Below, one piece after another: positions 1-64,000 of a stretch of 64,000 nt of DNA. The stretch is from Adhaeribacter aquaticus DSM 16391 (GTDB lineage Bacteria; Bacteroidota; Bacteroidia; Cytophagales; Hymenobacteraceae), in assembly GCF_000473365.1 (NCBI RefSeq), contig NZ_KI421517.1, forward strand, positions 3,242,634-3,306,633, read 5' to 3'. The position numbers were made by a program, and so were the translations under genes. The notes below the pieces were generated by a model. That model worked only from the letters and a program-made list of their open reading frames with translations. It searched no databases and was not told the DNA's origin. Positions within the stretch are counted from its first letter, which is position 1, and every line of letters begins with the position of its first letter.

Positions 1-998
1 CCAAAGCAGGTTCTATTAAAAAATTACAACTGGTAACGGAAAGGTTGGTACCCATTTCAGCTTATGAGGTCTGCGTACGGGTTAAAGCCATAGGATTAAA
101 CTTTGCTGATATTTTTGCTATGCAGGGGCTTTATAGTGCCACGCCAGGTGGTTCCTTTATTCCAGGGCTGGAATTCTCGGGGGAAATAATAGCCGTAGGC
201 GAAGCAGTAACTGAATGGCAGGTAGGAGATCAGGTAATGGGCGTTACTAAATTTGGTGGCTATGCATCACACATTAATATACACCATCGGTATGTGGTTC
301 GGCTTCCGCACAATTGGACTTTTGAGGAAGGCGCAGGTTTCCTGGTGCAGGGGCTAACGGCTTATTATGCCCTGACCGAATTAGGAAATTTGCAGGAGAA
401 GATGACGGTTTTAATACATAGTGCAGCTGGAGGCGTGGGAATTTTAGCTAACCGGATTTGTAAAAAGTACCAGGCTTATACCATTGGTAGTGTAGGTCAG
501 GTAAATAAAGTTAACTTCTTACGGGAGAATGAAGGTTATGATGAGGTAATACTGCGGGATAAAAATTTCTATGATAAACTAAGACTTGCTCTTGGCGACC
601 GGCCACTAAAGCTGATTATGGAGTGCATTGGCGGAAAAGTTCTGGAACAAGGCTGGAAGGCATTGGCACCTACGGGGCGCATGGTTGTATATGGTAATGC
701 TAGTTTTACCAGCCATAGCGCAAAGCCAAATTTCCCCCAACTTTACTGGAAATATCTTAAGCGCCCAAAGATAGACCCGCTTCGCCTGCCTACCGAAAAT
801 AAGTCTTTAATGGGGTTTAACCTTATTTACCTTTACGAACAAACAGATATGATGCACCAGTTACTTTATAAATTGCAGGAACTCCAGATTGAGCCTCAGT
901 ATATTGGGCAGGTGTATAAGTTTAACCAAATGCAAGAGGCGATTTTTGATTTTCAGCGGGGAAGAACTATGGGCAAGGTGGTGGTAAAAGTTGATTAG
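1..998 (+). CDS. Quinone oxidoreductase / zinc-free alcohol dehydrogenase-like protein, 5' end cut by window
   Basis: This is a medium-chain dehydrogenase/reductase of the NADPH:quinone oxidoreductase type, expected to be a soluble NAD(P)H-dependent enzyme reducing quinones or enones. The reading frame is open to the left edge (frame beginning at base 3), so the N-terminus is missing; a TTG at 45 falls inside conserved sequence and is not the start. Visible family features are the N-terminal GroES-like fold with GLNFADIFAMQG and PGLEFSGEI, and the Rossmann motif HSAAGGVGILA. The catalytic-zinc cysteine/histidine set of true alcohol dehydrogenases is absent, which fits the quinone reductase/VAT-1 branch. 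The substrate is unknown. No neighbour suggests a pathway. Confidence 0.85.
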   Translation, partial: KAGSIKKLQLVTERLVPISAYEVCVRVKAIGLNFADIFAMQGLYSATPGGSFIPGLEFSGEIIAVGEAVTEWQVGDQVMGVTKFGGYASHINIHHRYVVRLPHNWTFEEGAGFLVQGLTAYYALTELGNLQEKMTVLIHSAAGGVGILANRICKKYQAYTIGSVGQVNKVNFLRENEGYDEVILRDKNFYDKLRLALGDRPLKLIMECIGGKVLEQGWKALAPTGRMVVYGNASFTSHSAKPNFPQLYWKYLKRPKIDPLRLPTENKSLMGFNLIYLYEQTDMMHQLLYKLQELQIEPQYIGQVYKFNQMQEAIFDFQRGRTMGKVVVKVD

Positions 999-1133
999 AA
1001 TTAATTTACTTTTGTTAAACCAGAAAGTACTGCTTTGAAAGAAAAGAGTATTCCGGAACTAGGTTTGATTTTAAAGCCCAACTTCTGTAAACCATTACGT
1101 CTACTTATCGTGCCGAGCAATTTATTACACTAA

Positions 1134-1592
1134 TTAGCTGTATGCTTCATCTGGTTTCGGCAGAAGCCAATTTAAAGCAGTGGTATAATCAATAAAAACC
1201 TCATGTTGAATAACACTGATAGATTGATAAAGGGTTTTACAAGCTTGGGTAAAATCGGTATTTGCGAGTAGGGCCGGATAATATTCCGTTGTAACAACTC
1301 CCAGCTTTAAAATAGGTGACGTGGAAGCCAGATAAATCCATTCCTTTATTATCCAATCTTTTTCTTCAGGAGATAAATAAGAAAGCTGCAGATCGTCAAT
1401 CAGCCAATAATGAATAAGAAGTTCTTTGGTTAGGGAAAAGGCTTTTAAGGTGCCTTCCTTGCGCTCTGTTAAGGTAATTTGCCGCTTCCAAATCAGGTTA
1501 AATAATGATTTATCTTTTGCCCAAAGAATGGTAATAAAATCATTTTCAAAAACTTGTTCCAGAATGATTTCAGAAATTATTTGATCTTCCAT
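1134..1592 (-). CDS. Conserved hypothetical protein, STAS/SpoIIAA-like
   Basis: The protein has 152 residues, no signal peptide and no membrane segment. It resembles a group of small Bacteroidota proteins with a possible STAS or SpoIIAA-like fold: alternating strand/helix pattern, a central SPILKLGVVTTEYYPALLANTDF and a C-terminal HEVFIDYTTALNWLL that ends the domain. The resemblance is from memory of the family and is not certain. It lies between the oxidoreductase gene and a single-domain response regulator on the same strand, and a second STAS-like gene follows at 3180, so it may take part in signalling. No catalytic residues can be named. Confidence 0.6.
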   Translation of the reverse strand: MEDQIISEIILEQVFENDFITILWAKDKSLFNLIWKRQITLTERKEGTLKAFSLTKELLIHYWLIDDLQLSYLSPEEKDWIIKEWIYLASTSPILKLGVVTTEYYPALLANTDFTQACKTLYQSISVIQHEVFIDYTTALNWLLPKPDEAYS

Positions 1593-1750
1593 CTATTTTA
1601 AATTAAGCGACAAACATAATTGTTATTTGTATTGAAAATAGTTAGAATCAAGAAAATAAACACCTGTAGGTGAAGAAAATTTCTGAAGGATTTGATAGGT
1701 TTAGTAAAGTTAAAGATTGGGCTATTAATTATTAATGGAAAATCAACCTT

Positions 1751-2176
1751 TTAAAAGGAGGTTTGCAACCTCGTATTTACTTTTAATTTTGATAAAGTTT
1801 CTTCCGTTAAAGGTTTTCCAATAAAATCAATCACAAAGTTATAAAGCTTAGCCCGGTTATAATCTTCCGGATCAATAGAAGAGGAAAGTATTACCACTTT
1901 GGTTTGAGGAATTAGTGAAGCAAATTGTTGGGAAAACATTTCCAGAAAGTCCCAACCATTCATAACAGGCATGTCCAGGTCCAGGAATATTAAATCAGGA
2001 AGTTTTTCTATTTGGCCTTTCTGGTAATTTTCCATCCAGTTATCATAATACCCGATACCCTTTTGCCCATCATCTAAAACCTTAATTTCATCTGCAAAAG
2101 CACATTTTTTTAAAATGAAGGTGCATATAACATGGGTAATTTCATCATCGTCAATAAGTAAAACTTTATTAAGCAT
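1751..2176 (-). CDS. Single-domain response regulator (CheY-like receiver)
   Basis: This 141-residue protein is a receiver domain with no output domain. The acidic pocket is D9-D10-D11, the phosphoacceptor is D66 in FLDLDMPVMNGWDF, the switch serine is S98/S99 in VVILSSS, and the conserved lysine is K121 in GKP. All residues for phosphorylation are present. Such stand-alone receivers in Bacteroidota usually pass phosphate between histidine kinases or bind partner proteins. No histidine kinase gene lies in the window, so its partner is unknown. The ATG at 2176 gives a start directly before the receiver, with no better alternative. Confidence 0.9.
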   Translation of the reverse strand: MLNKVLLIDDDEITHVICTFILKKCAFADEIKVLDDGQKGIGYYDNWMENYQKGQIEKLPDLIFLDLDMPVMNGWDFLEMFSQQFASLIPQTKVVILSSSIDPEDYNRAKLYNFVIDFIGKPLTEETLSKLKVNTRLQTSF

Positions 2177-3179
2177 AATCTTCCCTTCCGGTAAACTTTC
2201 TATAATGCAATTTTAAGGTTGCTCCTTTATTTTATTCAGTTATAATTGTACTGTTGCCACTTAATCCTTTACTCTACTATCTGTTTATAAACTTGGCCTT
2301 TTGCTTCCGGATTTACTATGAAAGTATAAGTATAATCAAATAATTTGCTCTTCAGCTTATTTTAAATTGATTCCTAATCCAGGATTTGATGGATTGTAAA
2401 GAATAGTGTAGTTACCTTTTTCCTTTCTAGGTTCAATATTTCTAGGCCATCTTGCTAACCAAATCCTGATATGGCTGGTAAGTTATATAAAAAACTGTCT
2501 TAATAGCTAGAAATAAAATTAATATCCTCACTTTCTGACGGTTTTTATTTCTGCCGAAAAGAACCTATTATTTTTTAAATAGAGAAGGGTAAGTTAGTTG
2601 GACGTCGTTCTTCTTTATAAAAAATTAGGGGTACAGCGGGAGGTAAAACAATATCACTAAGGGTAGCACCTACAAGAGGTTCTGTTTTCATGTAATTTTA
2701 AAAAATGCAATTGTAAAAATTGGATTTAAGCACGGTATTACAGAAGGCATGATAAAAACAGGTAATATGTTACTTGTGTCCCTAAACCTTGTTTTATTAT
2801 GCTATTACGCCACAGGTACAAGTTATTGATACTGTTCGTTAATTACTTTGACTCCTGATTTATGTCATTAGTTGCTCTTAGGTGCGTCTTAAAATGTTTT
2901 GGTTGCTTGGTTTTTAGCTTATTAAAATTCAAAACATTAGGTCATGCATGGCTGGAGGTGAAAAAAATTGCTGTTAAGTATAACTAAGACGTCCTGTTTT
3001 GGTTAAGGATTTTCTGCAAAAGAATCTTGTAGAAATAGTATAAAGCTTTAAAATGAAGTTGTTTAATTAATAACTAGAGAATTTATAGAAACAGGTTTAC
3101 TTAAAGATGGAAATCTGCCAGGGGACTTTTGGAGGAGGAAAAAGGTGCCAGGGGCAAGGTACGAAAGGTAGAATTTAGC
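2177..3179. other. Gene-poor stretch of about 1 kb
   Basis: The stretch is AT-rich and has stops in all frames, apart from one possible 38-codon reading frame on the minus strand at 2575-2691. I see no RNA gene, strong hairpin or repeat. Its right part may hold regulatory DNA for unknown use, because the flanking genes both read leftward. Confidence 0.5.
2575..2691 (-). CDS. Possible small hypothetical protein (38 aa)
   Basis: An ATG at 2691 opens a 38-codon frame ending in TAA at 2575. The peptide starts MKTEPLVGATLSDIVLPPAV and ends in RRPTNLPFSI, which is less random-looking than the surrounding AT-rich DNA. No family is recognised. It may be a real small protein, the start of a decayed gene, or chance. 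Confidence 0.22.
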   Translation of the reverse strand: MKTEPLVGATLSDIVLPPAVPLIFYKEERRPTNLPFSI

Positions 3180-3452
3180 TCAGGTTTTTATTTCAACATT
3201 TAATAATTGCTCAAAACCTAAAATTTCAAGTACCCTTAATATTTTTTGGTTAGGGTTAAGAATAATTATTTTCTTGTTATTGTTTTGATGCTTTAAAAGC
3301 AAACTCAGGTCTGAGCTACTTAGATTTTCTATTTTTGAAAAATCTAATATTAAATTTTCTCCCTGAATTGCTCCTTCCAATTGATTGTCAACAGAGGGCG
3401 TAATTTGATTAGAGCCATCACTCAATTTTGGGTTATTAGTTGTCTCTGTCAT
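3180..3452 (-). CDS. Small STAS-domain-like protein
   Basis: This 90-residue protein has a polar N-terminal tail of about 28 residues followed by a shortened STAS-like core: LILDFSKIENLSSSDLSLLLK, then KKIIILNPNQKILRVLEILGF. STAS proteins act as anti-sigma antagonists or scaffold components and are phosphorylated on a serine in the position corresponding to SSS here (about residues 45-47). The domain lacks the first strand of a full STAS fold, so assignment is tentative. Together with the receiver protein at 1751 it may form part of a partner-switching or stressosome-like pathway, but no kinase or phosphatase is adjacent. Confidence 0.6.
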   Translation of the reverse strand: MTETTNNPKLSDGSNQITPSVDNQLEGAIQGENLILDFSKIENLSSSDLSLLLKHQNNNKKIIILNPNQKILRVLEILGFEQLLNVEIKT

Positions 3453-3611
3453 AGAATATTATAATAACTTTCTCTAATATAAGCATTAATGGTTTAAAAT
3501 CAATAGGTCTAACTTAGCTTATTTATAAAAAACTATTGAAATGTTATATAAAAGAATATTCCTTTACTTGATAAAGTATTGATTCTACTTTAGGTGAGCT
3601 ACCAAGTAAGG

Positions 3612-3650
3612 AACAACAGCGCCTCTTTTACCGGAAGAGGCGCTGTTGTT
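3612..3650 (-). terminator. Strong hairpin terminator
   Basis: Two perfect 16-base arms (3612-3627 and 3635-3650) enclose a 7-base loop. The hairpin begins 12 bases beyond the stop of the exported isomerase gene and ends its operon. There is no long T-run on either side, as is common for Bacteroidota terminators. Confidence 0.85.
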
Positions 3651-3662
3651 ATAGTTTGAATT

Positions 3663-4568
3663 CTATGCTTTAATATTACGTTTTACATGTTCAATTAGCC
3701 AGTCGCCTACTTTTTCATAGTCTATATCCTGAAAGTTTCGATTCCATTGCTCAACGGAATAGATACCTTTAAAACCATGTTTTTCGGCCATTTGTACACA
3801 GCGGTCAAAGTCATAAGAAACATGTTCCATATTGGCATTAAACTCATCAGCCTTGGCAGAAATCAGATAAGCATGGGGCATTATTTTCTCTAATGATTGG
3901 TACATAGTATCGTGCGGGTAGTTGCCAAAGTCGGGTAAGGTATAAATATTCTTTGGTCCGGCTTCCTGCCTGATCCGTAGGTGCACATCGGGGTTCATTT
4001 CAATGCCAAAATGGTTTTCGTTTAAGAGCACCAGTTTTTTACTCATAGCATATTTATTAACCTCTTTTAAAGACTGGATGCTTTTCTCTACCGATCCACT
4101 ATTGCCGGGGTTAATCCGGATACAAGGAGAACCTAGAAAAGCTACCGCATCCATCCATTTTTTTACATGGTCGATGCTTCTTAACCGTTCGTCTTCATTG
4201 GTGCTGGCTAAGTTATAAGCGGTATCTACTTGTACATTAATCAGCTTGGAACGGGAACCGGTAAGTTTGCCTTTTAATTTATCCAAGTATGGTTGCTCCA
4301 ACGATTCAAAATGGGTACTCCAGAACTCCACCTTATTTATACCAAACCGGTCGCGGTAAAAAGAGGGCACATCCAAAAGTGTTAATTCATTTTTGATGGT
4401 TGTGAGTTCTGCCGGTTTGGTTTGTTTGAAGCGGTACCGAAATAATACAGTACCCATGGCAATCCGATCCATTTTGTTTTTATTCTGGAAAGCCATACTT
4501 AAGGATGGTGCTACCCAGGCAGATAAAACCAGACCCGATGATTTAAAAATAAATTCTCTTCTTTTCAT
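3663..4568 (-). CDS. Tat-exported sugar phosphate isomerase/epimerase-like TIM-barrel protein
   Basis: The protein belongs to the xylose-isomerase-like TIM-barrel superfamily (AP endonuclease 2 fold) whose members act on keto sugars. I place the start at ATG 4568, giving 301 residues, because it begins with a Tat-type leader (MKRREFIFKSSG followed by a hydrophobic run ending SMAFQ), whereas the longer frame from 4652 would overlap the upstream gene. Metal-site candidates include the E/H of LLNENHFGIEM, the D of LPDFGN and the final E of YSVEQW. It follows the PQQ dehydrogenase by 64 bases and is last in the operon ThuA-PQQ dehydrogenase-isomerase. Such exported isomerases accompany periplasmic sugar oxidation in this phylum; the exact substrate is unknown. 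Confidence 0.82.
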   Translation of the reverse strand: MKRREFIFKSSGLVLSAWVAPSLSMAFQNKNKMDRIAMGTVLFRYRFKQTKPAELTTIKNELTLLDVPSFYRDRFGINKVEFWSTHFESLEQPYLDKLKGKLTGSRSKLINVQVDTAYNLASTNEDERLRSIDHVKKWMDAVAFLGSPCIRINPGNSGSVEKSIQSLKEVNKYAMSKKLVLLNENHFGIEMNPDVHLRIRQEAGPKNIYTLPDFGNYPHDTMYQSLEKIMPHAYLISAKADEFNANMEHVSYDFDRCVQMAEKHGFKGIYSVEQWNRNFQDIDYEKVGDWLIEHVKRNIKA

Positions 4569-4632
4569 TCGTAAACAAGTTATTCCGCTGCTGGAAGGTA
4601 ATAATCCAACAGTGGAAGCTAGGTTATTGATT

Positions 4633-6984
4633 TTAATTATTGGGTAAGGCAAATACTACATAACCGCCCTGTGGCTGCGGGCCTTCGGCCCCAATGCCAC
4701 TTTCACGGGATTTGGGTCCCCAGGTAAGCGGAGTAGAGGCATTTACCACTAAATAATGTTTGCCGTTTACTTCATACATGGAAGGTAAGCCTTCGGTACC
4801 GGTAGGTAATTCTCCCGTCCATAAGGTTTCCCCATTATCGGCATCAAAGGCATAAATTTTACCATCCTTCGCAGTAGAGAAAATAATGCCGTTAGAAGTT
4901 ACAATCATGCCACTGCGTTGCGAACCACGGGGAACGCCTGTATTTTTTGCACCTGCCTGCGTGGCTAATAAATCCTGGCCTAATGGTTTCTTCCATTTAA
5001 TTATGCCTTTGTTCAAATCATAAGCCACTATAGAAGACCAGGGCGGCATCATGATGTGCGGAAAGCCTAATCCGTAATTGGTAAAGTATTTGTCTTTAGG
5101 TGCATCTACTCCTTCCGGGTAGGCCTTTAACGGGTCCACTGCTCGTTTTAATGCTTGTCCGCCTGGCGCCCCGCCCGAGGCTACCACTGGGCCACTTGGT
5201 AAAGTAACTGAACCTGCATTTAGGCCCAAACCACCGGGTGCGCCGCCCCCCGCCGGATTACCCAGGTTACCTCCCAGGAATCGGTAAATTTCACGTAAAG
5301 ATCCCTCGTCTATGTGCTGGAAGGCGGGCATTTGCCCGCGGCCCGAAACAACCACCTGCTGAAAGTTTTCGAAGTTAAATTTATTACCCACATTTACTAA
5401 AGGCGGCCCGTTTAAGCCTTGCCGGTCGGCACCATGGCAGGCCTGGCAGTTTTGAGTATAATGGGTTTGGCCTTTTTGTAGTAAAGCATTATTGGCAGCT
5501 GCCATTGGTCCGGGCGAAGCAGTGCGTTTCTCCAGTTTGTAAAACGAAGGAAAATCCTGGGCCAAGATATAAACCATACCTTTCTCCGGATTAGCAGCGG
5601 TATTGCCCCAATTGGCGCCCCCTACGGCTCCTGGTACGGCTATGGTTTCGTAATTAAGCGATGGTGGCGTAAATAAGCCGGTTTTAGCGGCTTGTATTCG
5701 TTTCGTCCAGGTTTCTCTTTCTGCTGAGGTTAAAAAATACGGTGATAAATCTTCCACAGTCATTTTTTGCCGTAAGAAAGTAGGTAACCCTGTTGGGAAA
5801 GGCTGGGTAGGCCAGGCTTTCTCTCCCGGTACATCACTTGGTGGTACCGGGCGTTCTTCAACGGGCCAGAGTGGCTCGCCAGTTTCTCGGTTAAAAACAA
5901 AAAGGTAGCCATGTTTGGTGGCCTGAGCTACCGCATCAATCTTTTTGCCTTTATGGTTTAAGGTAATTAATTGGGGGGCAGCCGTAGGATCATAATCCCA
6001 GATATCGTGGTGTACTAACTGAAAATGCCAGATCCGTTTTCCTGTACGGGCATCTAAAGCTACTAAGCTGGTGCCATACAAATTACTTCCAATCCGGTCG
6101 GCGCCGTAATAGTCGTAGGTAGGTGAGCCCACCGGGAAATAAGCAATACCCCGTTTTTCGTCCAAAGAGATTTCGCCCCAGGTATTAGCTCCGCCTATAT
6201 ATTTATAGGCATCTTTAGGCCAGGTTTCGTAGCCATACTCTCCGGGTTGCGGAATGGTATGAAAAGTCCAAACTAATTTACCCGTTTCCACATCAAATGC
6301 CCGTAAGTGGCCAGGAGTGGAGAAGTAATCTTCGCCGGTGGCTGAGCCTAACATAATCAGGTTTTCATAAATACGACCCGGACCACTTGATTGTGCCCGG
6401 GAAATCGTTTTCGGGTCCCGCCCTAAACCTTCCCGCAAATCTACTATGCCATTATTTCCAAAAGTCAGTATGGACTTTCCGGTTTGCGCATCAATGGCCT
6501 GCAGGTTGTTATTCATCATAAATAACAGTCTCCGGTCTTTTCTGTCCTTGCTTTCCCAGTAGTTTAACCCGCGTCGCGATATACCTTGCAAATTAGCATG
6601 AATCCAAATTTCTTCGCCGGTAGTGGCATTAAGAGCTACCAATGAATTGTTCTTGGCCAGTACAAACATCACATTATCTACTATAATGGGATTAAACTGG
6701 TATTGGCTTTTATCGCCGGTAGGGTAAAACCATGCTACCTTAAGTTGGTTTACATTTGATTTATTTATCTCTTTCTGAAGTACATATTTTGACTGATCGG
6801 GGCCGCCGCCATAATCTTTCCAGGTTTTATGCTGATTGTTGCCGCTGGAATTAGTTTCGCCGATAAGGCTTTGTTTGGTTGTTTTGCTGCAACCTAAACT
6901 TAACGCTAATAGAAGCGTCAGTTGGATGTTGACAGAAAAGCCACCTTTGGTGATTTTTTTTATATTACAATTGTTAAAAAACAT
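4633..6984 (-). CDS. PQQ-dependent dehydrogenase lipoprotein with an internal cytochrome c domain
   Basis: This 783-residue quinoprotein is predicted to oxidise an alcohol or sugar in the periplasm and pass electrons to its own heme. A lipobox (LSLGC, Cys32) anchors it in a membrane. Beta-propeller tryptophan-docking-like motifs recur around residues 117, 231, 310, 654 and 713 (for example ALDARTGKRIWHFQ). The heme motif CQACH is at 513-517, with a likely axial Met552 in GQMPAF. The heme domain sits inside the propeller, before its last blades, rather than at the C-terminus as in classic type II quinohemoproteins. A Gly/Pro-rich linker (about 572-610) follows it. It lies between ThuA and an exported isomerase. 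No PQQ biosynthesis genes are in the window. Confidence 0.9.
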   Translation of the reverse strand: MFFNNCNIKKITKGGFSVNIQLTLLLALSLGCSKTTKQSLIGETNSSGNNQHKTWKDYGGGPDQSKYVLQKEINKSNVNQLKVAWFYPTGDKSQYQFNPIIVDNVMFVLAKNNSLVALNATTGEEIWIHANLQGISRRGLNYWESKDRKDRRLLFMMNNNLQAIDAQTGKSILTFGNNGIVDLREGLGRDPKTISRAQSSGPGRIYENLIMLGSATGEDYFSTPGHLRAFDVETGKLVWTFHTIPQPGEYGYETWPKDAYKYIGGANTWGEISLDEKRGIAYFPVGSPTYDYYGADRIGSNLYGTSLVALDARTGKRIWHFQLVHHDIWDYDPTAAPQLITLNHKGKKIDAVAQATKHGYLFVFNRETGEPLWPVEERPVPPSDVPGEKAWPTQPFPTGLPTFLRQKMTVEDLSPYFLTSAERETWTKRIQAAKTGLFTPPSLNYETIAVPGAVGGANWGNTAANPEKGMVYILAQDFPSFYKLEKRTASPGPMAAANNALLQKGQTHYTQNCQACHGADRQGLNGPPLVNVGNKFNFENFQQVVVSGRGQMPAFQHIDEGSLREIYRFLGGNLGNPAGGGAPGGLGLNAGSVTLPSGPVVASGGAPGGQALKRAVDPLKAYPEGVDAPKDKYFTNYGLGFPHIMMPPWSSIVAYDLNKGIIKWKKPLGQDLLATQAGAKNTGVPRGSQRSGMIVTSNGIIFSTAKDGKIYAFDADNGETLWTGELPTGTEGLPSMYEVNGKHYLVVNASTPLTWGPKSRESGIGAEGPQPQGGYVVFALPNN

Positions 6985-7134
6985 TCCTATTGTGTGTTTG
7001 GTGTAATTTGTTTTTACTATTTTAAAAATTCGCCATCTGCTACTTTAGCAAGTAGCATGGCTAAGTTGGTAAAAAGTAAGGGTGGATTTATTAAACCTTA
7101 TATTTTACAGAAAGGATGTTTTAAGATCAGGAGG

Positions 7135-8076
7135 TTATTGAGCCTTGGGAATGGTGGATTGTATCCCTTTTGCGGGTACTTCCAGTTTCGCTGCCCAGGC
7201 AATGCCATTTAATAAAAAACGCCGGTAATCTTCAATTTGCATATTGGAGTGGTAATCAACACCTCCCATAACAAATCCCCGGCCACCATCTTCGCGCTGG
7301 TAAGCCCAAGCCGCTACCTGTTGCCCAACCGGTGATTTGGCGGGAGTCCCCAATAAAAGGTCCGTTCGTTTTGGATCGTTAGGCAGGAAAAACCGACAAA
7401 AGATTTCGTCTTTATATGTCCACGGTTTAACCCCACGTAATACCGGGTGACTTTCGTTTTTTAAGGTAATTGTCCAGTCATCATTGGGGTTGCGGGAAGC
7501 CATTTGTACCCACAAGCCACCCGTCCAGTCTAAAAATAAACCCCGGGCTTTCCAGTGTTCCACCCAATTAGCATAATGAAAAACGACTACGCCTACACCT
7601 GTTTTTACCAGTTTGTCCAGGTCGTTCAGGTAAGCCTGTGTTTCAGCGTCGTAAGACCTCCCATCGGTAGATGGCTGCGGAGGGAAAAGAGGATGGGTTT
7701 CGCGGGTATCGCGGTCGGAGCTACTTAAAATTACAATAGCCGCCGCATCTTTCAATTCATTTATATCTTTGGGAGCTTTGCCTACAATTACTTTGGTGGT
7801 AACCCCTTTTAAGTTAGTAGATGTTTCCAGGCATTGGGCTAACAATCGTAAATCTTTTTCATATTCGTGCCGGCCAGGAGCACCATGATCTTTGGGACCC
7901 GCCAAAAATATAATTTTTTTAGATTGAGCAATAGCCAACTGCCCATTTACGGTGAAGCCCACAAGCACAAAAGCTACTAAAACTGCTTTTAGCTGATGGG
8001 TAATTTTGTGAAAGGAAGGAGTACTTAGCCTAAAGAATTGCTCCTTTAAACTACTCCGGGTAGTTAAGTTAAACAT
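7135..8076 (-). CDS. Secreted ThuA-like protein
   Basis: ThuA proteins have a flavodoxin/glutamine-amidotransferase-like fold and are linked to handling of (3-keto-)sugars such as trehalose derivatives; their chemistry is not firmly settled. This 313-residue copy has a long N-terminal region with a hydrophobic stretch ending near AIAQ (about residue 51), then the domain from KKIIFLAGPKDHGAPGRHEY to FVMGGVDYHSNM and NGIAWAAKLEV. It is the first gene of an operon with the PQQ dehydrogenase (150-base gap) and the exported isomerase. Placement with a periplasmic oxidase suggests a role in extracytoplasmic oxidised-sugar metabolism. Confidence 0.85.
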   Translation of the reverse strand: MFNLTTRSSLKEQFFRLSTPSFHKITHQLKAVLVAFVLVGFTVNGQLAIAQSKKIIFLAGPKDHGAPGRHEYEKDLRLLAQCLETSTNLKGVTTKVIVGKAPKDINELKDAAAIVILSSSDRDTRETHPLFPPQPSTDGRSYDAETQAYLNDLDKLVKTGVGVVVFHYANWVEHWKARGLFLDWTGGLWVQMASRNPNDDWTITLKNESHPVLRGVKPWTYKDEIFCRFFLPNDPKRTDLLLGTPAKSPVGQQVAAWAYQREDGGRGFVMGGVDYHSNMQIEDYRRFLLNGIAWAAKLEVPAKGIQSTIPKAQ

Positions 8077-8444
8077 AGGTAATTTATTTGTGGTGAAAAA
8101 AGTAAATAGAAACAGAGAGGTATTATTTTGTCATTCCGGGTTTATTTAATTGATCTAATGTAACTTGAGTAAAGCTAACCTGTAATTGTAAAAATGACAA
8201 AAATTAAATAAAATTTAATTTGCCTTTTTTAAGGCAGAGGAGGTGACAAGCAGAATGCTACATCTGAATAAATAAATACGGATAAATTAGCAGGTTTAGT
8301 TGGCCGAAGCCGAAATATAATATTGAGGAAACTACTTTTGGGAAAAGGACTCGCAATGGGAGTAAAAAAGTTAGAAAAAAGGTAAACTACAAAAGGAAGG
8401 GTTAGCGAGAAGTAATAGTTTACCTTACTGTTATAAATAAAAAA
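8077..8444. other. Intergenic, promoter side of the ThuA operon
   Basis: The stretch has no open frame longer than about 30 codons and no clear hairpin. It must contain the promoter of the ThuA-PQQ-isomerase operon near its left end, but I could not pick out a convincing -33/-7 pair. Confidence 0.4.
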
Positions 8445-8621
8445 TTATCCTTCTTTAGTAAGAATCCATTTCTCGTATTCGTGCTCATAAATGCCTTTCT
8501 GGCCACTGGAGCGAGCAGATAAAAAAAGATGATTAAATTCTTCTACTAAAGTAGTAGGAATAAATTTAGTTGTATAGGTGTCATTAATTTGTAAAACTAA
8601 AACAGGTGTTTTATTAATCAT
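8445..8621 (-). CDS. Small hypothetical protein (58 aa)
   Basis: An ATG at 8621 opens a 58-codon frame ending at TAA 8445. The peptide begins MINKTPVLVLQINDTYTTKF and ends EKWILTKEG. It is cytosolic-looking with no signal peptide. It lies 33 bases after another small gene on the same strand (8655-8873), so the two are probably co-transcribed. The composition is balanced and more protein-like than the neighbouring AT-rich DNA. No family is recognised. Confidence 0.5.
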   Translation of the reverse strand: MINKTPVLVLQINDTYTTKFIPTTLVEEFNHLFLSARSSGQKGIYEHEYEKWILTKEG

Positions 8622-8654
8622 ATAAAAGTAAAATTTAAAGTGTGGTTATTAAAC

Positions 8655-8873
8655 TTATAGGAACGAACGGTGAACCGTGTTTAATAATTTGTTTTCCAAG
8701 AAGTCTATAAATTCGCTCGATAGATCTTCCCGCAAATCAATCTCGATTTTATGTTTTTCATTATCCTTAATATAAGACCCACTTATTTGTTTTTTATGGG
8801 TCAAAGGATTAAAACCAATGTTATACTCTAACATGGCAGAAGGATGCTGTTTGTTAAATTCCTGGATGGTCAT
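8655..8873 (-). CDS. Small hypothetical protein (72 aa)
   Basis: This 72-residue protein has no signal peptide or membrane segment. It shows a strand-rich middle (AMLEYNIGFNPLTHKKQISGSYIKD is the approximate span of two strands) followed by an amphipathic helix with SSEFIDFLENKLL. No family is recognised. It precedes the 58-residue gene at 8445 by 33 bases, suggesting a two-gene unit. A toxin-antitoxin pair is possible from size and spacing, but no known toxin or antitoxin motif is visible. Confidence 0.5.
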   Translation of the reverse strand: MTIQEFNKQHPSAMLEYNIGFNPLTHKKQISGSYIKDNEKHKIEIDLREDLSSEFIDFLENKLLNTVHRSFL

Positions 8874-9374
8874 GCAACAGTATACGAAATGTTAAAGTTT
8901 TAGGATATCAAAATGTAGTAATATTATCCTATAAAAACAAAGAATTTTTTAAATAAGTGTAAATTAATTAAATACAGGCTCAATTTTTCATTTTTGAAAA
9001 GGATTTTACTTAACCGATTAAACAAACGATTATAATATGGCTGGTAAGCGTTATATTTACAATAACCCAAGTTCTAACCATAATAGTTTATCAATCAAAA
9101 ACAAGTAAGCATATCATAGAGGTGGTGGCTCTATCTTATAAAAACCATATTTTTAGGAAAAAGCCAGGGTTGTCTGATAAAGGAATTAGCCTCTACAATA
9201 AAACCGATGAGAGGTAAATACTTAACTGTAAACTGTTTAATTAGCTAAATTTGACCTTCTGTGAAAGGAGGGAAAAGCAGGGAGATAACTTAAATTAATC
9301 AGGTAGCATTAGATGGCTATGGTAATTAGGAAGGGATGGTTCTCTGGGTTTAAATTATAGTAAGATAAAAATAA
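8874..9374. other. Intergenic, nothing recognised
   Basis: About 500 AT-rich bases separate the small genes from the terminator of the xylanase. All frames are closed within short distances. No RNA gene or repeat is apparent. Confidence 0.4.
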
Positions 9375-9419
9375 AAACGAGCAACAGTGGTTTCATATAA
9401 AGACCACTGTTGCTCGTTT
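9375..9419 (-). terminator. Hairpin terminator of the GH10 gene
   Basis: Perfect 17-base arms at 9375-9391 and 9403-9419 enclose an 11-base loop. The hairpin starts 9 bases past the xylanase stop codon. The A-run on the left arm side gives a T-run when read on the minus strand. Confidence 0.85.
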
Positions 9420-9428
9420 ACAGGTTTA

Positions 9429-12400
9429 TTATTCAATAATGACCTTACGATTAATTACTTTATCGCCCTGCATTCTGAAAAGATAGATACCTGGTTTTAA
9501 TTGATTTCCAGGGATAACCAAAGTTTGAGCTCTACTAACTTGTAATTGCATCACCAAACGTCCGGCAGCATCCTGTACGGCTACTGATTGTATATGATCT
9601 TCATTTACACCTAAATCAATGGTAACAGCACCTTTCGCCGGGTTAGGGTAAATTCGCAGCTGATTTGGTTCCGCTGCAGCAGGTGAGGCCATACGGGCAT
9701 TATTATTAGTATTGCCAGCACATTGGCCAAGGCAATCGCCCTGACTTAAAAGAGCTGGTACAGCATGTTTAGATACCTGGATAACATTTCCTTTATGGCA
9801 CACAAAAAGCCTATCAGCAATGGTAATATTTACTTCTGCCGCAGTACTAGAGTTAGCTCCATCACTAACGGTAAGTAATAGGTTATAAGTTTTGTTGCTA
9901 AAGTTTAGCAGAGCCGGATTAGCAATCGAAATTTGACCAGTGGTACCATTGATAGCAAAAATATTAGCTCCATTTCCCCCGGTAATTTGCCAGTTTTGGA
10001 AGGTAGTAAATTCTGGTTCGTTGGTATCATCGGCATCCGTAGCAGTTGCTTTGCCTAACACGTTGCAGGAGCCTCCATCAATCGAAAAACTCATAGCGGC
10101 TGTAATAACCGGAGGATTGTCGTTAGCATTACCAACCTTTACCGTTACTGTTTTGGGAGTACTGGTTGTAAAACCATCATGTACAGTTACAACAAGGGTG
10201 TAGCTAGCAGGATTTTGTTCGAAATCGAAACCTGGATTAGTACTTAATTTTACTGTTCCCGTGCTGGCATTAATCGTAAAAATAGAGGCTCCTGTTCCGC
10301 CTACAATTTTCCAGCCGTTAAACGTGGTGTTTGCATCGGCATCCGTTGCTTTAACAGTTCCAACTTCGGCCCCGTTTATAGCGGCTTCACTTACCTGCAG
10401 TACTTGGTTTGGTGTTATTACAGGAGTATTAACATTGTTGCCGCTTTGTACATATTCCCGTAACCACTTTAATGCTGTGCGTTCTGCACCATTGGCATGC
10501 GCCAGGTAAGCTCCCTGGTTTGTTCGCCAGTGGCCCGGACGATAGCCCCATAAGGTTATACCCATTACAGAAGGATGCTCCCAGTAAATTGGGAATACCC
10601 GCTTGTACTCATTTAGCTGTATTTGATCGGTTAAGCCATCAATATCTAGCTCAGTAATCATTACTGGTAAATTACGGGCTGCATACATATCCATAATAGA
10701 GGTTAATGTAGCCGTAGAGGCTCCCTGTGTGGAAAAAGCATGACCCTGAATACCAATGATATCGATTAGGTTTTCTTGTTTTAGCAGGTCAACAATATGT
10801 AAGTAACGCTGGGCGCCAACAACTGTATTTTCCACACTATAGTCGTTAAGCATCAGTTTAGTGTTCGGGAAATACTGTTTAGCTAAACGGAAAGAGTTAA
10901 GTACCCAATCCCAACCAGTTTCGCCATTGCCACCCAATGCTTCTATGTAGTTACCGCTGCCCTGGTCGTTAGCATTAAGTTTTAAAGGCGGATCGTGAGT
11001 CGGTTCGTTCACCACTTCAATAAAATCAATGTCGGGGTAACGTTGGGCTATGGCCGCATACCATTCTTTTATTTCTTCCAGTTGTTCTGCAGGAGGAAGG
11101 TTTTCAATCCAGGCGGGTTGCTGATTTCCCCAGATTAACACGTGGAAGCGGAAGGGATAGCCGTTATCTTTAGCAAGTTTATAAGAGGCGTCCAGTTCCG
11201 TCCAGTTCATTACATCCCGGGTTGCTTCCACGGCACCCCATTTCCCAGCATTTTCTGGTACTACTTGGCTCCAATAATTATTAAAATTAGGAACCTGAGA
11301 CTGGCTGTAAACTCCACCTAAAAATTTTGGTTTCCCGGTAGCAATGGGTGGGCCGGTTGGCGTGTAAGGTTCTGGTGCGGGTTCGGCGCTGCTGCCAGTT
11401 GAAGGAATGTAAATATTATCTATATAAAAAGTGCCGGCTGTAGGAAAATGGAATTTTAGTTCCAGTCCATCTTCCTGGGCCACGAAAACCCACTCGTATT
11501 TTTGCCAGGAGGTAGTTAGGTTTATTACCTGTTCGGCATAAGTGGTTTTTTGCTGAATAACTTTAAATGAACTACCAGCTGTAGCTGCTTTGGCATAAAA
11601 ACTCAAGGTATATTGCTGGCCGGTTTTCGACAGCCAGGCACTGTTTATGCTTTGAACACTCCAAGGGTTTGGCCCTGGTGTAATTACCTCGGCTTTCATG
11701 GCTTTATTGCCTTCTGCTTTATCAGCAGTTTCTATGGAGAATGTTGCCGCACCCGGATTGGCGTGATGTGTCCAGCTGGTAAAATCGTTTTCGAAGCCAC
11801 CATTAGGAATCAGATTTACTACTGGAGCAGGAATATTTATGTTATCAATAAAGAAAATGCCGGCGTTAGGGAAGTGGAATTTAAGTTGCAAACCATCTGC
11901 CCCTGCTGTAAAGATCCATTCATATTTTTGCCAGGAACTAGTAGGGGTAATTATTCTTTCAGCATAAGAACCACCTATTTGCTGGATTACCTTAAATGAG
12001 CTACCTACGGTTGCTGTTTTGGTATAAAAGGTTAGGGTATATTGTTTGCCAGTTTCCGATTTCCAGGCGCTCCCAATACTTTGTACATCCCAAGAATTAC
12101 TACCTGGTTTTATTACTTCAACTTTCATGGCTTTGCTGCCATCATTTGTATCGGTTGTTTCCAGTGAAAAAGTTGCGTTAGCCCCGCTTCCTACCAGATT
12201 GGTCCAGCCAGTAAAATTGTTCTCAAAGCTGCCATTGGTAATTAGATTGGGCAATTGGGCGGGTGGTGTCAGGCCCGGAATATTGATGTTGTCAATATAA
12301 TAAGTACCAGCTTGGAGGAAGTTAAAGCGCAACTGCAGACCAGCCTCCTGAGCGGTAAAGGTCCATTCATATTTTTGCCAACTTGTGGTTAAAATAAACT

Positions 12401-12758
12401 CTTGTTGTGCGTAGGTTTGGGTTTGCTGTACTACCCGTAAGCTGGTGCCATTGGCAGCGGCTTTAGCGTAGAAAGAAAGGGTGTAGGTTTTACCTGTTTC
12501 GGAGCTCCAGGCATTACTAATATTTTGAATGCTCCAGGGATTAGCTCCGGCAGTTGTTACCTCCACCTTCATTGCTTTATTGCCATCTACTTTGTCAGCT
12601 GTTTCTAAGGAAAAGGTTGCCTGTGCGCCGTCTCCGGCTAAATTATTCCAGCCCGAGAAGTCACTCTCAAAGCTGCCGTTGGAAATAAGGTTTTGAGCAT
12701 TTGCTGTGTAACCTCCTAAAAAAAACAGGAACAGAATTAGGTAAAAGTTTCTTTTCAT
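9429..12758 (-). CDS. Secreted multimodular GH10 endo-1,4-beta-xylanase with three CBM4/9-like repeats, cadherin-like repeats and T9SS signal
   Basis: The start at ATG 12758 (1109 residues) places a normal signal peptide first (MKRNFYLILFLFFLGGYTANAQ ends the leader); the upstream ATG at 12812 would add 18 unlikely residues. Three tandem repeats of about 145 residues (about 23-162, 170-310, 315-453) each run from NGSFE-type to YIDNI-type motifs and are CBM4/9-like. The GH10 barrel spans about 478-775, with acid/base E585 in VVNEP and nucleophile E703 in MITELDID. Two cadherin-like repeats (about 780-980) and a C-terminal sorting domain (about 1035-1109, KPGIYLFRMQGDKVINRKV) follow, so export by the type IX system is expected. 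It should attack insoluble or decorated xylan. It stands alone with its own terminator. Confidence 0.95.
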   Translation of the reverse strand: MKRNFYLILFLFFLGGYTANAQNLISNGSFESDFSGWNNLAGDGAQATFSLETADKVDGNKAMKVEVTTAGANPWSIQNISNAWSSETGKTYTLSFYAKAAANGTSLRVVQQTQTYAQQEFILTTSWQKYEWTFTAQEAGLQLRFNFLQAGTYYIDNINIPGLTPPAQLPNLITNGSFENNFTGWTNLVGSGANATFSLETTDTNDGSKAMKVEVIKPGSNSWDVQSIGSAWKSETGKQYTLTFYTKTATVGSSFKVIQQIGGSYAERIITPTSSWQKYEWIFTAGADGLQLKFHFPNAGIFFIDNINIPAPVVNLIPNGGFENDFTSWTHHANPGAATFSIETADKAEGNKAMKAEVITPGPNPWSVQSINSAWLSKTGQQYTLSFYAKAATAGSSFKVIQQKTTYAEQVINLTTSWQKYEWVFVAQEDGLELKFHFPTAGTFYIDNIYIPSTGSSAEPAPEPYTPTGPPIATGKPKFLGGVYSQSQVPNFNNYWSQVVPENAGKWGAVEATRDVMNWTELDASYKLAKDNGYPFRFHVLIWGNQQPAWIENLPPAEQLEEIKEWYAAIAQRYPDIDFIEVVNEPTHDPPLKLNANDQGSGNYIEALGGNGETGWDWVLNSFRLAKQYFPNTKLMLNDYSVENTVVGAQRYLHIVDLLKQENLIDIIGIQGHAFSTQGASTATLTSIMDMYAARNLPVMITELDIDGLTDQIQLNEYKRVFPIYWEHPSVMGITLWGYRPGHWRTNQGAYLAHANGAERTALKWLREYVQSGNNVNTPVITPNQVLQVSEAAINGAEVGTVKATDADANTTFNGWKIVGGTGASIFTINASTGTVKLSTNPGFDFEQNPASYTLVVTVHDGFTTSTPKTVTVKVGNANDNPPVITAAMSFSIDGGSCNVLGKATATDADDTNEPEFTTFQNWQITGGNGANIFAINGTTGQISIANPALLNFSNKTYNLLLTVSDGANSSTAAEVNITIADRLFVCHKGNVIQVSKHAVPALLSQGDCLGQCAGNTNNNARMASPAAAEPNQLRIYPNPAKGAVTIDLGVNEDHIQSVAVQDAAGRLVMQLQVSRAQTLVIPGNQLKPGIYLFRMQGDKVINRKVIIE

Positions 12759-12969
12759 ACATTTATTAACTATAGTGGTAGATATTGGATTGAAAAGGGG
12801 AGAAGCTACCAAGCTAAAATACCTGAGTAGTTCTTTTTTAGTATTGAACTATTTTTTATCTCATAGGCATAAAATAATTAGTTGTTAGAAATATATTTTC
12901 AATAAAGACCTAGTAATTGAAGTCTTATAAGGCTTTGGAGAAAGAAAAGGATATTATTGAATATTTAGC

Positions 12970-13110
12970 AAACTAGGGCCGTATCGCCCCGCATGTTGAT
13001 ATATATCCCTGGCTTTAGCAGGTTATCAGAAAAATTAACTTAGTCCTGACCATGTATTGGTACCTGCATAAATATTTTATTAGCTGCATCCTGATTAGAA
13101 ATAGATTTAA
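12970..13110 (-). pseudogene. Remnant of a T9SS C-terminal sorting domain
   Basis: Read on the minus strand, this stretch encodes SISNQDAANKIFMQV, a stop, and then NLLKPGIYINMRGDT. It aligns without gaps over about 35 positions to the C-terminal domain of the neighbouring GH10 enzyme (SVAVQDAAGRLVMQLQV...NQLKPGIYLFRMQGDK). An internal stop and lack of any start show it is dead. It is probably the tail of a lost T9SS-secreted protein, perhaps a duplicate xylanase. Confidence 0.7.
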
Positions 13111-13650
13111 TATTCCATTCATTTTATCCAAGTAATGGTTGAATACACCAACAAAGAGTTAGGCCTAAAAAAGAAGACGCTTATGCCAGTAGAGCATATA
13201 AGTGAAAGTGTCCAAAAATTGATTTAAAAATTTAAGAGCTGTCTTCTGGAGTAAGAGTCAGCAAATAAATTAAAAGTGGGTGTAAATTTAATGGTCTCAT
13301 AAACACTTAAAATTTTAGGTGAGAGATGATTAACCTTTTCTGTTTCTAACTGTTAAATTTACAATATGTTTCGTCTTTTTAAAAATATTGTAAAAGAAAC
13401 CGATTAAATAAACCATAAACGAGAAAGATTTTGATAGAGGAAAGCCAATTTTCTTATAAAACTTTTAGTAGTTGTGGCTGAAAAATTAGCAAAATTTTAA
13501 TAGGCTTGGAACAGGCTAAAAATTCCGAAAAAATGTTAAATTTTTATAAAGAAGGCAATTTGAAAGGAAGTGATAGAATCGCTGAAGGGGGGAGGTCAGC
13601 CAGATTTATGGAAAATATTGACAGGTTTATATTTTAAATGGCCTTAGGGA

Positions 13651-13795
13651 GCAAATGGTTAGGGTAATTTACATAAGGAAGACTTTTCTCATGATTATTT
13701 AAAAATTCAGTTGACAGGCAACTTAGATTGTTTTATAAATAATCGTCTACGAAAGCTTACCTATTCTTATTTATTAATGTCCCCTAACCATTTGC
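13651..13795. repeat. Separated 14-base inverted repeat
   Basis: GCAAATGGTTAGGG at 13651-13664 is repeated as its exact reverse complement at 13782-13795, 117 bases apart. Homology does not extend beyond 14 bases. It lies just after the uxuA stop. It could be the ends of a tiny relic element, a long-range stem, or paired protein sites. Confidence 0.5.
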
Positions 13796-13824
13796 CGCCA
13801 CAAAAACATATTGTTAAGATTTGC

Positions 13825-14991
13825 TTACCAGCCTTCGGAACGGCAGATGCCTAATTGTAACCCGCGCAATTCCGCTAAGCCCCGCATCCGGCCAATGCAG
13901 GAATAACCCGGATTGGTAACTTTGTTTAAATCATCCATCATTTGATGACCATGATCCGGACGGAAAGGAATGGGAGTGTCTACCGTTTGCTGAACCGTTA
14001 GAATTTCTTTCATAACAGCGTACATATCCACGTCACCGCCTAAATGATCGTCTTCAAAGAAGTTGCCGTGCTCATCTTTTTTTACGTTACGTAAGTGTAC
14101 AAAATGAATTCGGTCACCAATTTCTTTGGCTATTTCGGGTAAGTTGTTTTGTGGTCCAGCTCCTAATGAACCAGTACAGAAACATACCCCATTGCTCTTA
14201 TTAGGTACAGCAGAAAGAATATAACGGAAATCTTCTGCGGTACTTACAATACGAGGTAGTCCTAAAATATTGAAAGGAGGATCATCCGGGTGAATAGCTA
14301 GTTTAACACCCACCTCATCGGCCACCGGAGCTATTTCCTGAAGAAAATATTTTAGGTTTTCACGCAAGGCAGTCCGGTCAATATCCCGGTACCATTCCAG
14401 TTTTTCGCGCATTTGCTCCAGCGTTTGTTTTTTCTCGCCGGGTATGCCAAACATGACAATATTTACGATGTAGTCTAACTGTTCTTGAGAGTATTGTTTA
14501 AACCGCTTTTCGGCTTCTGCCAAAACAAACGGGCTATAATCTTGCTCAACATTTAGTCTTTTCAGAATATGAATATCAAAAACCGCCAGATCAAACCAGT
14601 TGAAGTAAAGAGCTTTAGAACCATCGGGCATTACCAAATCCAGATCGGTGCGCGTCCAGTCGTTAACGGGCATAAAGTTGTAGGTAACTATTTTTATGCC
14701 GCAAGCTGCAATGTTCCGGATAGACTGCTTATATAAATCAATATAGTGCTGGTAATTGCCGGTGCGGGTTTTAATAGACTCATGAATGGTTACACTTTCT
14801 ACCACATCCCAGGTTAAACCATAGGCTTCTATTTCGTTTTTGCGTTTGGTTATTTCTTCTACCGTCCAAACTTCGCCGTGCGGAATGTGGTGCAGGGCAC
14901 TTACAATGCCTTCCGCACCAGTTTGTTTTACATCCTGTAGCGTAACCGGATCATTTGGGCCAAACCAACGCCATGTTTCTCTTAATTTCAT
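13825..14991 (-). CDS. uxuA: Mannonate dehydratase
   Basis: UxuA dehydrates D-mannonate to 2-keto-3-deoxygluconate in the cytoplasm, the third step of glucuronate catabolism. The 388-residue length matches the family. Characteristic pieces are the N-terminal [59 protein letters not shown] and the C-terminal [12 protein letters not shown] with [17 protein letters not shown]; the His and Cys residues in these motifs bind the metal. It is 13 bases after the SDR gene and last in the susC-susD-VOC-GH115-SDR-uxuA series. A broken second copy of its C-terminal part lies at 33308. Confidence 0.96.
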
Positions 14992-15004
14992 CGTTTATCT
15001 TATT

Positions 15005-15808
15005 TTATACACCTGAAAAAATATGGAAGCCTCCATCTACACAAATTACTTCGCCGCTTACAAATTTTGAAGCATCGCTTAACAGCCAGATAAGGGCACC
15101 ATTCAGTTCTTCCGGCTCACCAAACCGCTTATAAGGTGTGTTTCTGATTACGGCTTCGCCTCTGGCAGTGTAGCCGCCTTCCGGGGTAGTTAATAAGTGC
15201 CGGTTTTGGTTGGTTACAAAAAAGCCAGGGGCAATAGCATTCATTCGTATTTTATCACCATATCGATTGGCCAATTCCACCGCCATCCAACGGGTGAAAT
15301 TGTCGATAGCCGCTTTTGCTATTGAATAACCTAGCACCCGGGTAATAGCCGATTGGGCGGCCATTGAAGAAATGTTGATAATAGTACCACCGTTTTCAGT
15401 CATATGCCTGCCAAAAATGGTAGTGGGTAAAATAGTACCGTACAGGTTTAAGTCAAATGCCTTCTTAAGAGCTTCGATATTAATATTAAAAATATCCTGA
15501 TCCGGCATTATTACCGCTTCTGCCACGTTCCCACCTGCCGCATTTACCAAAGCATCTATGCGGCCATAGGTATCCATGATTTTTTGGCTGGCAGCCTGCA
15601 ATTCTGCTTCATTTAAAACATCGGCCTGAATAAAAATGGCTTCCCCACCAGTATCTTGAATCTGTTTAGCACGTTCTTCCCCAATTTCTTCATTCCGGCC
15701 AAGAATTACTACCTTTCCACCAGCTTCGGCAATGGCAATATTAAAGGCACCGCCTAATATGCCCGTGCCGCCGGTTACTACAATAACTTTGTCTTTAATT
15801 GAAAACAT
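15005..15808 (-). CDS. SDR-family oxidoreductase, probable fructuronate reductase (D-mannonate oxidoreductase)
   Basis: This 267-residue short-chain dehydrogenase has the nucleotide-binding motif TGGTGILG (12-19), NAAG (89-92), catalytic S147/S148, Y161 and K165 (YSIAK), and a C-terminal GEVICVDGGFH typical of the family. It sits 13 bases before uxuA, so its likely reaction is NAD(P)H-dependent reduction of D-fructuronate to D-mannonate, the step between UxaC and UxuA. SDR enzymes fill this role in many Bacteroidota that lack the E. coli-type UxuB. The assignment rests on context and general likeness; a gluconate 5-dehydrogenase activity is the main alternative. Confidence 0.85.
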   Translation of the reverse strand: MFSIKDKVIVVTGGTGILGGAFNIAIAEAGGKVVILGRNEEIGEERAKQIQDTGGEAIFIQADVLNEAELQAASQKIMDTYGRIDALVNAAGGNVAEAVIMPDQDIFNINIEALKKAFDLNLYGTILPTTIFGRHMTENGGTIINISSMAAQSAITRVLGYSIAKAAIDNFTRWMAVELANRYGDKIRMNAIAPGFFVTNQNRHLLTTPEGGYTARGEAVIRNTPYKRFGEPEELNGALIWLLSDASKFVSGEVICVDGGFHIFSGV

Positions 15809-15915
15809 TTAATATTTGGGTTTTAAAATTTGGTAGTATTTATTCTGGTAAAGATAAAGTGATAATTAGATTAAAGGTTTATCTCTGGTAGTAGCATATG
15901 CTTAGTTAAAGTCTA

Positions 15916-16065
15916 TTAGTCTAAAGGCTTAACCTGGCTGGCTACAAAACTCATTCCTTGCCATATATACTTAATAAAAGTAGGTTCATCGTAAGATTTT
16001 TTATTATAGCCTAAAGCTATACCCAAAGCGTGCAAACATCAAAATTCTGAAACCTTTCTGCCAAA
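15916..16065 (-). pseudogene. Probable remnant of a ThuA-like C-terminus
   Basis: On the minus strand the frame ending at TAA 15916 reads ALGYNKKSYDEPTFIKYIW then QGMSFVASQVKPLD, which resembles the end of ThuA domains (TALGHNxESYxDPxFxxHxxGGIxW). Upstream, the frame is closed by a stop, so no gene remains. It lies between GH115 and the SDR gene. The match is from recognition of the motif only. Confidence 0.4.
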
Positions 16066-16272
16066 TAGAGGTTGGCAAATGGCGCAGATGCAGCTTTTAT
16101 TTTTCTTCTTTCAGATCTATCTATAGATTTTATATCATAAGTCATTACCACCTTAATCCTAAGATACAACTCTTTGACAAAGAACTTCATTTTGATTGAA
16201 ATTGTCAATGATTACCATTTCAGGTTACTGGTACTATAGATATTTCAGAGGAGCAGGAAAAGTTGATTTAAA

Positions 16273-19200
16273 CTACTTCTTAGCTTTTCTCTCAGAAATA
16301 AATTTGCTTTCAGGAGGCCCCAGGTAACTTGCTTTCACACCACCGGCATCAATTACAAATTTCTGAAATACCACACCAGAATCTATCATCCATATCTTTA
16401 GTGTTTGTTTGCCTGGCTTGTCAATTTTGTGCTTCGATTTTCTTGTCTTGATATGATCGGCCACAGACTTTGTCCACCAGGCTGCATATTCATAATCAGG
16501 CTTAGTTTCGCCTCCATTCATATTGATAATCTGAGGTTCCTCATCATTGATTGAGATGGCGTATTGCAGACCATCTTGTTTTTTAAAATCCTGTGTTGGC
16601 GACAAGTAAGCCTCGACTGTGATTTCTCCAGCATCAAAAACTGTAAACTCATATTCTAATCTTGGCGATCCCTTTTGAAGTTTTTGTCTTGGAACATTTA
16701 CCGGTTCAACAATTACTGAAGAATGCGTTCGACCAAGGTTTGGCACGATCGTCCAATGAATATCCTTAGAATCTATTTTATTCGTATAATTGGCAGCCTC
16801 CATGGAAACAACTCCATTATTTTCTACAAACCCAGATGCTTTGGGAAGATTATTCCGAACAGGAACCTTGACGGCATACGCTTTACCAGCCCCCTTTATT
16901 ATAATCTCTCCGGATACATTCTCCTTTGGTGCTTTGTCCCAATCGATGCTGACGAATATTTTTTCATCATATTGCACCTTCCCTTCACGCTTTGATAGTT
17001 TTATCCAATCGTTTTTAGCTTCAATGGAATAGTTTAAAATTCCTTCACCCATATTAAAAATGTCCACATAAAAGCTTTGCTGATTGTATGGGTCAAAGGC
17101 TGTAAAGCCCTGGCTAAAAAGAGGATCGCTTTCCACACTAAAACCGCCCCATGCAGGATTTGGGCCATATTCAATACTATAGCCAAGTTGCGGTAAACTA
17201 GCAGTATTAATATACGAAACGGCAGGCATCACATTTGCACGTGGGTGGTTCCAACTGGTATACCCGATATGCGTTTGCGACATCATGTGATTCCATTTGC
17301 CATCTACCAGGTTTTCATGAAATTGACGCGTAAGCTCAGCATCTTTGGCAAACAACTCTTTCACTTTTTCTGCATACATGTTCGCCGAAGCTCTACCTTC
17401 TTCGGCATATAACTTATTCTTGCCAGCCGCAACATACATTTCGTTTATATTGTTGCTCATCTCTACCGGAGAAAGCACCAACTGATAGAAGGCTGATTTT
17501 TGGCTTTGGGGTAGTTGGTTATAAATAGATTTGCTTCTGTGGAGCAACTGCCTGTATTCTTCCACTATTCTATCAGCTTCACGGTAGTTTTTAAGGCTAT
17601 AGGTATCGGGCTTTAGCATTTCCGGTATACGCCGCGCATTATACTTTGTATAGAGGGACAGTATTTTTGCAATCTCCTCTGCATGGCCATTTCCAAATTG
17701 CTGCTTTGCCCAGTTTACATAATAGTTTGGCAAATCATCTGCATTAATGGCTTCCGGGTTCCAGGCCATATCGAGAAAGAAGCTAGTTGGCAATTCCATA
17801 GGTTTGATATCTCCCACATTGGCTATCCAAAGGTTTTTTACTCCAGCCTCATATGTAAGGTCCATCTGTTCCCACACACGTTCAATCTGGGTGACATTGA
17901 GCCAACGGAACGATACAGGCGCTCCTACATAATCAAAGTGATAGTACATACCGTACCCACCCGGGCGGCGAAGATCTTCCTTCTTAGGCAGGTAGCGTAA
18001 ATTCCCCCAGTTGTCATCACTGAAAAGAATGGTAATATCATCATCTACCCGCATACCTTTGTCGTAATAATCCTGCACTTCTTTATAGATTGCCCAAACC
18101 TGGGGAGTTTCTTTTGCAGGTTTCCCGGTTACATCGGCGAGGATTTCACGCTGATCTTTAATAATAGTTTGCAAAAGATCCACAGCAGTTTCTTCTGACA
18201 TACCCTCATCACCATCACCGCGCATACCCATGGTAACTACGCTTTCGTAATTACCCATACGCTCTATTCCTCCGCGCCAAAATTCCTGTAGTTTTGCTTT
18301 GTTGGTTTTATAATTCCATGCTCCCCCATTGAAGCGTTGCCATTCATGATGAGCACGCATCATGGGCTCGTGGTGGCTAGTGGATATCACAATGCCATAC
18401 TCATCTGCAAGACGTGCATTTTCAGGATCATCAGCTGCAAATGCAACAGGAAGCCACATGGCTGGCCATAAATAATTAGCTTTGTTCCGCAGGAGTAATT
18501 CATAAACTTTGTCGTAAAATTTATGATTGAAACCACCGAACTTTTCCTGTGCCCAATACCTTAGCGCTGGTGCTTCATCATTAATAAAGATTCCCCGATA
18601 TTTTACCTTTGGCTCTCCAATGGTGTAGGTTCCTGGCTTTACGAAAATATTCTTCCGGACTTTTACCGGTACATCGGCCCACCAATACCAGGGCGAAACG
18701 CCCATTTTTCCGGATAGCTCGAACATGCCGAAAATGGTGCCCCGCTTGTCACTACCAACTATCACCAAGGCATTTTCTACACCCGCCATTGGTTTGCTTA
18801 CCGGAACAATAGAAAACTGCTCCCATTTACCTTTCAGCTTAGCCGCATCAATTTTACCTTGCTGTACCAGCTGATCGATTAATTTGCTTTTACCTAAGGT
18901 GCCAACTATAATTAAATTTTTTGCTTTTGAATTATCACTAACTGTTAACTGAGCTTCCTGACCTGACACCAGGCTTAAGTCCTTCTGAAACAAACCAGCA
19001 ACTTTTAGTACACCCGGAAAGTCTGATTGACTTACCAAAATGTTACTGGGTTTGCCATTTTCAATTAATGTAAATTTGCCTTGCTTTTTTTCTGTTGTTA
19101 GAAAAGAGGATGCAGGAAAAGGATCATTTGATAATTCTGTATTTACCTTTTCTAAAATTCGCTTATTGGTGGCCTGTGCTGGTTGGCTATGCCCATGAAT

Positions 19201-19275
19201 GCTTAGGCATAAAAGCCAAAACAAAATCCCGGCGGCCCGTTTATTGAAAAAAGCAGATTTCACTGTTGGTACCAT
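16273..19275 (-). CDS. GH115 xylan alpha-glucuronidase (copy 1)
   Basis: GH115 enzymes remove (4-O-methyl)glucuronic acid from the interior or ends of xylan chains. This 1000-residue protein has a signal peptide ending near HGHSQ (about residue 31), so it is periplasmic or surface-exposed. Family landmarks are DKRGTIFGMFELS (176-188), PWYWWADVPV (195-204), RGIFINDEAPAL (227-238), HHEPMMRAHHEW (301-312) and MGMRGDGDE (349-357). The C-terminal part (about 810-1000) contains the extra sandwich domain ending SYLGPPESKF. It shares these landmarks and overall layout with the copy at 40529. It is preceded by a VOC gene and followed by the SDR-uxuA pair, as expected for glucuronoxylan use. Confidence 0.95.
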   Translation of the reverse strand: MVPTVKSAFFNKRAAGILFWLLCLSIHGHSQPAQATNKRILEKVNTELSNDPFPASSFLTTEKKQGKFTLIENGKPSNILVSQSDFPGVLKVAGLFQKDLSLVSGQEAQLTVSDNSKAKNLIIVGTLGKSKLIDQLVQQGKIDAAKLKGKWEQFSIVPVSKPMAGVENALVIVGSDKRGTIFGMFELSGKMGVSPWYWWADVPVKVRKNIFVKPGTYTIGEPKVKYRGIFINDEAPALRYWAQEKFGGFNHKFYDKVYELLLRNKANYLWPAMWLPVAFAADDPENARLADEYGIVISTSHHEPMMRAHHEWQRFNGGAWNYKTNKAKLQEFWRGGIERMGNYESVVTMGMRGDGDEGMSEETAVDLLQTIIKDQREILADVTGKPAKETPQVWAIYKEVQDYYDKGMRVDDDITILFSDDNWGNLRYLPKKEDLRRPGGYGMYYHFDYVGAPVSFRWLNVTQIERVWEQMDLTYEAGVKNLWIANVGDIKPMELPTSFFLDMAWNPEAINADDLPNYYVNWAKQQFGNGHAEEIAKILSLYTKYNARRIPEMLKPDTYSLKNYREADRIVEEYRQLLHRSKSIYNQLPQSQKSAFYQLVLSPVEMSNNINEMYVAAGKNKLYAEEGRASANMYAEKVKELFAKDAELTRQFHENLVDGKWNHMMSQTHIGYTSWNHPRANVMPAVSYINTASLPQLGYSIEYGPNPAWGGFSVESDPLFSQGFTAFDPYNQQSFYVDIFNMGEGILNYSIEAKNDWIKLSKREGKVQYDEKIFVSIDWDKAPKENVSGEIIIKGAGKAYAVKVPVRNNLPKASGFVENNGVVSMEAANYTNKIDSKDIHWTIVPNLGRTHSSVIVEPVNVPRQKLQKGSPRLEYEFTVFDAGEITVEAYLSPTQDFKKQDGLQYAISINDEEPQIINMNGGETKPDYEYAAWWTKSVADHIKTRKSKHKIDKPGKQTLKIWMIDSGVVFQKFVIDAGGVKASYLGPPESKFISERKAKK

Positions 19276-19490
19276 AAATATATTTAAACTAAGTAATTAT
19301 TCTATTTATATTTTATCAGTTTATTCCTTTTTGAGTTTTAATTATATCAGCGCCTATTTAAATCTAGTGTTACAATTACTTTTTATCAGGTAATCAAAGT
19401 CTATGTATCTGTTCGGTACTTAGATTGCATAGAAAATATTATTGTAATATTGATTACTCCAAATGTTTTTGATACTGTTACTTACTTGAA

Positions 19491-20012
19491 TTATTCCAAT
19501 GGCCCAATTAACTCTATAAATGTTCCATCCGGATCCTGAATCAGGAGTAAGTGTGATTTCTGGTTTAATGGGGTCGGCGTATTTCCAAGGAAGGATACAT
19601 TCCTTTGTTTTAATCTTTCAATGACCGACTTAAGGGCTTTTACATTAATAGTAATGTATTGTACACCAGTATCATCTTGTATATAAGTTTGCTTAGGGTG
19701 ATTTGCTTTTTCCCCAAAGCTCATTAGCTTCCACTCATTGGCTTCCGGACTATTTTCCAGTTTTAAAACGGTTACTGAAGCAGGAACACCGTTTGAAAGA
19801 CCTGCCCGCTTTGAAAAATCTTCATTGATGGTGAAGCTATAGGTTTTAACCATTCCTATCCCATTTACATAAAAGTCTAATGACTGATCAAGATCAGATA
19901 CCACTACACCCAGGCCAATTAACTTACTGCTGAAGTTAGATTGCGCATACAAAGTAACACTAAGCAGCCAGGCCACTGCTAAGCAAAAAAGTTTTGGAGC
20001 TATTTTTTTCAT
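19491..20012 (-). CDS. Exported VOC-superfamily (glyoxalase-fold) protein
   Basis: The start at ATG 20012 gives 173 residues; a longer start at 20060 would lie inside the terminator of the upstream susD gene. A signal peptide (MKKIAPKLFCLAVAWLLSV, ending near LYAQS) precedes one VOC domain. Visible motifs are GLGVVVSDLDQSLDFYV and DPDGTFIELIG, the second carrying a likely metal-ligand Glu. Exported VOC proteins are uncommon; association with GH115 and a second VOC gene in the other cluster (43589) suggests a role in handling uronic acid or its 4-O-methyl form, but this is inference. Possible activities include isomerase, epimerase or simple binding. Confidence 0.8.
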   Translation of the reverse strand: MKKIAPKLFCLAVAWLLSVTLYAQSNFSSKLIGLGVVVSDLDQSLDFYVNGIGMVKTYSFTINEDFSKRAGLSNGVPASVTVLKLENSPEANEWKLMSFGEKANHPKQTYIQDDTGVQYITINVKALKSVIERLKQRNVSFLGNTPTPLNQKSHLLLIQDPDGTFIELIGPLE

Positions 20013-20040
20013 GTCTATAAATAAGCTTTGGAATAGAAAA

Positions 20041-20080
20041 TAAAAGATTGGCTGCCCCAAAAGGAGCAGCCAATCTTTTA
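20041..20080 (-). terminator. Terminator between susD and the VOC gene
   Basis: Perfect 15-base arms (20041-20055 and 20066-20080) enclose a 10-base loop, starting 21 bases after the susD stop. The T-rich left side reads A-to-T correctly for the minus strand. It should reduce read-through from susCD into VOC-GH115-SDR-uxuA. Confidence 0.85.
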
Positions 20081-20101
20081 TTTAAACATAAATTAGTCAG
20101 A

Positions 20102-22060
20102 CTATTGATAATTAGGATTTTGGAATTTCGCCTTTTCGTCTGGTGTCATTTGCATAGCATCTAACTGTCCAAGTGGAATCGGGCGCAAATAATGGAAGGG
20201 CTGAATCGTACGATTTACCGTAACCGCCTTATGATCTCCTTTGGCAACTCCCGCAATTTGGTAAGAAGAAGCCAGTTCGTTCCATTTTTGCGTACGCACC
20301 AAATCAAACCAACGGTAACCTTCGCCAAAATACTCCCGCGAACGTTCTGCCAGAATATAGTTGATGTCTATCGTTGCAGGGGTGGCCGCAATCATAGCCG
20401 CACTATTGTCTGCCACTTTGGCCATATTACCATTGTTATCCCAGCGCCATTTGCCCGCGCGAGCCCGAATAACATTTATCAGGTCTCTGGCGCTTTTTCC
20501 AGGTTGGGTTGCTGCCCCTTTTACAGCTGCCTCGGCCGCTATAAAGTAAAACTCAGAGAACTTAGCAATATAAAACGGCCGGGTGCTCGCAGCATTGGGC
20601 TGGCCTAATCCAGTACCATTATCAGTCCGGTAAGGGCCAAGCTTCCAAAGGCCCGGATATACGATGCGGCTAATACCCATCGGCGAGATAACAAAATCTG
20701 ACCGGCCCGGTAATTCTCCTGCTCCAATATTACTTCTGCCGGCGCCGTTAGGATACGTAATTGGCGTGGTTGGTTCCTCGTTCAGGAAAGTGAGTATAGC
20801 GCCCCCAGGACTTACCGGTAAACCATTGGCATTATATAAAACTGCATTATTAACTCCGGCTTTGTTCCAATTGCCCCGATAAACCGTGGTAAAAGTCCCA
20901 TCGTAGCGGGAATCATTTGTTTTGTCAGCGAAGGTGTTGGTAATTGCCCCAATGGTTGGTGCCATCCGGATCCAGGGGCGCCCTAAGGCTTGTACTGCTT
21001 CGCGTTGAACAGAATTTACTGAACTAGTCCAAGTTGGAGTAGTTCCGCTTCTAAGTTCTGTATAATTCCACGTCATAAACCAACCGGCAAAGTTTTCAGG
21101 AGCAGCACCATTACTACTGGTGAGGCTACTTGCATTATAAAATTGGCTAGTTTCCGTATGGTCAGCGTACAGCATTGTTTCTTTATTACGGTCGTTTGTA
21201 GCCACGTTAACATCGTAATAGGTGGCCTGTAAACCATACGGACCTGGATTATCGATAGCAGCTGTTGCTACAGCATAAGCCTGCTGGAAATAATATTGCG
21301 CATTTTTGCCGTCCGGATCGGTCCGGGGAGTTGCTGGATAAGTTGGAATATTATTTGGATTTTCTAACCACCAGGCGTACGTAAGATAAGCTTTGGCTAA
21401 ATAAAGACGGGCAACATTTTTAGAAACACCGCCAATAACCCGTGGGTTTGCTGGTAAATCATTGACTGCTTTAAGTAAATCCGGAAAGATAGCCTTGGTA
21501 TAAACTTCAGGTACCGTATTGCGGACAGAGGTTCTGACAGGTTTTGTATTAAACTTAAGTTCTCCGCCCCCTAAATCCAAAGGTACGCCGCCAAAGGTTT
21601 GTACTAACTCAAAATAATCGAAGGCGCGGAAGAACCGGGCTTCAGAAATCAGCGATTCTGGAATGCCTCCTACAGCGGCAGCATTTTCAATAATACCGCT
21701 AGCTGTATTTATGTTAGAAAAGGCTGCACCCCACAACACATCGGATCGGCTACTGGCGGAATTAAGCTCTCCCTGTCCGGACATATCCATTACCTTAAAG
21801 TTTTGGTCGGCACTCTGGCCCCAGGTTGCTTCGTCAGTACCCGTTTGAGTGGCGTTATAGTAGTAGCCTTGCCCATATATGTAGCGTAAATGGGCATACA
21901 TGGAAGTTAATCCTCCCTGAACGCCTCTTTCGGTCCGGAAGAAACCAGGTTCATAAATACTTCGTGGCTGTTCTTCTAAAATATCGGAGCAACCTGCTAA
22001 AAATAAAGTTAGGGCGGCTGTTCCTATAATAGATTTTATATTATATTTTTTTTTCATCAT
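20102..22060 (-). CDS. SusD/RagB-family outer-membrane lipoprotein
   Basis: SusD proteins sit on the SusC barrel as a lid and bind oligosaccharides at the cell surface. This 652-residue protein has a lipobox LFLAGC with Cys24, a starting RagB region (GFFRTERGVQGGLTSMYAH), TPR-like helices in the first half and the typical C-terminal part RARAGKWRWD ... EYFGEGYRWFDLVRTQKW. Its length is above the usual 500-600 but within the range for xylan loci. It starts 8 bases after susC and ends before a terminator. Placement before GH115 and uxuA indicates import of glucuronoxylan oligosaccharides. Confidence 0.95.
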   Translation of the reverse strand: MMKKKYNIKSIIGTAALTLFLAGCSDILEEQPRSIYEPGFFRTERGVQGGLTSMYAHLRYIYGQGYYYNATQTGTDEATWGQSADQNFKVMDMSGQGELNSASSRSDVLWGAAFSNINTASGIIENAAAVGGIPESLISEARFFRAFDYFELVQTFGGVPLDLGGGELKFNTKPVRTSVRNTVPEVYTKAIFPDLLKAVNDLPANPRVIGGVSKNVARLYLAKAYLTYAWWLENPNNIPTYPATPRTDPDGKNAQYYFQQAYAVATAAIDNPGPYGLQATYYDVNVATNDRNKETMLYADHTETSQFYNASSLTSSNGAAPENFAGWFMTWNYTELRSGTTPTWTSSVNSVQREAVQALGRPWIRMAPTIGAITNTFADKTNDSRYDGTFTTVYRGNWNKAGVNNAVLYNANGLPVSPGGAILTFLNEEPTTPITYPNGAGRSNIGAGELPGRSDFVISPMGISRIVYPGLWKLGPYRTDNGTGLGQPNAASTRPFYIAKFSEFYFIAAEAAVKGAATQPGKSARDLINVIRARAGKWRWDNNGNMAKVADNSAAMIAATPATIDINYILAERSREYFGEGYRWFDLVRTQKWNELASSYQIAGVAKGDHKAVTVNRTIQPFHYLRPIPLGQLDAMQMTPDEKAKFQNPNYQ

Positions 22061-22068
22061 GCTAATAA

Positions 22069-25000
22069 TTAAAATGTTACATTCAAGCCAACCAGATATG
22101 TTCTTGTAGCTGGCGCATTGGCACCTAAGGTTAGGATGCGTCTTAGGTTTTGAGACAAAGCTACAGCCGCGTTTTCGTTTCCAAAGGAGTTTGGTTCCGG
22201 ATCCATGCCTGATTCTTTATGATAAGGCGAGAACAGTACAAATGGGTTCTGGGCAGTAACATAAAGCCGCAGGTTACCAATACCAGCCTTTTTAATTAGG
22301 TTGTTATTGGTGAAGTTATATCCAAGAGAAAGGGTACGGATCTTCAGGTAAGAGGCATTAAAGTAACCCAGTGTGCTACCATATTTTGGATTTTCACTGA
22401 ATAAATATTTGCCAGGTCTAGGGTAGGCAGCATCGGTATTTTCTGGCGTCCAGTAATCTACCTTAACATTATTCCGGCGCCCAGTTAACATATTCAGCCA
22501 ACCTCCTGATCCGTAAAGCGTGCTGTTCACGATTCCACCGCTTTGGAAAGCAGCAACTGCACTAAAATCAAAACCTTTAAAGGAAACACGGGTATTAAAT
22601 CCGCCCTGGAATTTAGGATTTACATTAATAATTTGCCGGTCAGCAGCTCCTATAGCTCTGGTTGGGGTGCCATCTGCATTGTAAGTGCCGGTATATTTTA
22701 CTCTGATTGAGCCTAATGTTTCATCCGGGTTGGCAGTTGGTTCCAGAATATTCCGGTGCGGATCTCCCGCATTCCATAAACCTAATTTTTCATAGTCGAA
22801 GATTACATTTATTGGATGGCCTACAAACCACCAGTTAGCTTCATCCCGTAACTGTCCTCCAGCTAGGGAAACTATTTTGTTACGGTTGGCATACATATTA
22901 ACACCGGCTTCCCAGGTCAAGCCGTTAAGGTTTTCCAGGATCACCCCGTTAAGCGAAAGTTCTACACCTTTATTTTGGGTTTCACCCACGTTTTGCGTAA
23001 CGGCGTTAACACCCGATGTTGCAGGTAGGCCTACCCGTAATAAAAGGTTGTTAGTTTGTGTGTTATAATACTCGACCGTTCCTGACAGGCGACGATTCAG
23101 AAAAGCGAAATCTAAACCAAAATTAAGGGTCTTGGAGAATTCCCAACCTAAGCTAGGGTTTGGTATTTCAGATACATAGAATCCGGTTTGGTAGTTGGTA
23201 GGACCAAAGTTATATGGCCGGGTATCTAAAAGTCCAAGGGTAGCATACGCAGGAACAGATTGGTTAGAAGTCTGACCATAACCTGCGCGTAATTTTAACA
23301 CATCAATAAAAGGAATATTCCGCATAAAGGATTCCCGGGCGATATTCCAGCCTACTGAAATAGCCGGATAGGTATGCCATTTATGACCAGGAGCAAGTCT
23401 GGAGGATCCATCTGAACGTACAGTAGCACTAAACAAATACCTGTCGTCGTAAGAGTACATAACCCGGCCCATATAAGACATTAAGCCGCTTAAGGTATAT
23501 TGTTGCTCTCCGGGTGCAACGGTAATTTCGCCAGCCGCATTTCCTAGATTGTAGTATTGAAAAGCATCGTTAGGAATATCTCTTGCCGCCATCTGTGATC
23601 TGTTGAACGATGTTTCAGAAGCAGAATATAAACCTACTACATTCACATTATGCTTTTGAGCAAAAGTGCGATCGTAGGTTAATAGGTTTTCGATAGTCCA
23701 ATCGGTGGTAACCGAGTTGTTTACAGATGCAGTAGAAGGGGTTTCCGTATTAACAGAATTTATACCTCTTCCGGTGTAACCACCACCCTGCGACTGGCGG
23801 TAATTTAAGCCCAGATTAGCCCGGTATTTTAAACCCTCTACCCCAGGAATCTTAACTTCGCCGAAGAAGGTATTATAGGTTGCAAAGGCTTTGGTTTCGC
23901 TTAACCATCTGTCACTTAAATTCTCTATGATATCTCTTGTTAAAACAAAATTTTCATCTAAAGGCATTCTGACAGTCCTTTTCAGGGTGCCGTCAGGATT
24001 ATAAGGGTTGGCGATGGGTGAAGTACTTAAGGCATTGTATAAACCTATTTGGTTACCTTCCGTCTTATTATAGTTATTGTTAGTCGTAAAACCTACACGA
24101 ACGTAGTTGCCAATTCCCTGATCAAGGCTACCCCGCATGGTATAACGCTTGTATTGGTTAGTCGGAATTACACCCTGATCGTTAAAATAGCCGCCACTAA
24201 AACTATAGCGTCCTTTTTCGGTACCTCCAGATACCCCTAAGTCATGACTGGTAGATACGCCTTTTTTGTAAAGCAAATCCTGCCAATCGGTATATACATC
24301 GTCAGATTCATCTAATGCATTATTGTATAAACCGGCAGCCTTGCGGAGAGCGGCAAATTCCTGACCGTTCATCATCGGGAATTTGGAAAAAACGGTTTTT
24401 AAACCATAGAAACTATTGTAAGTTACTTGTGGTTTCTGACCTATCTTACCACCTTTGGTTGTTACTAGAATAACGCCATTGGCACCACGGGAGCCGTAAA
24501 TAGCGGTGGCAGAGGCATCTTTTAATATATCAATGCTCTGGATATCGTTCGGGTTGATATCACTAATCGATCCGGGATAGGGGATCCCATCCAAAACCAC
24601 CAATGGGTCGTTGCTGGCAGTTAGTGAACGTGCACCCCGAATCCGAATTTGCATGGAGGCACCTGGCCGGGAGGATGTTTGAGCAAACTCCACACCTGGC
24701 AAACGCCCTTGCAAAGCTTGGGTGATATTTCCTGCCGGCACTTCTCGCATTACTTCACCGCTAATGGATGCTACGGAGCCGGTTACAGCTTCTGCCCGTT
24801 GCGTTCCATAACCCACTACTACTACTTCTTCCAAGGCTTTTGTATCAGGCGCCATACTTATATTTAGAGTAGTTTGGTTGCCTACCGGAACTTCTTTTGT
24901 AAGATATCCGATATAGCTCAGAACCAATACAGTATTATTATTAGGAACTGTCAGGGAGAAACGACCATCAACATCTGTAACGGCGCCATTTGTAGTGCCT

Positions 25001-25197
25001 TTAATCAATATACTTACACCCGCCAATCCGGTATTATTCTCAGTAACCCGGCCAGTTATCTGTCGTGACTGAGCATTAACCTGCATAGAAGCTAAGGAAA
25101 AACAGGTTATGAATAACATAACCACCCATTTAAAGCGCTGCCCCTTTGGGGTAAAAGGCGGCGGAACGGACCCATTTTGTAATAGTAGATGATTCAT
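22069..25197 (-). CDS. SusC/RagA-family TonB-linked outer-membrane transporter
   Basis: This 1042-residue protein is the TonB-dependent channel of the pair. A signal sequence ends near QVNAQ (residue 43), followed by a carboxypeptidase-D-like regulatory domain (about 46-125, ITGRVTENNTGLAGVSI), the TonB-box region LEEVVVVGYGTQ, a plug domain with LDGIPYPGSISDINPNDIQS and the family motif DASATAIYGSRGANGVILVTTK, then a 22-strand barrel ending LVGLNVTF. The long positively charged leader before the hydrophobic core is slightly unusual. A LacI-type operator-like site lies about 500 bases upstream. Part of a second susC with a very similar leader survives at 35051. Confidence 0.95.
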   Translation of the reverse strand: MNHLLLQNGSVPPPFTPKGQRFKWVVMLFITCFSLASMQVNAQSRQITGRVTENNTGLAGVSILIKGTTNGAVTDVDGRFSLTVPNNNTVLVLSYIGYLTKEVPVGNQTTLNISMAPDTKALEEVVVVGYGTQRAEAVTGSVASISGEVMREVPAGNITQALQGRLPGVEFAQTSSRPGASMQIRIRGARSLTASNDPLVVLDGIPYPGSISDINPNDIQSIDILKDASATAIYGSRGANGVILVTTKGGKIGQKPQVTYNSFYGLKTVFSKFPMMNGQEFAALRKAAGLYNNALDESDDVYTDWQDLLYKKGVSTSHDLGVSGGTEKGRYSFSGGYFNDQGVIPTNQYKRYTMRGSLDQGIGNYVRVGFTTNNNYNKTEGNQIGLYNALSTSPIANPYNPDGTLKRTVRMPLDENFVLTRDIIENLSDRWLSETKAFATYNTFFGEVKIPGVEGLKYRANLGLNYRQSQGGGYTGRGINSVNTETPSTASVNNSVTTDWTIENLLTYDRTFAQKHNVNVVGLYSASETSFNRSQMAARDIPNDAFQYYNLGNAAGEITVAPGEQQYTLSGLMSYMGRVMYSYDDRYLFSATVRSDGSSRLAPGHKWHTYPAISVGWNIARESFMRNIPFIDVLKLRAGYGQTSNQSVPAYATLGLLDTRPYNFGPTNYQTGFYVSEIPNPSLGWEFSKTLNFGLDFAFLNRRLSGTVEYYNTQTNNLLLRVGLPATSGVNAVTQNVGETQNKGVELSLNGVILENLNGLTWEAGVNMYANRNKIVSLAGGQLRDEANWWFVGHPINVIFDYEKLGLWNAGDPHRNILEPTANPDETLGSIRVKYTGTYNADGTPTRAIGAADRQIINVNPKFQGGFNTRVSFKGFDFSAVAAFQSGGIVNSTLYGSGGWLNMLTGRRNNVKVDYWTPENTDAAYPRPGKYLFSENPKYGSTLGYFNASYLKIRTLSLGYNFTNNNLIKKAGIGNLRLYVTAQNPFVLFSPYHKESGMDPEPNSFGNENAAVALSQNLRRILTLGANAPATRTYLVGLNVTF

Positions 25198-25326
25198 AAA
25201 GTTTGTTTAAGGTGAATAATTGGATTTTAGTAGTAGTATAAAAGTCTAAGCATTAATATTTAAGGATTTTAAAGCAAGAAAGTAACCAGTAGTAGCTCTA
25301 TTGAGTTAGTACTTAACTTAGATTCG

Positions 25327-25407
25327 ATCACACACTATATAAATGCTTGGTCGAGCCTGAGTCGCCCCAACCCACGAACTCTACCTGCATTCATTGAGCT
25401 ACTTCCG
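25327..25407 (-). other. Possible decayed tRNA-like sequence
   Basis: On the minus strand, from about 25406, the sequence begins GGAAGTAGCTCAATGAATGC and continues GGTAGAGTTCGTGGGTT. This looks like a tRNA acceptor/D-arm (GTAGCTCA...GGTAGAG) joined to a T-arm-like piece, with the anticodon arm missing. It cannot be a working tRNA. It could be a relic of integration at a tRNA gene. Confidence 0.25.
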
Positions 25408-25693
25408 GTTACAATGCCTTTTCTATTTTTATAAATTATTCTTTCTGTTATTTATAAAGTCGGATTCTCTTGGATAATTCTGATCAGACTTAAATCGGTT
25501 GATTTGTTAATCTTCTCACACGCTCCTGACATATATTTTTTCACCTCTTTTCTTGTCTTTGAATTTATAATAGTTGTAACTAATTATTATTAATTCTTTA
25601 ATTACTTGTTATTTATGTAATCGGAATAACCTGCTTATAATAGTAATTATGGCACTTAAAGGACTCTGTAAATATCATCATTAAATTTAAAAA

Positions 25694-25707
25694 TGCAATC
25701 GGTTTCA
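25694..25707. promoter_or_regulatory. LacI-type operator-like site upstream of susC
   Basis: TGCAATCGGTTTCA differs by one base from the site at 35303 (TGCAATCGGTTGCA). The flanking bases on both sides, including AAATATCA upstream on the plus strand, are also similar to those around the 35303 site, indicating a duplicated promoter. It probably controls susC at 25197, although the distance is long. Confidence 0.6.
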
Positions 25708-26258
25708 TGTAGTCCAAATTTCAAAATTTTGAAAGCTTTTGTAACATTTAGGTATTATTAAAATATTTAAGTTAATAGGTGGTTTTTTTTGATAAAATTT
25801 AACAAATAGTTTAAAAAAAATATTTTTTATAAATTGTTAGAATAGATGGTAGATAAGTGCTTTGGGGATATTTATAAGCAATCAGGATAGGGGGTATTCA
25901 TTACGTATTAAAAAAAGCTGAATATTAAGATATAATAGCGGAAATAAGCCTATTTAATTTTTCATGTCATGAATCAGGTATTGCAAAAAAAAGATTAATA
26001 AACTTCAATATATTTTCTTTTCAAAATTGGGATTTCTAGAAAAATATTTATTAATATTCAGTTGATTAATGGGTTATAAATAAAATTGAAAAGTAAATTT
26101 TAAAGTTGTAGTAATTTTTGAGGATAAACCCTTTGAGTTATATATAATTTAGAGGATATGGAGAAATTAAGGTTGTTGTGTTTTGGGTTGAATAAATAAT
26201 GTAGAATGAAAAAATTACATGTAGTACACGGTAATAATTAACGTAATAATAAATAATT

Positions 26259-26272
26259 TACAATCGATTACA
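26259..26272. promoter_or_regulatory. Operator-like site before the lacI remnant
   Basis: TACAATCGATTACA is an imperfect palindrome of the same 14-base type as TGCAACCGATTACA at 35967. Each lies 27-28 bases before the first codon of its lacI copy, so the site and the gene were duplicated together. It points to autoregulation of the original gene. Confidence 0.55.
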
Positions 26273-26300
26273 TAATCTGTTGCACCAGATATAAATTAAG

Positions 26301-26772
26301 ATGGTTTTAAGCAGCAATAATAAAAAAGAAATAATAATCTATAATATCGCTAAAGAGATAAATGTTTTTCCGGCTACTGTTAGCAGGGGGGTGAACGATC
26401 ATCCAGCAGTTAATGTAATACCAAGAAAAAAATATTAAAACTTGCTAAAGATATAGGGTACAGAACGAACACTTTTGCAAGTAATTTACGAAAAAAGCAC
26501 ACCAATATGATTGGCCTTATTTTGCCAATTATAAACAGTAACTTTCATCTTTCTCTTATAGCTGGTGTAGAAAAAGTTGTTAATGATGCTGGCTACACTT
26601 TACTTTTTAGCCAGTCATTAGAAGAGGCTTATAAAGAAGAATAAAATGCTAAAACCATGTTTGATAGTCGGGTAGATGGGTTATTGGTTTCGTTAGCTAA
26701 TAATAGTCCAACACAATTATTCTTAGGTCAGAACTGATTATTCGGGAATCTCCTTTACTGAAATTTTATTTA
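26301..26772 (+). pseudogene. Decayed copy of the LacI-family regulator
   Basis: The stretch translates as NNKKEIIIYNIAKEINVFPA and continues TVSRGVNDHPAV, clearly paralogous to the intact regulator at 36008. A one-base loss after about codon 38 shifts the frame, a TAA replaces an alanine codon near RVDGLLVSLA, and about 570 bases of the sugar-binding domain are deleted, joining LLVSLAN directly to the C-terminal LIIRES-type tail. The DNA-binding region is damaged by the frameshift, so no working repressor is expected. It once served a second xylan locus in this region. Confidence 0.9.
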
Positions 26773-27056
26773 TAATTAACTATTTCGGGAGATATGATAA
26801 ATAAACTTTTTAGAATCAGTTTATATTATTTTTCAAATAGATGAATGTAATTGTGGGAAACGGGTAGGTCCCTAAAAAAGCTTTACAGATTATGATTATC
26901 CGATTATAGTATCTTTTATTATAGTATCATAATAATTTTATCATTGCCTTTTTCTCTCCTGCTTTCGCCATTGCTTTCTTAATAGGCCATGCTGCTGAAA
27001 GGCCAGGTTAGGAGTCAGATAATCACAGGAAGCATGGAGCGTAGGTTATTGTAAGT

Positions 27057-27206
27057 TTATATGCTTTTGGCTATAGCAGTTTTAGCTTGTTCAGAAGTAA
27101 GAAAAGCCCGGCAATTAAATTCTACTTTGATGGTTCTGTTAATTCGTACGGCTATGGCATTCTCCCCCTGATAACTCTGGCTGGTATACTGATTCTTCGT
27201 AGTTTC
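27057..27206 (-). pseudogene. Unidentified open fragment, probably a gene remnant
   Basis: A 49-codon minus-strand frame without a start reads NQYTSQSYQGENAIAVRINR and then TIKVEFNCRAFLTSEQ. It looks protein-like and is closed upstream by a stop. GENAIAVRI is loosely like the GENVIAVRV motif of some glycosidase beta-sandwich domains. The parent gene is not recognised. Confidence 0.25.
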
Positions 27207-27280
27207 TTTTTATTAACATTTATTAATTACTTTATATACTTAGTGTAAAGCCATTTCAGGAGTTTGCCGTCTAATTTTAT

Positions 27281-27334
27281 AAAATTTATACCTGGCATTG
27301 CTGTGAAAAAGTAGCAATGCCAGGTATAAATTTT
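27281..27334 (-). terminator. Very strong hairpin terminator
   Basis: Perfect 22-base arms (27281-27302 and 27313-27334) enclose a 10-base loop. It begins 2 bases after the stop codon of the Gfo/Idh gene at 27337. Confidence 0.9.
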
Positions 27335-27336
27335 AT

Positions 27337-28518
27337 TTAAGACTTTAATGTTAGTTTCTGGGCTTGTGCCTGAGCTTTCAAAGCAAGTTCTGTAGCCAGA
27401 AAACAGTGTTCCTGCGTCATAGCTGTTTCAGTCCGGTTTACTATATCATCTACCAGTTGCTGGCCGTAAGGCAATTCTACTTTGCTGCAGTCAACATACC
27501 GCGTTTCTTTTTGGTCAGTCAGGAAAAGGTGATTGCCGCCTTCCCGTCCCCCAATATCAATGTTTTTCCGAATTTCAATGAAACCATCCGTTCCCAAAAT
27601 TGTAAGTCGTCCATCGCCCCAGGATTTTAAGCCGTCGGGCGTAAACCAGTCGACGCGTATATAACCGGTACCGCCATTGCCCCGCACCATTACATCCCCA
27701 AAATCCTCGAATTTAGGATACTGCGGATGGTTGACGTTACCAATTTGAGAGGCCACAATATCTGCTTTAGTAGTACCTGTAAAATAGAGGTATTGGTCAA
27801 ACTGGTGGGAGCCGATGTCGGCAATGATACCTCCAAATAAGTTCCGGTCGAAAAACCACTCTGGGCGGGTAGGGGCGTTCATGCGGTGCGGTCCTAAACC
27901 AATGGTTTGTATCACCTTGCCAATAGCTCCGGCTTTCACGAGTTCACCGGCTTTTACGGTTGCCCGGTTTTCAAAGCGCTCGCTGTACATGATAGAATAG
28001 ATGCGTTTGGTTTCTTTCTGTACCCGGCGGACTTCGGCCAGTTGGTCTAGGGTTGTAATTCCTGGCTTATCTGCCATGTAATCCTTGCCGGACAGCATTA
28101 CCCTAACCCCAAGCGGTGCTCTTTCACTCGCAATTATCGAACTCAGAACAAGTTGAATGGATTTGTCATCTAATATTTCTTTTTCACTTTTAGCAAGTTT
28201 AGCTTCCGGGAAACGTTTGGCAAATGCCGCAACCAGCTCGGGTTCTTTTGCATAAAAAGAAACAAATTGCCCACCGCCCCGCTTCACTGCCTCAACCTGA
28301 GAATAAATATGACCGTGGTTGATGCCGATAACTGAAAATTTGATGCGCGGGGACGCCCACTTTGGTTTAGTTTCCAACTGATTTTCACTTAATTCTTTTA
28401 TTGAGGAATTGGGTAAGGCCAGCGATTCATGGGGAAAAGCGGAAAACATTGCCATTCCGGCAGCAGTAGTAACTGATTCTTTAAGAAACTTACGCCGGTT
28501 AAACTGGGAATTTTTCAT
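27337..28518 (-). CDS. Tat-exported Gfo/Idh/MocA-family oxidoreductase
   Basis: This 393-residue protein has a clear Tat leader (NRRKFLKESV followed by a hydrophobic region, about residues 7-35), so it folds with its cofactor before export. The dehydrogenase part has ISVIGINHGHIYS-like nucleotide-binding sequence (the true text is FSVIGINHGH), MADKPG in place of the usual EKP, and ADIGSHQFDQYLYF, corresponding to the conserved D-x-x-x-H-x-x-D catalytic region. Exported members probably use tightly bound NAD(P) to oxidise or epimerise sugars. It is the last intact gene before a strong terminator, separated from the next upstream Gfo/Idh gene by a truncated gene. Confidence 0.88.
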   Translation of the reverse strand: MKNSQFNRRKFLKESVTTAAGMAMFSAFPHESLALPNSSIKELSENQLETKPKWASPRIKFSVIGINHGHIYSQVEAVKRGGGQFVSFYAKEPELVAAFAKRFPEAKLAKSEKEILDDKSIQLVLSSIIASERAPLGVRVMLSGKDYMADKPGITTLDQLAEVRRVQKETKRIYSIMYSERFENRATVKAGELVKAGAIGKVIQTIGLGPHRMNAPTRPEWFFDRNLFGGIIADIGSHQFDQYLYFTGTTKADIVASQIGNVNHPQYPKFEDFGDVMVRGNGGTGYIRVDWFTPDGLKSWGDGRLTILGTDGFIEIRKNIDIGGREGGNHLFLTDQKETRYVDCSKVELPYGQQLVDDIVNRTETAMTQEHCFLATELALKAQAQAQKLTLKS

Positions 28519-28615
28519 ATTGTGTATAGTAAATGGTGAATAATAGTGGCAAGAAGTTGGTCTTTAATTCTTAATTATGGATGATAGAAAAGTTAGATAA
28601 ATTATTAAAAGCTTT

Positions 28616-28903
28616 TTATTGTTTGAATTGTATCCAATTGACTAAACAAAGTGCCTCCTTAACAACTACAGCCAGTTCCATAGGCTCGTTCAGGTCATCA
28701 GGAAGAATGGTTTTGGTAAAACGGTTTTCTTCCGGGGCATCGGGAATTTCAGCAGCCAGCGAATCTGCATTTTTGCTCTCGTTTAGAATAGTATTTTGAC
28801 CGTTACTATTACCTGTTGTTTTACAACTATGCATCACAAAACCTACAGAGGCATTCAGTAATATTATTACAGTAATTCTTTTTAAATGCTTTCTGATGAA
28901 CAT
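28616..28903 (-). pseudogene. Truncated lipoprotein, probably the start of a PQQ/sorbosone-dehydrogenase-like gene
   Basis: The 95-residue frame begins with a lipoprotein leader (HSCKTT, Cys27) and continues to EENRFTKTILPDDLNEPMEL, a motif I associate with the N-terminus of large secreted sugar dehydrogenase (sorbosone/glucose dehydrogenase propeller) proteins, where it is followed by AVLPDGRVLFVERKG. Here the text after MELAVV loses that pattern and stops. The remainder of the gene is missing. It could still be expressed as a short lipoprotein. It lies between two exported Gfo/Idh genes. Confidence 0.5.
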
Positions 28904-28977
28904 GTACCTGAATTTCTAAAAGGATCAATTTTATAATTTGATTTTTTTGCCCGTGTAGATTTTTGTACAATAGAATT

Positions 28978-29016
28978 GTTTAGAAACACACCCTGGATAA
29001 CCCTGTGTTTCTAAAC
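28978..29016 (-). terminator. Hairpin terminator after the Gfo/Idh lipoprotein gene
   Basis: Perfect 13-base arms (28978-28990 and 29004-29016) enclose a 13-base loop, beginning 14 bases past the stop at 29031. It closes the transcription unit that starts further upstream with uxaC and the transporter. Confidence 0.8.
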
Positions 29017-29030
29017 CTGGGATTACTATT

Positions 29031-30458
29031 TTATTTGCCTTGTTTGGCCATTTCCAAAGCTTTGGTGGTGGTATAATATTTAGCTAGCATATTGGGTACT
29101 TCCCAGGCGGGCATCTTACCATCGGCTAAAAACTGTAAATATTTTTCTGTAACCTGCCCAAAATGAGCTTCATGGCCATTATGGTATTTTTCAGGTGCTA
29201 TTACACTCCAGATATTTCCAGCTTTCTTGATTTCTATTCCTGGATATTTGCTTTGAACTTTAGCTAACCCGGTTTTTAGAGTAGCTTCAAATGCGGCTAA
29301 ATCGGTTCCCTTAGCTGGTTCAATATACAGGAGCGGCTTGTAATTTTGTTCTTTTCCTTGCCGAATTACCAGGTTAGCTTTGGTACCTTTCATCATAGAA
29401 TAATGCGTATCTCCGGCTCCTTCGGGTGCCTGGTAATTCCAAATAACCGATACCTTGGCATTTATGCCTTTAATCTGGTAATTAATTTCACCGTTAGCAT
29501 AGATACCTAATAAACTGTCTTTGCTTAGGTCTTTCTTCAGATAATCCGGGTAGGTTTTTAATTGCGTTACTTGCCGGAATTGAGTTGGTGTCAGGTTGGT
29601 TTTCCAGTGGCGGGCATTCGAAATTTTAATGTCGTTTTGGTAGTTAATGGTTTGTTCCGGAAAGCATTCCCATTGTACTAAATCAACGAGGTGGGTGGTA
29701 ACATCTACTATTCCTTCTCCTTGTTGAGAAACATCAAAAAACCATGCTGGCCGCTTTAATGGTGCTCCCGATACATATTTAAAAACGTGATGCACACTTT
29801 CTTTCGTAATGGCCGGATCGGAAGAGGTACCTTTTTGCAATGTTCCAAATACTTCGGGCAGCATGGAGAACTCACGTTGTAGGATAGTGGTTATTTCATA
29901 CCGTTCCGTCATGATGTCGTATAGCAACACGTTGTTTTTTTCGGCGGAGGCAAAAGCATCTTTTAGTAAATTAAAGCTTTCGGTATTAATGGCCATTGGT
30001 TTATCGGCCAAAACATGCAAGCCGGCATCAACAGAAGCTTTTATGTATTGGGTTTTCTTTTGATTATTGCCTGCCATTACTACCACGTTGCCCTTCTTCT
30101 CATTTAGCATTTTCTCCAAATAATTTTGCCCAGTATAAACTTCTTCTTTCCATTTGGTCGGATTTTCGGAACGAGTATTATAACCTTCAATTTTTTTCAG
30201 GTGCTCTTGCAGATCGTCGCCTGCCGGAGCATACACATGAACGGTCGGATCTACCTGGCTATACATGGTTTTTTGTACCAAGGCAGCATGAAAATGGCCA
30301 GGATCTAAGGTGATTAATTTTATATTACTCATGGAGGAGTCAGCTGTTCCGGTAGTAGTGGTAGCTGTGTCGGTTTCTGTTTTTTTATTTGAACAGGAAA
30401 CCAGTACCGATATCATAATAGCTTTTAATAGTAATGTAGTAGATACTCTTTTAAGCAT
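29031..30458 (-). CDS. Gfo/Idh/MocA-family oxidoreductase lipoprotein
   Basis: This 475-residue protein carries a lipobox (VLVSC, Cys22), so it is a membrane-anchored periplasmic or surface enzyme. The nucleotide-binding half includes IKLITLDPGHFHAAL and HVLADKPMAIN (lysine of the catalytic EKP-type motif). VDVTTHLVDLVQW supplies the second catalytic region. The C-terminal half is the longer beta-sheet domain seen in the secreted branch of the family. It starts 34 bases after the end of the transporter gene and is probably co-transcribed with uxaC and exuT. A role in oxidising a uronic acid or xylan-derived sugar is inferred from context. Confidence 0.88.
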   Translation of the reverse strand: MLKRVSTTLLLKAIMISVLVSCSNKKTETDTATTTTGTADSSMSNIKLITLDPGHFHAALVQKTMYSQVDPTVHVYAPAGDDLQEHLKKIEGYNTRSENPTKWKEEVYTGQNYLEKMLNEKKGNVVVMAGNNQKKTQYIKASVDAGLHVLADKPMAINTESFNLLKDAFASAEKNNVLLYDIMTERYEITTILQREFSMLPEVFGTLQKGTSSDPAITKESVHHVFKYVSGAPLKRPAWFFDVSQQGEGIVDVTTHLVDLVQWECFPEQTINYQNDIKISNARHWKTNLTPTQFRQVTQLKTYPDYLKKDLSKDSLLGIYANGEINYQIKGINAKVSVIWNYQAPEGAGDTHYSMMKGTKANLVIRQGKEQNYKPLLYIEPAKGTDLAAFEATLKTGLAKVQSKYPGIEIKKAGNIWSVIAPEKYHNGHEAHFGQVTEKYLQFLADGKMPAWEVPNMLAKYYTTTKALEMAKQGK

Positions 30459-30492
30459 AACGAAAGAATAAAATTGCGATTAGATTAATATT

Positions 30493-31818
30493 TTAAAGTA
30501 CTACTTGTTTCATTTTTGGAGTTAGCAGGTGCATAATAAACCAAGCCAACAAATAGGCGCTGCCACAAATGAGGAAGAGAATGTTATAACCTGCTACTAA
30601 ATTGCCAATCCCTTTATAGTAATCGAGAATAAAACCTATGAAGAGCGGGAACAAGGCACCTCCAATGGAGCCGGCCATTCCCCCGATACCAATAACGGAG
30701 CTAACAGTTTTTTTAGGAAACATATCGGAGGCGGTGGTGTAAATATTCGCACTCCAGGCCTGATGGGCCGCCGCCGCTAAACTTATTAAAGCTACCGCCT
30801 GCCAAACATTGGTGGCAAAACGGGCAGCCATTATAGGTACTACACAAACAGCAAAAATGAGCATTGCCGTTTTACGAGCTTTAAAAACAGGCCATCCCTT
30901 TTGAATAAGAAAGGACGATAAATATCCCCCGCCAATACTGCCTATGGTGGTAGCCGTATAAACTACCATTAACGGTAAACTTGGCTTTTTTAAATCTAAA
31001 TTAAAGGTGGTGCTAAAATAGGAGGGAAGCCAAAAAAGGAAAAAGTACCAGATAGGATCCGTTAAAAGTTTTCCAACTACAAAAGTCCAGGTTTGCCTTA
31101 ATCCCAATAGCCGCAGCCATTTAATATTGGTGGCATTATTGTCTGAAGTGGCAGATTCATTGTCGCTATGAATATATTCAAATTCAGCTGGTTGCAATCG
31201 TTTCTGTTTTGACGGAACTTCATAATAAATCCACCAGAAAATTAGCCAGATAAAACCAATTGCTCCGGTGATTAAAAAAGCTTCTTGCCATCCATAAAGG
31301 CCCAAAATCCAGGGTACTAAAATTGGAGCTGCTACGGCCCCGATATTGGCTCCGGAGTTAAAGATACCGGTAGCAAAAGCCCGGTCTTTTTTAGGAAACC
31401 ACTCGGCCACTCCTTTAATCGCCGCCGGAAAATTGCCAGCTTCTCCCAAACCCAACGCTGCCCGGGCCACTCCAAAGCCAAAAGAAGTTTTAGCAACCGC
31501 ATGGGCCATTGCGGCAATACTCCATAAAACAATGGAAACAGCATACCCTAATTTAGTGCCGAGCTTATCTATAATTCTACCAAAAATCAGGTAGCCAAAT
31601 GCATAGGAGGCCGTAAAGGCCATTACTATATTACCGTAATCCGTTTCGGTCCAGTTAAATTCTTTTTCCAGTACTGGTTTTAATAAACCAATAACCTGCC
31701 GGTCTAAATAATTAATGGTTGTGGCGAAAAACAATAAGGCACAAATAACCCAACGGTAATTACCAGCCTTTGTATTTGCCGTAGTTTTAGAAGCAACTAT
31801 ATTTTTAGACAGTGGCAT
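30493..31818 (-). CDS. exuT: MFS hexuronate transporter, ExuT-like (copy 1)
   Basis: This 441-residue inner-membrane protein of the anion:cation symporter branch of the MFS has 12 predicted membrane segments. Characteristic sequence includes FFATTINYLDRQVIGLLKPVLE after the first helix, GEAGNFPAAIKGVAEWFPKKDRA between helices 4 and 5, and a matching second half with MFPKKTVSSVIGIGGMAGSIGG. It should import glucuronate or galacturonate with protons. Its start overlaps the uxaC stop by 14 bases, so the two are translationally coupled. A second copy at 45526 also follows uxaC. Confidence 0.93.
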   Translation of the reverse strand: MPLSKNIVASKTTANTKAGNYRWVICALLFFATTINYLDRQVIGLLKPVLEKEFNWTETDYGNIVMAFTASYAFGYLIFGRIIDKLGTKLGYAVSIVLWSIAAMAHAVAKTSFGFGVARAALGLGEAGNFPAAIKGVAEWFPKKDRAFATGIFNSGANIGAVAAPILVPWILGLYGWQEAFLITGAIGFIWLIFWWIYYEVPSKQKRLQPAEFEYIHSDNESATSDNNATNIKWLRLLGLRQTWTFVVGKLLTDPIWYFFLFWLPSYFSTTFNLDLKKPSLPLMVVYTATTIGSIGGGYLSSFLIQKGWPVFKARKTAMLIFAVCVVPIMAARFATNVWQAVALISLAAAAHQAWSANIYTTASDMFPKKTVSSVIGIGGMAGSIGGALFPLFIGFILDYYKGIGNLVAGYNILFLICGSAYLLAWFIMHLLTPKMKQVVL

Positions 31819-33238
31819 GGATAGGTGTATTTTGGCTAATCGGGAAGTAATTTTTGGCGTTGTAATAACAAATGTCCTGCACTAATTTTCCGATCCAGGG
31901 AATATCGGCTGGTAACAGGCCCTGATTTATATCGTTGGCGAGGATGTCGCAAAGTAAGCGTCTGAAGTATTCGTGCCGGGAGAATGAGAGAAAGCTGCGG
32001 GAATCGGTTAACATGCCAATAAAACAACTGATCAGTCCAATATTGGAAAGTGTATTTATCTGATCCCGCATGCCGTCCAACTGATCCATAAACCACCAGC
32101 CGGAGCCAAATTGGACCTTTCCTTTAACTTTTTCGCTTTGGAAGTTTCCGGTCATGGCGGCAAAAACGGCGTTGTCGGATGGATTCAGGTTATATAAGAT
32201 AGTTTTTGCCAACTGATCGGTTTTTTCCAGATCATCTAAAAAGGTAGTTAATCCTAATGCTTGATTGAAATCCCCGATTGAATCGAAGCCTGTATTAGGA
32301 CCAAATAATTGTAGTTTGCGGCTATTATTATCACGTAAGGGCCCTAAGTGAAATTGCTGCACCCAACCTTTCTGGTGATACATCCGGCACAATTCCATTA
32401 GTATAAAACGAGTAAAGTCATCCTGGTGAGCAGTGGCCTCCTGATCATCACCCGCTAAAACTTTTACAAAAATATTGTCTAGGTTGCTGGCCTTTTTGGT
32501 TGGTAAAGGAATATAACTTAAACCATGATCAGATATACGGCAGCCAATTTCGTGGAAGTATTCCATTCTGTTTTGCAGTGCCTCCAATAAGGTGTCTATG
32601 TTTAAGATAGTAACCCCACTTGCTTCAGAAAGCTGTTGTAAATATGCCCGAAAGGCATTCCCTCCAGCTAAGTTAAAAGCTTTATCAGGTCTAAAGGAAG
32701 GAAGCACCTTTACATTAAAATCAGTGTATTTAATTTCTTTATGGTAATACAGATTATCTGCCGGATCATCTGTGGTTCCTACCATTTCGACATTGTACTT
32801 TTCCAGAAGTCTTCGGCTGGTAAATTCCGGACCTTGTAATAAAGAATTGCAATGGTGGTAAACAGCTTTCGCATTCTTTTCAGATAATAAGTCTGTAATG
32901 CCGAAAGAATTCTTAAGCTCTAGGTGGGTCCAATGATACAGCGGGTTTCGCATGGTATAAGGAACAGCTGCCGCCCATGTTAGGAACTTTTCTTCATCCG
33001 ATGCGCTGCCGGTAATATATTTTTCTTCAATTCCCAATACCCGCATTGCCCGCCATTTATAATGATCGCCGGCTAGCCATAGTTGCGTTATGTTTTCGTA
33101 TGCTTCATCCTCGGCAATAGATTTAGGTGGTAAATGATTATGGTAATCAATTATAGGAAGATTCTTTGCATAATCATGGTATAGCCTTTGGGCTACTTCA
33201 GTTTGTAAAAGGAAATTATCTGTTATGAAATTTTTCAT
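31805..33238 (-). CDS. uxaC: Glucuronate isomerase (copy 1)
   Basis: UxaC converts D-glucuronate to D-fructuronate, the first cytosolic step. The 477-residue length and motifs match the family: PIIDYHNHLPPKSIAED with metal-binding His residues, ITQLWLAGDHYKWRAMR, TTDDPADNL, KVLPSFRPDKA, LRDNNSRKLQLFGPNTGFDSIGD and MLTDSRSFLSFSRHEYFRRLLCD. It overlaps the transporter gene and lies downstream of the Gfo/Idh gene and the uxuA remnant. A second uxaC is at 44055. The two copies keep the same motifs but differ in many other positions, so they are not recent duplicates. Confidence 0.96.
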   Translation of the reverse strand: MKNFITDNFLLQTEVAQRLYHDYAKNLPIIDYHNHLPPKSIAEDEAYENITQLWLAGDHYKWRAMRVLGIEEKYITGSASDEEKFLTWAAAVPYTMRNPLYHWTHLELKNSFGITDLLSEKNAKAVYHHCNSLLQGPEFTSRRLLEKYNVEMVGTTDDPADNLYYHKEIKYTDFNVKVLPSFRPDKAFNLAGGNAFRAYLQQLSEASGVTILNIDTLLEALQNRMEYFHEIGCRISDHGLSYIPLPTKKASNLDNIFVKVLAGDDQEATAHQDDFTRFILMELCRMYHQKGWVQQFHLGPLRDNNSRKLQLFGPNTGFDSIGDFNQALGLTTFLDDLEKTDQLAKTILYNLNPSDNAVFAAMTGNFQSEKVKGKVQFGSGWWFMDQLDGMRDQINTLSNIGLISCFIGMLTDSRSFLSFSRHEYFRRLLCDILANDINQGLLPADIPWIGKLVQDICYYNAKNYFPISQNTPIHATV

Positions 33239-33307
33239 GCGTATTCTAATTGATTATCAAAGCCATATTGTAAAATACCGCTCACCATATAAAGCAAACG
33301 CTTTAAA

Positions 33308-33496
33308 TTACCAGCCTTCGGAACGGCGAATGCTTAGTTGTAAGCCTCTTAATTCAGCTAAACCACGCATCCGGCCAATACAGGAATAACCAGGATTGGT
33401 AACCTTATGAAGGTCATCCATCATTTGGTATGCATGTTCTGGCCGGAAGGGGATAGGTTTTTCTACAGCTTATTGCACGGTCAGAATCTCTTTCAA
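33308..33496 (-). pseudogene. Remnant of the C-terminal end of uxuA
   Basis: About 190 bases match the end of the intact uxuA at 13825 closely, from the stop codon back through the regions for [17 protein letters not shown] and [12 protein letters not shown]. An in-frame TAA replaces a glutamine codon near the upstream end, and the first 320 codons are absent. Its place directly before uxaC fits an ancestral uxuA-uxaC-exuT order. Confidence 0.9.
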
Positions 33497-33537
33497 TTGG
33501 TGAATGAAAATTCTGAATTTAGAAAAAGAAAATTCAT

Positions 33538-34974
33538 TTAGCTTTTTTTAGCTACCACATAATTTGTTCCGTACGGGTACCGCTGCGGTCTCGACAATAG
33601 TTTATTGGCTTCAGTATTACCGTTAAACTGCTCTTTTTTAGGGTCCCAAAATAGTTTACCCGGCACTTTCATGGCAGCGTGGGCCAGTAAACAAGCGCTG
33701 CACGAACGGTGCGCCACCTCGGCCGGGCTAATAGTTTCCTTTTTATTCTGGATACATTCTAACCAATTACCGTGCTGTTCTGGGCTGGTATATAAATGGG
33801 TTTCTTTGGGGCCAATTTCAGAAGTTAATATTTTTGGATCGCTGGCAGTGAACGCTTTATTACCTTTGCCCCCGGAACTTGGATCGGATGCCGTTACGCC
33901 CCCTTCACTACGGGTTACAAATATCCAGCCGTTGGTTCCTTCAAACTTAATACCATTCGGGTTTTTACTATTGATAAACATGGTAACCCCATTCGCATAT
34001 TTTGACTCTACCGCATAATCACCGTGTACCGACCATAAGCCTTTCTTCGGGAAATCAGCAAATTTCGCTTCAATCTCAATTGGGCCGGTTAGTTCAGTAT
34101 TCATTCCCCAATGGGCAATATCGATGTGGTGAACGCCCCAACCGGTAATCATGCCGGCGCCAAATTGTTCGCATCGCAGCCAACCCGGACGGGAAGTAGC
34201 CTCTTTTTGCGAATGCACCCGTTCTTCGGTATAATATATATAAGGGGTGGAACCAAGCCACATATCATAATTAAGATTTTCCGGAACAGCCATTTCAGCT
34301 GTGCTCCCACCAGCGGGGTCTGAAGGCAAACCTACATGAACATTGATTAGTTTTCCAATGCGGCCATTCCGTACCAGTTCACAAGCCTTTTTAAATTGAG
34401 GCCACGGGTTTACGGAGCGTTGCTGGCTGCCTAATTGAAAGGTAACACCTGATTTACGAACCGCATCGCTCATGTGGCGCCCTTCTTCTATAGTAAGTGA
34501 AGTTGGCTTTTGCAAATAAATATGTTTTCCTGCCAAAGCAGCTTCAATTGCGGGCTGTGCGTGCCAGTGATCCGGAGTACTGATCATGACCGCATCAATA
34601 TCCTTATTGGCCAACAGCTCTTTATAGTCATCATAGGTTTTTACATCTATGTAACCTTTGGTGTTCATCTTTTTATCATACCAACCTTCAATCAACTGTT
34701 TGCCACTTTGTAAGCGTGTTTTATCTACGTCAGCAACTGCCATGATCCGGGCAACATCATATTTAAATGTTTCAGGTAAATCATGGACACGGGCTATCCG
34801 GCCTACACCAATCTGGCCTATATTTATTTTATTACTGGGAGCATTTTTGCCAAATACCGAGGCGGGCACAATAGTAGGAAAGCCCGTTATTGCCACGGAT
34901 GTAACTAAAGCACTTTTCGCAGCTGTTTTTATAAACTCCCTTCTGCTATTTAAATCATTTTCTTTTGTATTCAT
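33538..34974 (-). CDS. Tat-exported Gfo/Idh/MocA-family oxidoreductase
   Basis: I choose ATG 34974 (478 residues) because it places the Tat leader properly (NSRREFIKTAAKSALVTSV, about residues 9-30); the ATG at 35034 would add 20 residues. The nucleotide-binding motif is NIGQIGVGRIARVHDL, the EKP-equivalent is HIYLQKPTSL, and the second catalytic region is GWGVHHIDIAHWGM. This is the well-populated secreted Bacteroidota branch. It is the first intact gene downstream of the susC remnant and its operator-bearing promoter at 35.3 kb, so it and the uxaC-exuT genes after it are probably controlled from there. Confidence 0.9.
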   Translation of the reverse strand: MNTKENDLNSRREFIKTAAKSALVTSVAITGFPTIVPASVFGKNAPSNKINIGQIGVGRIARVHDLPETFKYDVARIMAVADVDKTRLQSGKQLIEGWYDKKMNTKGYIDVKTYDDYKELLANKDIDAVMISTPDHWHAQPAIEAALAGKHIYLQKPTSLTIEEGRHMSDAVRKSGVTFQLGSQQRSVNPWPQFKKACELVRNGRIGKLINVHVGLPSDPAGGSTAEMAVPENLNYDMWLGSTPYIYYTEERVHSQKEATSRPGWLRCEQFGAGMITGWGVHHIDIAHWGMNTELTGPIEIEAKFADFPKKGLWSVHGDYAVESKYANGVTMFINSKNPNGIKFEGTNGWIFVTRSEGGVTASDPSSGGKGNKAFTASDPKILTSEIGPKETHLYTSPEQHGNWLECIQNKKETISPAEVAHRSCSACLLAHAAMKVPGKLFWDPKKEQFNGNTEANKLLSRPQRYPYGTNYVVAKKS

Positions 34975-35050
34975 GGTAAGTTTATTGTGAATAGTGGATA
35001 ATATATTAGTAGTAATTAGATTAAAATTTAACACCGGTTATCCGGCACGG

Positions 35051-35222
35051 TCAAAGACGCCCATCGGCATTGGTCACACTACCATTAGTTGTGTCCTTTA
35101 TTAAAATGGTTACTCCTGCTAAAGCAGTAGTATTGTTTTCTGTAACTCGTTCAGTTACCTGACGCGACTGGGCCTGTACCTGAAAGGTTATAATTAGGAT
35201 AATAAGGGAAAAGAAAAGAAGC
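35051..35222 (-). pseudogene. Remnant of the 5' end of a susC gene
   Basis: On the minus strand one frame encodes a hydrophobic leader and then FQVQAQSRQVTERVTENNT followed by ALAGVTILIKDTTNGSVTNA, ending in a stop after DGRL. This aligns with the N-terminus of the SusC at 25197 (QVNAQSRQITGRVTENN...GVSILIKGTTNGAVTDVDGRF). The remaining 950 codons and any susD are gone. An operator-bearing promoter remains upstream. Confidence 0.88.
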
Positions 35223-35966
35223 CATTACAATCGATATAAGACCTCCTAAACAGTTTCCTTATAATATTCTGACGTTGTAAATATCAAAATAAAATTTATA
35301 AATGCAATCGGTTGCAAGAACCTAATAATTTATAATTTGAAAATTTGTATCATACTTTAGGGTTTTTTGAAATAGAGCAAGCTGAAAGGAAAGGTTTTAA
35401 AAAATATTTTAGCTTTTTCCCTAAAAATTTTTTATTTTGAATAAGACTTGCTAAAGAGTTTTTTGCATGTTCTACTTGTATTAGGGGAAAAGGTGTCTAA
35501 AACACGAGGGATATGAAGAAAGGAGAGGAAAGTATGGAGACAGTACCAGCGTATTTTTAGAAAAGGGTTATTCTATCAGTCTAATGGGTAAAGTAGGGGA
35601 AAAGCAGATAGATTGAGTTAAGTATATAGTCAACTTTCTAAATCTATAGGTAAGGTTATTTATATATAAATCAGTTTAAGTGGGCTTCCAAGTGCTTTAA
35701 AATTCCTAGGTTGAAATATGTATTTATTTTATTTAAAACTGCTGTTTTTCTATTAATAACATCATTGGTTGAAAATATCAGCCTTACTTACTTTAAAATA
35801 TATAATATACGTAAAACCTGAATTCCACTAATAATAAAATAGCTTTTGAATAAAAAAGAACATTACATTTAACCGTTAATATAAATATTACTTTCTTTTT
35901 AGAGGAGGTCTTTTCTCCTCCATTTATTAAGAGTTTTAATAAAATTTTGTAAATTTTTAAATATAT
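35223..35966. other. Divergent regulatory region
   Basis: About 740 AT-rich bases lie between the leftward genes and lacI. The left end holds the promoter and operator of the susC remnant, now upstream of the Gfo/Idh-uxaC-exuT genes; the right end holds the lacI operator. No open frame of interest is seen between. Confidence 0.6.
35303..35316. promoter_or_regulatory. LacI-type operator-like site
   Basis: TGCAATCGGTTGCA has 5-base inverted arms (TGCAA/TTGCA) around a CG centre, the classic LacI-family form. It lies about 80 bases before the susC remnant. It is the best version of the motif in the window. Confidence 0.7.
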
Positions 35967-35980
35967 TGCAACCGATTACA
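35967..35980. promoter_or_regulatory. LacI-type operator-like site before lacI
   Basis: TGCAACCGATTACA is the same motif in reverse orientation, 27 bases before the lacI ATG. It suggests that the repressor controls its own gene and the downstream glycosidases. A TTG codon at 35966 inside the site is not a real start. Confidence 0.7.
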
Positions 35981-36007
35981 AAATTGGTGGCAGTGCAGGC
36001 GCGTATT

Positions 36008-37051
36008 ATGGATTTTATCAGCGATAATAAAAAAGAAATAACTATTTACGACATTGCCAGGGAGCTAAATATATCTCCGGCTACTGTTAGTCGTGGTCTA
36101 AATGATCATCCCGCTGTAAAGAGTAATACGAAAAAAAAGATAGTACAACTTGCTAAAGATTTAGGGTATCAATCGAACACATTTGCCAGCAATCTTCGGA
36201 AGAAACGCACCAATACCATTGGTCTGATTCTTCCAACCATAAACAGTAACTTTCATTCTTCCGTTATTGCCGGGGTAGAAAAAGTAGCCAATGATGCCGG
36301 ATACACTTTATTGATAAGCCAATCCTTGGAGGCAGCAGGTAAAGAGGCGGCAAATGCCAAGACCATGTTTAATAGCCGGGTAGATGGTTTATTAGTATCG
36401 TTAGCCTATGAGACTAACAATATTGAACATTTTCAGCCCTTTATTAATAAAGGAATACCTCTCATTTTTTACGATCGCGTTTTTGAGCATAAAAATTGCA
36501 CCAGCATTGTAATAGATAACTTTAAAGCAGGTTATGAAGTAACCCAGCACCTTATTTCGCAGGGAGCAAAAAAGCTGGTACACATTACAGGTAATTTAAA
36601 CCGGAATGTTTACGCCGACCGGCTGAAAGGTTTTAAGTTGGCCCTTATGGAAAATGAAATTCCTTTTTCTAAGGATAATGTTCTCGCCATTAATATAAAT
36701 AAGGAAGAAGATTTACAGGAGGCTATTACTACCATTTTAGGTATGCCGGAACGACCAGATGGAATTTTTGTGGCCAATGATACAAGTGCAGTAATCTTGA
36801 TTAAAGCCTTGAAGAAGGAAAAAATCAAAGTGCCTGGAGATATCATGGTAGTCGGGTTTAATAATGATCCTATTTCCAAGGTAATAGAACCAAATTTAAC
36901 TACGGTTAATTATCCAGGTTACGAGATGGGAGAAGTAGCCGCCCGAAATCTAATAAATCACTTAAATGGCGTAATGGATATAATTAGTACTAATACCATT
37001 ATTCTCCGGTCTGACCTGATTATCCGGGAATCCTCTTTACGAAATTTGTAA
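36008..37051 (+). CDS. LacI-family transcriptional regulator of xylan/glucuronate genes
   Basis: This 347-residue cytosolic regulator has a LacI helix-turn-helix (ITIYDIARELNISPATVSRG, about 11-30), hinge helix (NTFASNLRKKRTNTIG) and a periplasmic-binding-protein-like ligand domain (RVDGLLVSLA, DGIFVANDTSAV, VVGFNNDP). The ATG at 36008 follows an operator-like site, which excludes the in-frame TTG at 35966. It heads a run with GH67, GH10 and GH115, so its inducer is probably a glucuronic-acid sugar or xylo-oligosaccharide; this is inference. The operator-like motif also occurs upstream of susC at 25.7 kb. A broken paralogue is at 26301. Confidence 0.92.
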   Translation: MDFISDNKKEITIYDIARELNISPATVSRGLNDHPAVKSNTKKKIVQLAKDLGYQSNTFASNLRKKRTNTIGLILPTINSNFHSSVIAGVEKVANDAGYTLLISQSLEAAGKEAANAKTMFNSRVDGLLVSLAYETNNIEHFQPFINKGIPLIFYDRVFEHKNCTSIVIDNFKAGYEVTQHLISQGAKKLVHITGNLNRNVYADRLKGFKLALMENEIPFSKDNVLAININKEEDLQEAITTILGMPERPDGIFVANDTSAVILIKALKKEKIKVPGDIMVVGFNNDPISKVIEPNLTTVNYPGYEMGEVAARNLINHLNGVMDIISTNTIILRSDLIIRESSLRNL

Positions 37052-37119
37052 TTATTTAAATAGGTTTTTATCAGGTAATTAATTTAATAAGCTTGTTTTA
37101 AGCAGTGTAACTAAATAAA

Positions 37120-39276
37120 ATGAAGAAGCTGAGAATTTATTTTTTAATGTGCCTAGTGCTTTTGCTGAAAGCATCAACAGCGGTTTTTGCTGATGATGGA
37201 TACCGCTTGTGGCAGCGTTATGATTTGATAAAAGATACTGGTAAACTTTCTAACTACCGGCAGCTGATTACTCAGGTAATAGTGGAAGGAAATTCACCTG
37301 CTGCGGCAGTAATCAAAAAAGAACTGGGCAATGGATTGCAGGGATTATTAGGTCAAACGCCGGAAAGCATGCAGCCGGTTAAAGATAATGCGGTAGTGGT
37401 TGGAACAACTGCAACGCCATTAATTTCTGCTTTACGCCTGACAGATAGATTGAATAAAGTAGGGAAAGAAGGTTATTTGATCTTAACTACTACCGTTAAT
37501 GGCAAAAAAGCTACGGTTGTGGCCGCCAACACGGACATTGGTGCACTTTATGGAGCCTTTCATTTCCTGCGGTTGCTGCAAACCAATCAGGACATAAGCA
37601 AATTAGCCATTACCAATGCTCCTAAAACCCAGTTTCGGGTTCTTAATCACTGGGACAATTTAAACCGGACGGTAGAGCGCGGATATGCCGGCTTCTCCCT
37701 CTGGGACTGGCATCGGCTACCAGATTATATTGATCAGCGGTACATTGATTATGCCCGGGCTAATGCCTCAGTAGGTATTAATGGAACAGTGCTTACCAAT
37801 GTAAATGCCAATGCATTGGTATTAACTAAACCTTATTTAGAAAAAGTAGCGGCTCTGGCTGATGCTTTCCGCCCTTACGGATTAAAAGTTTACTTAACTG
37901 CCCGGTTCAGTGCCCCAATCGAAATAGGTGGTTTAAAAACTGCCGATCCGCTTGATCCGGCAGTAAGAGCCTGGTGGAAAACTAAAACTGATGAAATTTA
38001 TACCCACGTTCCTGATTTTGGTGGATTTTTAGTGAAAGCCAACTCAGAGGGACAGCCTGGACCGCAAAACTATGGTCGTAATCACGCCGATGGTGCCAAT
38101 ATGATGGCTGATGCCGTAGGGAACCGAGGTATTGTTATTTGGCGAGCATTTGTTTACGACGATAAAGTGCCAGACGACAGGGCTAAGCAAGCGGTAAATG
38201 AATTTAAACCACTGGATGGTACTTTCCGGAAAAATGTGATGGTTCAGGTTAAAAATGGAGCCATTGATTTTCAACCACGGGAGCCGTTCCATCCGTTATT
38301 TGGTGCAATGCCTAAAACCCCTCTCATGATGGAGTTTCAAATTACGCAGGAATACCTGGGGCAGGGAACTCATTTATTTTACCAGGCACCGTTGTTTAAG
38401 GAAACTTTGGATGCAGATACCTATGCGAAAGGTGCCGGATCAACGGTAGCCAAAGTAGTGGATGGTACCTTGCATAAATACGAAATTACGGGTATGGCCG
38501 GCGTTTCTAATATTGGTAACGACCGTAACTGGACCGGCCATCATTTTGGGCAAGCTAACTGGTATGCTTTTGGCCGTTTAGCCTGGGACCATGCCTTAAG
38601 TTCAGAAGCCATTGCTGACGAATGGCTACGCATGACTTTTACTAATGATAATAACTTTTTAGCTCCGGTTAACAAAATGATGATGGACACCAGAGAAATT
38701 GTGGTGAACTATATGACCCCGCTGGGTTTGCACCACATTATGGGCTGGAGCCACCACTACGGGCCAGGACCGTGGATAAAAGATAAACAACGGGCCGACT
38801 GGACATCTGTTTATTATCATAAGGCTGATGAAAAAGGAGTTGGATTTGATCGCACCGCATCCGGTAGTAATGCTTTAGGTCAATATTTTCCGCCGGTTCA
38901 AAAGAAGTTTGGTAATGTAAAAACCTGCCCGGAAGAGTTTTTATTGTGGTTTCATCATTTGCCATGGGATTACAAAACCAAATCAGGTCGTCCGCTTTGG
39001 GATGAAATTGTTTACCGGTACTACAAAGGAGCTGAAGACGTAAAAGGAATGCAACAGACCTGGAATACCCAACAAAGCCACGTAGATGAGGAACGTTTCC
39101 AACATGTAAAAACTTTCCTGAGCATTCAGGAAAAAGAGGCTCGCTGGTGGCGGGATGCTTGTGTACTTTATTTCCAGACATTCTCCAAAAGACCTATTCC
39201 AGCCAATTTGCCAAAGCCAGAACAAACGCTGGAATACTACATGAACCTAGATCCAAAGTTTGTGCCGGGTATTTAA
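37120..39276 (+). CDS. aguA: GH67 alpha-glucuronidase
   Basis: GH67 enzymes release (4-O-methyl)glucuronic acid from the non-reducing end of short xylo-oligosaccharides. The 718-residue protein has a signal peptide ending near AVFA (residue 24), so it is probably periplasmic. The catalytic acid is E310 (KANSEGQPGP) and the base pair is D383 (GAIDFQPREPF) with E411 (FQITQEYLG). Their spacing (73 and 28) equals that of E292, D365 and E393 in the characterised Cellvibrio enzyme. It starts 68 bases after lacI and is followed by GH10 and GH115, a typical set for complete removal of the glucuronic side chains. Confidence 0.96.
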   Translation: MKKLRIYFLMCLVLLLKASTAVFADDGYRLWQRYDLIKDTGKLSNYRQLITQVIVEGNSPAAAVIKKELGNGLQGLLGQTPESMQPVKDNAVVVGTTATPLISALRLTDRLNKVGKEGYLILTTTVNGKKATVVAANTDIGALYGAFHFLRLLQTNQDISKLAITNAPKTQFRVLNHWDNLNRTVERGYAGFSLWDWHRLPDYIDQRYIDYARANASVGINGTVLTNVNANALVLTKPYLEKVAALADAFRPYGLKVYLTARFSAPIEIGGLKTADPLDPAVRAWWKTKTDEIYTHVPDFGGFLVKANSEGQPGPQNYGRNHADGANMMADAVGNRGIVIWRAFVYDDKVPDDRAKQAVNEFKPLDGTFRKNVMVQVKNGAIDFQPREPFHPLFGAMPKTPLMMEFQITQEYLGQGTHLFYQAPLFKETLDADTYAKGAGSTVAKVVDGTLHKYEITGMAGVSNIGNDRNWTGHHFGQANWYAFGRLAWDHALSSEAIADEWLRMTFTNDNNFLAPVNKMMMDTREIVVNYMTPLGLHHIMGWSHHYGPGPWIKDKQRADWTSVYYHKADEKGVGFDRTASGSNALGQYFPPVQKKFGNVKTCPEEFLLWFHHLPWDYKTKSGRPLWDEIVYRYYKGAEDVKGMQQTWNTQQSHVDEERFQHVKTFLSIQEKEARWWRDACVLYFQTFSKRPIPANLPKPEQTLEYYMNLDPKFVPGI

Positions 39277-39300
39277 TTATTTGCTTATAAGTACAGATTG

Positions 39301-39329
39301 GTTAATATTGTAAAAGATACAATATTAAC
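39301..39329 (+). terminator. AT-rich hairpin between GH67 and GH10
   Basis: Perfect 12-base arms (39301-39312 and 39318-39329) enclose AAAGA. It begins 24 bases after the GH67 stop. It may be a partial terminator or an mRNA-stabilising stem that sets different levels for the two genes. Confidence 0.55.
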
Positions 39330-39385
39330 TTTAGTCTAGCATTTAATTTAAAACTTAATTTAATTTCCACCCCAACCAATTACTT

Positions 39386-40507
39386 ATGAATACTTCAAAG
39401 TTTGTAGCCGCCGCTGGTTTGGTAATCGCCAGTTTCGGATTTGTACAAAAAGATGTTCCTGCTTTAAAAAATGTTTTTAAAAACAGTTTTATGGTAGGTG
39501 CCGCTATTAATGGTCGTCATACCGCCGGCCGTGATGAGAAAGGAATAGCCTTAGTAAAGCAACATTTTAATACCATTTCGCCGGAAAACGATTTAAAATT
39601 TGGACCTATTCACCCAAAGGAAAGTGAATACAACTGGAAACCGGCTGATGCATTTGTAGAATTTGGTAATAAAAATAAGTTGTTTACCATTGGTCATACC
39701 CTGGTTTGGCATTCTCAGGCGCCTGACTGGTTATTTGTGGATGCCGCAGGTAAACAGGTTTCCAAAGAAGTTTTATTAAAAAGAATGGAAGACCATATAA
39801 ATACGGTAGTGGGCCGTTATAAAGGTCGGATACAAGGTTGGGACGTAGTAAATGAGGCCGTAAATGACCAAGGCGGTACTTTCCGGGAAACAAAATGGCT
39901 GGAAATATTAGGTGAAGATGTTTTTGCTAAAGCATTTGAAATGGCCCATAAAGCCGATCCGAAAGCTGAATTATATTATAATGATTACAGCTTGTATAAG
40001 AAGGATAAGCGGGAGGGAGTGATAAGGTTAGTTAAAGGAGTACAGGCTAAAGGTATTAAAGTGCATGCTATTGGTATGCAGGGACACTACGGTCTAAATA
40101 CCCCTAAACTGGAGGAAGTAGAAGCCAGTATTATTGCATTCTCTAAATTGGGTGTTAAGGTAAACTTTACCGAGTTAGATATTGATGTGTTGCCAAACCC
40201 AAGCCGCCGGGAAGGTGCTGATATTGCGCAGAATTTTGATTTCGAGGAAAAGTATAACGTATATAAAAACGGCTTGCCAGATTCAGTAGAACAAAAACTG
40301 ACCAAACGTTATGCTGATTTATTTGCTTTGTTCCACAAACACCGCGATAAAATTGACCGCATTACTTTCTGGGGTGTAACCGATGCGAATTCCTGGTTAA
40401 ACAACTGGCCAATGCGCGGACGTACCAGTTATCCAATGTTGTTCGACCGCAATTACCAACCAAAACCTGCGTTTAATGCAGTAGTTAATGTTGTAAAAAA
40501 GAAATAG
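39386..40507 (+). CDS. GH10 endo-1,4-beta-xylanase (single domain)
   Basis: This 373-residue protein is a bare GH10 barrel without binding modules. A short N-terminal hydrophobic leader (VAAAGLVIASFGFVQ) suggests export to the periplasm. Acid/base E157 is in GWDVVNEAV and nucleophile E263 in NFTELDID; HTLVWHSQAPDW and ITFWGVTDANSWLN are further family motifs. It lies 21 bases before GH115 and after GH67, so it likely trims imported oligosaccharides, while the large T9SS xylanase at 9429 works outside the cell. The leader lacks a sharp cleavage site, so lipid-free periplasmic location is probable but not certain. Confidence 0.95.
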   Translation: MNTSKFVAAAGLVIASFGFVQKDVPALKNVFKNSFMVGAAINGRHTAGRDEKGIALVKQHFNTISPENDLKFGPIHPKESEYNWKPADAFVEFGNKNKLFTIGHTLVWHSQAPDWLFVDAAGKQVSKEVLLKRMEDHINTVVGRYKGRIQGWDVVNEAVNDQGGTFRETKWLEILGEDVFAKAFEMAHKADPKAELYYNDYSLYKKDKREGVIRLVKGVQAKGIKVHAIGMQGHYGLNTPKLEEVEASIIAFSKLGVKVNFTELDIDVLPNPSRREGADIAQNFDFEEKYNVYKNGLPDSVEQKLTKRYADLFALFHKHRDKIDRITFWGVTDANSWLNNWPMRGRTSYPMLFDRNYQPKPAFNAVVNVVKKK

Positions 40508-40528
40508 CGTATTTTCTCTCAGTTTAGC

Positions 40529-43426
40529 ATGGGGTTATTTGCCAAAACTAATTTAAATTATTTTACCCGGCTGCTTACGGTATTGCTGCTTGCATCAGGA
40601 TTAATTCTGGCTTCTTTTTCTGAAGCCAGGGCAATAACCGGTGAGAGATATGTATCGGGAAAAAAAGCAGCCGGAAGTTTTACCTTGGCCTCTGCCGGAA
40701 AACCAGCACCTTTATTTGTCAGTTCGCAGGATTTTCCCGGTGTGATACGGGTGGCAAAAACTTTGCAGTCGGATATTAAAAGTGTAACCAGTAATGAACC
40801 TAAACTGGTAACAGATAAAGTGCCTGCTGCCAAAGAAGTCATTTTGATAGGTACTATAGGTAAAAACCCGGTAATTGATAAACTGGTAAAGGAGAAAAAA
40901 TTAAATGTAACAGAAATTGCCGGTAAATGGGAAACCTTCCTGTTACAGGTAGTAGAAAAGCCAATGCCGGGAGTAGATAGAGCCCTGGTAATTGCTGGTA
41001 GCGATAAACGAGGTACTATTTATGGTATGTTTGATTTGTCAGCCCAAATTGGCGTATCGCCCTGGTATTACTGGGCCGATGTACCCGTTAAACCACAAGC
41101 CAATTTATTTGTATTGCCAGGCCAGCATACCCAAGGTGAGCCAAAAGTAAAATACCGGGGCATTTTCATAAACGACGAAGCTCCTGCTTTAACTGGTTGG
41201 TCTAAAGAGAAGTTTGGTGGTTTTAATGCGCAATTTTACGAAAAAGTATTTGAATTGATTTTGCGCATGAAAGGCAATTACCTCTGGCCAGCCATGTGGG
41301 GCAGTGCCTTTTACGACGATGATAAGGAAAATGCGGTTTTAGCAGATGAGTATGGCGTAGTAATTGGAACCACCCACCACGAACCTTTAATGCGTGCGCA
41401 CGATGAATGGCGGCGCTATGGCAAAGGTGCCTGGAATTACCAAACCAATAAGAAACCACTACAAGCGTTTTGGCGGCAAGGTATCCAACGAATGGGAGAG
41501 AAGGAAAGCATTATCTCATTAGGGATGCGGGGTGATGGCGATGAACCCATGTCGAGGGAAAGTAACATTGCGCTGCTAGAGCGAATTGTTTCTGATCAGC
41601 GCAAAATAATAGAAGATGTTACCGGAAAACCCGCGTCGGCTACTCCACAACTTTGGGCTTTATACAAAGAGGTGCAGGAATATTACGACAAAGGTATGCG
41701 GGTACCAGATGATGTTACCTTATTACTTTGCGACGATAATTGGGGAAATATCCGCAAACTGCCCAAAATAGGTGAACCCAAAAGACCGGGCGGTTATGGT
41801 ATTTATTATCATTACGATTATGTAGGAGGTCCCAGAAATTATAAATGGCTTAATACCAATCCTATCCCGCGTATTTGGGAGCAAATGAACCTGGCTTACC
41901 AGCATGGAGTAGACCGCATCTGGATTGTAAATGTAGGGGATATTAAACCAGTTGAATTCCCAATTGAGTTTTTTCTAGATTTTGCCTGGAATCCTGATAA
42001 AATTACCGCCAATCAATTAGGGGACTACACCCGTGCCTGGGCTGCCAATCAGTTTGGACCAGCAAATGCGACCGCCATAGCCGATATTCTGGCGAAATAT
42101 GCCAAATACAATAGCCGTCGAAAACCAGAAATGTTAGCGGCCAACACCTATAGTCTGGTTAATTTTAGGGAAGCCGAAAAAATTGTAACCGAATATAACC
42201 GGTTAGCCGAACGGGCCGAGAAAATTTACCAGACTTTGCCGGAAAATCAGAAGGATGCTTATTATCAACTGGTGTTATATCCGGTTAAAGCCAGTGCTAA
42301 CTTAAATGAATTATGGGTTACGGTGGGCAAGAACCGGCTTTATGCTAAACAAGGCCGCGCTAGTACCAATGATTTGGCTGTCCGGGCTAATGCTCTTTTT
42401 GCTAAAGATCAGGAGCTGGCTTTTTTCTACAACAAAAAAATGGCCAACGGCAAATGGAACCACATGATGGACCAAACCCACATTAGTTATACTAGTTGGC
42501 AACAGCCAGAAAAAGATGAGGTTCCTAAGGTTGAAAATCTCCGCCTGTATGCTGCTAATATGGGTATGGCCATTGAGGGTTCAGAAGCCTGGTGGCCAGC
42601 AGAAAAAACAAAACCAACACTACCAGAATTAACACCATTTAGTCAGAAAAATTATTTCATTGACATATTTAACCGGGGGCAAAATGCTTTTGATTTTACC
42701 GTGAAACCGGGAGCATCCTGGCTGCAGTTATCTTCTAAGGGAGGTAGAGTAGAAAGGGACCATCGGGTATTAGTTAGTGTAGATTGGGCAAAAGCTCCAA
42801 CAGGGAAACAGCAGGTTCCCATTATTATCACTGGGCCAGATGATGTGCAGGTGGTGGTACAAGCTACTATTAACAAACCTGCCAATTTAAAACCCGAGGC
42901 AGTAATGGGTTTTGTAGAAAGCAACGGGTATATTTCGATGGAGGCTGTGCACTTTACCAAAGCCGTAAATACCGAGGAAGTAAAATGGAAGCGGATTCCG
43001 GATTTAGGACGCACCCTCTCGGCTATGACGGTTTTGCCAGTAACAGCGCCTGCCCAAAAGCCTGGAGGTAACGGTCCGGCCCTGGAATACCGCATAAATA
43101 CTTTTTCGGAAGGACCCATAAAAGTACATGCTTATTTTGCCCCAACCTTAAATCACAATATTGATGGGCTGCGTTATGCTGTTTCCATAGATGAGGAGGA
43201 GCCCCAGATAGTTAACCTGCATACCGATATGACTAACCAAACTTGGGAACAATGGGTAGGTAATAATATTATGATCCATGCAACCAAGCACCAATTAGCT
43301 AAGCCCGGTGCGCATGTTGTTAAGTTTTGGATGGTTGACCCGGGTGTGGTGCTTCAAAAATTAGTGGTAGAGACAACTGGTGTGCCGCCAAGTTATCTGG
43401 GACCGCCCGAGAGTTTTTTTAGGTAA
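40529..43426 (+). CDS. GH115 xylan alpha-glucuronidase (copy 2)
   Basis: The 965-residue protein has a signal peptide (LLTVLLLASGLILASFSEARA, about 15-35). Family landmarks match copy 1: DKRGTIYGMFDLS (159-171), PWYYWADVPV, RGIFINDEAPAL (210-221), HHEPLMRAHDEW (283-294), LGMRGDGDEPM (331-341) and the C-terminal SYLGPPESFF. Although both copies share order and motifs, they differ throughout, so they may prefer different substrates (chain-internal versus terminal, methylated versus free glucuronic acid). It follows GH10 by 21 bases and ends before a palindrome that may terminate transcription. Confidence 0.95.
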   Translation: MGLFAKTNLNYFTRLLTVLLLASGLILASFSEARAITGERYVSGKKAAGSFTLASAGKPAPLFVSSQDFPGVIRVAKTLQSDIKSVTSNEPKLVTDKVPAAKEVILIGTIGKNPVIDKLVKEKKLNVTEIAGKWETFLLQVVEKPMPGVDRALVIAGSDKRGTIYGMFDLSAQIGVSPWYYWADVPVKPQANLFVLPGQHTQGEPKVKYRGIFINDEAPALTGWSKEKFGGFNAQFYEKVFELILRMKGNYLWPAMWGSAFYDDDKENAVLADEYGVVIGTTHHEPLMRAHDEWRRYGKGAWNYQTNKKPLQAFWRQGIQRMGEKESIISLGMRGDGDEPMSRESNIALLERIVSDQRKIIEDVTGKPASATPQLWALYKEVQEYYDKGMRVPDDVTLLLCDDNWGNIRKLPKIGEPKRPGGYGIYYHYDYVGGPRNYKWLNTNPIPRIWEQMNLAYQHGVDRIWIVNVGDIKPVEFPIEFFLDFAWNPDKITANQLGDYTRAWAANQFGPANATAIADILAKYAKYNSRRKPEMLAANTYSLVNFREAEKIVTEYNRLAERAEKIYQTLPENQKDAYYQLVLYPVKASANLNELWVTVGKNRLYAKQGRASTNDLAVRANALFAKDQELAFFYNKKMANGKWNHMMDQTHISYTSWQQPEKDEVPKVENLRLYAANMGMAIEGSEAWWPAEKTKPTLPELTPFSQKNYFIDIFNRGQNAFDFTVKPGASWLQLSSKGGRVERDHRVLVSVDWAKAPTGKQQVPIIITGPDDVQVVVQATINKPANLKPEAVMGFVESNGYISMEAVHFTKAVNTEEVKWKRIPDLGRTLSAMTVLPVTAPAQKPGGNGPALEYRINTFSEGPIKVHAYFAPTLNHNIDGLRYAVSIDEEEPQIVNLHTDMTNQTWEQWVGNNIMIHATKHQLAKPGAHVVKFWMVDPGVVLQKLVVETTGVPPSYLGPPESFFR

Positions 43427-43488
43427 AAACTAAAGTTTAAAAGATAAAACGGTCATTTTATAAACTGACCCTTAGGAATATTTAAACA

Positions 43489-43516
43489 ATGGGCTACTTA
43501 ATATTAAGTAGCCCAT
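43489..43516. terminator. Palindromic hairpin after GH115
   Basis: A perfect 28-base palindrome (arms of 14 bases, 43489-43502 and 43503-43516) lies 62 bases after the GH115 stop; the real hairpin would have an AT-rich loop. It separates the glycosidase genes from the VOC-uxaC-exuT genes. Confidence 0.65.
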
Positions 43517-43588
43517 AAAGTTTTAAAATAGCCGGATTAATAAGATATTGCCATTCATAAAAATTTAAAATATTCACATCATATAAGT

Positions 43589-43990
43589 ATGAAACTTGAA
43601 CATTTTGCGCTTAATGTAGAAGATCCAACTGCCATGGCTGACTGGTACGTGCAGCATCTGGGGCTAAAGATTGTAAAACAGTTAAAAGATGCGCCTTACA
43701 TGACTTTTATGGCCGATGATAGTGGAAGGGTAATGATAGAGATTTATAATAATCCGCCGGATGAGGTGCTGCCTTTCCGGACCATGAACCCGCTTTTGGT
43801 ACATTTAGCTTTTGTTTCTGAAAACCCTTCTGCAGATAAAGAGCGCCTGCAAGCGGCCGGTGCTAGCGTTGAGTCAGATCAGCAGTTTGAGGACGGAACG
43901 CACCTGGTTATGATGCGGGATCCATGGGGGTTAGCCATTCAGTTTTGTAAAAGAGGAGTGCCTATGTTAACTGACAAAGAAATACAGTAA
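43589..43990 (+). CDS. Cytosolic VOC-superfamily protein
   Basis: This 133-residue protein has one complete VOC domain pair and no signal peptide. Likely metal ligands are H5 (LEHFALNV), E51 (MIEIY) and H72 (LVHLAF). The usual last glutamate is replaced by Q118 in WGLAIQFCKR, which may change or remove lyase-type activity. It sits 64 bases before uxaC. Its partner position to glucuronate genes in both clusters (compare 19491) suggests a helper step such as anomer or ring-form conversion, or demethylation-related handling of 4-O-methylglucuronate. This is inference; glyoxalase or antibiotic-resistance functions are unlikely in this context. Confidence 0.85.
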   Translation: MKLEHFALNVEDPTAMADWYVQHLGLKIVKQLKDAPYMTFMADDSGRVMIEIYNNPPDEVLPFRTMNPLLVHLAFVSENPSADKERLQAAGASVESDQQFEDGTHLVMMRDPWGLAIQFCKRGVPMLTDKEIQ

Positions 43991-44054
43991 CCATAAGCCA
44001 ATTGTAGTACAACAGAATATATTTTTATAAGCTGGTGGTTTTACCAGCCAACGT

Positions 44055-45455
44055 ATGAAGAAGTTTTTAGACGAGGATTTTTTATTACATACTAAAACAG
44101 CTCAGCGGCTATACCACGAGTTTGCAAAAGATTTGCCGATTATAGATTATCACAATCATTTGCCTCCAAATGAAATAGCCGAAGACAGGAAATTTGAAAA
44201 TATTACCCAGATTTGGCTATCTGATGACCATTATAAATGGCGGGCTATGCGGACCAACGGGATAGATGAAGCTTACATAACCGGGGGAAAAAGCGATCAG
44301 GAAAAATTTGAAAAATGGGCTGCTACGGTGCCTTATACATTAAGAAATCCGCTTTATCATTGGTCACACCTGGAGTTGCAGCGATATTTTAAAATAAGCG
44401 ATAACCTTTCAGAGCATAATGCTCAGGAAATTTATGAAAAGTGTTCGGCACTGCTTCAAACGCCGGATTACAGCGTGCAGAAATTACTGCGGATGGCAAA
44501 TGTGGAAGCACTTTGTACCACCGACGATCCCATTGATTCCTTAGAGCACCACCAAAAAATTAAAGCAATTGGCCTTGAAACAAAAGTTTTGCCTGCTTTC
44601 CGGCCCGATAATGCTATGAATGCAGAGGACCTGGTAACCCTAAATGCTTATATAGCTAAATTAGAAGCGGTAAGTAATACTACTATTTCAGACTATGTGA
44701 CTTACCTGGATGCCTTAAAGAAACGGCACGATTATTTTGCTCAAAACGGCTGTTCAGTTTCTGACCATGGATTGGAGCAAATGTATGCCGAAGATTATAC
44801 TGAAACTGAAATAAGCCAAATATTTGCTAAAATAAGAGCCAATCAGGAGCTTTCTTCTCAGGAGATACTAAAGTTTAAGTCAGCCATGTTATTTCAGTTT
44901 GCTATTTGGGATCACGAAAAAGGGTGGGTGCAACAGTATCATTTAGGTGCATTGCGCAATAACAACACCCGCCGGTTACAGGATATTGGACCAAATACCG
45001 GTTGGGATTCTATTGGTGATTTTAGTCAGGCCCAGGCTATATCCAAGTTTTTGAATAAGCTGGATAAAGAAAATAAATTAGCCAAAACCATTTTGTATAA
45101 TTTAAATCCGGCTGACAATGAATTAATGGCCACTATGATTGGTAATTTCAATGATGGTTCGGTAGCGGGTAAAGTGCAATGGGGTTCAGCCTGGTGGTTC
45201 CTGGATCAGAAAGAAGGCATGATAAATCAACTGAATACTTTATCAAACATGAGCTTGGTAAGTAGGTTTGTAGGAATGCTAACTGATTCCAGAAGCTTCT
45301 TGTCTTTTCCGCGCCACGAATACTTCCGTCGGATTTTATGTAATTTATTTGGCGATGATATTGAGAATGGCGAATTGCCAAACGATATAGCCTGGGTTGG
45401 TAAAGTAGTTCAGGATATTTGCTACTACAATGCTAAAAACTATTTTAATTTTTAA
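44055..45455 (+). CDS. uxaC: Glucuronate isomerase (copy 2)
   Basis: The 466-residue protein shows all the family motifs: PIIDYHNHLPPNEIAED, WLSDDHYKWRAMR, TTDDPIDSLEHH, KVLPAFRPDNA, LRNNNTRRLQDIGPNTGWDSIGD and MLTDSRSFLSFPRHEYFRR. It is 64 bases after the VOC gene and 70 bases before the transporter. Compared with copy 1 it has a shorter C-terminus and different middle region, and it does not overlap the next gene. It should convert glucuronate (and possibly galacturonate) to the keto acid for the SDR and UxuA encoded about 30 kb away. Confidence 0.96.
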   Translation: MKKFLDEDFLLHTKTAQRLYHEFAKDLPIIDYHNHLPPNEIAEDRKFENITQIWLSDDHYKWRAMRTNGIDEAYITGGKSDQEKFEKWAATVPYTLRNPLYHWSHLELQRYFKISDNLSEHNAQEIYEKCSALLQTPDYSVQKLLRMANVEALCTTDDPIDSLEHHQKIKAIGLETKVLPAFRPDNAMNAEDLVTLNAYIAKLEAVSNTTISDYVTYLDALKKRHDYFAQNGCSVSDHGLEQMYAEDYTETEISQIFAKIRANQELSSQEILKFKSAMLFQFAIWDHEKGWVQQYHLGALRNNNTRRLQDIGPNTGWDSIGDFSQAQAISKFLNKLDKENKLAKTILYNLNPADNELMATMIGNFNDGSVAGKVQWGSAWWFLDQKEGMINQLNTLSNMSLVSRFVGMLTDSRSFLSFPRHEYFRRILCNLFGDDIENGELPNDIAWVGKVVQDICYYNAKNYFNF

Positions 45456-45525
45456 GGCTTTCTGTTATTCGTAGATAACAATTAAAATAACCTTGAAAAT
45501 CCACCACACTATTAAATTATAATGT

Positions 45526-46827
45526 ATGAGTAAAACCAAAGTAGGCAATTACCGCTGGACCATTTGTTCCTTGGTATTTTTTGCCACTACCATTAACTAC
45601 CTGGACAGGGCCGTTATTAGTTTACTAAAATCTGACCTGGAAGTTGAATTTAACTGGACTGAATCTGATTATTCAAATCTGGTAGTGGCTTTTCAGATAT
45701 CTTATGCCGTGGGTATGCTGGGAGTAGGTCGGTTTATTGATAAAATCGGGACCAAAATGGGATATGCGCTATCCTTAATTTTCTGGAGTCTGGCGGCCAT
45801 AGGCCATGCTTTGGTAAAATCTACTTTTGGTTTTTTTGTAGCCCGGGCAGCATTGGGAATCACTGAAGCCGGTAACTTTCCGGCTGCTATTAAAACAACC
45901 GCAGAATGGTTTCCTAAACGGGAACGAGCATTGGCAACCGGTATCTTTAATTCCGGCACCAACATTGGGGCTATTATTGCTCCGCTAACGGTGCCCTTTA
46001 TTGCCGCAGAATGGGGCTGGAAATGGGCCTTTATTCTTACCGGGGCGGCTGGTTTTATCTGGTTGTTCTTCTGGTTTATCATGTACGAGATTCCTTCCCG
46101 TCATAAGCGTTTATCTAAAGCAGAGTTTGAATACATTCATAGTGATACTGATGAGGTATCAAACCAGGAAGCAGATACGGAACCCAAAGTTCCTTGGCTA
46201 AGGTTGTTAGGTTATCGGCAGGCTTGGGTATTCATTATGGGTAAATTTTTAACTGACCCGGTTTGGTGGTTTTATTTGTTTTGGTTACCGGCTTTTTTAA
46301 ATGCTGAATACCATTTAACAGGTACCGCTACAGCTTTGCCCGTGGCTTTTGCCTATACCGTAGCGTCTTTTGGAAGTATTTTTGGTGGTTGGCTGCCGTT
46401 AAAATTTATTAAAATGGGGTGGTCGGTGCCAAAAGCTCGAAAAACTTCTATGTTAATTTATGCTTTTTGCGTTTTACCGGTGGTATTTGCCCAATATTTT
46501 GGAAGCTACAACATGTGGTGGGCCGTAATTATAATTGGTATGGCGGCTTCTGCCCATCAGGCCTGGAGTGCCAATTTATTTACCACTACTTCCGACATGT
46601 TTCCTAAAAAGGCAGTAGGTTCCATAACGGGTATTGGTGGTATGGTGGGAGCTTTAGGAGGAGTGATATTCTCTAAATCAGCTGGCATGTTGTTTGACCA
46701 TTACAAAGCCCTGGGCCAATTGGAAGTTGGTTATTATATTATGTTTTTCATATGTGGGGGTGCTTACTTGTTGGCCTGGGTTATTATGCACTTATTGGCT
46801 CCTAAAATGGAGATGGTAAAGCTTTAA
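45526..46827 (+). CDS. exuT: MFS hexuronate transporter, ExuT-like (copy 2)
   Basis: This 433-residue 12-helix MFS protein keeps the hallmarks of the hexuronate branch: FFATTINYLDRAVISLLKSDLE, GITEAGNFPAAIKTTAEWFPKRERA, and MFPKKAVGSITGIGGMVGALGG in the second half. It is the last gene of the plus-strand glucuronate run and is followed by a good terminator. It should bring glucuronate released by periplasmic GH67 and GH115 into the cell. The two ExuT-like copies differ in loops (for example copy 2 lacks the basic insertion SKTTANTK at the N-terminus), so they may prefer different uronic acids. Confidence 0.93.
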   Translation: MSKTKVGNYRWTICSLVFFATTINYLDRAVISLLKSDLEVEFNWTESDYSNLVVAFQISYAVGMLGVGRFIDKIGTKMGYALSLIFWSLAAIGHALVKSTFGFFVARAALGITEAGNFPAAIKTTAEWFPKRERALATGIFNSGTNIGAIIAPLTVPFIAAEWGWKWAFILTGAAGFIWLFFWFIMYEIPSRHKRLSKAEFEYIHSDTDEVSNQEADTEPKVPWLRLLGYRQAWVFIMGKFLTDPVWWFYLFWLPAFLNAEYHLTGTATALPVAFAYTVASFGSIFGGWLPLKFIKMGWSVPKARKTSMLIYAFCVLPVVFAQYFGSYNMWWAVIIIGMAASAHQAWSANLFTTTSDMFPKKAVGSITGIGGMVGALGGVIFSKSAGMLFDHYKALGQLEVGYYIMFFICGGAYLLAWVIMHLLAPKMEMVKL

Positions 46828-46851
46828 AGTATTGAGCTAAAAAGATTTAGG

Positions 46852-46880
46852 AAGCCCACCTCCCAAAGGTGGGCTTTTTT
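46852..46880 (+). terminator. Rho-independent terminator after exuT
   Basis: Nine-base arms AAGCCCACC (46852-46860) and GGTGGGCTT (46868-46876) enclose a 7-base loop and are followed by a T-run to 46880. Confidence 0.92.
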
Positions 46881-47033
46881 GTGCGTAAGAATATTTACCT
46901 CAACAAAACATAAAAAGCAATCATATTTGGTTAGTTAAAAAACCAGTTTAGCTAAAACAACCGGATTTTCGCTATATTTAGGGGCTTTTATGGCAGCGTA
47001 AATTAATAATCTACCACCAAATTAAATTTAAAC

Positions 47034-48809
47034 ATGAAGCGTTTAAAAATTTCAATTTTTTCAATGCTCCTTTTTATGGGAACATTGGCTAATGCTCAAA
47101 AATTATCGGAAAATATACGTCTGAACCAAATTGGTTTTTATCCGGAAGGGCCTAAAATGGCCGTTGTGGTGGGCGAAAACCAAGGCGGTAAATTTTATGT
47201 TAAAACTAAGGACCGCTCTAAAACCGTTTTTACCGGCACCCTTTCAGCAACCAAGTTAGGGGAATTCTCTAAAAAACCAACCCGCGTGGCTGATTTTTCG
47301 GGTTTTAAACAAGCTGGTTCTTATGTAGTGGAAATTCCAAACGTTGGATACTCGTATACATTTGATATTAAACCTAATGTGCATAAAGAAGTAGCTGATG
47401 CCGCTATGAAAGGGTTTTATTACCAACGCATGTCAATGGATTTGAAGCCTGAGTTTGCTGGAAAATGGGCGCGGCCGGCAGGGCATGCCACCAGTAAAGC
47501 CATTGTACACCCATCTGCCGCTTCTCCGGAACGTCCGGCTGGTACAGTTATTTATTCTACCAGAGGTTGGTTTGATGCAGGTGACTATAATAAGTATATT
47601 GTAAATAGTGGCATTACCATGGGTACCCTGTTATCGGCTTATGAAGATTTTCCGGAATATTATAAAAATCAGAAGCTAAATATACCAGAAAGTAAAAATA
47701 CGGTGCCGGATCATTTAGACGAGGTGCTGTGGAATTTGCGGTGGATGCTGACCATGCAGGATCCTACTGACGGAGGTGTTTACCACAAGTTAACCAATCC
47801 TTCATTTGATCCTATGATTATGCCGCATGAAGCCACTAAAGACAGATATGTAGTGCAGAAAGGCACTGCAGCTGCTTTGGATTTTGCTGCAGTAATGGCG
47901 CAGGCCAGCCGGGTTTATGGCGGGTTTAACCGGGAGTTTCCGGGTCTGGCGGATTCTTGTTTAAGAGCGGCCACGCGGGCTTTTGAATGGGCGCAGAAAA
48001 ACCCAAAGGTAATTTATGATCAGGATGCCATAAACAAGCAGTTTGATCCGGATGTAACCACAGGTGCTTATGGGGATCGGGAATTTAGTGACGAATTTAT
48101 CTGGGCCGCCGCTGAACTATATGTTACTACTAAAAAAGATAGCTATTATACAGCTGTAAATATGCTGCCGGATACCAATATGCCTTTACCTTCCTGGGCA
48201 CAAGTTCGGTTATTAGGTTATTATACTTTGGCTCGTTTTGAAAAGAATTTAACACCGGCGGCTTCTAAGGACATACCAGAAATTAAAAAGCGGATTGTGA
48301 GTTTTGCTGATGGATTGCTAGACGGCGTTTCTCAGCGTACTTACCGGACCGTATTTGGTAAAACTACGCAAGAGTACAACTGGGGAAGTACTTCCAATGC
48401 TTCTAACCAAGGCATTGCTTTAATCCAGGCCTATAAACTTACTGGTAACCGGAAATATATTGACGGTGCCCTTTCTAACCTGGATTATTTATTAGGCCGG
48501 AATGCCGTAGGTTATTCATTTTTAACAGGATTTGGTGAAAAATCTACTATAAACCCGCACCACCGTTCTTCAGTAGCCGATGGCATTGTAGAGCCGGTGC
48601 CAGGGTTAATTTCCGGAGGTACCAATGCTATAGCCAATAAGCAAGACAAGTGCGAAGGCTATACTTCTACTTTTCCGGATGAAATGTATTTAGATGAAAG
48701 TTGTTCGTATGCCTCAAACGAGATTGCCATTAACTGGAATTCTCCTTTTGTTTACCTGGTATCAGCTATCGAAGCCCTGCAAGGGAAAGTTGGTTTAGCT
48801 AAAAAATAA
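47034..48809 (+). CDS. GH9 endoglucanase-like glycosidase
   Basis: The 591-residue protein starts with a signal peptide ending at LANAQ (residue 22), then an N-terminal Ig-like domain of the CelD type (about 25-115) and a GH9 (alpha/alpha)6 barrel (about 118-580). The catalytic base pair is D181/D184 in GWFDAGDYNKY and the acid is E563 in SNEIAINWNSPF; LTGFGEKSTINPHHR is the expected His-containing loop. GH9 enzymes cut beta-1,4-glucans such as cellulose, xyloglucan or mixed-linkage glucan. It has its own terminator. It sits between the glucuronoxylan genes and a second SusCD pair, so it may belong to the latter. Confidence 0.94.
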   Translation: MKRLKISIFSMLLFMGTLANAQKLSENIRLNQIGFYPEGPKMAVVVGENQGGKFYVKTKDRSKTVFTGTLSATKLGEFSKKPTRVADFSGFKQAGSYVVEIPNVGYSYTFDIKPNVHKEVADAAMKGFYYQRMSMDLKPEFAGKWARPAGHATSKAIVHPSAASPERPAGTVIYSTRGWFDAGDYNKYIVNSGITMGTLLSAYEDFPEYYKNQKLNIPESKNTVPDHLDEVLWNLRWMLTMQDPTDGGVYHKLTNPSFDPMIMPHEATKDRYVVQKGTAAALDFAAVMAQASRVYGGFNREFPGLADSCLRAATRAFEWAQKNPKVIYDQDAINKQFDPDVTTGAYGDREFSDEFIWAAAELYVTTKKDSYYTAVNMLPDTNMPLPSWAQVRLLGYYTLARFEKNLTPAASKDIPEIKKRIVSFADGLLDGVSQRTYRTVFGKTTQEYNWGSTSNASNQGIALIQAYKLTGNRKYIDGALSNLDYLLGRNAVGYSFLTGFGEKSTINPHHRSSVADGIVEPVPGLISGGTNAIANKQDKCEGYTSTFPDEMYLDESCSYASNEIAINWNSPFVYLVSAIEALQGKVGLAKK

Positions 48810-48825
48810 GTCCTTGCCTAATAAA

Positions 48826-48863
48826 AAAAGAGCCCCAGCTTTCTTTAAAGTTGGGGCTCTTTT
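48826..48863 (+). terminator. Rho-independent terminator after GH9
   Basis: Seventeen-base arms (48826-48842 and 48847-48863) with a single G-T pair enclose a 4-base loop. The GC core GAGCCCC/GGGGCTC ends in a T-run. Confidence 0.92.
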
Positions 48864-49297
48864 ATTATTAGGCCTCAGTTCCTTCCACTAGCTGAGCATA
48901 ATGTTAAGGTGGACAGGTTGAAAATTTTATTGTCTCCGTATTACTCCATTCATTAATGGCTTGAGCAAGCCTGCTTATAGCCTTAATACCTTTTTTCTTT
49001 GTCAAAGAATTCTATTTTGCTCCTTTATTCAGCATTAGCTGTTATTGTTAATCTTGTAAATTGGTGTCCTTTTATTATAAGGATACTTTTGAGATTTATT
49101 TAGAATTGTATATTAGTGTGTTAGAGGAAAGGAGGCGCTTTGGGGCAACTTTGGAAAGTGGTGCGCTTGTAGGGGAAGAGTACTTTAGTTTTGTTAGCTT
49201 ATTGAGAAGGGTATTCCCCAACTAGGGGGTTTAACCTTGCCGGTTTTATTAATACTTAACTAAAATATCCTCCCGTTGCTACTACATTAAACTAATA
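48864..49297. other. Intergenic, nothing recognised
   Basis: About 430 bases between the GH9 terminator and a broken small gene. No frame, RNA gene or repeat is evident. Confidence 0.4.
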
Positions 49298-49582
49298 ATG
49301 CAAGTCAAACATTTCCTGATTATTCCGTTTATTTTTCTAAGTTTTTTTGCCAGTTCCCAGGTGCACTATGGCTCCACACCGGAAACAGTAAAAGCCTTAA
49401 CCACTTTGCGGGATGAGTTTGAGCGGGTGCTGCTAAATCAGAATAAGTATCCAGCGGGTTAGATTTATGGTGACTGGAGTGATGCCATCAAGAATGATTT
49501 GAGAAGCTGGGTAGGCAAATACCCCAAGAAGATAGCGGCTACCAAACAGGACATGGAAGTTTACCTGGCTAAGAAGCATTAG
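49298..49582 (+). pseudogene. Small secreted protein gene split by one in-frame stop
   Basis: ATG 49298 opens a frame with a signal peptide (FLIIPFIFLSFFASSQ) and then HYGSTPETVKALTTLRDEFE. A TAG at 49460 ends it after 54 codons, but the same frame continues as IYGDWSDAIKNDLRSWVGKY to a TAG at 49580. Repairing the single stop would give a 94-residue protein. The family is not recognised. It lies directly before the membrane AraC regulator. Confidence 0.6.
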
Positions 49583-49749
49583 ATCATAAAACATACAAAG
49601 TAGTTATTTCAGGATGCTGTAGCTCCATCAGAAAATTTAAAAAGTATTTCCTGATGGAGCTAAAGGTGTACCCTATTTTAATTTAGATCAGCAATAGAAT
49701 TATCTAGCTTAATTCGTACTTTAGAAAAATTGCTTATAATTTTCTTTCT

Positions 49750-51645
49750 ATGCTTCGGGTGTTTAAGAGTTTTCTTATTCTTTTTTTGTTTGGTATCCAA
49801 GTTGGGTATGGCCAAATACGACTAGAAATAGTTAAGCTACCTAAATTACTGATACCAGAAGGAAAATTATTTTTAGCTTCTGATTTGAATGGCTGGAGTC
49901 CTGGTGATCCGGCTTATGCTTTCAGGAAAGATGCCAGGGGTATATTTTACTTAGAGTTGCCAGATTCTCTCCAGTATTTCGAATACAAGATAACGCAGGG
50001 GAGTTGGACCATTGTAGAGGGAAACAAGCAGGGAGGGCACCGAAGCAACCGGGTTTATGATGTAACCCAGGAATCAAATCCTAAACTAGTGCAAATCCAG
50101 ATAGATGGCTGGAAAAATAGAGTTACCTACCGATTTGTTGTGGAAAAAATACCAACAAATACGCCGCACGATGCCACCTTATACATTGCCGGAAATTTTA
50201 ATAATTGGAATCCCCGCGACGAATCATATCGGTTACGAAAACAATACGACGGTACCTACCGAATAAGTGTGTATTCTGATGAGGATCCGTTATCCTTCAA
50301 ATTTACCCGCGGCAACTGGGAATCAGTAGAAGGTAAAAAAAATGGTAAGCCAATTGCAAACCGGAATATAAAACGCGGGGAAGAAATTGGGCAAACCGAA
50401 ACCAAAGTGGACATTGAGGGCTGGCAGGATATTCCGCAGACGTTGCATTCCTTTTCAATTTTTGATATTTTGTTGTTGTGTGCTGCCTTCAATGGTTTTT
50501 TGCTGGCTATTGTTATTCCAACCATACAAAATAATAACCGCAAAGCTAATAAGTGGCTGGTGTTGCTGCTGCTGCTTACTTCGCTCATTATCTGCATTCG
50601 GGTATTAGGAGGCAATAGTGCTATTGATCATGTTTTTCCGCAGTTACTTTTACTGCCCGATTTTATTTTCTTTAGCTATGCGCCCCTTTTTTATTTTTAT
50701 GTACAGAATCTTTTGTTCGACTCTGAGGAATCTAACAATATAAAGTGGCTCCATTTTAGTTTGGTGTTGGTGCAGCTAGTTATTTACCTGCCCTTTTTAT
50801 TGATGGACCAACGGGACTTAATGCTTTACATTGTAAATAACGAACCTAATCTGGAGCTGGTTCTGGTAGGAACAGAGGCCATTGCCTTAGGTATTAATGG
50901 CTACTATTGGTTGATTATTAAAAAGAACCTAAAATTATTTAAAGACCAGGCCGAAACCCGGTTTTCCTACGAAGAAAACCTGAACTATCTGAATTCGGTA
51001 ATGATTATTCAGGCCGTTTGCCTGGGTTTATGGTTATTTACGGCTTTAGTCTTTGTGCACGGTAAAGTTTTTTCGGCCGATGTACTGGCCATTACGGAGA
51101 AGAGCCAGGCGGGCATTTGGCTGATTTTTTCGGCAACTTCTTATTTATTAGGTTACTTTGCTGTTCATCAGCCTGAGGTTTTTAAGCTCCCTGAACCAAT
51201 TTCAGTTTTTGGAACCAGTGAGAATCTGCCACTTGAAGAGGTAAAAGTAGAACGTGTAGTACCTGAAAAAAAGCCAGAAGAACCAATAGACGAGAACTTA
51301 CTGCAGCTGAAACAAAAGCTAGAAACTTATATGGAGCGGCATCAACCTTATACTAATTCAAAACTTACTTTAAATGAATTAGCTGTTAAGTTAAAAATTC
51401 AACCTTACATACTTTCCCGGGTTATCAATGAAGGGTATAACAAAAACTTCTTTGATTTTATTAATACTTATCGGATAGAAGAATTTAAAAAACGCTTGGA
51501 AATTCCCCGATTTAAGAATTATACCTTATTGGCCATTGCCTTTGAAGTTGGATTTAATTCCAAGAGTGCTTTCAATCGTTCCTTCAAGCGCATCACCAAT
51601 CAATCTCCCAGCGAGTACTTTAACCTGACAAAAGAAGATATTTAG
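49750..51645 (+). CDS. Membrane-spanning AraC-family regulator with two external CBM/E-set-like domains
   Basis: This 631-residue protein appears to sense sugar outside the inner membrane and bind DNA inside. A signal peptide ends near VGYGQ (residue 22). Two domains follow (about 22-122 and 125-227), each with FLASDLNGWSPGD or YIAGNFNNWNPRD and a FEYKITQGSW or FKFTRGNWESVEG strand, typical of starch-binding/AMPK-like E-set modules. Seven hydrophobic segments follow (about 238-258, 268-286, 296-320, 333-352, 370-390, 417-438, 455-472), then a charged linker and a C-terminal AraC double helix-turn-helix (about 520-628, ending FEVGFNSKSAFNRSFKRIT). It probably controls the SusCD genes beginning at 52350. 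No ligand can be assigned. Confidence 0.9.
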   Translation: MLRVFKSFLILFLFGIQVGYGQIRLEIVKLPKLLIPEGKLFLASDLNGWSPGDPAYAFRKDARGIFYLELPDSLQYFEYKITQGSWTIVEGNKQGGHRSNRVYDVTQESNPKLVQIQIDGWKNRVTYRFVVEKIPTNTPHDATLYIAGNFNNWNPRDESYRLRKQYDGTYRISVYSDEDPLSFKFTRGNWESVEGKKNGKPIANRNIKRGEEIGQTETKVDIEGWQDIPQTLHSFSIFDILLLCAAFNGFLLAIVIPTIQNNNRKANKWLVLLLLLTSLIICIRVLGGNSAIDHVFPQLLLLPDFIFFSYAPLFYFYVQNLLFDSEESNNIKWLHFSLVLVQLVIYLPFLLMDQRDLMLYIVNNEPNLELVLVGTEAIALGINGYYWLIIKKNLKLFKDQAETRFSYEENLNYLNSVMIIQAVCLGLWLFTALVFVHGKVFSADVLAITEKSQAGIWLIFSATSYLLGYFAVHQPEVFKLPEPISVFGTSENLPLEEVKVERVVPEKKPEEPIDENLLQLKQKLETYMERHQPYTNSKLTLNELAVKLKIQPYILSRVINEGYNKNFFDFINTYRIEEFKKRLEIPRFKNYTLLAIAFEVGFNSKSAFNRSFKRITNQSPSEYFNLTKEDI

Positions 51646-52349
51646 GATATTATCAAGAAACAGGCAATATTTATTTTTTTTGCTGTAAAAGCTAAGGTTA
51701 TGCCAGGATCATGACTTTAGAGTTCTGGGGGTTCTTTTTTTTACGACTTATTCCAACTTGCCGTTAGTTACCATATTGTTTTGCTTTTTAAGCAAAATCA
51801 GCTCTTATGTCAGCCGCTGTTTAGGAAAATGGCACCTTTATTATTTTGTATAAGGTTGCAAATGAATAATTTGCAGTGATGAATAAATGTTTTGGTTAGA
51901 CCAGTGGCAGGAGGCAGCCACTTTCATAGGTATACAGCATTTTCTGTTCTGGTTAACTTATTTTCTAAATCTGAGCCACCCAACCTTAACATGAAGCAGA
52001 AGAATCAATTCTAAAATAAATAAATAACAGGGGTTTATTGAAAAAATTTTAAAAAATAAAGGTTAGTAGCGGGTTTTTAATTTTAATCTTTTTTACGGGT
52101 AATATTTTAAAAGATATAATTTATTGTATTTGATTATTTGAAAAAATTTAATACTATTAAAAACCGAAATGTGCTATATCTTAAATTGGGGATATTGTAC
52201 TAAATACATATCTATAGATAAACTTAATCTTTAAATTATTTGCCTATGGTTAAACAAAAGTAAACCTATTTCCGCCCCACAAATCCACACGAACTCATTT
52301 CAAGATCATTATTACCACAGTTTTATTTTCTATTTAAACATCCACCAAA
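51646..52349. other. Intergenic and susC promoter region
   Basis: About 700 AT-rich bases with no gene. It holds an inverted repeat at 51857-51875 that may be a regulator site. The promoter of susC should lie in the last 200 bases. Confidence 0.5.
51857..51875. repeat. Inverted repeat, possible regulator site
   Basis: TGCAAATGAATAATTTGCA has 7-base perfect arms around 5 bases. It lies between the AraC regulator and susC, about 475 bases before susC. It differs from the LacI-type motif elsewhere in the window. Confidence 0.4.
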
Positions 52350-55300
52350 ATGAAAAAAAAATCTAATGATTGGCAGAAGTCAGTCTTTGGTTTATTAATG
52401 GTTTGTGCCTTTAATGCCAGTGCAGAGGCTACAATAATTAAAACCAGGGACTTAAAAACAAACAACGCTTATGGAACAAATCTACATGCAGAAAGCCTGA
52501 TTAATTGGCACATTACCGGTAAAGTGGTCTCCAATAAAGGAGAGGCCTTACCTGGCGTAACCGTATTAGTAAAAGGCACTACCAATGGCACCACCACCGG
52601 GGCAGATGGCACTTATTCTTTAAGTGTACCGGAGCAGCCAGGTACGCTTGTTTTTACCTATATTGGTTTTACTTCCAAAGAAGTAGCCTATCGGGGGCCA
52701 GGAGCCCAAAATGTTTCTCTGGCCGATGATTCTCAAGCCCTGCAGGAATTAGTAGTAGTTGGCTATGGGGTGCAGGAAAAGAAAGATGTAGTAGGAGCGG
52801 TAGGAGTAGCTTCCCGGAAAGACTTTGGCGATGTAGCAGTAAGTAATACCTCGCAGCTGATTCAGGGAAAAGTTTCCGGGGTACAGGTCGTGAATAATAG
52901 TGGCTTGCCTGGTTCTGGTAGCAGAATTATAGTAAGGGGAGCTGGTTCCTTTACCAGTACAACTCCTCTGTATGTAATTGATGGTATCCAAAGCGATCAG
53001 AGCACTTTTAATTCCTTAAGCCCTTATGATATTCAGGATATAACAGTTTTAAAAGATGCTTCGTCGGTTGCTATTTATGGTGCCCAGGGCGCTAACGGGG
53101 TTGTAATTGTTACCACTCGAACGGCTAAAACCGGAGCCCCAAAAGTTACTTATAACGGGTACGTAGGGGTTTCCAAAGCTTGGCGGCAACTAGACCTTTT
53201 AGATGCCCCGCAATATGTGGATTTTGTAAAAGAATTTGCTGCTAATACCAATACGGCCCTTCCGGCAAAGTTAAATACCCCTGACGTGCTCCAAACCCGA
53301 ACCGATTGGCAAAAGGAGATGTTTCGGACAGCCAAAGTAACTGAGCACCACGTTGGCCTGAATGGGGGAACTGAAAATGTTAAATATGGTATTTCTACTG
53401 GTTATACAAGTCAGGAAAGCTCCGTAATTGGCTTAAAGTTTCAGCGATTTAACGTGCGGGTAAACCTGCAGGAAAATGTGGGCCGGAGAATCAGGTTTGG
53501 TCAGCAGGTAAACGTTCGGTATTCTGTTACCCAGGGCGTAACGCCTAGCTTTGTTGCAGGTCTGCGGATGCCGCCTTATTCCCCCATTTATGATCCGGCA
53601 AATTTAGGAGGCTTTGCCGTAGTTACCACTGTTACAGATCTGAATGATGCCCAAAACCCGTTAGTTGAACCTAGTTTACGCGATAGAAGAGACCGTAACT
53701 ATACCACATATGGGCAGTTTTTTGGGGAATTGGATATTGTTGAAGGATTAAAATTCCGTTCGCAATTAGGAATTGGGGTGCACTTTAGCCAGGATTACAA
53801 CTTCAACCCTATTTACCAGAATGCGCAGCTGACGTTCCCAAGCTCCGTAAACGAAGGATACAGTTACCGGGTTAACCCTATAATCGAAAACTACTTTACT
53901 TATAATAAAAAAGTAGGCGACCATAGTTTTGTTTTAACAGCTGGTAATTCTTACCGCTCAACCGGTTTGTTCCGGTCCGTTGCTTTAAGGGGCGAAAATT
54001 TACCGAATGATGAAATCCATCAGATTGGTATGACCGCTACCCCTACTTTAACTTCGGCGCAGGCCAACTCCCAACCGGCTTTTAACTCTTATTTTGCCCG
54101 GATTAATTATACCCTGAAAGATAAATATATTTTTTCTGCTACGGCTCGCCGGGATGCTTCTTCTGTTTTCGGGCCTAAAAACCGGGTAGGTTATTTCCCA
54201 TCCGTTGGCGTGGGTTATCGCTTATCCGAGGAAGAATTTATGAAAGGAGTTCCGTTCTTGTCTGACTTGAAATTACGGGCCAGCTGGGGTAGAACCGGTA
54301 ATGCCAATATTCCGCCTTATGTATACATGCCATTAGTATGGAAAGGAAATCAGAACAGTAACAACGTGGTGTATTCTTTAGGGCCCGATGAAGGCTTAGT
54401 GCAAGGATCTACGTTGGCGGTACCGTATAACCCAAACCTGAAATGGGAAGAAACCACCACCACTGATTTTGGGGTTGATGCTGCCTTCCTGAGCAATAAA
54501 CTGACCTTTAGCTTGGGCTATTATAACCGGAATAGTAAAGACTTATTGGTAAATGTGCCCTTGCCAACTTCGGCGGGCTATGGCGGTACCCAGGGAACAC
54601 AATCGGCTATTCTGACTAATGCTGCTTCGGCTTATAACCGGGGAGTAGAATTACAGGCTGCTTATAATAATAATGTGGGCGAACTAACCTATGGCTTATC
54701 GGTAAATGGGGCTTACAACAAAAACCAGGTTACTTCTTTAGGAGATATCATTAAATCGCCTATTTTATCAGGAGGTTATCAGGCTGTAGCTTCCTGGACC
54801 CGTACAGAGCCAGGTAGTCCTATTGGGGCATTCTACGGTTTTGTGGTGGATCACGTCGCCATTGACCAAGCTGATGTAGATAAATACAATGCCATGGCTG
54901 TTTCTAAAGGTGTTCCAGGGGGTACCTATCAGGCAAGTTTACGGCCGGGTGATATCATTTTTAAAGATTTGAATGGAGATGGCCAGGTAACCAATGCCGA
55001 CCAAAAGTACATTGGTAATCCAAACCCTAAATGGAATTATGGTGCCAACTTAAACTTAGGTTTTAAAGGCTTCGATTTAATGGCTTCTTTACAAGGAGTA
55101 GCCGGCGTGGATATTGTTAATGCCTTGGGCTACTGGACAGAAGGTATGACCCGTCCTTTCAACTCAACAACCGAAATACTACGTCGTTGGAAAAAACCAG
55201 GAGATGTTACCGATGTACCTCGGGCTGGCCAGAACATTACCGGTAGTTTAAACCTGCGGCCATCTACCCGATTTGTGCAAAGTGGTTCTTTTGCCCGCCT

Positions 55301-55553
55301 GCGTAATTTAACTTTAGGTTATACCATTCCGGAAGCCAGAATCAAACCTTTAACGGCCAATACCATCTCTAGCCTTCGGGTCTATTTCACCGCTCAGAAC
55401 CTGTTCACGATAACCAAATACAAAGGTTACGATCCGGAAATATCTGGTTCTAACACGGATACCGAAGGTGATTTTATTTTTACCAGAGGTATTGATATTG
55501 GACAATATCCACAGCCAAGAACCTTCATGCTAGGCTTTCAGGTTGGCTTTTAG
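52350..55553 (+). CDS. SusC/RagA-family TonB-linked outer-membrane transporter (second locus)
   Basis: This 1067-residue protein has a hydrophobic leader (SVFGLLMVCAFNASA, about 11-25), a carboxypeptidase-D-like domain (about 52-135, ITGKVVSNKGEALPGVTVLVK), TonB-box region LQELVVVGYGVQ, a plug with IDGIQSDQ and DASSVAIYGAQGANGVVIVTT, and a barrel ending TFMLGFQVGF. It is paired with SusD at 55594. Its substrate cannot be read from sequence; closeness to GH9 and to a regulator with CBM-like domains suggests a beta-glucan or other plant glucan. Unlike the xylan SusC it is not linked to an operator of the LacI type. Confidence 0.95.
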   Translation: MKKKSNDWQKSVFGLLMVCAFNASAEATIIKTRDLKTNNAYGTNLHAESLINWHITGKVVSNKGEALPGVTVLVKGTTNGTTTGADGTYSLSVPEQPGTLVFTYIGFTSKEVAYRGPGAQNVSLADDSQALQELVVVGYGVQEKKDVVGAVGVASRKDFGDVAVSNTSQLIQGKVSGVQVVNNSGLPGSGSRIIVRGAGSFTSTTPLYVIDGIQSDQSTFNSLSPYDIQDITVLKDASSVAIYGAQGANGVVIVTTRTAKTGAPKVTYNGYVGVSKAWRQLDLLDAPQYVDFVKEFAANTNTALPAKLNTPDVLQTRTDWQKEMFRTAKVTEHHVGLNGGTENVKYGISTGYTSQESSVIGLKFQRFNVRVNLQENVGRRIRFGQQVNVRYSVTQGVTPSFVAGLRMPPYSPIYDPANLGGFAVVTTVTDLNDAQNPLVEPSLRDRRDRNYTTYGQFFGELDIVEGLKFRSQLGIGVHFSQDYNFNPIYQNAQLTFPSSVNEGYSYRVNPIIENYFTYNKKVGDHSFVLTAGNSYRSTGLFRSVALRGENLPNDEIHQIGMTATPTLTSAQANSQPAFNSYFARINYTLKDKYIFSATARRDASSVFGPKNRVGYFPSVGVGYRLSEEEFMKGVPFLSDLKLRASWGRTGNANIPPYVYMPLVWKGNQNSNNVVYSLGPDEGLVQGSTLAVPYNPNLKWEETTTTDFGVDAAFLSNKLTFSLGYYNRNSKDLLVNVPLPTSAGYGGTQGTQSAILTNAASAYNRGVELQAAYNNNVGELTYGLSVNGAYNKNQVTSLGDIIKSPILSGGYQAVASWTRTEPGSPIGAFYGFVVDHVAIDQADVDKYNAMAVSKGVPGGTYQASLRPGDIIFKDLNGDGQVTNADQKYIGNPNPKWNYGANLNLGFKGFDLMASLQGVAGVDIVNALGYWTEGMTRPFNSTTEILRRWKKPGDVTDVPRAGQNITGSLNLRPSTRFVQSGSFARLRNLTLGYTIPEARIKPLTANTISSLRVYFTAQNLFTITKYKGYDPEISGSNTDTEGDFIFTRGIDIGQYPQPRTFMLGFQVGF

Positions 55554-55593
55554 TTCATATTAGATATAGTTTTCAACTTATTAAAATACAAAT

Positions 55594-57147
55594 ATGAAAA
55601 AGAAAATTAGCGTTTTACTTATGGCAGCCTCTTTATTCACGGCCAGCTGTAAAGACGAAAGCTTAGATATAAAAAATGAGAATGCTTATAATCTAGATAC
55701 CTATTTTAAAGGGCAATCTCAGTACAACGAGGCAGTAATTGGCACTTATGCAGTATTTCTGCATGCCGGCATGTATTACCGGGAATGGTATTTTCTATTA
55801 GACTTAATTGGTAACGATGCTGAACGGGATGCCCCATTACTCGGCGACTTGGCTCAGTATGCAAATTTTAGTTATGACCGGGCCAATACCATTCATTCGG
55901 TAACCTGGGCCTCTTTATACCGGATGGGTTTTAGAGCCAATTTGGTATTAGATAAGGTAGGAGCCTGGAAAACCGCAAATGCCAATGAGGAAAATCTTAA
56001 AAAGCAGTACCTGGCTGAGGCTCACTTTTTACGGGGTTGGGCTTATTTTAATCTGGTTAATTTATGGGGTCGGGTACCTATCCGAAAATCTTTTGAGGAG
56101 TCCAATGTTTCGGCAGCTCCTCGGGTTGCCGTGGCAGAAGGTTGGAAATTTGTAGAAGATGAATTTAAAGCTGCCATTAAAGATTTGCCGGTAACTTATG
56201 CCAGTGCCAATAGAGGTCGGGCAACACAGGGTGCTGCCATTGCTATGTTAGGTAAATCTTATTTATATCAGAAAAAGTTTGATTTGGCTGCTCAGGAATT
56301 GGTAAAACTTACAACGGCTCCTTTTAGCTATGACCTGAATCCCAGCTTCGATCACCAGTTTAGCGATCAGAACCAAAACAGCAAGGAAACTATCTTTGAT
56401 ATTCCTCACAGATATTTCCCGGGCAGCGGTTATAATTATGCTGTGGAGGGTACTAATGCGAAAACAACCCACACCCGCAGGGCACAGGAATATGGATTTA
56501 ACGATTGGCGAAACGTATTTATCTCGGATGCAATTGTAAAAAACTTTAAATACCAGGACGAGACGGGCCAGCCCTATACCGACCCAAGAGGAAAGTTGAC
56601 CTTTTATGGGGATGCAGCTAGTGGTGGCGATCCTGATTACTGTAACACCTGCCCTAATGGACCAATAGCTTATAATCCGAATGAGAAAACTCAAGGCTAT
56701 CGGTTCCGGAAATACGAGCCTTATGAGTTCCAGGAAAAAACAGTACAGTCACAAAGTCCTATTAATTCGCAGGTTATACGGTATGCCGATGTGTTGTTAA
56801 TGCTAGCCGAAGCTTACATTGAAAACAATCAGGTAGAATTGGCCCGGCCGCTCATTAACCGGGTTAGAAAAAGAGTGAATGCTTTTGAATATACCACGTT
56901 GGGTAGCCAGCAAAACGCTCGGATGATTGTACGCCGGGAGCGGCAGATAGAACTGGCAGGTGAACAATCGCGTTGGTTTGATTTAATTCGTTGGGGAATA
57001 GCCAAGCAAACCATTAATGCCGAAAAACAAGCTAAGCTGGGTATTCAGCCTTTCCAGGATAAACATGTTCTGCTTCCTATTCCGGCAGCTGAGATCAATG
57101 CCAATCCTGCTGTTGCCAATGATATGACCATTCCGGAGTGGAATTAA
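55594..57147 (+). CDS. SusD/RagB-family outer-membrane lipoprotein (second locus)
   Basis: The 517-residue protein has a lipobox FTASC with Cys19, an N-terminal region with YNEAVIGTYAVFLHAG, the helix region KKQYLAEAHFLRGWAYFNLVNLWGRVP typical of the family, and a C-terminal RADVLLMLAEAYIE-like segment (the true text is RYADVLLMLAEAY) with RRERQIELAGEQSRWFDLIRWG. It starts 40 bases after susC and ends at a terminator, so the pair forms a short transcription unit without attached enzymes. Confidence 0.95.
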   Translation: MKKKISVLLMAASLFTASCKDESLDIKNENAYNLDTYFKGQSQYNEAVIGTYAVFLHAGMYYREWYFLLDLIGNDAERDAPLLGDLAQYANFSYDRANTIHSVTWASLYRMGFRANLVLDKVGAWKTANANEENLKKQYLAEAHFLRGWAYFNLVNLWGRVPIRKSFEESNVSAAPRVAVAEGWKFVEDEFKAAIKDLPVTYASANRGRATQGAAIAMLGKSYLYQKKFDLAAQELVKLTTAPFSYDLNPSFDHQFSDQNQNSKETIFDIPHRYFPGSGYNYAVEGTNAKTTHTRRAQEYGFNDWRNVFISDAIVKNFKYQDETGQPYTDPRGKLTFYGDAASGGDPDYCNTCPNGPIAYNPNEKTQGYRFRKYEPYEFQEKTVQSQSPINSQVIRYADVLLMLAEAYIENNQVELARPLINRVRKRVNAFEYTTLGSQQNARMIVRRERQIELAGEQSRWFDLIRWGIAKQTINAEKQAKLGIQPFQDKHVLLPIPAAEINANPAVANDMTIPEWN

Positions 57148-57167
57148 AAAATAGATTCCATTACTAT

Positions 57168-57199
57168 AAAAAGCCCTTGCTAAAGACTGGGGCTTTTTT
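57168..57199 (+). terminator. Rho-independent terminator after susD
   Basis: Nine-base arms AAAAAGCCC (57168-57176) and GGGCTTTTT (57190-57198) enclose a 13-base loop and end in a T-run. Confidence 0.88.
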
Positions 57200-57918
57200 G
57201 TTTTCTTAGCTTGAGTAAAATTAAGACTCAAAACTCAAAATTTTTAAAATTACTTAAGGCATTACCTGATCAGATAACTTCATTTTAGCATAAAATTAAT
57301 TAATGAGCTAAGGTAATGTGGCTTCGACATTTGCTAGGGAAGAAGTATTTATTCTAGAAGATTACATATTGGTTTGGTGATGGAAAACATATGGTTCTGG
57401 AGTCTTTTTCTTAAAAGGGAGCCTTTTTATTGTTGTTAAATCGCTGATAGTCAATGTATAATGACAAGTATTGTGCGATTCGGAATCATTTGTAAAAGGG
57501 CGCGCTTGTTACTATTTTATATCCTAGTTTTGTTAAACTAATAGAAATTTTAACTTACTCCCCAGCATTTAATTAATTGTGTTAGTTATAAAAGTAGAAG
57601 TGAATACTAATTATATCTTTTGCTTTAAATGCCTCAGAAGTATTTTGAAAGTAGGACTAATAATAAGGAACTGAAGGGAGTACTTCATTCGCTGGGACTT
57701 ATTTTAATTACGTTGATATGACCAGCTATAAGCTGCTATGGGGAAGGATAACCCTGAACTATGAATAAAAGCAGGAAAGATAATTAGATGTAGAAATTTA
57801 TTTTAAGCTGCTTAAAACCTAAATGTCTACAGAATTGAGCAATAAATTAAGCCGTTAAATTATTACTTAGTACCGGATATTCTGATTACACCAATAAATT
57901 ACATTCACAAACAAGCAA
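57200..57918. other. Intergenic, no intact gene
   Basis: About 720 bases. A plus-strand stretch near 57670-57767 (ending SYKLLWGRITLNYE) is open for about 34 codons and might be a remnant of an outer-membrane protein end, but support is weak. The promoter of the enolase-superfamily gene should lie at the right end. Confidence 0.4.
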
Positions 57919-59406
57919 ATGAAGAGTATTATTCAACAAATTGTTGCTGCCAATAAAGCAGATGAAAGGGTACAGGCTGCCGCTATACAGGCAGAAATTA
58001 ATAATCCGGCCACTAAACCCGATCGGCGGAATTTTTTAAAGAAAACAGCTTTAGGTGGGTTGAGTTTAGCTGGCATGATGGGTATGGGTATTGGGGATAC
58101 GCTGGCACAGGCTACTTCTCAGGTTAACCGATCTTCTAACCCGGCCGATTTGAAAATTACCGATGTGCGTTATGCCGTGGTATTAACCGGTACTGCTGGT
58201 CGTTGCCCAATTATTCGGATAGATACTAACCAAGGTATTTATGGTTTAGGTGAAGTTAGAGATGGTGGTGATGAGCGGTATGCTTTATTGTTGAAAAGCC
58301 GGATTTTAGGTCAGAATCCTTGTAATGTTGAACAAATATTTAAATCTATCCAACAATTTGGTGGCTCAGGTCCTCGTCAGTCTGGTGGTGTGGTTTCAAT
58401 AGAAATGGCTCTTTGGGATTTAGTTGGTAAAGCTTATGGCGTACCGGTTTGGCAGTTATTAGGTGGCCGTTACCGCGATAAAGTTCGTTTATATGCCGAT
58501 ACCCCGGAAGATAAGAACATGTCTGTATTTAAAGAAAATGTTCGAAAAAGGATTAAGGATCAAGGATTTACCTGGTTAAAAATGGACTTGTCTATTGGTT
58601 CTTTAGAAGGGAAGAAGGGCTCTACCGTAAATACCGCTTTCTGGGGTGGGGCAGGTTCGCAATGGGGGAATACACCTTATGCATTAACGGAACATGCTTT
58701 TACGGCCATCCAAATTACCGACAAAGGTTTAGCAGAAATGGCTAATATTGTGGAAACAGTAAGAGGAATAGTAGGGTATGAAATCCCTGTTTCTTCTGAC
58801 CATTATGGCCACTTTGACCTGAATAATTCCATTCGTTTAGGCAGAGCAGTTGAGAAATACCGCCTGGCCTGGTTAGAGGATATGGTGCCTTGGTTCCGGA
58901 CTGAGCAGTGGAAAACTATTACTAATGCCTTGGAAACGCCAACTATTACCGGCGAAGATATTTATTATAAAAAAGATTTTGAAAAGCTGGTAGACAACCA
59001 TGCAGTGGATATTATCCACCCGGATTTAGCTACTTCTGGCGGTATTTTGCAAACTAAGAAAATTGGTGATTATGCCGAAGAAGGTGGTGTGGCTATGGCT
59101 ATGCACTTTGCCGGAACACCTATTTCATTCATGGCAAACGTACATTGTGCCGCGGCCACTCAGAACTTTCTGGCGCTGGAGCACCACTCACCAGATTCGG
59201 CCTGGTGGCCAACTATGGTAAAAACAACTGATGGTCGTAAACTGATTGAGAAAGGTTATGCAAATGTGCCAAGTTTAGCTCCAGGTTTAGGTATTGAGTT
59301 AAACGAAGAAGTAATGAAACAACATTTAGATCCGAAGGATAACAGCTTCTTCCGTCCAACTCCGGAATGGAATGAGAAACGTTCTCACGATAGACTTTGG
59401 AGTTAG
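57919..59406 (+). CDS. Tat-exported mandelate racemase/muconate-lactonizing (enolase superfamily) enzyme
   Basis: Enolase-superfamily enzymes abstract a proton next to a carboxylate; sugar-acid dehydratases are the most common relatives. This 495-residue protein has an internal Tat signal (DRRNFLKKTALGGLSLAGM, from residue 35) after an unusual 34-residue N-region, so it should act in the periplasm. Predicted metal ligands are D294 (SSDHYGHF), E320 (WLEDMVP) and E346 (TGEDI), with catalytic-base candidates H295/H299 and H396 (MAMHFAGTPI). The usual second K of the KxK motif is absent (WLKMDLSI at 219-226), as in galactonate-dehydratase-type members. Substrate is likely an aldonic or uronic acid made by periplasmic oxidation. 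Confidence 0.88.
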   Translation: MKSIIQQIVAANKADERVQAAAIQAEINNPATKPDRRNFLKKTALGGLSLAGMMGMGIGDTLAQATSQVNRSSNPADLKITDVRYAVVLTGTAGRCPIIRIDTNQGIYGLGEVRDGGDERYALLLKSRILGQNPCNVEQIFKSIQQFGGSGPRQSGGVVSIEMALWDLVGKAYGVPVWQLLGGRYRDKVRLYADTPEDKNMSVFKENVRKRIKDQGFTWLKMDLSIGSLEGKKGSTVNTAFWGGAGSQWGNTPYALTEHAFTAIQITDKGLAEMANIVETVRGIVGYEIPVSSDHYGHFDLNNSIRLGRAVEKYRLAWLEDMVPWFRTEQWKTITNALETPTITGEDIYYKKDFEKLVDNHAVDIIHPDLATSGGILQTKKIGDYAEEGGVAMAMHFAGTPISFMANVHCAAATQNFLALEHHSPDSAWWPTMVKTTDGRKLIEKGYANVPSLAPGLGIELNEEVMKQHLDPKDNSFFRPTPEWNEKRSHDRLWS

Positions 59407-59416
59407 TATCTAAAGT

Positions 59417-59452
59417 AAAAGAAAAGGCCAGCATTTGCTGGCCTTTTCTTTT
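59417..59452. terminator. Bidirectional terminator between convergent genes
   Basis: Seventeen-base arms (59417-59433 and 59436-59452) form a near-complete palindrome with the GC core GGCCAGCA. A/T runs on both sides let it serve the enolase-superfamily gene on the plus strand and the isomerase operon on the minus strand. Confidence 0.92.
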
Positions 59453-59464
59453 ATTATTACTTTT

Positions 59465-60349
59465 TTAAGCTACATCGCAAATTTGTACCCCTTGTTTCAG
59501 AGAAGCTAGTTTGTCTTCCCGTTTTGGAATAAATTCCTGGGCCACGAAGCCTTTGTAGCCGGTTTCCAAAATAGCTTTCATAATGGCCGGGTAATATAAC
59601 TCCTGGGTTTCATCTATTTCGTTGCGGCCAGGTACGCCCCCGGTATGGTAATGCGAAATATATTTGTTGTACTTGCGAATAGTCGCAATTACATCACCTT
59701 CCATTATTTGCATGTGGTAAATATCATACAGTAATTTAAACTTATCCGAGCCAACCATATCGGCAAGAGAAGCGCCCCAGGCGGTATGGTCGCACATGTA
59801 ATCTTTATGGTTTACTTTGCTGTTCAGTAATTCCATTACAAGGGTTACGTTGTGCTTTTCAGCTGTACTCATCAGGCGTTTTAAACCAGTAGCACAATTC
59901 TTCATCCCCGTTTCATCATCCATTCCTTTCCGGTTGCCAGAAAAGCAAATAATCTGGTTAAACCCGGCCGCCGCTACCTGCGGAATAACTTCTTCATAAC
60001 TTTTAATAAGCGCATCGTGGTACTGCGGATTATTAAATCCTTTATCAATACCCATGCCGGCGCCCTGCGGTAGGGCAGAAGTTAAACCATATTTTTTTAA
60101 GGTAGGCCATTCGCCGGGACCAACCAATTCAATAGAGGTTAAACCTATTTTATTGGCAGCTTTACATAAATCCTCTAACGGAATTTTATCATAACACCAG
60201 CGGCAAACGGAGTGATTAATTTTGCCTTTGAGCTTACTTCCCATAGCAGAATCAGCTGCTTCTAGCCGGTTAACTAATGAGTTTCCCAGAGTAGCCATGG
60301 CAGCCGTACCGGCGGCTTTTTTCAAAAATGAACGACGTAAATTGGTCAT
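59465..60349 (-). CDS. Tat-exported hydroxypyruvate isomerase-like TIM-barrel protein
   Basis: The 294-residue protein starts with a Tat leader (NLRRSFLKKAAGTAAMATL). The barrel resembles the Hyi family, which interconverts hydroxypyruvate and tartronate semialdehyde: HSVCRWCYDKIPLEDLC, SIELVGPGEWPTLKKYGL, VMELLNSKVNH with a metal-binding Glu, LLYDIYHMQIMEGD, and the final FVAQEFIP Glu. Secreted relatives probably act on other keto sugars. It is 23 bases after the GMC oxidoreductase gene in the operon subunit 3-GMC-isomerase, so its substrate may be the keto sugar made by that enzyme. Confidence 0.85.
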   Translation of the reverse strand: MTNLRRSFLKKAAGTAAMATLGNSLVNRLEAADSAMGSKLKGKINHSVCRWCYDKIPLEDLCKAANKIGLTSIELVGPGEWPTLKKYGLTSALPQGAGMGIDKGFNNPQYHDALIKSYEEVIPQVAAAGFNQIICFSGNRKGMDDETGMKNCATGLKRLMSTAEKHNVTLVMELLNSKVNHKDYMCDHTAWGASLADMVGSDKFKLLYDIYHMQIMEGDVIATIRKYNKYISHYHTGGVPGRNEIDETQELYYPAIMKAILETGYKGFVAQEFIPKREDKLASLKQGVQICDVA

Positions 60350-60372
60350 GTTATTGGTTTGATGATCTAATT

Positions 60373-62073
60373 TTAGATAATGTTTCCCTTCTTCATCTCT
60401 TTTACTGCATAATCAGCCGCGCGAGCCGTAAGAGCCATATAAGTAAGGGACGGATTTACACAGCTGGCCGAAGTCATACAGGCGCCATCTGTTACAAAAA
60501 CATTCGGCACGGCATGCATTTGGTTAAAGCCATTCAGAACAGACGTTTTCGGATCCCGACCCATACGGGCAGTACCCATTTCGTGGATAGCCATACCCGG
60601 ATAAGAACCGTTATCGTAAGCTTTAACATTTTTACAACCAGCGGCTTCCAGCATTTCGGCTGCATCATTGGCCATGTCCTTCCGCATCTTCATTTCGTTT
60701 TCTTTAAACTCAGCATCGAACAGTAAAGTAGGTTGCCCCAATTTATCTTTTACGGCAGTATTAAGGGTTACTTTATTTTCGTAGTAAGGTAAACACTCAC
60801 CAAAGCCGCCCAAGCCCATTTTCCAGGCGCCTGGCTTGGTTAAAGCTTCTTTAAAATTTGGTCCAAAACCCATTTCGGCTACACCCCGCTCCCAACTATC
60901 GCGGCTGGCTCTGCCCTGGTAACCAAAACCGCGGATGTAATCACGTTTATCGTTGCCAATATTGCGGTAGCGCGGAATGTAAATACCATTCGGCCGACGA
61001 CCAAAAAACGTTTTATCTTCCATACCCGGAAATTCACCACTGGCACCGGTACGGAAGTGGTGATCCATCAGGTTATGGCCTAACTGCATGCTATCGTTAC
61101 CCAAGCCATTCGGGAACCGGCTTGATATAGAGTTTAATAAAACAAAGGTAGTACCTAATGTGGAGCCGTTAATGAAAAGAATACGGGCATAATACTCTGT
61201 CATTTCCCCGGTCTTGGTATCAATAACTCTTACGCCGGTAGCCCGTTGCTTTTGTTCATCGTAAATAACCGAGTTTACTGCCGAATCCGGACGTAAAGTT
61301 AAGTTGCCGGTAGCCTGAGCGGCCGGCAGGGTAGAAGCCTGAGTACTGAAATAGCCGCCAAACGGACAACCCCGGTTACACATATTCCGGAATTGGCAAT
61401 TGCCGCGTCCATTATGCGGTTTAGTTAGGTTGGCTACCCGGCCCATGGTCATGCGGCGGTTCGGAAATTTAGCTTCAATACCTTTTTTTATTTCTTTTTC
61501 CACGCAGTTCATTTCCATGGGTGGCAAAAACTGGCCATCCGGCAATTGCGGAAGGTTTTCTGCCTGACCACTAATGCCCGCAAATTTCTCTACGTAATCG
61601 TACCAGGGAGCAATGTCTTTGTAGCGGATCGGCCAATCAACGGCAATACCATCTTTAACATTAGCCTCAAAATCCATGTCGCTCAGGCGGTACGATTGCC
61701 GACCCCACATAATGGATTTACCACCAACAATATCACCGCGGAACCAATCGAATCGTTTCTTCTCTGAATACGGATTTTCCTGGTCGTTTATCCAGAAATT
61801 CTCCGTCATTTCGTTGTATGGATAATCGCGTTTTAAGTAAGGGTGCGATTCGCTTTGGGCATGAGTAATTCTGCCCCGATGCGAAAACTCCCAGGGATGT
61901 TTTAAAGCTGTTTTATAATCTTTAACGTGTTCTATATTTTTACCACGCTCCAGCATTAATACTTTTAAACCTTTTTCGGTTAGTTCTTTTGCGGCCCAAC
62001 CACCGCTTACGCCCGAGCCAACCACAATGGCATCATAGGTGTTTTTTTCTTTTGCTTTTCCGTTTATAAACAT
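60373..62073 (-). CDS. GMC-family FAD oxidoreductase (sugar dehydrogenase)
   Basis: GMC enzymes oxidise alcohols and sugars with FAD. The 566-residue protein begins with the FAD motif YDAIVVGSGVSGGWAAKEL (13-31), has a Cys-rich patch CQFRNMCNRGCPFG in the middle, and ends with the catalytic part HEMGTARMG and CVNPSLTYMALTARAADY (His/Asn pair). It has no own Tat leader; the partner encoded by the upstream gene (62167) carries one, so the pair is probably co-exported, as in glucoside 3-dehydrogenases and gluconate 2-dehydrogenases. Electrons would pass to a cytochrome. A 3-keto-glycoside product is an informed guess. Confidence 0.9.
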   Translation of the reverse strand: MFINGKAKEKNTYDAIVVGSGVSGGWAAKELTEKGLKVLMLERGKNIEHVKDYKTALKHPWEFSHRGRITHAQSESHPYLKRDYPYNEMTENFWINDQENPYSEKKRFDWFRGDIVGGKSIMWGRQSYRLSDMDFEANVKDGIAVDWPIRYKDIAPWYDYVEKFAGISGQAENLPQLPDGQFLPPMEMNCVEKEIKKGIEAKFPNRRMTMGRVANLTKPHNGRGNCQFRNMCNRGCPFGGYFSTQASTLPAAQATGNLTLRPDSAVNSVIYDEQKQRATGVRVIDTKTGEMTEYYARILFINGSTLGTTFVLLNSISSRFPNGLGNDSMQLGHNLMDHHFRTGASGEFPGMEDKTFFGRRPNGIYIPRYRNIGNDKRDYIRGFGYQGRASRDSWERGVAEMGFGPNFKEALTKPGAWKMGLGGFGECLPYYENKVTLNTAVKDKLGQPTLLFDAEFKENEMKMRKDMANDAAEMLEAAGCKNVKAYDNGSYPGMAIHEMGTARMGRDPKTSVLNGFNQMHAVPNVFVTDGACMTSASCVNPSLTYMALTARAADYAVKEMKKGNII

Positions 62074-62166
62074 GATTGAAATCTAGTTTGCAGGCTGGTG
62101 TGTTTAAAAAGGGAGGGGAAACTCAAATCCTAAAAACCAGCAAGGATATTTGTAGTACCAGAATAA

Positions 62167-62748
62167 TTAAAGCGCCCAGCCCTTGGCACCTGGTTTGCCA
62201 GGTACAATGGTCATGTTACCGTCGTATCTGCCCGGAATATGAACATAATCCAGGGCCTGAGTAGCACCAATTTCTGAAGTGAAATAACCCAATAAAGTTA
62301 GCTCTTTCATGGTGCGGAAGAAATGCGTGCCGGCTGTATTGCGCTGAGCTATGCTTTCGGCTTCAGCTTTTTTAAGCAATTCTATTTGCTGTTCCTGGGA
62401 ACAGGCTAAAAATCCTTTGGCATAAGTAGATTTTGCTGTGTTATCGAATTTATCTAAACCAGCTAAAAAGTATTGCTGATCTTTCTCAGAATAACAATCT
62501 GCAACCATCAGGTTTATAAACTCAGGCACTTTAGCCGCCTTAGCCCCAGGGGTAGAAGTAGTAGGAATGATAAGTTCGGCTATTTCACCAATCATCCGTT
62601 TCTGGTTGTCGGAAATGGCTACTTGTACCCCGGCAGAATTGCCTAGTATTTTTTTTCGGCTACCATACAGCAAACCACCTAAGGCCGGAGTAGATAAGGC
62701 TCCACCCATTAAGGCAGTAACTGTTAAGATGGCTTCTCTTCGCTTCAT
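62167..62748 (-). CDS. Gluconate 2-dehydrogenase subunit 3-family protein, Tat leader
   Basis: The 193-residue protein belongs to the small-subunit family that escorts GMC oxidoreductases across the membrane and helps maturation. A Tat-like leader MKRREAILTVTALMGGALS is followed by the domain ISDNQKRMIGEIAELIIPTTSTPGAKAAKVPEFI-like core (shown in parts), YFLAGLDKF, FFRTMKELTLLGYFTSEIGATQAL. It is 93 bases before the GMC gene and is the first gene of the operon. The pairing is a strong functional link. Confidence 0.9.
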   Translation of the reverse strand: MKRREAILTVTALMGGALSTPALGGLLYGSRKKILGNSAGVQVAISDNQKRMIGEIAELIIPTTSTPGAKAAKVPEFINLMVADCYSEKDQQYFLAGLDKFDNTAKSTYAKGFLACSQEQQIELLKKAEAESIAQRNTAGTHFFRTMKELTLLGYFTSEIGATQALDYVHIPGRYDGNMTIVPGKPGAKGWAL

Positions 62749-63123
62749 TCGATTTAATTAAAATGGTGTTTAGTATTGGCAAATTAATAATTATAAGGGA
62801 AAATACCGTGCCAATCCTGAAGTATTTTCAAAATAAAAGGAAAATGAAAGCCAATAATTAATAGTTGGCTTGCTGTTCAAAATTTTGAAATAATATAAAT
62901 TTGGGAAACTCTGATAATGTGCTTTTTACCAAGTTGTTAATTATTGATTGTTGTCTTTGCTTCTTCTTTTTACAGAATAAATCTTTTTGTTTTTCTGCGT
63001 ATATCTCAAACTCGAGCTGGTATATATTGCCTGTTGCCTAAGTATTGGCTGATTACTAATAGGATTTTAGTAGTTTAATAAAGTTTAGAAAACTGTTTTG
63101 GTAAATTATAATAGGTTAAAAAT
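62749..63123. other. Divergent intergenic region
   Basis: About 375 AT-rich bases hold the promoters of the GMC operon (left) and the unknown secreted protein (right). No conserved site was picked out. Confidence 0.4.
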
Positions 63124-63633
63124 ATGAAGGGTAAATTAATTACAGGATTATTTCTAGTGATAACCATAGTTGCATTTGGGCAGCAGCATACAAAATTAGA
63201 TGAACGGTACGGTTTTAAGGAAGCCAAATTAGAGGCTGATATTAGTTCTTTTGCTCAATTGGATATGGTAGAGGACCAGGGCAATATTAAAGTTTACGAG
63301 AAAATTGGGGATGATTTGAAAATAGATGAAGTAGCGCTTCAGACAATCTGGTATTTCTTCTACAAGAATAAGTTAAGCTCTATTTTGATCAAAACAAAAG
63401 GACCTACTACTAACAAAAAAATGTTGGCTTACCTGAACAAGGAATATGGTAAAGGAAAACCAGTCGGTAAATTAGGAACTACTTATGCCTGGTCAGGTAA
63501 AAAAACAAATTTATCTTACCAAGAAAATAAAGAGACAGGTGAAGCTACCGTTATTCTTTTTAGTAAACCCTTACAGGAGGAAGCGAAACGGGAGAAAAAA
63601 ACTGCTGGCCTGATGAAAACAAACCCACAATAG
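63124..63633 (+). CDS. Hypothetical secreted protein
   Basis: The 169-residue protein has a signal peptide ending near VAFGQQ (residue 21). The mature part alternates short strands and helices: KEAKLEADISSFAQLDMVED, VALQTIWYFFYKNKLSSILI, KKMLAYLNKEYGKG and TYAWSGKKTNLSY. It resembles the many small Bacteroidota lipocalin- or NTF2-like unknowns, but I recognise no family. The C-terminus is basic. It stands alone between divergent and convergent neighbours. Confidence 0.65.
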   Translation: MKGKLITGLFLVITIVAFGQQHTKLDERYGFKEAKLEADISSFAQLDMVEDQGNIKVYEKIGDDLKIDEVALQTIWYFFYKNKLSSILIKTKGPTTNKKMLAYLNKEYGKGKPVGKLGTTYAWSGKKTNLSYQENKETGEATVILFSKPLQEEAKREKKTAGLMKTNPQ

Positions 63634-63771
63634 TTTTAAATGCTTCTTTTTATAGCTGCAAAACAAAGGTAAAAAGTTCTATTTTTCCTAATAAAGGCAT
63701 GGTATTCTTTATCTGACGTCACCCGCAATACCTTACCATCCAAAAACCATTAAAGCATTACCGCCGAAAGT

Positions 63772-64000
63772 TTACTCCGGATGAATTTGGTTCCGATCAA
63801 TAAATTCTTTAAATAATTTCCGGTACGAATCACTAATTGGTATATAGTTGCTTCCAATCTGCACCTTATCTTTATGAATAGCTTCTATGCCTTCCAACGC
63901 TACTATATACGAATGATGCACCCGGATAAATTTTTCCGGGGGCAGTTGATTTTCCAAGTTCTTTAATCGTTGTAAGGTAACAATACGTTGCTGCCGGGTA
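63772..64000 (-). CDS. LytTR-type response regulator, C-terminal part (cut by window)
   Basis: The frame is open to the right edge of the window, so only the last 76 or so residues are seen. They contain the end of a LytTR DNA-binding domain: RIVTLQRLKNLENQLPPEKF, then FIRVHHSYIVALEGIEAIHK and IPISDSYRKLFKEFI, with the usual H-x-S-[YF]-I-V motif. LytTR domains normally follow a receiver domain and work with a membrane histidine kinase in this phylum. A TTG at 63957 lies inside the domain and is not the start. Confidence 0.9.
   Translation of the reverse strand, partial: TRQQRIVTLQRLKNLENQLPPEKFIRVHHSYIVALEGIEAIHKDKVQIGSNYIPISDSYRKLFKEFIDRNQIHPE

Follow-up and report, generated by a model that had tools for sequence, protein, structure and literature searches.

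A predicted E-set, seven-helix and AraC receptor linked to starch genes and a candidate operator in Cytophagales

Receptor gene and external domains

The window, a 64,000-nucleotide stretch of DNA from Adhaeribacter aquaticus DSM 16391, contains a receptor gene whose 631-residue chain comprises a signal peptide, two E-set domains, seven hydrophobic segments and an AraC-type helix-turn-helix (HTH). Table 1 presents these features together with the elements that flank the gene. The reading frame does not represent a chance ORF, since near-full-length relatives with 28-50% identity occur in many genera. This one-chain architecture, with its tandem E-sets, was claimed by an earlier note on the same DNA and is upheld here.

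Table 1. Features of the receptor gene and its flanks, in window coordinates
Feature	Position	Strand	Remarks
Candidate operator and promoter	49155..49193	+	AAAGTGGTGCG ... TAGTTTTG
-7-like element within the candidate operator-promoter	49186-49193	+	
Broken short ORF	49298..49582	+	54 aa, TAG at 49460, then 39 aa
Receptor gene	49750..51645	+	ORF, 631 aa
Signal peptide, residues 1-21	49750..49812	+	by eye; helix 2-17 in AlphaFold model
E-set domain 1, residues 22-123	49813..50118	+	W49 K80 W86 N100
E-set domain 2, residues 124-229	50119..50436	+	W153 K184 W190 N204
Seven membrane segments, residues ~237-258, 264-287, 302-322, 337-351, 366-391, 413-438, 446-473	50458..51168	+	hydropathy and AlphaFold model
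AraC-type HTH_18, residues 544-624	51379..51621	+	Pfam, E 7.1e-15
Adjacent susC/susD pair, non-starch type	52350..57147	+	no operator

A Pfam scan of the window receptor detects the C-terminal AraC HTH as its sole domain, where a score of 55.5 bits against the curated HTH_18 cut-off of 33.6 assigns the protein to the AraC family. The membrane part was analyzed through mean hydropathy over 54 aligned sequences, with the first and last ten residues excluded from the scan. Inspection of this profile reveals seven peaks above 1.1, at residues 250, 278, 309, 343, 376, 426 and 464. Seven long helices in the full-length AlphaFold model, itself only fair (pLDDT 72.7, pTM 0.42), are in line with these peaks, such that the odd number of segments anticipated by the earlier note is recovered by both approaches. 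Loop charge bias in the aligned receptors does not settle the topology. The signal peptide, the odd segment number and the DNA-binding domain point to an N-out/C-in arrangement, which would place the E-sets in the periplasm. Foldseek also returned GPCR-like matches for the membrane part, and these were set aside given the low model confidence and the fact that any seven-helix bundle could match.

The E-set pair consists of two repeats of one domain. An AlphaFold run of the pair with 50 sequences yielded a fold of mainly beta strands with a mean pLDDT of 93.8; a structure prediction of the external part had been suggested by the earlier note as a check. The search against carbohydrate-binding families gave a divided outcome. 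The window receptor alone has no Pfam CBM match (CBM48/AMPK1_CBM) at E≤1, whereas at the same threshold X25 (pullulanase) matches 43, AMPK1_CBM 34 and CBM_48 22 of the 51 E-set-bearing receptors, the lowest E-values being 8e-8, 2e-7 and 2.7e-8, respectively. Chibby, an unrelated-looking Pfam model, also matches 18/51 receptors at E≤1 (best 3e-4), so the weak Pfam matches are not all meaningful. The best PDB sequence matches of the E-set profiles are likewise weak and link the domains to Bacteroides GH13 (0.004 and 0.0005) and AMPK beta chains (0.007 and 0.03).

Alignment of a wider E-set profile, in which 26 of 28 rows come from non-receptor proteins, with AMPK beta (HMMER, E 0.007) pairs FNNW with FNNW, FKF with YKF and GSW with GQW. 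According to the section of PMC9788615 that treats this contact, AMPK W100, K126 and W133, with N150, hold cyclodextrin. With this residue numbering placed on the HMMER alignment by us, the receptor W, K and W align with W100, K126 and W133 across the wider E-set family. The corresponding residues W49/K80/W86 and W153/K184/W190 are 98-100% conserved in receptors and are all present in the window copy, and the starch-binding-type signature proposed earlier is supported. N204 is conserved in 100% and N100 in 86% of the aligned receptors, the latter being mostly D otherwise; by position, both may stand in for AMPK N150. Foldseek places a Bacillus surface protein and Ig-like pilins at the top for the E-set pair, followed by branching enzymes, CGTases, the STBD1 CBM20 with maltotetraose and Bacteroides GH13. 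The modeled fold appears compatible with starch-binding modules without being diagnostic of them. From the Pfam matches of related receptors and the aligned residues, the external domains are classed as CBM48/AMPK-glycogen-binding-like and are predicted to bind sugar.

The same E-set family also occurs in other proteins. Tandem repeats are found in L022-L031, many with a lipoprotein-like start, and no other recognizable domains were seen in them by eye. In many of the secreted-looking Bacteroidota proteins among L032-L087, a single E-set at the N-terminus precedes esterase-like or other domains (by eye).

Family distribution and neighboring starch genes

Relatives at E≤1e-40 were identified in 55/390 genomes of the order (27/129 genera), in 9/150 genomes of the window's family and in 7/395 genomes of the class, where a further family accounts for three. 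Some of these matches are partial, where two of the 55 genomes (G193, G244) match the membrane and HTH part only, without E-sets. The seven other genomes listed for the window's own genus contain no match at this threshold. Among the best 80 of 93 relatives from a scan of named genomes, Runella, Chryseolinea and Cytophagaceae MAGs contribute full-length forms, Fibrivirga one with a single E-set and Microscilla one lacking E-sets. We found no description of this E-set-7TM-AraC receptor family among the open papers that our searches listed.

Both E-sets are present in 42 of the 54 aligned sequences, the second alone in 9 and neither in 3. The pairing emphasized by the earlier note thus holds for the window receptor and is not essential to the family, as domain 2 is found in 51/51 E-set-bearing receptors while domain 1 is missing in 9/51. 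A tree was built from the membrane and HTH part, with 8/54 receptor rows left out (near-copies, one duplicate contig and one truncated sequence). In it a single branch sets all 44 included E-set carriers apart from the other sequences, with support of 89/81 and recovery in 88% of bootstrap trees; several branches are long and this support is not strong. The simplest history suggested by these sequences would be one E-set fusion with later losses of domain 1. Several genomes of one family (f18) carry a second receptor copy like L157 (G271:C1:5153400-5173300), a divergent paralog with 28% identity that directly adjoins a GH13 gene. Two record titles, Chryseobacterium gleum for L015 and Fervidobacterium for L035, do not fit the sequences, which are probably mis-binned contigs.

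To describe gene neighborhoods, 54 loci were compared, consisting of 13 from the named-genome scan, 40 that were fetched and the window. Of the 51 E-set-bearing loci, 44 have a GH13 amylase or SusE gene no more than 9 kb away. This contrasts with 0/21 for E-set-less 7TM-AraC sister genes of the same genomes (Fisher 1.5e-12, a value that overstates independence because the loci are partly related and the counts retain near-identical loci of Runella and Cytophagaceae). These 21 control regions are those of 30 that passed the anchor filter, the other 9 being dropped. The three E-set-less loci among the 54, two of which represent one contig, also have no GH13 or SusE gene within 9 kb. PF00128 matches number 3 to 25 per genome, and arithmetic from these counts gives an expected chance occurrence of GH13 of at most ~9% per 20-kb region.

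Inspection of the individual loci reveals a starch-type SusC within 9 kb in 31/54, and the commonest layout is susC-susD-susE-GH13 downstream of, or divergently adjoining, the receptor. A cyclomaltodextrinase-type GH13 gene directly follows the receptor in one genus from the window's family, and in five loci of family f18 the gene directly before the receptor encodes a giant secreted amylase that carries CBM26 modules. Pfam identified SusE, alpha-amylase, Cyc-maltodext_N, CBM26 and SusG_C domains among nine chosen neighbors. Seven E-set loci have no GH13 or SusE gene within 9 kb. Three of these (L014, L015, L017) meet contig ends and a fourth (L140) has a GH13 gene ~11 kb off; for the window, L137 and L151 a contig end is no excuse. 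In L151, a gene that flanks the amylase elsewhere abuts the receptor.

The E-sets might instead be merely structural or dimerization modules, with the ligand binding to the 7TM bundle or arriving with a partner protein. Such a role would suit the occurrence, in the same genomes, of E-set-less sisters that share the membrane and HTH part at 23-34% identity, as well as the receptors that lack domain 1. In the sample examined, however, starch neighbors accompany E-set carriers only, and the binding-type residues are near-invariant, which makes a purely structural role rather unlikely.

Candidate operator and the window locus

The upstream regions (420 bp) of 31 starch-type susC genes and six adjacent GH13 genes served as the motif source. 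By eye, these regions contain AAAGTGG(A/G)(A/G)CGA near a TAnTTTTG element, which fits the Bacteroidota -7 box; the motif starts 31 nt before this box. The motif is present in 26/37 target upstreams versus 0/474 control upstreams and 6/7400 letter-shuffled copies. Genome-wide, the exact pattern AAAGTGGNNCG-N18-22-TAnnTTTG occurs in 24/55 receptor genomes versus 22/335 genomes without a receptor, the latter being close to the rate of a reversed control pattern (some 25 of 390 genomes, counted from the listing). In 23 genomes a site (AAAGTGGNNCG-N20-TAnnTTTG) is no more than 4 kb from the receptor, and in 22 of them no more than 600 bp, with a spacing of N20 in 20 and N21 in three. These operator counts partly include loci that supplied the motif; ten of the 23 near-receptor sites fall outside the 26 motif-source regions (G000, G105, G381, G397, G407, G432, G436, G440, G454, G458), some having close relatives there. 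The remaining 31/55 receptor genomes have no exact match, and family f18 has no exact site near the receptor, that of G208 lying 78 kb away. We regard the AAAGTGG site as a candidate operator of the receptor, with DNA contact predicted. A second, more distal inverted repeat of the type TACCACTTT..AAAGTGGTACG was seen by eye between receptor and susC in many loci.

The window genome contains a single exact match to the genome-wide pattern, namely the site upstream of the receptor. A position weight matrix trained without the window gives this site 25.4 bits, with the runner-up in the 64 kb reaching 7.9; in 30 control regions the best score is 21.6 and the median 6.7 bits. The site ends ~560 bp before the receptor start, on the same strand and ahead of the broken ORF. 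That ORF, directly downstream of the operator, looks secreted and is interrupted by an in-frame TAG; its two pieces, searched separately, returned no convincing relative in the collected loci.

Control of the adjacent susC/susD pair by the receptor, as proposed in the earlier note, does not fit these data. With a starch-SusC profile the adjacent SusC reaches 563 bits, where unrelated control SusCs score 165-701 and the true starch-type neighbors from which the profile was built exceed 900, and neither the pattern nor the matrix finds an operator in the gap before susC (51646-52349). On these two grounds the pair was rejected as the receptor's target. We found no starch-type susC in the window genome, where the Runella starch SusC is matched at no more than 36% over its full length and at up to 50% by shorter pieces. 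None was found in ten 20-kb regions around the nine PF00128 places of this genome and four other SusC genes, and the operator matrix gives these regions and L246 no more than 6.3 bits. The single SusE-domain match lies within a locus that appears by eye to be of pectin type. A one-mismatch operator site at 3206936, inside a coding ORF of the pectin-type locus, was taken as chance. With no starch-type susC found, the receptor appears orphaned; that is to say, it seems to have lost its usual starch operon and to keep its binding residues and operator. A single operator before the broken ORF and the receptor predicts self-regulation as opposed to control of the adjacent pair.

A different account of the locus is that the window receptor has been re-purposed to sense a different glycan and to govern the non-starch susC/susD beside it, perhaps with the upstream GH9 gene. 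Receptor and susC do share a strand and lie 708 bp apart, and the receptor is intact with its binding residues kept although no starch-type susC was found. The only operator nevertheless sits on the opposite side of the receptor from susC, and the adjacent SusC is no nearer to starch SusC than unrelated SusCs are, so we consider re-purposing quite unlikely.

Proposed signaling and relation to known systems

The starch neighbors of E-set carriers compared with their sisters, the conserved W/K/W residues and the common operator lead to a reading of the E-set receptor family as, most likely, a starch regulator and functional counterpart of SusR. The family-wide starch-gene link and the common operator exceed what the earlier note could see. 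We judge with good confidence that the receptor is a one-component transmembrane activator of starch (sus) type, for which the ligand, direction of signal, DNA contact and activation are those we infer as follows. Maltooligosaccharides (α-1,4-glucan) entering the periplasm would bind the exported E-sets, upon which the seven-helix bundle would change state and relay the signal through the inner membrane to the AraC domain on the cytoplasmic side. This domain, possibly dimeric, would then bind AAAGTGG(A/G)(A/G)CGA and recruit RNA polymerase, turning on susCDE and GH13 genes. In the window genome, the receptor would regulate itself through its upstream operator.

Binding of β-galactan, pectic or xylan-type chains by the E-sets, in place of α-glucan, is very unlikely. 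A GH53 galactanase-cluster gene does stand beside 10/51 receptors (one member, L012, was Pfam-scanned), and many E-set relatives are parts of secreted esterase-like or other proteins. GH13/SusE neighbors are far commoner, however, a GH13 gene is the receptor's immediate neighbor in two separate lineages, and the residues for α-glucan contact are retained. Galactan is a possible co-signal. The GH53 endo-galactanase-type gene of L012 spans 9921-10970 by the receptor, and in several loci such a gene lies between receptor and susC.

SusR of Bacteroides thetaiotaomicron is described in the relevant part of PMC3878776 as a membrane one-component starch regulator with a periplasmic sensor and a cytoplasmic DNA-binding part, the C-terminal part of which, as stated there, is not significantly similar to any other known DNA-binding domain. 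The predicted receptor architecture and the family neighborhood fit a membrane starch regulator of this kind, with a periplasmic sensor; in contrast to SusR, the receptor possesses an AraC HTH_18 (E 7e-15), seven segments and E-sets. AraC-type hybrid two-component systems, as outlined in that source, also unite a periplasmic glycan sensor and an AraC output in one chain, but Pfam found no kinase or receiver domain in the receptors. The claim that the design is distinct from both hybrid two-component and SusR-like sensors stands. Receptors of the 7TMR-DISM type share an external domain, seven helices and an output, following the account given in part of PMC6107284, with the helices of our receptor being predicted. 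The two differ in that the external domain here is an E-set and the output binds DNA, and the 7TMR-DISM Pfam domains have no match in 15/15 receptor members at E≤10. The E-set-less sisters have the membrane and HTH part in common with the receptor and differ in their lack of E-sets and of starch neighbors (21/21 without GH13/SusE within 9 kb). Relative to the AMPK beta glycogen-binding domain and CBM48, with which they share the E-set signature and W/K/W sugar contacts, the receptor E-sets are fused to a membrane regulator, and the window copy falls below Pfam detection.

Taken across the family, we lean toward a broader proposal in which an outside glycogen-binding-type module wired through seven helices to an AraC domain, without phosphotransfer, would be the starch switch of many Cytophagales, replacing SusR and acting through the AAAGTGGRRCGA operator. 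Among the papers searched, we found little on starch sensing by Bacteroidota outside Bacteroides, and the conserved set of receptor, operator and operon offers a ready test in culturable genera. The AAAGTGG promoter is a candidate maltodextrin-responsive promoter part, and the family may provide a simple model of a seven-helix receptor that passes its signal straight to DNA. The window locus is instructive as well, in that receptor and operator are kept where no starch operon was found. Elsewhere in the sample, the receptor of L147 has a DUF6377 neighbor (PF19904, 11064-12686), a membrane protein whose end looks HTH-like by eye.
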